From a virus, in the IMG/VR virus record IMGVR_UViG_3300000956_000027, positions 1-26,561 of that record: DNA of 26,561 nt; one strand, given 5' to 3'. A program made the translations under genes and the position numbers. This document shows positions 1 to 26,561 of the stretch, piece after piece. The notes under the pieces are model-generated. The model saw only the letters and a list, made by a program, of their open reading frames with translations, was not told the origin of the DNA and ran no database searches. How positions within the stretch are numbered: position 1 is the stretch's first letter; each line of letters begins with the position of its first letter.

Positions 1-122
1 AGGCCAGCCAATACATAATTGCCACTAATGACCGGAGAGGAAGCCTTTCGAGGGGCAGGCTTGCGCACGCCCCGGATGGATTCAGCCAGCCACCTATTGG
101 CATTGGATTCGCTGTTACGCAT
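1..122 (-). CDS. Partial small phage protein, N-terminal 40 residues only
   Basis: An open frame on the minus strand starts with ATG at 122 and runs off the left edge of the window without a stop. The visible 40 residues begin MRNSESNANRW and contain a basic stretch (RGVRKPAPRK). The start lies three bases beyond the stop codon of the neighbouring leftward gene, the tight spacing expected of co-transcribed phage genes. A weak purine-rich stretch (GGTGGG) lies about seven bases upstream. I do not recognise the family, and too little is visible to assign a function. Confidence 0.5.
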   Translation of the reverse strand, partial: MRNSESNANRWLAESIRGVRKPAPRKASSPVISGNYVLAG

Positions 123-125
123 GGC

Positions 126-320
126 TCAGCCCACCATATTGACGGAACGGACCCGATAGCCGGCCTGTTCAGCAATGGCAGCGGCTTCGTCTCGGTTGTT
201 GGCGTACACTTCCACTTCATCAACCATATAGCCAGTGGGTGCCCAAAGATCGGGCCATTCGACCTCCACGTAATAAGCGTGGCGCTTGCCGGTGGATTCG
301 TTAAGGGCGTTGGTGTTCAT
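126..320 (-). CDS. Small hypothetical phage protein (64 aa)
   Basis: This 64-residue protein is encoded leftward, opposite to the structural genes. It has an N-terminal polar stretch, then YYVEVEWPDLW, and a C-terminal part (VEVYANNRDEAAAIAEQAGY) that looks like a small alpha/beta fold: a strand, an Ala-rich helix and a final strand (RVRSVNMV). Proteins of this size and shape are common among early or accessory phage genes, but I do not recognise this one. The gene is followed immediately by a second leftward gene, so the two probably form an operon transcribed away from the 321-1353 control region. No strong Shine-Dalgarno sequence precedes the ATG at 320, which lowers confidence in the exact start. 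Confidence 0.6.
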   Translation of the reverse strand: MNTNALNESTGKRHAYYVEVEWPDLWAPTGYMVDEVEVYANNRDEAAAIAEQAGYRVRSVNMVG

Positions 321-408
321 GGCTGTGTTTATGTATTGAGGGTGTGCTGTGAACTATACGCCCAATCTCACGCCAATGGTTAAATAGTTGTTAACACACC
401 TACCGTTC

Positions 409-506
409 GTCTGCCGCAGGCTACCACTCGTCGGCTCTGGCTCTCATGTTGACAGCTTATCCACGCCCCATAACAACCAGCCTCATGCATGCGTGTCTGC
501 GGCAGG
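409..506. repeat. Imperfect 12-bp direct repeat, near-palindromic
   Basis: GTCTGCCGCAGG at 409-420 recurs as GTCTGCGGCAGG at 495-506. The copies differ only at the central C/G, and the inner nine bases are reverse complements of each other. The second copy is also part of a 7-bp inverted repeat (TGTCTGC 494-500, GCAGACA 512-518). Paired near-palindromes 86 bp apart in a divergent control region could be operator half-sites, but no cognate regulator is visible. Confidence 0.5.
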
Positions 507-679
507 GCGTAGCAGACAATAATAAACTCCCCCGTACATTATACTAAGTGGTTGAATGATATGGGATGATGATGTGCTGACCATTGGAATGTTTGTTTCA
601 CCACTCAAGTTGCATGTCAATCCAACCAAGAGTTGCACATTGGATATATAAACGATGTGCGCTGTCGAGAGGGGGCAAG

Positions 680-714
680 CCCTGCGAAGCAGGGTGGGGC
701 AGGGGGATAGGGGG
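680..714 (+). other. Perfect hairpin overlapping a G-quadruplex motif
   Basis: CCCTGC (680-685) pairs perfectly with GCAGGG (689-694) across a GAA loop. The last GGG of this stem is also the first tract of a four-tract G-quadruplex pattern: GGG 692-694, GGGG 696-699, GGGGG 702-706 and GGGGG 710-714, with loops of 1, 2 and 3 bases. Further G runs flank it at 671-675 and 724-727. The two structures cannot form together because they share the GGG at 692-694. No T-run follows, so this is not an ordinary intrinsic terminator. Confidence 0.6.
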
Positions 715-772
715 TTGAGGTGCGGGGAGAACTACACCTAAAAATTATCTCACAGAAATTCCAGAGTTTGGG

Positions 773-841
773 AACCCCTCCAGGAGAGGGTTAAGAATCG
801 AGAATAGTTCTCAACAACTCGAAAATTCTTGCGCAGTTGTT
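773..841. promoter_or_regulatory. Cluster of hairpins upstream of the main promoter
   Basis: Three local inverted repeats lie close together. AACCC (773-777) pairs with GGGTT (788-792) and is extended by CTC/GAG around a CAG loop with one bulged A. GAGAA (800-804) pairs with TTCTC (808-812) around TAG. AACAACT (813-819) pairs with AGTTGTT (835-841). A longer alternative pairs AAGAAT (793-798) with ATTCTT (825-830). The cluster ends about 60 bp before the sigma70-type promoter. A role in regulator binding, or as the end of an upstream transcript, is inference. Confidence 0.35.
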
Positions 842-904
842 CAGTTTCGGAGCTTTTTCAGAAATCGTAACTTATTGACAGATAAGGCATTCATAAATTA
901 GTGC

Positions 905-932
905 TTGACACCTGGAGAATCTATGGTACAAT
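905..932 (+). promoter_or_regulatory. Strong sigma70-type promoter for the rightward operon
   Basis: The -35 element is TTGACA (905-910), a perfect consensus. After a 16-bp spacer comes TACAAT (927-932), five of six bases of the -10 consensus. The predicted start falls around 939-942, just before a GGGAGAGGA purine run. It is the best promoter-like sequence I can find in the window, and it faces the virion genes. Its match to consensus implies that host RNA polymerase transcribes the operon at least in part from here. A second TTGACA at 875-880 has no good -10 partner. Confidence 0.75.
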
Positions 933-940
933 GATAGTGT

Positions 941-1353
941 AGGGAGAGGAAATGCTTTGAGGAAACGCCTCGTAAGCCCTCTGCCGCCCCTGACGGGATG
1001 ATGCCTACCAGCCACCGTCAGCGCGGAGAAGTCCGCAGCTCTTCATCCGTTCTGGCTGACAGCAACGATAATCCCTCCTGGCTCTGTCCGCGCCCTCACT
1101 GACAACCAGGAGACATGAAACCCTCACCTCCTTCGGAGGCAGGGACAGGCTTAGGGGCCTGCCCTGGCCCTACGGGCTGACTTTCCTGTCACATTGAAAA
1201 GACTGAGTACCTACCTCTGATCCTATAGAAAGAGCCCCCACGGCGACTGAGTGGAGGAAAGACTTTCCCATAGGGGATCATGTTAGGGAAAAGGGGGGCT
1301 CTGACTTTTATAAAAGCTTTTAATGGGCTAGCTATGCCCAAGGGGAAGAGAAT
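941..1353 (+). ncRNA. Long structured leader, candidate regulatory RNA
   Basis: About 410 nt separate the predicted start site from the first substantial gene, and the stretch is dense in stems. These are GAGG/CCTC (959-962/968-971); TGACGG/CCGTCA (991-996/1015-1020); GCGGA-GAAG-TCCGC (1023-1036); GTCAGC/GCTGAC (1017-1022/1055-1060), which competes with the previous outer stem; CTCCTGG/CCAGGAG (1075-1081/1106-1112); CCTCC/GGAGG around TTC (1127-1139); CAGGG-A-CAGGC with GCCTG-CCCTG (1140-1150/1157-1166); and GCCC/GGGC (1167-1170/1174-1177). A 2-codon ORF (952-960) and a 21-codon ORF (1115-1180) lie inside. I do not recognise a known RNA family. It could be a regulatory 5' leader or a separate small RNA. 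Confidence 0.4.
1231..1309 (+). terminator. Attenuator-like stem before the first operon gene
   Basis: AGAGCCCCC (1231-1239) is perfectly complementary to GGGGGCTCT (1294-1302). Inside the loop are two alternative small hairpins: GGAAA/TTTCC around GAC (1256-1268), and TCCC/GGGA around ATAG (1266-1277). Three bases after the closing strand comes TTTT (1306-1309). The T-run is short and displaced, so termination would be partial at best. It sits between promoter and operon, where an attenuator would be expected. Two overlapping 12-bp palindromes follow at 1305-1316 and 1311-1322. Confidence 0.35.
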
Positions 1354-1953
1354 GTGAAGCTGCTGTCTGTCGTCCTGGCCCTGGCCCTTGTGCCAGGATG
1401 TTCCTTCGCTGGCCCCCTCAAAGGGGCCATTGATAGCTACCTCCCAATTACGGACACCATGGGAGTGTTTCATTGCGGAGCTACGGCCGTAGGAAAACGG
1501 ACGGTGGTAACGGCAGAGCATTGTGTAGCTCCCAACATGCTGGTGGAGGGACAGGTGCCTTCCCAGATTGAATACGACGGGGCAGAGCACGCCCTCATTC
1601 TCCTGCCCAAGCCTCACGGCCACAAGCCGGCCAAGCTGGCCCACAGGCTCCCCCAGGTAGGAGACACACTCTGGATGGTAGGTCGTCCCGCCGACCTGGG
1701 CCTCATCTTCCGCACGGGCTACTACCAGGGTGAAATCTCCATGCCCAACCTCCCCTCCGCTCCCTGGAGGCTGGTGAGCTTCGTAGTGGCTGGTGGTGAT
1801 AGCGGCTCTGGGATTTATAATAGCAAGAACGAATTAATCGGCACTGTATCTATTCAAGTGCTTCCTCCCGATATGTTTATCCCTGGCTGGGCTCCTCTCG
1901 GATATACGGATTATAAATTCACTGCTGAGCAGTGGAAGCTGATTTATAAATAA
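1354..1953 (+). CDS. Secreted trypsin-fold serine protease-like lipoprotein
   Basis: The 199-residue product starts at GTG 1354 with an upstream AGGGG/GAAGAG Shine-Dalgarno region; the overlapping ATG at 1352 would hit a stop at once. The N-terminus (MKLLSVVLALALVPGC) is a signal peptide whose VPGC can serve as a lipobox with Cys16, although cleavage after SFA is an alternative. The body has the chymotrypsin-fold signature: TAEHC with catalytic-type His56, Cys41 and Cys57 placed like the conserved disulfide, and GGDSGSG with nucleophile-type Ser150. The usual H-D-L-A-L-L strand reads H-A-L-I-L-L (79-84), so the catalytic Asp position appears to be Ala80; Asp75 is nearby. It is the first gene after the promoter and leader, upstream of the tail spikes. 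Processing of virion or host envelope proteins is possible but unproven, and it may be an inactive homologue. Confidence 0.75.
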   Translation: MKLLSVVLALALVPGCSFAGPLKGAIDSYLPITDTMGVFHCGATAVGKRTVVTAEHCVAPNMLVEGQVPSQIEYDGAEHALILLPKPHGHKPAKLAHRLPQVGDTLWMVGRPADLGLIFRTGYYQGEISMPNLPSAPWRLVSFVVAGGDSGSGIYNSKNELIGTVSIQVLPPDMFIPGWAPLGYTDYKFTAEQWKLIYK

Positions 1954-1964
1954 GGAAAATAATA

Positions 1965-2249
1965 ATGGCTGATGCAGATTATCCTCAGCGTGATTATAAA
2001 CGTGAGTACGCTGCCGAGTCGCCCAAGCGACGCAAGGATAGGGCCAAGCGAAATAAGGCCCGTCGTCAGCTGGAACGGGAAGGCTTGGTCAAGAAGGGCG
2101 ACGGCAAGGTGGTGAACCACAAGAAGGCCCTGAGCAAGGGCGGCTCCACGAAGAGGAGCAACCTGGAGCCCCAGAGCCGCAAAGACTCCAACAAGGAGGG
2201 CGGCCGTCTCCAGCCGAAGAGCGGCAAGGCCAAGGGAGGTAGGCGGTAA
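1965..2249 (+). CDS. HNH endonuclease-like small basic protein
   Basis: This is a 94-residue, very basic protein. After a Lys/Arg-rich N-terminal half comes GDGKVVNHKKALSKGG, then RSNLEPQSRKDSNK. This spacing of His52, the GG turn at 59-60, Asn66 and Asn76 matches the short HNH-type proteins found in many podoviruses, where the motif reads D-H-K...GG...N-L...N-R/K. Here the residue before His is Asn instead of Asp, and no zinc-ribbon cysteines are present. The start is supported by AAGGAAA upstream. The gene overlaps the next one by one base (TAATG). HNH nucleases can assist packaging or DNA cleavage. With this truncated motif, plain DNA binding is an alternative. Confidence 0.6.
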   Translation: MADADYPQRDYKREYAAESPKRRKDRAKRNKARRQLEREGLVKKGDGKVVNHKKALSKGGSTKRSNLEPQSRKDSNKEGGRLQPKSGKAKGGRR

Positions 2250-2461
2250 TGGCTCACATCCTGGAGGACCAGCGTGCAGCGCTGATTGCAGGACTAGGGG
2301 GCGACCCTCTCCTGTCTTTCTTGCAGCATCACGAACTGATGTTCCTCTACCTTGGCAACGTTGAGCTTCGTACAGAGCTTACGCTCATTGAGCGTCTGAA
2401 GGGATGGGCGGATGCAAACAGCATCCCCCTCACCCTAGCGTGGCTCCAAGTGGGTTTTTAG
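2249..2461 (+). CDS. Hypothetical 70-aa protein with a candidate -1 frameshift end
   Basis: This 70-residue protein of unknown family is coupled to the preceding gene through a TAATG overlap. It is mostly helical in appearance (EDQRAALIAGL, LSFLQHHELMFLYLG, ELTLIERLKGWADANS), is mildly acidic in places, and has no clear membrane segment. The last two sense codons, GGT TTT, together with the preceding G form the heptamer G-GGT-TTT directly before the TAG stop. The -1 frame stays open for 23 more codons beyond it, and a stem-loop lies downstream, so a 93-residue extended form is likely to exist as well. No function can be assigned from sequence. Confidence 0.65.
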   Translation: MAHILEDQRAALIAGLGGDPLLSFLQHHELMFLYLGNVELRTELTLIERLKGWADANSIPLTLAWLQVGF

Positions 2462-2487
2462 CAGTCCCTCTCATGGATGAAGAGGGA
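2452..2487 (+). promoter_or_regulatory. Candidate programmed -1 ribosomal frameshift site
   Basis: The heptamer GGGTTTT (2452-2458) fits the X-XXY-YYZ slippery pattern in the reading frame of the 70-aa gene. It is followed directly by the zero-frame TAG (2459-2461). After a 6-nt spacer, TCCCTCT (2465-2471) pairs perfectly with AGAGGGA (2481-2487) around a 9-nt loop. Slippery site, spacer and stem stand in the canonical order and distance of known -1 sites. GGG-type slippery sites are usually of modest efficiency; the lambda tail assembly site GGGAAAG is a related example. Confidence 0.55.
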
Positions 2488-2529
2488 AATTTGCTTACGG
2501 ATGAGGATGACGTACCCCTAACTACCTGA
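2458..2529 (+). CDS. Frameshift extension encoding an acidic 23-residue tail
   Basis: Read in the -1 frame from TTA at 2458, this stretch encodes LAVPL and then MDEEGNLLTDEDDVPLTT before TGA at 2527. The tail is strongly acidic, and its codons (ACG, GAT, GAG, CCC) resemble the phage's own usage. The internal ATG at 2473 has no Shine-Dalgarno sequence, so independent translation of an 18-residue peptide is less likely than fusion to the preceding 70-residue protein. The other possible explanation is that a frameshift mutation split an originally single 93-residue gene. Confidence 0.45.
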   Translation, partial: LAVPLMDEEGNLLTDEDDVPLTT

Positions 2530-2565
2530 GCATCGGAAGCTCGCACAATATAAGGGCTGTGAACA

Positions 2566-4059
2566 ATGGCAATTAAATTGAGCCAGCTGTCGGATACGTC
2601 CGTCAATGCTTTGCTCTCTAAGCTGGGCTTCGGCACTACGAAGCAATCCATCCTTCGTCACTACCAAACCTCCGATGGTTCCAATTGGAGCTTGGCGGTC
2701 AATCGCGCTATTGCGGCTGGGGTGACGAAGATTATATTCCCTGAAGGCAGCTACACGCTAGCCACTCCCATCGACTACGTCTCTGGACTAATCCTGGAAG
2801 GCGAGAAGGAGATGAAGACCTCCGCCGTTGGCGGCAGCAGGATTACGGCGAATGCTGGCTTCATCAAGAATGCCAACACCACACGCAAGCAGATTGTAGT
2901 TCGCAACCTGCTCATCATGGGCAATCGCACTGCGGGGTCTGTTGGTATTGATGGTCCCTTTGGCGGCACTATCGAAGGCTGCCGCATCACAGGCTTCGAC
3001 CACCTCATCCGCAATGCCTCTGGCTACCTTTGCCAATACATCCGATGCAACTTCGCTAACGCGGCCTTCGGAATCAACACGGCGGATGCTAACGGCACTG
3101 TCGTAGAGAATTGCCACTTCAACGATGACGTGGCCGTCCAAGTGACGACGCGAGACGTTACGCCCCAGAGCGGCGTGAACAGCGGCCTGCCGCTGGTCCT
3201 TCGCGAGAACAACCACAACCTCACTGACCTCACCACTGTAGCGCTGAAGATTCGCGGACAGGTGAGCGTGCGTGACTGCTACTTTGAGAAATTCAGTGGC
3301 AGCGTGGCCAACACAATGGTGGACCTGGAAGTCAATCGCTTTGACCACCAAGGCTTCATCATGGAGAACTGTGAGCTAAACGGCCAGAGTGCGAATTGCA
3401 CGGGCCTCTACATCAATGGCTCCCACCTCAACCTGGAGAATTGGACGGAAGGACGCGTCACTACCAACCGCTTCATCGGCCTCGCCCACCATGTTGTGTA
3501 TGGCCCGAACAATCGTGTTCCTGGCCTGAAGATTTATGGCAACTCTCGCACGACGGGCGATTTCAACATCGTCGTGGAGAACAGCTACCAGAACCAGCAC
3601 GTTCCCACGTATGACGGCTGGACCTACCTGCGCCTCGCCTCGGACTTCTCCAATTCCACTACGTCAATGACTGACGTCACGGGCTTGGCGTTTACGCCTG
3701 ATGCCAGCGCCGAATACATCGTGGAAGGCACGCTGATGCTCCAGTCGGCAGCTGCCACCACAGGCCCCCAGCCTGGAATTGTTTGGCCCACCAACGTGGG
3801 CACGGGTGTGTACTACACACAGCAGGCAAGCGCAGCAGGCAGCACTACGCCTCGCTATGGCAACACTACGGCTAACTTCACGAGCGGTGCAGCAGATATT
3901 GCTGATGCCACTGGCCCCTGGCCCCACAAGTTGGAAGCAACGTTCCACACCGCTTCCAATGTTTCTGGGGATTTCAAAATCACTCTCCGCAGCGAGGTTG
4001 CAGCTAGCAACGTCACTATGCTGGCGGGTTCCTGGATTCGTTATCGGAGACTTATTTAA
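2566..4059 (+). CDS. Tail spike, right-handed beta-helix (497 aa)
   Basis: The protein begins with a short N-terminal segment (residues 1-45), followed by the pectate-lyase-superfamily entry GVTKIIFPEGSYTLATPI. Short repeating strands rich in Asn, Gly and Val follow (about 70-345; examples are GGTIEGCRITGF and ANGTVVENCHF), typical of trimeric beta-helix spikes that cleave or bind capsule or O-antigen. From about 358 a separate C-terminal beta-sandwich-like domain (TPDASAEYIVEGTLML) probably trims or trimerises the spike. It lacks the helical anchor module seen in the 676-aa spike, so it probably docks on another spike or adaptor. Start ATG 2566 has AAGGG nine bases upstream. The next gene overlaps by TAATG. 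Substrate and catalytic residues cannot be read from sequence. Confidence 0.8.
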   Translation: MAIKLSQLSDTSVNALLSKLGFGTTKQSILRHYQTSDGSNWSLAVNRAIAAGVTKIIFPEGSYTLATPIDYVSGLILEGEKEMKTSAVGGSRITANAGFIKNANTTRKQIVVRNLLIMGNRTAGSVGIDGPFGGTIEGCRITGFDHLIRNASGYLCQYIRCNFANAAFGINTADANGTVVENCHFNDDVAVQVTTRDVTPQSGVNSGLPLVLRENNHNLTDLTTVALKIRGQVSVRDCYFEKFSGSVANTMVDLEVNRFDHQGFIMENCELNGQSANCTGLYINGSHLNLENWTEGRVTTNRFIGLAHHVVYGPNNRVPGLKIYGNSRTTGDFNIVVENSYQNQHVPTYDGWTYLRLASDFSNSTTSMTDVTGLAFTPDASAEYIVEGTLMLQSAAATTGPQPGIVWPTNVGTGVYYTQQASAAGSTTPRYGNTTANFTSGAADIADATGPWPHKLEATFHTASNVSGDFKITLRSEVAASNVTMLAGSWIRYRRLI

Positions 4060-4265
4060 TGGCTAAGGAAAAGATGTCGCGCCTGGGATTGGCCGATCCT
4101 CGCTCTGGCGCAGAGCGCGTGGCTGGTTTGGTCAATCGTGTGGCCAGTGGTAATCGCAAGAGTCCTGTTCGCAAATACGACGACACTCCGGCGCAAATGG
4201 CCGCTAAGCGCAAGGCTTCGGCTCCCACGGGCAAGGCTGCTCCCAAGCGCAAGAAGGCTAAGTAA
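4059..4265 (+). CDS. Small basic hypothetical protein (68 aa)
   Basis: This 68-residue protein is rich in Lys, Arg and Ala, with a C-terminal tail (KAAPKRKKAK) like that of nucleic-acid-binding or disordered proteins. It lies between two tail spikes and overlaps both neighbours by single-base TAATG junctions, so it is translationally coupled. It resembles in composition, but not clearly in sequence, the basic 130-residue protein encoded after the portal gene. I do not recognise a family. Possible roles are nucleic acid binding or a small structural accessory, neither demonstrated. Confidence 0.6.
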   Translation: MAKEKMSRLGLADPRSGAERVAGLVNRVASGNRKSPVRKYDDTPAQMAAKRKASAPTGKAAPKRKKAK

Positions 4266-4471
4266 TGAACGTCGTGCAGGGAGAGTTCTGGGCCTTTATC
4301 TTTCCAGACAATATGGAAGATTTCCGCAAGCGTTACGGAGCAGACGTCATTGCTGTTGATCTGGAAGAAGGCTCTCTGGCGGTGATTGGCCCAAATGATC
4401 GGGACTGGCGAGAGATTCCTAGCGATGTGGAGTCTGGGCTCAAGGTGGTGAAACTCAGGAGCAAGGACTAA
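4265..4471 (+). CDS. Small acidic hypothetical protein (68 aa)
   Basis: A compact 68-residue protein with an apparent alpha/beta layout: strand GEFWAFIF, helix NMEDFRKRYG, strand DVIAVDLEE, strand SLAVIGPND, and a final strand GLKVVKLRS. It starts in a TAATG overlap with the basic gene upstream and ends directly next to the ATG of the 676-aa spike, with no intergenic base. Small proteins beside spike genes can be spike chaperones or assembly factors. That is context only, because I do not recognise the family. Confidence 0.6.
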   Translation: MNVVQGEFWAFIFPDNMEDFRKRYGADVIAVDLEEGSLAVIGPNDRDWREIPSDVESGLKVVKLRSKD

Positions 4472-6502
4472 ATGGCGAAGTACGATCCACTAAATACAAT
4501 CACCTCCCTTGCCAACACTAGCTCGGCCAAGGAAGCTCTGAACGAAAACTTCAGCCGTCTGGCGGAAGCGATTGACGACACGCTTAGTCGTACAGGTCGC
4601 ACTCCGAACCAGATGGAAGCTGACATCGACATGGACAGCAATGACCTGCTTAACGCAGGTCGCGTCGATGCTCAAGAATACTATCTCAATGGTGTGCCGT
4701 GGGAACAGACGGTTGCTTACGCGAATAAGCAATACGAGACGTTCTCTGGTGATGGAGTCAACCTAGACTTCACGCTCAACAAGAATCCCGGAAGCCTGGG
4801 CAATCTTGAGGTGAGCATTGAAGGTGTGATGCAGCGTCCCGGCATCGACTTCACCTTCAACGACACCACCCTCCATTTCACTACAGCTCCCCCGGACGGG
4901 GAGGACAACATCCTCGTCCGTTACGATGAAGCCCTTTCTGCTGGCGTAGGCGATAGCGCCAGCATTCTTTACACGCCCCCGTCCACGGGAGAGTCCGGCA
5001 GTGTTCGTGACTTCCTGGACAGCCTGTGGGCCGCTACGACCACTAAGGGCTCTGCCCTCATCCGCTGGATTGGTGACGGTGTTGGCGCTGTTGCGCGTTC
5101 TGTCTGGTCTAAGCTTGCCGATCACATGGACATCCGAGATTTCGGTGGCGTGGGTGATGGCACGGTAGATGACAGCGTTGCACTAACCAATGCTCTTGCG
5201 GAAGCTGTTAGCAGCGGCAAGCCTCTTCGCGTTCCTGCTGGCATCTGGAAGATTACGACGGAAGCCGTTGTAGACCTTGATGCCTTTGAGGGCGTGGTGA
5301 TCTACGGCGACGGCTCTGGACGCACGGTGTTCAAGGTGGATACGCCTAGCGGCGACTTCCTGTCCATCACGTCCGATCCGGGCAATTGGTGGATGGAAGT
5401 GGACAAGCGCTCTAAGGTGGCGCTGCGCTACTTCTCCGTTGCTACGGAAAACACCAACCAGGGTGTGGGCATCAAGTTGAACATGGGCTCCGTTGAAGGA
5501 CGCCCCGCTCCGCTGGTGGACATCACGGACGTAGAGGTGCGAGGCTACAACAGCTTCTTCCACTACTTCACCAAGGGCTTCTACCTGCTGGATACGACGG
5601 ACGCCCGCGTGGCGCGTTCTCGCGTCATCCAGGGCGGTCCTGGCAACACTAACGGCATTGGCTTTGACATTCAGTCGTCTAGTTCCACCAGCGACCCCAC
5701 CAGCATCAAATTCCATGACTGCGAAGTGGTGTATGGCCAATATGGCTGGCAGATTGGTGATTATGTTGAAGGCGTCTACCTGACCCAATGCGACGGCGTG
5801 AACGTCACTACGGCAGTGAGGGCTGTCAATACCACGGGTGAGTCTGGCCTCCACATTGTTGGTGGACATGCCAACTGCTCGGGCGTCTGCTACGACCTGG
5901 ATGGTATGCACGACTTCATCATCCACGGCCCGCTCATGTATAGCTCGGCTGGTTCTGGTAGCTGGCGTGGGGTTAAGGTTCGTAACGGTGCTAGCGGAAC
6001 CATCACCGGCTGTGTGATGCGTGCAGGCACGACGGTGGGTGAGATTGGTATTGATGTTGATGCGCTCCCTGGCGGATTCCACGGCCTCGTGATCGCAGAC
6101 AACCACATCTCCAACATTGCCACGGGCATCCAGCTTGGCGCTGGTGCTCTGAACGTAGATGTTGGTCGCAACCATTTCGTCAACGTCGGCGCTCGCGTCA
6201 CCAACCTTGCTGGCCTCGCTGCTGGCAACATCATCTACACGCGCCAATGGCCCAGCTTCATCGACATCACCCCTGCTGGTGGTGCACCATCCGAAAACAT
6301 TGACATCACCTTGCCTGCTGGCTACTTCGCTACGAAGCCCACGGTGGTGGTTGGAAGCAGCGCTTCCCAGGGGCTTACATTGGTGTATGACCATGCCAGT
6401 GCTTTTAGCACGGCTACCAACGCACGTTGTCAAATTCATAAGCTCGGCGGTGGCAACATTCTAGCTGCCGCCACTCGTATCACCTTTCTAGCCGTGGAGT
6501 AA
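4472..6502 (+). CDS. Anchored tail spike with beta-helix domain (676 aa)
   Basis: The N-terminus is a tail-attachment module. Helical residues 18-42 (SAKEALNENFSRLAEAIDD) lead to MEADIDMDSNDLLNAG (48-63), then a small beta-domain (about 88-153) with DFTLNKNPGSLGNLEVSIEG. This is the same two-part module as in the 239-aa protein encoded at 9016. After a linker comes MDIRDFGGVGDGTVDDSVAL (about 219-238), the classic start of phage pectate-lyase-fold spikes, and then a long right-handed beta-helix to about 590. A terminal beta-domain (about 592-676) follows, containing ITLPAGYF-like strands. It probably binds the tail directly and recognises or depolymerises a surface polysaccharide. Of the three spikes it is the only one with this anchor, so it may carry the others. 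Confidence 0.85.
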   Translation: MAKYDPLNTITSLANTSSAKEALNENFSRLAEAIDDTLSRTGRTPNQMEADIDMDSNDLLNAGRVDAQEYYLNGVPWEQTVAYANKQYETFSGDGVNLDFTLNKNPGSLGNLEVSIEGVMQRPGIDFTFNDTTLHFTTAPPDGEDNILVRYDEALSAGVGDSASILYTPPSTGESGSVRDFLDSLWAATTTKGSALIRWIGDGVGAVARSVWSKLADHMDIRDFGGVGDGTVDDSVALTNALAEAVSSGKPLRVPAGIWKITTEAVVDLDAFEGVVIYGDGSGRTVFKVDTPSGDFLSITSDPGNWWMEVDKRSKVALRYFSVATENTNQGVGIKLNMGSVEGRPAPLVDITDVEVRGYNSFFHYFTKGFYLLDTTDARVARSRVIQGGPGNTNGIGFDIQSSSSTSDPTSIKFHDCEVVYGQYGWQIGDYVEGVYLTQCDGVNVTTAVRAVNTTGESGLHIVGGHANCSGVCYDLDGMHDFIIHGPLMYSSAGSGSWRGVKVRNGASGTITGCVMRAGTTVGEIGIDVDALPGGFHGLVIADNHISNIATGIQLGAGALNVDVGRNHFVNVGARVTNLAGLAAGNIIYTRQWPSFIDITPAGGAPSENIDITLPAGYFATKPTVVVGSSASQGLTLVYDHASAFSTATNARCQIHKLGGGNILAAATRITFLAVE

Positions 6503-6505
6503 GCG

Positions 6506-8068
6506 ATGCAGAAAGTATCCGACAGGATGCTCCTAGATCAGCGCGTCATCACGCTCACCTCCCAGGGCTATAACGTCCGGGGAGATGGGGTGACGGACGA
6601 CACTGTAGCCATCAAGGCCGCTTTCCAAGCGGCTGCTGCAATGGGACTGAAGCTGTATGTCCCTGGCTACGACTACAAGCTGACCAACACGCTCTCTTGG
6701 ACCATTACGTCTGATTTTGAAGTGGAGTGTCATCCTGGAGCGACGTTCATCGCTGACTCCAGCTTCCCCGTTGACGCAAAGATGGTGCAGCCGTCTTCGT
6801 CCACAGGCACCAATCGCTTCAAGTGGGTTGGCGGCACGCTGGACGGGCGCAACATGCCCGCGCGTGTTTCCGGGGCTCCTGACCTTCTCTACATCTCTTC
6901 GCAAAACCTGAAGTATGTGGAGATTGAGGGGGTCAAGTTCCTCAACAACAACGACAGAACGGGCACGGCTGGAGACAGCAGCCTGTTCCTGGCCGAAGGC
7001 GAAGACTACAAGGTTACGAAGTGCTACTTCCAGGGCGCTGTTGATAGCGGCATCTACATCTCTGGCGACAACGCCGAGACTGTTGGTCGCCGTTGCCTCG
7101 TCACGGATTGCACCTTCAAAGACCTGGGCGTCGGGGTTATTTCCAAGCGTGGCTTCCAAGACCACACTGTCAACGACAACGAGTTTGAGCGGGTGAACAC
7201 CGCCGTCGTGATCGGCGGCATTGGTGACGTAGGCACCACGGGACGCAAAGCCACCATCAATGACAACATCCTGAAGAACGTGAGCAGAGGCATTGAAGCT
7301 CGCGTTGCTGATGGCACTGTCATCATGGGCAATCGAATTGAGGATTGGGGCATTAGCGCCGCTGGCGCTGCTGTTGCTGAGTATGCAATTCGCATTGCTG
7401 GATCGAAGTATTGTGATGTTGTTGGCAACGTCTGCATTCAGACGGGCCTCGTCACTCCCAACGCTGCTACGGCAGGCATTCTCTTTGAGCGTCGCACAGA
7501 ACTTGGTGTTGACTACGACAGCACGGACAACCTCGCCCTCGGCAACATGATTCGTGGTGCTTCGCGAGGGGTTGTGGAAACCACTGGCGCAGATCGCAAC
7601 GTGATTCGCGGCAACCCCATGTCTGGCCTCACTGGCGCTCGTATGGTCATAGTGGGAGCCTCCACGCTTTACGAAGACATTGATGTGGGTAACACACGTA
7701 GCCATCAGCGGTTTGGTGCCAGCGGGGCCACCCCCATTAATGGCAGCATCACGGTGGTGGAGAATGATGGCGATCTGATTGAAAGCAAGCTCACCCCCGG
7801 CACGAATGCGTACATCCTGATGGTGGGTGATCCGGCATCCAATTCTGTTGGACGAATTGCTTACGATCACACCACAGACAGGTGGACGTTCCGCGCAGGC
7901 GGCGGCGGGGTAAGTTTCTCTATTGGCAATGGAACAACGGGCTTCTATGCCACTACGCCCATTGCTAAGCCCACTGTGACTGGAAGCAGGGGCGGCAATG
8001 CTGCCTTGGCTTCAGTGCTTACACAATTGGCTGCCCTCGGGCTCCTGACGGATAGTAGCTCCGCATGA
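6506..8068 (+). CDS. Tail spike, right-handed beta-helix (520 aa)
   Basis: The protein starts almost at once with the spike signature GYNVRGDGVTDDTVAIKAAF (about residues 20-39) and LKLYVPGYDYKLTNTL, so only some 19 residues precede the pectate-lyase fold. A beta-helix follows (about 60-400), with repeated short strands such as NRIEDWG and NVCIQTG. The C-terminal part (about 418-520) has a small beta-domain and ends in KPTVTGSRGGNAALASVLTQ plus a hydrophobic helix, a terminal segment common in phage tail fibres. With no anchor module, its short N-terminus probably docks onto another tail component. The stop overlaps the spanin start (ATGA). Confidence 0.8.
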   Translation: MQKVSDRMLLDQRVITLTSQGYNVRGDGVTDDTVAIKAAFQAAAAMGLKLYVPGYDYKLTNTLSWTITSDFEVECHPGATFIADSSFPVDAKMVQPSSSTGTNRFKWVGGTLDGRNMPARVSGAPDLLYISSQNLKYVEIEGVKFLNNNDRTGTAGDSSLFLAEGEDYKVTKCYFQGAVDSGIYISGDNAETVGRRCLVTDCTFKDLGVGVISKRGFQDHTVNDNEFERVNTAVVIGGIGDVGTTGRKATINDNILKNVSRGIEARVADGTVIMGNRIEDWGISAAGAAVAEYAIRIAGSKYCDVVGNVCIQTGLVTPNAATAGILFERRTELGVDYDSTDNLALGNMIRGASRGVVETTGADRNVIRGNPMSGLTGARMVIVGASTLYEDIDVGNTRSHQRFGASGATPINGSITVVENDGDLIESKLTPGTNAYILMVGDPASNSVGRIAYDHTTDRWTFRAGGGGVSFSIGNGTTGFYATTPIAKPTVTGSRGGNAALASVLTQLAALGLLTDSSSA

Positions 8069-8508
8069 TTGGCATTTTTGAAAAAGTAATGGCGGGGGCG
8101 CTTGTATTGGCCCTCGCCTTTGGTGGATGGCAATGGGTGGCTAAGACACGCCTTGAGGCGAAGCTGGCCAATGTCGAGGCTCGCCTGGACCTTCAGGAAG
8201 CTCTCACCAAAAACACCCAAGAGCGAATGGCATCTGAATTGGAAGTCATCGCTAAGCAACACAAAAAGGACCAAGAAGATGCGGACAAACTTGAAGCTTC
8301 TCTTCGCAGCCAGCTTCGCTCTGCTGCTCTCAAGCTGCGCGACCACTACACCTGTCCTAGTGGACCCTCCGAAGGTGGACTCAGCCCTGATGAAGCAGCC
8401 CGACTTCGAGAAGAGGATGCGGCAGCGTCTATTGCAGACGCCAAGCGAGCAGACGACTGGATCAAACGACTCCAGGAAGTGATTAAGGAGTATCAGAGTG
8501 TACGATGA
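8065..8508 (+). CDS. Rz: i-spanin (Rz-like, inner membrane)
   Basis: This 147-residue protein has one N-terminal membrane segment (residues 8-25, MAGALVLALAFGGWQWVA). A long charged coiled-coil region follows (about 28-95, rich in Glu, Lys, Leu and Ala), then a short linker and another helix (ASIADAKRADDWIKRLQEVI). This is the layout of a Gram-negative phage i-spanin, which spans the periplasm and pairs with the outer-membrane o-spanin to fuse the two membranes at lysis. The o-spanin gene is nested within it in the +1-shifted frame. It overlaps the spike upstream (ATGA) and TerS downstream by 11 bases. No holin or endolysin gene is adjacent. Confidence 0.88.
   Translation: MIGIFEKVMAGALVLALAFGGWQWVAKTRLEAKLANVEARLDLQEALTKNTQERMASELEVIAKQHKKDQEDADKLEASLRSQLRSAALKLRDHYTCPSGPSEGGLSPDEAARLREEDAAASIADAKRADDWIKRLQEVIKEYQSVR
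8279..8482 (+). CDS. Rz1: o-spanin (Rz1-like outer-membrane lipoprotein), nested in Rz
   Basis: A 67-residue lipoprotein is encoded entirely inside the i-spanin gene in another frame. The signal peptide MRTNLKLLFAASFALLLSSC has a textbook lipobox (LSSC, Cys20) with Ala at +2, which predicts outer-membrane sorting. The mature part starts ATTTPVLVDPPKVD and is short and proline-containing, as in Rz1 proteins. The frame is open further upstream (to 8102), but ATG 8279 is clearly the start because it begins the signal peptide and has AAAAAGGA eight bases upstream. The fully embedded arrangement is the same as the classical lambda Rz/Rz1 pair. Confidence 0.9.
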   Translation: MRTNLKLLFAASFALLLSSCATTTPVLVDPPKVDSALMKQPDFEKRMRQRLLQTPSEQTTGSNDSRK

Positions 8509-9019
8509 ATGGCTGCCAGATAGAAGCAAATTCAAGGATGCTGGCGGACGCTACATCACTCAGAGTTTGTTTCTAGAGAACGGCTACAACACCGAGTTTG
8601 CCATCTACACCTTGAACGATGAGGACAAGGAGCACAACGGCATCCTCTACAAGTCGCTCCGTAAGCTCTATCTCCAGGAGATGGACCCCACGGAGTACCA
8701 ATTTGCTACGAAGTATTTGTGGGGCTGGGAGCATTGGAAGCGCATCCAAAGCAACGCTTTGATGGTCAAGCATGTTGAAGCTTGGCGAGAAGAACTTGAA
8801 GTGAAGCTTCGCTCTCTCGGCGTCAAATACGCCATTGCCGAATCTGCCGACAGCTTCAATGCTGCCAAGTGGGTGGCTGATGGTGGATGGCGCGGCCTAC
8901 GTGGTCGTCCCAGCAAGGCAGAGAAGGAACGCGAGAAGAAGATGCGCGAGAACGCCATCAAGGGTTTGGACGAAGACTCTGATCGCATTGTCCACCTAGT
9001 CCGTAAGGAGAACCAATGA
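8498..9019 (+). CDS. terS: Terminase small subunit (DNA maturase A-like)
   Basis: The 173-residue product begins at GTG 8498, with AAGGAG seven bases upstream and overlapping the end of the i-spanin gene. Internal features match podoviral small terminases: an aromatic helix YQFATKYLWGWEHWKRI (about 68-84), a central EELEVKLRS helix, SFNAAKWVADGGW, and a C-terminal GRPSKAEKEREKK motif typical of T7-type DNA maturase A proteins. TerS recognises phage DNA and recruits the large subunit for packaging. Here the two terminase genes are separated by two fibre-like genes. The next gene overlaps by ATGA. Confidence 0.8.
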   Translation: MYDEWLPDRSKFKDAGGRYITQSLFLENGYNTEFAIYTLNDEDKEHNGILYKSLRKLYLQEMDPTEYQFATKYLWGWEHWKRIQSNALMVKHVEAWREELEVKLRSLGVKYAIAESADSFNAAKWVADGGWRGLRGRPSKAEKEREKKMRENAIKGLDEDSDRIVHLVRKENQ

Positions 9020-9735
9020 GCAAAATCACTCTGCCCCGGTTCAACTCGGGCTTTGGTACAGCGAGCAAGCTAAACGAAGCGATGGAGCTTCTTGAGGCTG
9101 CCATTGATGCAGCCCTCTCTCGCGACGGCACCTCCCCCAACCAGCTGGAAGCAGACCTGGACCTCAACGGCCATGTGTTGCTCAATGCTGGCGATAGTGA
9201 TGACCCGCAGCGGGTGATTAGCTATGAGGACATGGTGCAGTATGTTGCCGGCGTTTCGTCTGGCACTGTAGTCCAGAAGCAGGAGATTCAAACTGCCACC
9301 AACCTGCAAACGCTGTTTACGCTCACCACGATGGAATACTCCCCTGGGGCCTTCAACCTCGCGGTGTATGTCAACGGCGTGCGTAAGTTTGCCGGACAGG
9401 ACTACACGGAAACCAGCAGCACTCAGGTGACGTTCCTGGCAGGACAAACGCTAGGCGCTAAGGTGGAGTTTGTAACGAACGAATACCTCGGCACCACGGC
9501 TGTCCAGAGCCACACGCATCCTTGGTCCCAGATTACTAACACGCCTGTCCAAACCCAGCGCTGGCCCACCTATGACGAAGTGACGGACAAGCCTACGGAG
9601 TTTGCCCCAGAGGCCCATGAGCATGACGCTGGCGACATCACTTCTGGACGCCTTGCCGATGCGCGTCGAGGTGTGTATGTCCAGGCTACGCAGCCTGCCA
9701 GTCCGCAAGTGGGCGACCTCTGGTTCTGGAGCTAA
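9016..9735 (+). CDS. Short tail fibre or adaptor protein (239 aa)
   Basis: Residues 15-58 form the attachment module KLNEAMELLEAAIDAALSRD...NQLEADLDLNGHVLLNAG. A beta-domain (about 96-158, NLAVYVNGVRKFAGQDYTE) follows. Both parts are paralogous to the N-terminus of the 676-aa spike. The C-terminal third has SHTH (165-168), YDEVTDKP, HEH (201-203) and DITSGRLADARRG. These are fibre repeats of the kind in which His-x-His pairs can bind metal in trimeric fibres. There is no enzymatic beta-helix, so the protein is either a small fibre or an adaptor to which another component is joined. It ends GDLWFWS. It sits between the two terminase genes, coupled to TerS by an ATGA overlap. Confidence 0.75.
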   Translation: MSKITLPRFNSGFGTASKLNEAMELLEAAIDAALSRDGTSPNQLEADLDLNGHVLLNAGDSDDPQRVISYEDMVQYVAGVSSGTVVQKQEIQTATNLQTLFTLTTMEYSPGAFNLAVYVNGVRKFAGQDYTETSSTQVTFLAGQTLGAKVEFVTNEYLGTTAVQSHTHPWSQITNTPVQTQRWPTYDEVTDKPTEFAPEAHEHDAGDITSGRLADARRGVYVQATQPASPQVGDLWFWS

Positions 9736-9738
9736 TCC

Positions 9739-10230
9739 ATGACGAAGAAGTTCTGGAACGGCTCTTCCTTCGTGGACATCGGAACCAAGAAGTTTTGGAA
9801 TGGTGCTTCATGGGTGGATATTGGCCTAGCTAAGTTCTGGAGCGGAGTGGCCTGGGTGGATATTCCTCTGGGCGGTGGTGGAGGCGTCCTGAGCGCCACT
9901 GTAAACGACGGCACGGTGTTCGGGAGCGAGTTCCGTACCCCACCCCCAGCTAGTCCCCCCGTGGTCACTGTAGGGGCTGACACGCCGTCTAGCGTCACTG
10001 TCACGGCCTCTGGGGGCACTGGCCCCTACACCTACGCCTGGACCCACGTCTCTGGCGATAGCGCCGTTGGTGTCTCTTCTCCCTTTGCCGCTACGACAGG
10101 CTTCTCGGCCAACGTCGGCAAGAACCAGACCAAGGCAGCCACCAAGCGCTGCACTGTCACTGACAGCCTGGGCGCTACAGCTTCCGTCGATGTCCATGTT
10201 TCCCTCACTTACATTTACGAGCCTGGATGA
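9739..10230 (+). CDS. Tandem WNG-repeat protein with Ig/PKD-like domain (163 aa)
   Basis: Residues 3-44 are three 14-residue repeats (KKFWNGSSFVDIGT, KKFWNGASWVDIGL, AKFWSGVAWVDIPL), a motif seen in phage tail and fibre proteins. A glycine linker (45-49) follows, then a PKD/Ig-like beta-sandwich (about 75-158): VTVTASGGTGPYTYAWTHVSG and CTVTDSLGATASVDVHVS. Ig-like domains on phage virions often give weak adhesion to cell-surface sugars. The preceding fibre ends only three bases upstream, and TerL overlaps by ATGA, so it belongs to the tail/fibre group despite lying between terminase genes. A decoration or fibre-tip role is inference. Confidence 0.7.
   Translation: MTKKFWNGSSFVDIGTKKFWNGASWVDIGLAKFWSGVAWVDIPLGGGGGVLSATVNDGTVFGSEFRTPPPASPPVVTVGADTPSSVTVTASGGTGPYTYAWTHVSGDSAVGVSSPFAATTGFSANVGKNQTKAATKRCTVTDSLGATASVDVHVSLTYIYEPG
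9745..9870 (+). repeat. Three tandem 42-bp coding repeats
   Basis: Units at 9745-9786, 9787-9828 and 9829-9870 encode the three WNG/WVDI peptides. The invariant core is K-F-W-x-G-x-x-x-V-D-I. Synonymous differences between the units show that they are old repeats under protein-level selection, not a recent slippage product. Confidence 0.85.
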
Positions 10231-11768
10231 AACTTACAGCAGCAGAAATTAAAGAGGCGGCCGAAGCAGACCTGTTGGTCTTTATTCGCTTGCTGGCCCC
10301 CCATCTGTTGCTGGGGCAGGCCCATCTTGATTTGATTAATTGGTGGCAGAGCACAGCCCGCAAGCAAAACCGCTTGGTGCTGTTCCCTCGTGGCCACCTC
10401 AAGAGCAAGCTGATGGCTTACAAGACGGCCTGGGAACTTACCCGCGATCCGTCTGACACCATCCTGTACGTCTCCGCTACGGCGGCTCTGGCAGAGAAGC
10501 AGCTTCATCTGATTAAGATGATTCTCACCTCTGCCACGTACACCAAGTATTGGCCCGACATGGTGCATCCCGACGAAGGTAAGCGCGAGCGCTGGACCGT
10601 CAACGAGATTGCCCTGGACCATCCCATTAGGTCGAAGGAAGGCATTCGTGACCCGTCTGTCAAGGCTGTGGGCCTGACGGGCAACATCACGGGCTTCCAC
10701 GCCACCAAGATTAAGTTGGACGATATTGTCGTCCCGAAGAATGCATATACGGAGGACGGACGTGCAAAAGTTGCTGCGCTTGTTAGTCAGCTCGCTAGTA
10801 TCGAAGAGCCTGAAAGTGAGATGGATTGTGTTGGTACGCGATACCATCCGAAAGATCAGTACGAAGAGTTCCTAAATCAAACCTACATCGTCTATGACGA
10901 CGAGGGTGAGATTGTAGAGGAAACCCCGCTGTGGGACAGCTACATGCGTGTGGTGGAGATTGGGGGACACTTCCTCTGGCCCCGCCAGCGCCGAGAGGAC
11001 GGGAAGATGTTCGGCTTCGATGCCAACGTCCTGTCCAAGATCAAGGCGAAGTACACGGATGTCACGCAGTTTTGGGCTCAGTATTACAACAACCCCAACA
11101 TGGGTGGGGATGGCCTCATCACTCGTGAGCGATTCCAATACTACGAACGGAGCTTCCTACGTAACGTCAACGACAAGTGGCACATCGGCGATAAGCCGCT
11201 GAACATCTTTGCCGGGATGGACTTCGCGTACAGCCTAGCCAAGAAGGCCGACTACACGGCCTTGGTTGTAGTGGGGGTGGATGAAGACAACCAATACTAC
11301 CTCTTGGATATTTACAGGTTCAAGACGGGCAAGATTGGGCGGTACTTCGATGCCATCCTGGAGTCCTACCGCAAGTGGGGCTACAAGAAAATCCGATGTG
11401 AGACGACCACGGCACAGTCCGTCATCGTCCGAGACATCAAAGAAAACTACATCGTGCAACACAACCTCCCCCTGGTGGTGGATGAATTCCATCCCACGCG
11501 TCACGAGGGCAACAAGGAAGAGCGCATCATGGCCACCCTTGGTCCCAAGTACGACAACATGCAGATTTGGCATTACAAGGGCGGAGAAGTGAACAACCTG
11601 GAGGACGAGCTTGTTATGGCAAAGCCTCCCCACGATGACATTAAGGACGGCCTGACGGCTGCCATTGACATTGCTGTCGCTCCTATCAAGCGGCGCAGGC
11701 ATCATCAAAGGAGCGCTGGCAACGTGATTTATAATACCCGTTTCGGGGGCGTGGGGTTTAGAGGATGA
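10227..11768 (+). CDS. terL: Terminase large subunit
   Basis: The 513-residue packaging motor and nuclease. The ATPase half has a Walker A-type loop PRGHLKSK (54-61), an adjacent helix, a coupling motif VSAT (82-85) and a Walker B strand IKLDD (162-166). The second half is an RNase H-like nuclease, with its first acidic residue in FAGMDFAYS (Asp332), a second candidate in the CETTTAQS strand (Glu392), and the last in PPHDDIKDG (Asp471/Asp474). The length is normal for podoviral TerL. It translocates DNA through the portal, encoded next with an ATGA overlap, and cuts concatemers. The order TerL-portal differs from T7, where terminase genes lie at the far end of the late region. Confidence 0.92.
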   Translation: MKLTAAEIKEAAEADLLVFIRLLAPHLLLGQAHLDLINWWQSTARKQNRLVLFPRGHLKSKLMAYKTAWELTRDPSDTILYVSATAALAEKQLHLIKMILTSATYTKYWPDMVHPDEGKRERWTVNEIALDHPIRSKEGIRDPSVKAVGLTGNITGFHATKIKLDDIVVPKNAYTEDGRAKVAALVSQLASIEEPESEMDCVGTRYHPKDQYEEFLNQTYIVYDDEGEIVEETPLWDSYMRVVEIGGHFLWPRQRREDGKMFGFDANVLSKIKAKYTDVTQFWAQYYNNPNMGGDGLITRERFQYYERSFLRNVNDKWHIGDKPLNIFAGMDFAYSLAKKADYTALVVVGVDEDNQYYLLDIYRFKTGKIGRYFDAILESYRKWGYKKIRCETTTAQSVIVRDIKENYIVQHNLPLVVDEFHPTRHEGNKEERIMATLGPKYDNMQIWHYKGGEVNNLEDELVMAKPPHDDIKDGLTAAIDIAVAPIKRRRHHQRSAGNVIYNTRFGGVGFRG

Positions 11769-13543
11769 AGAAGGTAGTTGCAGAACTAACCGAGATGCTC
11801 GCCCCCAAGGGACTAGCGGGCCAGATTACATCGCTGTGGACTAAGCACACTAACGAACGACTCCCCTGGCTAGCCCAGAAGAAGGAGCTTCGTGATTACA
11901 TCTTCGCCACAGACACCAACACCACTAGCAATCAGGCGCTTCCCTGGAAGAATCGCACGACGATTCCCAAGCTGTGTCAAATCCGCGACAACCTGTTCTC
12001 CAATTATGAAAGCGCCCTCTTCCCCAATGACAATTGGTTGAAGTGGGAAGGCAGCGGCAATGATGCCGTCACCAAGGAGAAGCGCAAGGCTATTGAAGCC
12101 TACATGAAGAACAAGGTGAAGGAGAGCAACTTCGTCACCGAAATTCAGAAGCTTCTCTACGACTACATCGACACAGGCAACGCCTTCTACGATGTGGAGT
12201 GGATTACGGAAAGCACCGTCGATGCTGAGACGGGGGAAATAATCCCAGGATACATTGGACCCAAGCTCACGCGCGTGTCCTACCTGGATCAGGTGTTCAA
12301 CCCCATTGCTTCCAGCTACGACGACAGCTACAAGATTACGCGCTACCTCAAGACGCTTGGGGAGATGATTGAGGAGCTTGATACCAAGCCGGAGCTTTCC
12401 TACAACCGCGAGGTTGTGATGAAGGCCCGTGATCTTCGGCAGAGCATTAGCACTTACAGCCCCGAAGACCTCAACAAAGTGGCGGCCTTCCAGGTGGATG
12501 GCTTTGGAAGCCTCTACGATTACTACAGTAGTGGCTACATCGAAATCCTGGAGTTTGAAGGAAGCATCCACGACAAGGAAAGCAACGCGTTCAAGAAGAA
12601 CGTCATCATCACGGTGATTGATCGTTCGATGGTGGTGCGTGAGGCGCGTATGCCCTCCTGGCTTGGTAAGAGCTACAAGGGGCATGTGGGCTGGCGCTAT
12701 CGCCCGGACAATCTCTATGCGATGGGTCCGCTGGACAACCTCGTGGGTATGCAATATCGCATTGACCACCTGGAGAATGCTAAGGCTGACGCCTTCGATC
12801 TTGCCATCCATCCTCCGATGGTTATTGCCGGTAACGTGGAGATTCCCGACTCGGGTTGGGGGCCTGACAGCGTGTGGATTGCTGGTGAGGGCGGGGCTGT
12901 TACAGAGCTAGGTAAAAACCTCGCTCCCATCGTCTCCGCTGACAACCAGATTGCAGCGCTTGAGTTGAAGATGGAAGAGATGGCGGGTGCTCCCAAGCAA
13001 GCTATGGGCATTCGCACTCCTGGTGAGAAGACGGCCTTTGAGGTGCAGACGCTTGAGATGGCTGCCTCTCGCATCTTCCAGCAGAAGATTAGGCACTTTG
13101 AAATCAACCTGCTTGAGCCTGCGTTGAACAAGATGTTGGAGCTTGCTCGTCGTAACATGGACGGCTCCGACCTTGTGCGCGTGATGGACGACGACATTGG
13201 TGTGGTGAACTTCCTCTCTGTTACGAAGGAAGACATCACGGCCTCCGGCAAGCTTCGTGCTGTTGGTGCTCGCCATTTCGCAGCACAGGCCACGATGATT
13301 CAGAATCTAGTGGCTATCTCCAACACGCCCATCTGGCAGCAGATTAGTCCTCACGTCTCTACCAAGCGCCTCGGTGCGATGGTGGAAGACCTGCTCAACC
13401 TGGAACAGTTTGATCTTGTCTCTGACAACATCGGTGTTCTGGAAGCGGCAGAAACCCAGCAGTTTATGTCGCAGGGTGAGGAAGACAGGATGGTGGCAGA
13501 CGCTACCCCAACAGAGGCCCCTGAGCCTCCGAAGGATGTTTAA
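11765..13543 (+). CDS. Portal (head-tail connector) protein
   Basis: This 592-residue protein matches the podoviral portal family in length and landmarks. The N-terminal helical region has NRTTIPKLCQIRDNLFSNY (about 62-80). The stem/clip region contains HVGWRYRPDNLYAMGPLDNL. GIRTPGEKTAFEVQTLEMAA (about 420-439) is a hallmark of T7-like portals, followed by the long helix RIFQQKIRHFEINLLEP. The C-terminus is acidic and Pro-rich (PTEAPEPPKDV). Twelve copies form the vertex ring that docks TerL and later the tail tubular proteins. It is coupled to TerL by ATGA and to the next gene by TAATG. Confidence 0.9.
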   Translation: MKKVVAELTEMLAPKGLAGQITSLWTKHTNERLPWLAQKKELRDYIFATDTNTTSNQALPWKNRTTIPKLCQIRDNLFSNYESALFPNDNWLKWEGSGNDAVTKEKRKAIEAYMKNKVKESNFVTEIQKLLYDYIDTGNAFYDVEWITESTVDAETGEIIPGYIGPKLTRVSYLDQVFNPIASSYDDSYKITRYLKTLGEMIEELDTKPELSYNREVVMKARDLRQSISTYSPEDLNKVAAFQVDGFGSLYDYYSSGYIEILEFEGSIHDKESNAFKKNVIITVIDRSMVVREARMPSWLGKSYKGHVGWRYRPDNLYAMGPLDNLVGMQYRIDHLENAKADAFDLAIHPPMVIAGNVEIPDSGWGPDSVWIAGEGGAVTELGKNLAPIVSADNQIAALELKMEEMAGAPKQAMGIRTPGEKTAFEVQTLEMAASRIFQQKIRHFEINLLEPALNKMLELARRNMDGSDLVRVMDDDIGVVNFLSVTKEDITASGKLRAVGARHFAAQATMIQNLVAISNTPIWQQISPHVSTKRLGAMVEDLLNLEQFDLVSDNIGVLEAAETQQFMSQGEEDRMVADATPTEAPEPPKDV

Positions 13544-13935
13544 TGGCTAAGCGCCGTGTAACGTTGCCCCAGAATGCTCTGGGGCCTGTGTCCCGTCCTG
13601 GGGACAAAATGCGCATCCAGGACAAAGTGATTGCCGATGCTCAGGCCAAGGCGCGTAGCGCCAGCAAGGCCAAGCCGGCTTCGGAGAGTGTGCGGGGCAA
13701 AGCTCCTTCCACGGTGAAGCGCAAGCCCCTTGCTGCCTATCCCAATCGTGCTGGTGCTTCTTTCACTCCAGGTAGTAAGGCTGACATGGCCTACACGGGA
13801 GTGAAGGTGGAGAGGCAGGCTGCTAAGGCAGCTGGCCGTATGCACGGGGCTGGGAAGGTGGGGGCTGTGATTGCTGCTGGTGCAGCGGCGAATGCAGCCT
13901 ATGACAAGTTGAGGCAGCGCAAGCGTGCGAAGTGA
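13543..13935 (+). CDS. Basic Ala/Lys-rich hypothetical protein (130 aa)
   Basis: This 130-residue, strongly basic protein lies between portal and scaffold. The first half looks disordered (ADAQAKARSASKAKPASESV). The C-terminal part has a small-residue, weakly hydrophobic stretch AGKVGAVIAAGAAANAAY (about 103-120), which could insert in or skim a membrane, and ends RQRKRAK. Its position suggests a minor head or ejected protein. I recognise no family. The downstream gene starts within its last codons. Confidence 0.6.
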   Translation: MAKRRVTLPQNALGPVSRPGDKMRIQDKVIADAQAKARSASKAKPASESVRGKAPSTVKRKPLAAYPNRAGASFTPGSKADMAYTGVKVERQAAKAAGRMHGAGKVGAVIAAGAAANAAYDKLRQRKRAK

Positions 13936-14182
13936 GCTAATCCGGGGCCTTAGTCCCGAAGAAGTTAAAGAACGGGCAGCCATCCTCAAGGGTGGCCGCC
14001 CTACACGGGAAATCTATAAGCAGGTATTGGAGGGCAAGTATCAACAGCTGATTCAGAAAGTTCTTACAGAAAAGAACTACACCGATGTTTCATGGGCAGC
14101 GTATCAGGCCGATATGATCGGGGAAGCGCGTGCCATCAAATACATGCTTGAACTACTTACTCTTGACCAAGAGGAAATCTGA
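13925..14182 (+). CDS. Hypothetical head-region protein (85 aa)
   Basis: The start is GTG 13925, overlapping the previous gene by 11 bases, with a GAGG element about ten bases upstream. The 85 residues are mainly helical: SPEEVKERAAILKGG, TREIYKQVLEGKYQQLIQKV, then WAAYQADMIGEARAIKYMLELL. Small helical proteins between portal and scaffold are common in podoviruses and may act in head assembly, but I cannot name this one. It ends in a TGATG junction with the scaffold gene, so translation is coupled. Confidence 0.65.
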   Translation: MRSELIRGLSPEEVKERAAILKGGRPTREIYKQVLEGKYQQLIQKVLTEKNYTDVSWAAYQADMIGEARAIKYMLELLTLDQEEI

Positions 14183-14868
14183 TGTCTAATGAACTTAACG
14201 TCGTTGATTCTGACCAGAACGACGGCGGACAGCCGAATGATCTTACTAACATCCTTCCCGACGACGTAAAGGATTTGGTTGGTCCCGGCAAGAAGTATGC
14301 TGACGTGGGAACGGCGCTGAAGGCCCTGAAGTTTAGTCAGGAGCATATCGCCCGGTTGGAAGCCGAAGCGCGCGAACGGAATGAGCGTGTCGAGTCCAGC
14401 CTCACCATCGAACAGGTACATGAGAAGGTCCAGGAGCTTCTGGCTCAGGAGCGTGTTACCAGCACGCCGTCCGGGCTGGATGAAACGAAGGTTGCTTCGC
14501 TCTTCGACCAGAAATTCCAGGAACAGCAGAAGCGCGCCGAACAGGTTCGTAATGTTGCCTTGGTCAAGGAACAGCTGTCCAAGAAGTACGGCGCTGAAAA
14601 GTTTGCGGAAGTGTTCAAAGCCAAGGCCACGGAAATCGGCGTCGGCGTGGACTTTCTTAATAGCTTGGCAGCTACGGCTCCTGCTGCTGTCCTTGAGTAT
14701 TTCAAAGACAAGTCGCCCACTGTGGCTCCGTCCTACGGAAGCTTGAATAGTGCGGCTCTCAATACAGCCCCCAAGGCTTCTCAGGAATTCAAGAGTGTGA
14801 TGGGTAATGCCTCTACGGCAGACACCGTGAAGCTCTGGCAAGACCTCAAGAAGAAGTATACGGGGTAA
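14182..14868 (+). CDS. Capsid scaffold (assembly) protein
   Basis: This 228-residue protein lies directly before the major capsid gene, the standard place of the T7 gp9-like scaffold. The N-terminus is acidic and disordered (NVVDSDQNDGGQPND). The centre has charged helices suited to coiled coils (EHIARLEAEARERNERVE, EQVHEKVQELLAQE, FQEQQKRAEQVRNVALVKEQL). The C-terminus ends with STADTVKLWQDLKKKYTG, a helical basic tail like those that bind the inner capsid surface. It would template procapsid assembly and then leave. Assignment rests on position and composition more than on motifs. Confidence 0.82.
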   Translation: MSNELNVVDSDQNDGGQPNDLTNILPDDVKDLVGPGKKYADVGTALKALKFSQEHIARLEAEARERNERVESSLTIEQVHEKVQELLAQERVTSTPSGLDETKVASLFDQKFQEQQKRAEQVRNVALVKEQLSKKYGAEKFAEVFKAKATEIGVGVDFLNSLAATAPAAVLEYFKDKSPTVAPSYGSLNSAALNTAPKASQEFKSVMGNASTADTVKLWQDLKKKYTG

Positions 14869-14885
14869 TCACATAGGAGTGACAA

Positions 14886-15860
14886 ATGCAGACCACTAGT
14901 AATACCGCAGCCTTTATTGAGGCTCAGGTTTACTCGGACTTCATTCTCACCAACCTCCATGACGGCTTGCTGCCGGCTCCCTTCTATCGCGACGTGTCGG
15001 ACTTCCCGTCCGGCACCACGCTGAATATCAAGGTGGTCGGTGATGCAACCCTTCAGGATGTTGAAGAGGATAAGGCCATCTCTTACACCCCGATTGACAC
15101 CAGCACCGTTACGCTGACCATCACCGATTATGTTGGTGACGGCTTCTACGTGACGGACGTGCTGCGTCAGGACGGATCGCAGATCGACCAGCTGATGGCT
15201 CTTCGCGCCCAGAGCGGCACGCGCGCCATCCAGGAAGACTTCGAGTCCAAGTTCCTGCGCACCGCTGGTATCACGGCGCAGACGCTCAGCAACGCCAATC
15301 AGGTGAATGGTTTCGACCATCGCTGGATTGCGGACGCCTCGGCGGACAACACCCACAAGATGGGCATTTCCAGCTTCCTGGAGATGAAGCTGTCCTTCGA
15401 CAAGGCGAACGTGCCGCAGAGCGGCCGTGTTGCGCTGGTTGACCCGGTTGTTGAAGCCACCCTCAATGGTCTGGCTGCCAACTTCTCGGTTGATCGCAAC
15501 CCGAAGTTCCAGGCTCTCCTGGAAGAGGGCTTTGAGCGCGAGCACAAGTTCCTGTTCAACCTGTTTGGCTGGGACATCTGGACCTCTAGCCGTCTGGCTA
15601 GCACGGACAGTGCTGAAACCATCACCCACCGTGGTACGGCGGAAACGTCGGCTGCGGGTTACAAGGCCAACGTCTTCATGTGCGTTGCTGACGATCAGAC
15701 CAAGCCGATTATGTCGGCGTGGCGTCAGCTGCCGAAGGCCGAGTCCGACCGTAACAAGGACATGGCGCGCGACGAGTTCGTGACCCGTGCCCGTTGGGGT
15801 ATTGGCCGTCAGCGTGTGGAGACGCTTGGCGTCATCCTCACCCACCCGACCAACTACTAA
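14886..15860 (+). CDS. Major capsid protein (HK97 fold)
   Basis: The 324-residue protein follows the scaffold gene and has features of podoviral HK97-fold capsid proteins. An N-arm (AAFIEAQVYSDFILTNLHDG) leads to an E-loop-like region (PSGTTLNIKVVGDATLQDVE). Next come strands TVTLTITDYVGDGFYVTDVL, the spine helix region QLMALRAQSGTRAIQEDFES, a P-domain with GRVALVDPVVEATLNGL, and a final strand segment RVETLGVILTH. The Shine-Dalgarno AGGAG (14875-14879), six bases before the ATG, is the clearest in this part of the window, as expected for the most abundant virion protein. A separate 17-base gap, unlike the overlaps elsewhere, also suggests independent strong initiation. Confidence 0.9.
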   Translation: MQTTSNTAAFIEAQVYSDFILTNLHDGLLPAPFYRDVSDFPSGTTLNIKVVGDATLQDVEEDKAISYTPIDTSTVTLTITDYVGDGFYVTDVLRQDGSQIDQLMALRAQSGTRAIQEDFESKFLRTAGITAQTLSNANQVNGFDHRWIADASADNTHKMGISSFLEMKLSFDKANVPQSGRVALVDPVVEATLNGLAANFSVDRNPKFQALLEEGFEREHKFLFNLFGWDIWTSSRLASTDSAETITHRGTAETSAAGYKANVFMCVADDQTKPIMSAWRQLPKAESDRNKDMARDEFVTRARWGIGRQRVETLGVILTHPTNY

Positions 15861-15874
15861 TCTGGAGGCTTTAA

Positions 15875-16330
15875 ATGGCTAAGGAAACTGTGAATGGCGT
15901 GCCGAACTTTTACGGCCCGCGTCACCGCCATGAGGGCGTTCAGGGTGCTATGAGCACCATTGGTGCAGAGCGTCAGCTTGTGATGCTCTTCTCCGGCGAC
16001 ACCTACCTCACTGTCACTGGAGCCCTCCCGGCCGGTGCCGTTGTTGTGGGCAACACCCTGGTTGAGATTGCGGAAGTGTTCGCCCTTGGCGGCACGACTC
16101 CCGTTATCAACGTTGGTGTGTCTGGTTCGGAAGGCACCAATCGTTTGGCTCAGATCAGCGAAGCCCAGGCGGAAGCCGTGGGCACCTACAGCATCGCTTC
16201 GGCGGGCACGCTCGCGGTGAACACCCCGCTGGCTGCTGCTGTGGTTCTCAAGGTGGCTCTGGGCGGCACTACGCCGACCATTACCACTGCTGGTAAGGCT
16301 AAGCTCATCACCCCGTATCAGGTCCTCTAA
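15875..16330 (+). CDS. Capsid-adjacent decoration-like protein (151 aa)
   Basis: This small beta-rich protein sits immediately after the major capsid gene, with a strong TGGAGG Shine-Dalgarno (15863-15868) of its own. It has short hydrophobic strands with Gly/Thr turns (LPAGAVVVGNTLVEIAEVF) and two similar turns, GGTTPVI (72-78) and GGTTPTI (130-136), consistent with an internally repetitive beta fold. Position, independent strong RBS and composition fit a head decoration or capsid-stabilising protein. I do not recognise a specific family, so the role is inferred from context. A weak terminator follows. Confidence 0.65.
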   Translation: MAKETVNGVPNFYGPRHRHEGVQGAMSTIGAERQLVMLFSGDTYLTVTGALPAGAVVVGNTLVEIAEVFALGGTTPVINVGVSGSEGTNRLAQISEAQAEAVGTYSIASAGTLAVNTPLAAAVVLKVALGGTTPTITTAGKAKLITPYQVL

Positions 16331-16358
16331 CGGACAACTAAAACAACAAGGACAATTC

Positions 16359-16383
16359 GGGCCAAGGAAGGCCCTTCTAATTT
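16359..16383 (+). terminator. Weak intrinsic terminator after the capsid genes
   Basis: GGGCC (16359-16363) pairs with GGCCC (16370-16374) around AAGGAA and is followed by TTCTAATTT. The stem is short and the T-run broken, so partial termination is expected. It lies in the only sizeable gap (65 bases) of the downstream structural region, just after the high-copy capsid and decoration genes. A partial terminator there would lower expression of the tail genes. Confidence 0.5.
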
Positions 16384-16395
16384 CAGGAAGTGCTA

Positions 16396-17148
16396 ATGGC
16401 AAAGATGTCGCTTTTGGAAATGGTGCAAGAAATTCTGTCCGACATGAATTCGGATCAGGTGAATACCATCTCTGATACTTTAGAAGCAGAGCGGGTGGCC
16501 AAGATTGTCCGCCGCACTTTCTACAACCTGTATAACGACCGTATCTGGCCCCACACGTCCCGTCTAATGCGCCTGGACAGTAGTGCCGACAGCAACCGCC
16601 CCACCCACATGATTATGGCAGAGGATGTCATCGCTGTGGATTGGGTGAGGTATAACAAGCAGAAAGACTTGGCTGACACGCTTCGTTACGAGGAAATCCA
16701 ATACAAGACTCCAGAAGACTTCATCGACTTTGTGATGAAGCGGGATTCTACGAAAGACAACATGATGACGGTGTTTGATTATAACGGCACCCCGCTCATC
16801 ATCCAGACGGATGCCTTCCCCACCTACTACACGTCGTTCGATGACGAACATATTGTGTTCGACAGCTATGACAGTGATGTGGACAGCATCCTCCAGCACA
16901 GCAAGACTCAGGTGTATGGGCAGGTAGAGCCTGCGTTTGAGCTTGCTGATGAATTTGTCCCTGACATTCCTGCAAAGGCTTTCCCCTATTTGCTCAGCGA
17001 GGCCAAGAGCACGGCCATGCTGAAGGTGAAGGAAGTGTTTAGTCAGAAGGACGAACAAACTGCTGTCCGACAGAAGTCGTGGCTCTCCCAGGAGAAACAT
17101 CGTGTCGGGGGCGGAATCAAGAGGCCGAACTACGGCCGCAAACGCTAA
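16396..17148 (+). CDS. Tail tubular protein A (gp11-like)
   Basis: The start is ATG 16396, with AGGAAG five bases upstream; an in-frame GTG six bases earlier is part of the ribosome-binding region. The 250-residue protein opens with SLLEMVQEILSDMNSDQVNT and then AERVAKIVRRTFYNLYNDRIWPH, the helical opening typical of podoviral tail tubular A proteins. These form a dodecameric ring beneath the portal. The C-terminal half has FPYLLSEAKSTAMLKVKEVF, the long helix also seen in this family, and a basic tail (GGGIKRPNYGRKR). Its place before tail tubular B supports the call. Confidence 0.82.
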   Translation: MAKMSLLEMVQEILSDMNSDQVNTISDTLEAERVAKIVRRTFYNLYNDRIWPHTSRLMRLDSSADSNRPTHMIMAEDVIAVDWVRYNKQKDLADTLRYEEIQYKTPEDFIDFVMKRDSTKDNMMTVFDYNGTPLIIQTDAFPTYYTSFDDEHIVFDSYDSDVDSILQHSKTQVYGQVEPAFELADEFVPDIPAKAFPYLLSEAKSTAMLKVKEVFSQKDEQTAVRQKSWLSQEKHRVGGGIKRPNYGRKR

Positions 17149-17156
17149 AGGAACCC

Positions 17157-17396
17157 ATGTCTAAGACTTTCCGAATCGAACCTGTTCCCAACTCTGCTCT
17201 GGTCCGCATTGCCTTTGAAGGTGGGGGTGAAGTGCCGGATGAGCTGAAGGGAGCGTTCACTACTCCCAAGATTGCACAAGACGCCATTCGCATTTGGCAG
17301 CTAGCCAATCCAGATCGCACACAGGAACCTGCCCGTGTCGTGGCGCGAGAGGACGAGAAGCCTCGCCCCAAGCCCAAGCACATGGATCACGTCTAA
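17157..17396 (+). CDS. Hypothetical 79-aa protein between tail tubular genes
   Basis: The frame is open upstream into the preceding gene, but ATG 17157 is the sensible start: it has AAGGA (17148-17152) four bases upstream and leaves no long overlap. The 79 residues form a likely small alpha/beta domain (FRIEPVPNSALVRIAFEGG, TTPKIAQDAIRIWQLAN) followed by a charged, Pro-rich tail (DEKPRPKPKHMDHV). Small genes at this position are frequent in podoviruses. I do not recognise a family or function. Confidence 0.6.
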   Translation: MSKTFRIEPVPNSALVRIAFEGGGEVPDELKGAFTTPKIAQDAIRIWQLANPDRTQEPARVVAREDEKPRPKPKHMDHV

Positions 17397-17405
17397 GAGA
17401 CAGAG

Positions 17406-19571
17406 ATGACCCAGCAATCCACTAATAAGAATTATCACACTTTCGTAAGGGGGATTATCACCGAAGCTGGGCCACTCACGTTCCCTGAGAATGCTGCGCT
17501 AGACATCGACAATGTTGTGCTCTCTCGTAAGGGCGCTCTGCTTCGTCGCCTGGGGATGGACTTTGAGGACGACTTCGTTCTCATCGACACGCCTCTCCAG
17601 GCTGACGATGCTGTAGCAGCCTACCTCTGGGAGAACGCAGCTAACGATGCGGCCAATCAATTCGGAGTGGTGCAGGCAGGGCATCTACTGCACTTCTTCG
17701 ACTTGAATGCAGCCAGTGCTTCGGCTAACAGGTTTGCCTTTGTAGACCTGAGTGCTTACATCAACCCCAACGCCCCCATCCAGGTGGCTAGCGGTTTGGG
17801 CAAGCTGTTCATCACGAGTGGCGTAGCTGCTCCCATCTATCTCACCTACGACCCCGTTACGCAGGGAGTGAGTGTCACACAATACCCCATCCTGATTCGG
17901 GATGTGTTTGGTGTGGAAGACAACCTAGAGGTGAGTGAGCAGCCTGCTGCGCTTACGGTGGAGCATCATTACAACCTGTTCAACCAGGGGTGGGATGATA
18001 CGCGCATCAACGCCTACAAGGCTGAGAACACTGTAGCCCCCACGGCTGTATATCCTGCCAACTCCCAGCAATGGTTTGTAGGTAAGGACACGGATGACAA
18101 CTTCGACCCCATCCTCCTGAAGAAGCAGGACTTCGGAACTACTCCAGCCCCTCGGGGCCGCTACATCATTGATAGCTCTGACTACACCAATTCTCGCAAC
18201 CTTGCTTCGGGACTTACGCTTCCTGCGGCTGCTGATATTGGACGCCCTAGCGCTGTCGTCTTTGCCTTCCAACGTCTGTTCTATTCTGGTGTAAAGAGCC
18301 AGCTGACAGGCGCTACAGGAAAGCAGCCCGACACCTCCGGCTTTATCTACTACACGCGCACGCTGCGCTCTGTAGAGGATGCCAAGCAATGCTACGCAGA
18401 AGCCGACCCTACTTCCGAATTTGACAGCGAGCTTGTTGATACGGACGGCGGCTTCATCAACATCCCCAACTGTGGACACATCTACAAGCTCCTGGAGATT
18501 GGCACCTACGTTGTGGTGTTTGCCGAGAAGGGCGTGTGGGGAATCACGGGTGGTGATGGGGGCTTTACGGCCACGGTGAATCAGGTGGTGAAGCTCTCCA
18601 ACTTCGGCGTGCTGTCTGCCTCTAGCGTGGTGGATGCGGAAGACAGGGCCTACTATTGGAACCGTGGTGGTATCTACCTCCTGGAAACCAACGAGGTGGG
18701 GTTGCTGTCTGCCCGCAACATCACGGAAGACACAATTCAAACGCTCTTCAATGACTTGCCCCAGGCAGCCAAGGAGACGGCCGTAGGGTCTTATGATCCT
18801 GTCAATCGCCGTGTCACTTGGATGTATAACCGCGATCCAGACTACACCACGGCAACGTTCCGCAATCGCTACGATGGGGAGCTTGTCCTAGACACGGTGT
18901 TGGGAGCTTTCTACAAGCACAGCATCAGCAGCTACGACGACCCTTCCCCCTACATCGCCGGCTACGTCCTAACGCCTAATTTCGTGACGGACCTGGAAGG
19001 GGAGCGTCCTCGTGGTAACGGCGTGACGAAGTATCTGACGGTGCAATTCATTGACCCAGATGCAGACATAGCTTCTGTCTCCTTCGCTCACTATCGTGAC
19101 CAGACCTTCCGTGATTGGAAGAGTTTGGATGGCGTGGGAAGCAGCTACCTCAGCTACATCCTGACGGGCTACGAAATCATGGGCGATAGCGCCCGAGATA
19201 AGCAAACCCCCTACGTCACCACACACTTCACCTTCACTGAGACGGAAGCGCAATGGGGCAGCCCTGAGTTTCCTGTCAGCGATGAGTTGTTCCCCGTCAA
19301 TCCTTCTGGCTGCATTTTGCAGGCGCAGTGGGATTGGTCGAACAGCCCCGAAAGTGGCAAGTGGAGTAGTGAGATAAATGCCTACAGGCTGCTCCGTCAG
19401 TGGACGGCCAACGAGGAAGGCCCTGTCAATTACGGGCAGGCCGTCATTACCAACAAACACAACATCCCTGGATCGGGCAAGGCTCTGAGCCTCTACTTCC
19501 GTTCCGATGGCGATAAGGACTTCCAGCTACAAGGCTGGTCTACCCGTTTCACTGGACAGGCGAATGTATAA
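17406..19571 (+). CDS. Tail tubular protein B (gp12-like nozzle)
   Basis: The 721-residue protein opens with TFVRGIITEAGPLTFPENAA and then D-I-D-N-V-V-L-S-R-K-G-A-L-L-R-R-L-G-M-D. This is the recognisable N-terminal signature of T7 gp12-type nozzle proteins (x-G-x-x-T-E-A-x-x-L-x-F-P). The rest is beta-rich with many aromatic residues, as expected for the beta-propeller nozzle. Six copies form the lower tail tube and hold the fibres. The length is close to that of T7 gp12 (about 790). AGAGACAGAG precedes the ATG. The next gene starts inside its last codons. Confidence 0.85.
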   Translation: MTQQSTNKNYHTFVRGIITEAGPLTFPENAALDIDNVVLSRKGALLRRLGMDFEDDFVLIDTPLQADDAVAAYLWENAANDAANQFGVVQAGHLLHFFDLNAASASANRFAFVDLSAYINPNAPIQVASGLGKLFITSGVAAPIYLTYDPVTQGVSVTQYPILIRDVFGVEDNLEVSEQPAALTVEHHYNLFNQGWDDTRINAYKAENTVAPTAVYPANSQQWFVGKDTDDNFDPILLKKQDFGTTPAPRGRYIIDSSDYTNSRNLASGLTLPAAADIGRPSAVVFAFQRLFYSGVKSQLTGATGKQPDTSGFIYYTRTLRSVEDAKQCYAEADPTSEFDSELVDTDGGFINIPNCGHIYKLLEIGTYVVVFAEKGVWGITGGDGGFTATVNQVVKLSNFGVLSASSVVDAEDRAYYWNRGGIYLLETNEVGLLSARNITEDTIQTLFNDLPQAAKETAVGSYDPVNRRVTWMYNRDPDYTTATFRNRYDGELVLDTVLGAFYKHSISSYDDPSPYIAGYVLTPNFVTDLEGERPRGNGVTKYLTVQFIDPDADIASVSFAHYRDQTFRDWKSLDGVGSSYLSYILTGYEIMGDSARDKQTPYVTTHFTFTETEAQWGSPEFPVSDELFPVNPSGCILQAQWDWSNSPESGKWSSEINAYRLLRQWTANEEGPVNYGQAVITNKHNIPGSGKALSLYFRSDGDKDFQLQGWSTRFTGQANV

Positions 19572-20013
19572 CATCCGAATGGCAACGCCCGAAGACTTCC
19601 ATCAGATTCTTCCGATGGCGCAAGAGTTCATCGGCAAGGCAAAGGAATTCCAGGACATGCCTGTGGATGTTCCTTCTATCCTGGAGCACTACATCTCCAT
19701 GCTGCAATACGGCTTCGTGTTGGTGGCAGAGGATGAGGGGAAGTTGGTGGGGATGCTGGGCACTCTCGTAGGCCCCTTCCCCTTCAACCGCAACATCATC
19801 GTCGCTACGGAATGTATGTGGTGGGTGGACCCGGAATATCGCAGCAACAGGATTGCTGGTGCGTTGATGCAGGCTGCTGAAGAAGAGGCTCGCTCTGCCG
19901 GATGCCACAAGTTTGTCATGTCTGCTTTGGGCAGTAGCCCAGAAAAGGTGGGAGCGTATTACCAATCGAAGGGATACGCTCCGTATGAAACTGCTTACGT
20001 AAGGAGCATCTAA
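19564..20013 (+). CDS. GNAT-fold protein, T7 gp13-like position
   Basis: The likely start is ATG 19564 (an upstream in-frame ATG at 19507 would overlap the nozzle gene by 65 bases), giving 149 residues. The fold is GNAT: MYNIRMATPEDFHQILPMAQEF at the start, central strands FVLVAEDEGKLVGMLGTLVG, a motif-A-like VDPEYRSNRIAGALM (88-102) in place of the usual R/Q-x-x-G-x-G/A, and the motif-B-like end GAYYQSKGYAPYE. In T7-like phages a related acetyltransferase-fold protein (gp13) is needed for assembly of the internal ejection proteins. The position between nozzle and gp14-like genes matches. Whether it binds acetyl-CoA or is only structural is open. Confidence 0.75.
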   Translation: MYNIRMATPEDFHQILPMAQEFIGKAKEFQDMPVDVPSILEHYISMLQYGFVLVAEDEGKLVGMLGTLVGPFPFNRNIIVATECMWWVDPEYRSNRIAGALMQAAEEEARSAGCHKFVMSALGSSPEKVGAYYQSKGYAPYETAYVRSI

Positions 20014-20471
20014 TGGCTGTATTCACTGCTATTGCCGTAGCTGCCCTGGCCGTGACAGCTGTGGCAGGATACAAAAGCTATCAGGCTCAGAAGTCTGCTG
20101 CTAAAGAGCAGCGCAAGGCGCAAGCTGCTGAGCAGCGCCGTGCTGACATTCAGAATGCCCGAGAGCGACGCTTCGCTGTCCGCAATGCTAGGGTGCAACG
20201 AGCAGCTATTGAAGCACAGGCAGCCAACACAGGGCTGCTAGGCTCTAGCTCCGCTTCGGCTGCTATGAGCAATGTAACGTCCCGAACTAATGAAAATCTG
20301 TCCTTCCTGGACCAGATGCAGGGACTTTCTCAGCAGGCTAGCACGGCTAACATCGCTGCTGCCGGCTATGCATCCAAGGCCGGGAAGTGGGCTGCTATTG
20401 GTGACTTCGCCAATACGGCTGCTGGCATTGGTATGAACTACTTTGGTCCTAAGCCCCAAGGAACCTCTTAA
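20013..20471 (+). CDS. Internal virion protein (gp14-like ejection protein)
   Basis: This 152-residue protein has an N-terminal hydrophobic segment (VFTAIAVAALAVTAVAGY, residues 3-20). A long Ala/Gln/Arg-rich helix follows (about 22-75, SYQAQKSAAKEQRKAQAAEQ), and later small-residue stretches (SSSASAAMSN, ANIAAAGYASKAGKWAAIG). This is typical of T7 gp14-type ejection proteins, which leave the head and form a pore in the outer membrane during infection. It is joined to both neighbours by TAATG overlaps. The order GNAT, gp14-like, giant internal protein is the expected core-protein order. Confidence 0.8.
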   Translation: MAVFTAIAVAALAVTAVAGYKSYQAQKSAAKEQRKAQAAEQRRADIQNARERRFAVRNARVQRAAIEAQAANTGLLGSSSASAAMSNVTSRTNENLSFLDQMQGLSQQASTANIAAAGYASKAGKWAAIGDFANTAAGIGMNYFGPKPQGTS

Positions 20472-23400
20472 TGGAAAACCAGCTTAAGCTCGGCCCGATT
20501 GAACAGCTTGATGGGGATGGACAACTACTCCAGGAAGCTATCAATCCAGAGGAAGAGCTGCGCGACTATCTTGATGGAAGTGTGGATGAGTCTACGGACT
20601 TCACCATTTCCAAGGATGAAATGGGCGTCCCGCCTACGGACGGGATGCTCATGGGTGCTGCTGAGCAATACAACTTGGCTATGGCAAACACAGCCAACAG
20701 CATCACCCCAGAAGACGTAGAAGACATGGTGAAGCGAGACATCACTTCGTATGATGTCTCTTCCGTGCTCCGTGGTATTCAGGACCAGAGCAAGGAACAG
20801 CGCAAGCTGACGGCCTACAATCTGATTGCCGATCCTCGGCTCCAGATTGATGCGAAGATGGATTTGCTTCGCTATGTCTCCGACCTGGACAACATCCAGG
20901 ATGTCAACGTCGTTTCTAAGCAGGCGCAGAGCAATGCTGCCTCTATGGAATACGTGGATGACGATGAGCCGGATAGTCAAGATGCGTTTGCTATGCACCA
21001 GGAGGCTGTCACTATGCAGCCTGCTAGCACGCCAGCTACGCCTGTTCCCCCGGAGCAAGTGTTTGCTGACCTGAAGGCTCTCTATGATGAGAGCGACCAG
21101 AATCAGAGTTTGCTGGACTACCTGGAGCAGATGACGCCTGTTGGTGCTCTGCCCACGTTGAACAATGTGCTGGCTGACATCTACACGGACCTCAACCTCA
21201 CCAACCCCAATAGTGTGGGGGATGAGAGTAGGCCGTGGCTGACGGCTGGTAATGCGTTTGTAGAGCTTCGCACTATGGTTCGCCAAGCCTCCCCGGAGCA
21301 GAAGGCGAACATTGCGAATGTTGTCTATCGACGCCTGAAGCAGAATACAGGCATCCTCCAGGATCACAATGATCTTGTGACGATGCAGGTGCTAGAAAAC
21401 CTGTTCCCCCAGGATTTGTTTGGCTACGATCCCTACGCTGCGCGTGAGGGAGAGAAGACCCCGGAGGAATTGCAGGCTATTGTCCAGCGCCAGAAGGAAA
21501 TTCGGGCCAAGCTGGACGTGCAATTTGGCCCCAACGCTCCTTCCCCGCAAGAGCGCAAGGCCCTGGCTGCTGAGCTTGAAGAGCTTGGCAACCAGGAGAT
21601 TGGGGCTCCGAATGGGCAAACCATTGCGGACAACGTGTTCAACATTTTGGATTGGACGTTCGTTGGTGGAATGCTCAAGGGCACGGGCAAGACCATTCGT
21701 GGCCTGCCCAAAATCCTGGAGAACATGAGCCATACGGCTCCCGAAATTGCAGCTAAGAAAGCTGCGGCGGCTGTGTTGGAGGAGACGGGCGAAGCTGCGG
21801 CTCGCCTGGGCGTGAAGCCCCTTGACCTTGCGGACAACTTCCTCACCTCGGGTGCGGACGATGTGGTTATCAACCGTGGCGTCAATGGCTTTGCTGCCAT
21901 GACGGAACAGATGCGCAATCAGGTGCGCTCTCTGGTCGAGAGCTTGCAGCCCACCAACCTGACGGCTGCTGAGCGTGGCAAGGCCCTGGGAGACATCTCC
22001 CAGAAGTATAGTCCCAACATCCTGGCCCAGAAGCGTAGCGTCAAGCTCCACCTCAATCAGTCGTCTGTCCAGCTAACGCCAGACGGCACTAGCGCGTCCG
22101 TGACGGCCGTCTTTGGTGCCACCCCCTACAGGGGATGGGCGACCCTCAAGGCGGCCCGTAGAGCGAGCCTGGAGGCCGCTGAGGACGTGTTTGGTAAGGA
22201 CGCTCCCGTGGAGCTAGTCCAGAAGAACGCAGATGGCACTTTTACGCCGGTAGCTGCGGATGCCAAGGACTCTCTGAGGGGAGAGTTCTTCCAGCGTGTC
22301 CGTGATGTCCGGCACCTCTCTAGCTCCGAAACCTATGGGACCATTGGCCTAGCCGATGATGCCGTGGATAAGCTCACGCTGTCCTCTGGCGCTGCCCATT
22401 GGACTCGGGGCCTCAACATCTTTAACGACTTCCACTACGACCAAATCTCTGCCCGTGTTCGTCAGAGCAGCTTTGACAACACTGTATGGCGTGGATTGAT
22501 GAAGCCCCTAGTTGGTTTGAAGACCAACGAGAAGCAGCTGTTGTCCAAAATCATTCGTGAGAATGAGGGCAAGCTCCTGGACAATGACGCCCTGGAGATG
22601 GCTGCTGGCGGCAACAAGAAGGTAGTGGAAGGCTACAGGCGCTTCAACCAGATTGGTGAGATTGCCTACCACCTGGAGGATCAGCTCAAGCGCAATGCTT
22701 ATTTGCGTGAGGGACTTTCTGACCTCTACCAGGGAGGCCAGCGTATTGGCTTCGGCAAGGTGCTAGACACTACGGAGGCCGTGGCCTCTCGCCGGAAGGT
22801 GTTTGATCCTTCTGCTGGCAGCTACACCACTATGGCTCCGTCTGACATCGACGCGCTGTATAAGCGTGGCGGGCGTCTGGCGAAGATGAAGCATCCTGTT
22901 CGTGGACAGGAGAACATCGAAGATGCTCTGGTGCTGATTGATGGCACCAAGGGCGGGCGTCAATTGCCCGTCCCGGCTTTCGGGGTGCAGGCCAAAATTC
23001 CTGGCTACTACCCCCACATGTATAACCGCAACTTCATCGTCTATGCGGTGGACAAAGCGGGCAAGCGCATTCCTCGTGCTGTGAGCTTCACGCACAAGAG
23101 TGCTATGCAATACGTCGAGCGTAAGAACGCTCAGCTAGCTTCTCTCGCCAAGAAAGGCAAGGCTCTTAACGTACAGCGTTATGACCTGGGCTACGATCCT
23201 GCCCTGACGCGTGGTGACACCTACGCCCAGCACTTGGATGAAGTGGAGAGTGGCTTCAGCCAAATCATGTTCGGCACCCGAGACGGCTCGCCGTTGAAGG
23301 AGCTTGACAGTTGGATGGAGGAAGCTGAGCTTGATCCTGTGGCCGCTATGTTGCGAGCCACGGAGATTCTTAGCACGCGCGTTACGAAGGGAGAGATGCT

Positions 23401-25648
23401 TCAGTCCATGCGCCAGCGCGTGTGGAACAGCCTCCACCTCCCGGAGAACCAGAAGTATTTGAAGCCTGGAGCTAAGAGCAAGAGCTACAACCAGCTTACG
23501 GTGGAAGACCTCGTTGAGAGTCATCCTGACACTGCCGGCTGGAAGAAGCATCACGCCATGCTCCATCGCATCCGCCTTATGGAACAGAGCCCGGACTTCT
23601 GGGAGTCTGCCACCAAGACGGCCTACCGTGGTTTGGCACAGATGTCTCAGAAGCTCGGACTAAAGGGGCTGGAGAACGCTGCCTATCGCGGAGCTAAGAG
23701 TGGGGGCAACCCTGTGTCTCTGGCTACGGGCTGGATGCATCGTATGTATATCTCTGCCTTTGCCTCCAAGCAATTCGTGCTTCAGGTGATGCAGAGTATG
23801 GCTACGGCTGGCACGTTGTCTCCGGCTCGCTATGCCCAGGCCATCTACCAGGGCATGTCCATCATCCCGGCTGTCGTCCTTAAGACGGGTGATTTGCACG
23901 GGCACAAGATTGCTGGCTTCCTGTCTAGCATGTTGCACGCTGACGACTTCTATGCAAAGGCCGTTGGGCTGGAGAAAGAAGAGTTTAACAAGCTGGTGGA
24001 CATCATCGTCAAGCGTGGCCTCATCGACTCCGTTGGTGCCAACACTATGGTGAAGGCTGCCATCAACGATGCGGCTGATGCTGCTGCACGTAAGCGTGCT
24101 GGCATTCCCCGCAAGGGTATCCCCGAAGCCATTGAGAAGGTGAGGGACAGCCTGGGGCCGCTGGCTCCGCTCACGCGTATGCGTACCTACGATCAGGCCA
24201 TCTTCGGCACCTTGAATAAGGTGGGTTGGGAAGGTGGCGAACGTATCAACCAAATCCTGTCCATGCTCACGCTCTACAACCGCGACAAGGCGGCTGGTGT
24301 TGCTAAGCTGGCGGATGAGGCATACGTCGATAGTTTGGTGGGACGCACGGCTGAGCTTACGGGTAACATGGTGAAGGAAGCTGGGTTTGGCTACACCAAC
24401 TCTGTGCTTAAGCCCTTCATGCTGTGGGTGCCGTTCCAGCACAAGATGATCCTTCAGGCATTGCCGAAGCGCATTGGCGGTATGCAGCGCTTCACGGCTG
24501 ACCAGAAGGCTCGCATGGTGCTCGGACAATTCCTGCTGTATGGAGCGAATGCTACAGCGGTTACGGCTGCTGTGCATCAGGCCGTGGAGCGTGGGATTGT
24601 AGAGAAGCTTGAGAGCCAGCCCGAAGGAGAGAAGAATGCCTTCGTGCAATTCTGGCGTGACAACCTCACGCGGGATGTGCTTAGTGGCTTCCTATTCGAT
24701 TGGACAGGCAACAAGGTGATGCAGGCCCTGTGGGGCAATGACGCTACGACGCCTAACGATATGGCGTGGGGCCGTGCATTTGCACCGGGCGCTGGTCACG
24801 AGTTTGTCCGAGAGAAAGTGACGGCTCTGGCGACGGCAGACTTCAAGGGCGCTCTTAGCGTCCAGGGCAACTACTTCGCTAAGCTGGCTCGCTACCTTAA
24901 TGACGTGAGCAATGTGGTGACGGCTCGCATGAAGGACATGGATGACATGCCCCTCAAGGAACGCATGGGTCAGATGGTGGAACGTGGCTTGATTGACACT
25001 GTTCCTATCTATGGTAAGTGGGTGACGGGACGTTGGGCGTATGAGCATGGCCGTTGGATTAGTGAGAATGGCCAACTGTCTGAACCCTTCGGGGATAAGA
25101 TTGAAGCCCAGCTTCAGATGACCTACGGCTTGGACAGCAAGGACAGGGCTGCCTACTACGAAGCTACGGACAGGCTCCGCATGGAGTTTGAGGATAGCGA
25201 GAAGGCTACGCAGGCTGGTGAGCAAGTGGCTGACATCTATTGGAAGCAGCTGGTTGCTACGGCTGTCAAGACTAATGAAGAAGCTCCTACGGATGAGATT
25301 TGGGACAGCATGATGAATCAATACATGCTGGACCAGGGCTTGATGCTCTCGGTGCTTGGCCCTCGCGAAATGGAAATCTTCCGTGCGCGTATTGAACGCA
25401 ACATGGATAGGCTTTCCCAGGGCGAGGGTGATAGCGCTGAAATGCTGATGATGGAGAAGTTCACCAACAAGCTGCGGGAAGGTGGGTATGGAGATAAGGG
25501 GCCGATTGCTGCCACTTACTTCAAGCATCTCCCGTTCGTAGAGAAGAACCCGGCCTTCATGGATATGATTGAGAGTGCTCTGGATGAGATTGTCTATGAG
25601 CCCGTTCCCGAGAACGTCACTGAAAATACTTTGGAAGGTGAGGAATAA
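20471..25648 (+). CDS. Giant internal virion/ejection protein (1725 aa)
   Basis: This is the largest gene in the window. Its position directly after the gp14-like gene, its size and its helical, charged composition fit the gp16-class ejection proteins that are injected to form the trans-envelope channel. The first 400 residues are acidic (EEELRDYLDGSVDESTD). From about 1083 on there are amphipathic or hydrophobic segments: WMHRMYISAFASKQFVLQVM (about 1089-1108), SVLKPFMLWVPFQHKMILQA (about 1310-1329) and MVLGQFLLYGANATAVTAAV (about 1349-1368). These are suited to membrane association. I see no lysozyme or lytic transglycosylase signature. It is longer than T7 gp16 (1318 residues). It overlaps the next internal protein gene by TAATG. 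Confidence 0.75.
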   Translation: MENQLKLGPIEQLDGDGQLLQEAINPEEELRDYLDGSVDESTDFTISKDEMGVPPTDGMLMGAAEQYNLAMANTANSITPEDVEDMVKRDITSYDVSSVLRGIQDQSKEQRKLTAYNLIADPRLQIDAKMDLLRYVSDLDNIQDVNVVSKQAQSNAASMEYVDDDEPDSQDAFAMHQEAVTMQPASTPATPVPPEQVFADLKALYDESDQNQSLLDYLEQMTPVGALPTLNNVLADIYTDLNLTNPNSVGDESRPWLTAGNAFVELRTMVRQASPEQKANIANVVYRRLKQNTGILQDHNDLVTMQVLENLFPQDLFGYDPYAAREGEKTPEELQAIVQRQKEIRAKLDVQFGPNAPSPQERKALAAELEELGNQEIGAPNGQTIADNVFNILDWTFVGGMLKGTGKTIRGLPKILENMSHTAPEIAAKKAAAAVLEETGEAAARLGVKPLDLADNFLTSGADDVVINRGVNGFAAMTEQMRNQVRSLVESLQPTNLTAAERGKALGDISQKYSPNILAQKRSVKLHLNQSSVQLTPDGTSASVTAVFGATPYRGWATLKAARRASLEAAEDVFGKDAPVELVQKNADGTFTPVAADAKDSLRGEFFQRVRDVRHLSSSETYGTIGLADDAVDKLTLSSGAAHWTRGLNIFNDFHYDQISARVRQSSFDNTVWRGLMKPLVGLKTNEKQLLSKIIRENEGKLLDNDALEMAAGGNKKVVEGYRRFNQIGEIAYHLEDQLKRNAYLREGLSDLYQGGQRIGFGKVLDTTEAVASRRKVFDPSAGSYTTMAPSDIDALYKRGGRLAKMKHPVRGQENIEDALVLIDGTKGGRQLPVPAFGVQAKIPGYYPHMYNRNFIVYAVDKAGKRIPRAVSFTHKSAMQYVERKNAQLASLAKKGKALNVQRYDLGYDPALTRGDTYAQHLDEVESGFSQIMFGTRDGSPLKELDSWMEEAELDPVAAMLRATEILSTRVTKGEMLQSMRQRVWNSLHLPENQKYLKPGAKSKSYNQLTVEDLVESHPDTAGWKKHHAMLHRIRLMEQSPDFWESATKTAYRGLAQMSQKLGLKGLENAAYRGAKSGGNPVSLATGWMHRMYISAFASKQFVLQVMQSMATAGTLSPARYAQAIYQGMSIIPAVVLKTGDLHGHKIAGFLSSMLHADDFYAKAVGLEKEEFNKLVDIIVKRGLIDSVGANTMVKAAINDAADAAARKRAGIPRKGIPEAIEKVRDSLGPLAPLTRMRTYDQAIFGTLNKVGWEGGERINQILSMLTLYNRDKAAGVAKLADEAYVDSLVGRTAELTGNMVKEAGFGYTNSVLKPFMLWVPFQHKMILQALPKRIGGMQRFTADQKARMVLGQFLLYGANATAVTAAVHQAVERGIVEKLESQPEGEKNAFVQFWRDNLTRDVLSGFLFDWTGNKVMQALWGNDATTPNDMAWGRAFAPGAGHEFVREKVTALATADFKGALSVQGNYFAKLARYLNDVSNVVTARMKDMDDMPLKERMGQMVERGLIDTVPIYGKWVTGRWAYEHGRWISENGQLSEPFGDKIEAQLQMTYGLDSKDRAAYYEATDRLRMEFEDSEKATQAGEQVADIYWKQLVATAVKTNEEAPTDEIWDSMMNQYMLDQGLMLSVLGPREMEIFRARIERNMDRLSQGEGDSAEMLMMEKFTNKLREGGYGDKGPIAATYFKHLPFVEKNPAFMDMIESALDEIVYEPVPENVTENTLEGEE

Positions 25649-26561
25649 TGGCTGAAGATATTCGTCGCCAAGTTGGTGATGTCTCTCCTAGCACGTATGT
25701 GCAGCAGGGTGTGGTGGACAATAGTGCTGCCACGCTCATTGATACGGCTGGCAAGCTGGCGCAGGGAGGCGCCCAGCTTGATGCTGATTTGGCTAAGCAG
25801 CGTTTTGGTGATGCCATCGAGACGTTGCGGAGTCAATACATCACAGGACAGGGGCCGCGAGATGTTGCGGCTTCTGTTGTGGAGGACAAGCCTGAAGAGC
25901 CGTCTGAGGACGGCTTTGTCCCCACGGCTCAGGACAAGAAGAGCCTTGCTGACTTTGGCAAGACGCTGGATGCTCATTCCAAGGCTGTGAGTCAGGGTAT
26001 GCGTACAGAAACGCAATTCCGCATCGCAGCGGAACGTCTCTATCGCATTGCTATCAGCAAGCGCCCTGGCTTGGCTCGTGAATTCCGTCAGGTGGCGGAA
26101 GGCTTCCTTGGATTCGATGTCGTTGGCGGGACGGTGGATGCCATCGCTGCCCAGGATAAGGAATTCATTGAAGGACAGGCCAAGGCTGCCAAGAGCAAGG
26201 CGGAACAGCAGGCTGACTTCATCAAGCGCCAGCGCGAGCAGTTTGAGAAAATCTACCCTGAGAGTAGCTTCGTTCCTGACGAACAATGGGCTGCTTATGC
26301 TGCTACGAAGATGCCGCATTTCATCAACGCTACGCAGAAGATGACGGCTGGTGAGCTTGCCGCTCAGGAAAGCAAGTTGATGGACCTTCAGGGCAAGAAG
26401 AGTCAGGATGTGGACACGCGCTTCTATCTGTCCCAGATGGACGCTATTCGTTCCCGCTTCGACTCTGGCATTGACAAGGCTATTGCCCAGGCATCTGTCC
26501 CCGATCCTAAGACGGGCCAGAAGCTAATTGATAGCCCGCAGGGAATGCGGCAGGTAATGAC
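25648..26561 (+). CDS. Internal virion protein, 5' part only
   Basis: The frame starts at ATG 25648 in a TAATG overlap with the giant protein and stays open to the right edge, giving 304 visible residues. It is charged and helical. FRIAAERLYRIAISKRPGLAREF followed by RQVAEGFLGFDVVGG resembles the helical hairpin segment seen near the N-termini of podoviral internal core proteins. A long coiled-coil-like stretch follows (FIEGQAKAAKSKAEQQADFI, KRQREQFEKIYPE). It is probably a second large ejection protein. In T7 the smaller gp15 precedes gp16, so the order may be reversed here. Any C-terminal enzyme domain lies outside the window. Confidence 0.65.
   Translation, partial: MAEDIRRQVGDVSPSTYVQQGVVDNSAATLIDTAGKLAQGGAQLDADLAKQRFGDAIETLRSQYITGQGPRDVAASVVEDKPEEPSEDGFVPTAQDKKSLADFGKTLDAHSKAVSQGMRTETQFRIAAERLYRIAISKRPGLAREFRQVAEGFLGFDVVGGTVDAIAAQDKEFIEGQAKAAKSKAEQQADFIKRQREQFEKIYPESSFVPDEQWAAYAATKMPHFINATQKMTAGELAAQESKLMDLQGKKSQDVDTRFYLSQMDAIRSRFDSGIDKAIAQASVPDPKTGQKLIDSPQGMRQVM

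Follow-up and report, generated by a model that had tools for sequence, protein, structure and literature searches.

Most known cases of programmed frameshifting in phages come from tail chaperones, some capsid and tail-tube genes, and transposable elements. Outside phages, luteoviruses of the barley yellow dwarf type have a G_GGU_UUU_UAG site. On mammalian ribosomes, G_GGU_UUU ranks with the shiftiest sites, and the spacer of a -1 site usually measures 5-9 nt (PMC5009743). In Escherichia coli, R_RR.U_UU.Y motifs are exempt from a rule that disallows heptamers of mixed purines and pyrimidines; G_GG.U_UU.U lies outside the highest-efficiency classes, which with UUY need X to be U, C or A (PMC4066793). 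Searches that combine a heptamer with a downstream structure yield very many false positives (PMC10885494), and orphan frame transitions are mostly overlaps, indels or errors; frame transitions are also enriched toward the 3′ ends of genes, where indels are believed to do less harm (PMC3711429). Here we describe a candidate -1 frameshift cassette at the end of a 70-aa orphan gene of a podovirus.

Results

The DNA that we analyzed, referred to as the window herein, is a stretch of 26,561 nt that makes up a 26.6-kb IMG/VR virus record. Its terminase identifies it as a podovirus contig of Zobellviridae type, related to ICP2 and CW02; the closest terminases are those of uncultured podoviruses (∼57% identity), followed by those of ICP2-type phages (∼50%), whose records bear the family name Zobellviridae. 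From position 1354 onward the genes run head to tail with intergenic gaps that are mostly <20 nt. The late operon starts with a gene for a trypsin-like serine protease (1354-1953) that has a lipobox-like N-terminus (LALVPGC), and the matching place in the related locus L048 is occupied by an ORF judged by eye to be similar. The gene under study (2249-2461), which like every feature of the cassette and its two neighbors is on the plus strand, shares one base of its start with the stop of the previous gene and has a GGGAGG-type ribosome-binding site. It sits in this operon between a gene for a small basic protein matching the PHROGs family phrog_4590 (1965-2249), with HNH-like residues recognized by eye, and a gene for a 497-aa protein predicted to be a tail fibre or spike from a weak beta-helix match (2566-4059). 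The 104-nt gap on its 3′ side is the largest in the 25-gene operon, the runner-up being 59 nt. Elsewhere in the window, three long ORFs of tail fibre/spike type (497, 676, and 520 aa) with small ORFs between them fill 2566-8068, which suggests several receptor-binding proteins. An Rz-like spanin gene (8065-8508) contains a nested ORF in another frame (8102-8482) with a lipoprotein-type signal (LLLSSCATT), forming an Rz/Rz1-like pair, and the ORF at 19507-20013, GNAT acetyltransferase-like by eye only, overlaps the preceding gene by 65 nt.

A sequence-only reading of the window had proposed that the 70-aa gene ends in a slippery heptamer, a stop codon, a 6-nt spacer and a hairpin made of a perfect 7-bp stem and a loop of 9 nt, and inspection bore out each of these elements. 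The heptamer G_GGT_TTT (2452-2458) is in X_XXY_YYZ phase, and the zero-frame TAG stop (2459-2461) follows it immediately. Downstream of the spacer (2459-2464) lies the candidate stimulatory hairpin (2465-2487), in which TCCCTCT (2465-2471) pairs with AGAGGGA (2481-2487) around the loop CATGGATGA. RNA folding recovered this stem with an energy of -11.1 kcal/mol, a modest stability, and the folding energy of the whole 84-nt region was average (z -0.24). The locus accordingly has two features of a frameshift signal, an in-phase heptamer close to the zero-frame stop and a 3′ structure that begins 5-9 nt downstream, here the 7-bp stem at 6 nt. At the same site we saw no pseudoknot, no Shine-Dalgarno-like stimulator was visible by eye upstream of the heptamer, and an Rfam search returned sub-threshold chance matches only. 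We also considered the hairpin as a terminator and rejected this, since no T run follows the stem.

A further feature of a frameshift signal, a -1 frame that is coding past the stop, was found as well. Read in this frame, the gene continues through LAVPLMDEEGNLLTDEDDVPLTT (2458-2529) to a TGA at 2527-2529, confirming the 23 open codons that had been claimed, and the extension carries seven acidic residues. The codon usage of the extension resembles that of this phage's own genes: without the slip codon, its 22 codons had a score of 3.6 bits, which places them at the 13th percentile of real coding fragments of that length. For the zero frame, the coding score was +14.6 over 70 codons. A score as good as that of the tail was reached by 1.2-1.9% of open random sequences and by 0.4-0.7% of all random sequences, and the joint p for an open frame with codon usage this good was ∼0.005. 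When the zero-frame and -1-frame codon scores were summed, the maximum fell with the frame change at the heptamer; a change at 2434 or 2452 scored only ∼1 bit below this optimum. Given the codon score, the change point at the heptamer and the operon's one large gap, which the extension fills, the tail seems to be translated, or to have been so until recently, and this fits frameshifting and a lost base equally. The tail fibre ORF at 2566-4059 is in the same frame as the tail, but three stops intervene.

To weigh how unusual the cassette is for its coding context, we used the phage's own codon usage. Phage genes between 1354 and 25648 contain 7 heptamers of the X_XXZ_ZZN form in the slippery phase, compared with 24.2 ± 4.2 expected from within-gene synonymous shuffles, and the depletion was weaker in the other two phases. 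The probability that Val-Gly-Phe is encoded as G_GGT_TTT was 0.029, that of the stem given the tail peptide was 0.0067, and a folding energy test was weaker than the stem test (p 0.047). All of the tests against chance, the comparison of ORF ends below included, are post hoc, since the cassette had been chosen beforehand, and they overlap in part.

A rival reading is the loss of one base: the gene was, or is, one open frame of 93 codons with one more base around 2452-2458 (six T's, for instance), and a recent indel or an assembly error removed that base and detached the acidic tail. Such a loss would account for a tail that looks coding, a sixth T added to the five at the junction would fuse the two frames exactly, and orphan frame transitions, especially at the 3′ end, are often indels (PMC3711429). 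However, it requires two coincidences, the heptamer's phase (2.9% for Val-Gly-Phe) and the correctly spaced stem (0.67%), and a run of five to six T's is short for a consensus error. We regard a lost base as unlikely, while treating it as a serious rival.

We then compared the cassette with ORF ends in a first set of related contigs, which gave 2004 stop-to-stop ORFs of ≥60 codons. Of these, 12 (0.6%) had a heptamer immediately 5′ of the stop and 15 (0.75%) had a perfect stem of 7 bp at a distance of 4-9 nt; none of the 2004 had the two together, and the -1 frame was open for 23 codons in 44%. A relaxed definition (an A/T-type heptamer in the last 15 codons, a stem of at least 6 bp with G-U pairs allowed, and at least 15 codons of -1 frame past the stop) found nothing at 2000 ORF ends in related contigs. 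Within the window it found one cassette in a real gene, which was the 70-aa gene, and a second match in an antisense frame. The cassette is more than chance. Were it nevertheless coincidental, the 70-aa protein would be the sole product and 2462-2565 would be the non-coding leader of the tail fibre gene, as the average regional folding (z -0.24) and the lack of homologues would allow for a cassette picked out of many possible features. Set against this are a base rate below 1 in 2000 ORF ends, the joint p of ∼0.005 for tail codon usage and open frame, and a gap that is unusually long for the operon, and we judge coincidence quite improbable.

An independent overlapping gene, in which the tail would be translated from its own start at ATG 2404 (41 aa), ATG 2473 (18 aa) or an in-frame TTG near 2491 (∼12 aa), is highly improbable, because the 41-aa ORF (2404-2529), though in frame with the tail, has poor -1 codon usage in its first part (2404-2457) and neither ATG has a properly spaced Shine-Dalgarno, the GAAGGG next to ATG 2404 abutting it with zero spacing and hence being unusable. 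The earlier statement that the internal -1 ATG lacks a ribosome-binding site therefore holds for ATG 2473, but it had overlooked the upstream ATG at 2404.

Searches for relatives with both the 70-aa and 93-aa products found no homologue by tblastn on phage records (E up to 10), by pattern scans of IMG/VR and of GTDB genomes, in 35 whole related records, or in 134 loci, of which 80 have the upstream phrog_4590 gene; nor was there a match in Pfam or PHROGs. The collections searched may omit the records nearest the window, and close kin may exist unseen. The exact junction DNA had no match in viral contigs, and the tail peptide gave chance-level matches only against phages, the best being to IPLFDDEGNVVIDEEGNPVT of the tail fibre of phAPEC8 (E = 6). 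In L048-L050 the phrog_4590 gene is ∼70% identical, but other genes come after it. A kinship with a tail-protein N-terminal domain of these three loci, seen by eye, found no support (shuffle p 0.04-0.40; hhalign probability 0.3%), and small genes near phrog_4590 in ICP2 and VP41s3 proved unrelated. Directly 5′ of phrog_4590, relatives have a conserved ORF of 60-63 aa (682-873 in L017, 611-802 in L020, 112-294 in L031).

Discussion

Taken together, the tail codons, the change point, the depletion of slippery heptamers and the rare stem favor the programmed -1 frameshift of the sequence-only reading over chance, with an indel or assembly error as its serious rival. We give programmed -1 frameshifting at G_GGU_UUU, with products of 70 and 93 residues, an even chance of being correct. 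What the sequence shows is the set of elements, an alignment of them beyond chance and a tail that resembles coding DNA; slippage itself, its rate and its use are inferred. Ribosomes would translate the 70-aa gene in the zero frame up to G_GGU_UUU_UAG, where a fraction would be paused by the hairpin 6 nt downstream together with the stop codon. Upon slipping back by one base, tRNA-Phe would re-pair from UUU to UUU and tRNA-Gly from GGU to GGG, and the slipped ribosomes would read 23 further codons to the UGA. The output would be a 70-residue helical protein and a minority form of 93 residues with a strongly acidic C-terminal tail.

The 70-aa protein is predicted to be all helical, with helices at residues 4-15, 20-34, 37-56, and 61-68 (single-sequence AlphaFold2, mean pLDDT 72, moderate confidence), and a fold search with this model returned nothing significant. 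Judging from position only, our guess is that the product probably has to do with the virion, such as an accessory protein of the tail fibre made with and without the acidic tail. A virion or assembly accessory role is suggested because the protein is compact and helical, the acidic tail would be optional and tail fibre genes adjoin. More tentatively, and short of an even chance, the gene may represent a new family of small phage proteins that are neither tail chaperones nor capsids. In this family, encoded beside tail fibre genes, a -1 frameshift at G_GGU_UUU would determine how much of a helical protein is made with an acidic tail and how much without it. If verified, a small orphan gene in such a place would extend the search for recoding to further kinds of gene, supply a simple signal for bacterial ribosomes made of G_GGU_UUU and a hairpin, and show that tails of this kind are missed by gene callers.

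Compared with known systems, the locus shares with luteoviruses of the barley yellow dwarf type an identical heptamer directly before UAG; these differ in being eukaryotic RNA viruses with large downstream structures, and no relationship is implied. It also resembles the lambda G/GT tail assembly chaperone, where a small gene yields a minor longer form through a -1 frameshift close to its 3′ end (PMC5009743). Unlike G/GT, the gene is in a podovirus without the tape-measure gene context, and we found no sequence similarity between the two. We rejected a tail assembly chaperone of G/GT type, which would lie between the major tail protein and the tape measure; the neighbors here are phrog_4590 and tail fibre ORFs, in a terminase-portal podovirus layout. 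Phage T7 gene 10 (10A/10B) differs in encoding a capsid protein rather than a 70-aa orphan, and the probable capsid gene of our contig (14886-15860) ends without a heptamer. Like T7 gene 10, for which X_XX of the slippery site is G_GU, the locus described here is a podovirus gene that would yield a minority product with a C-terminal extension (PMC5009743).
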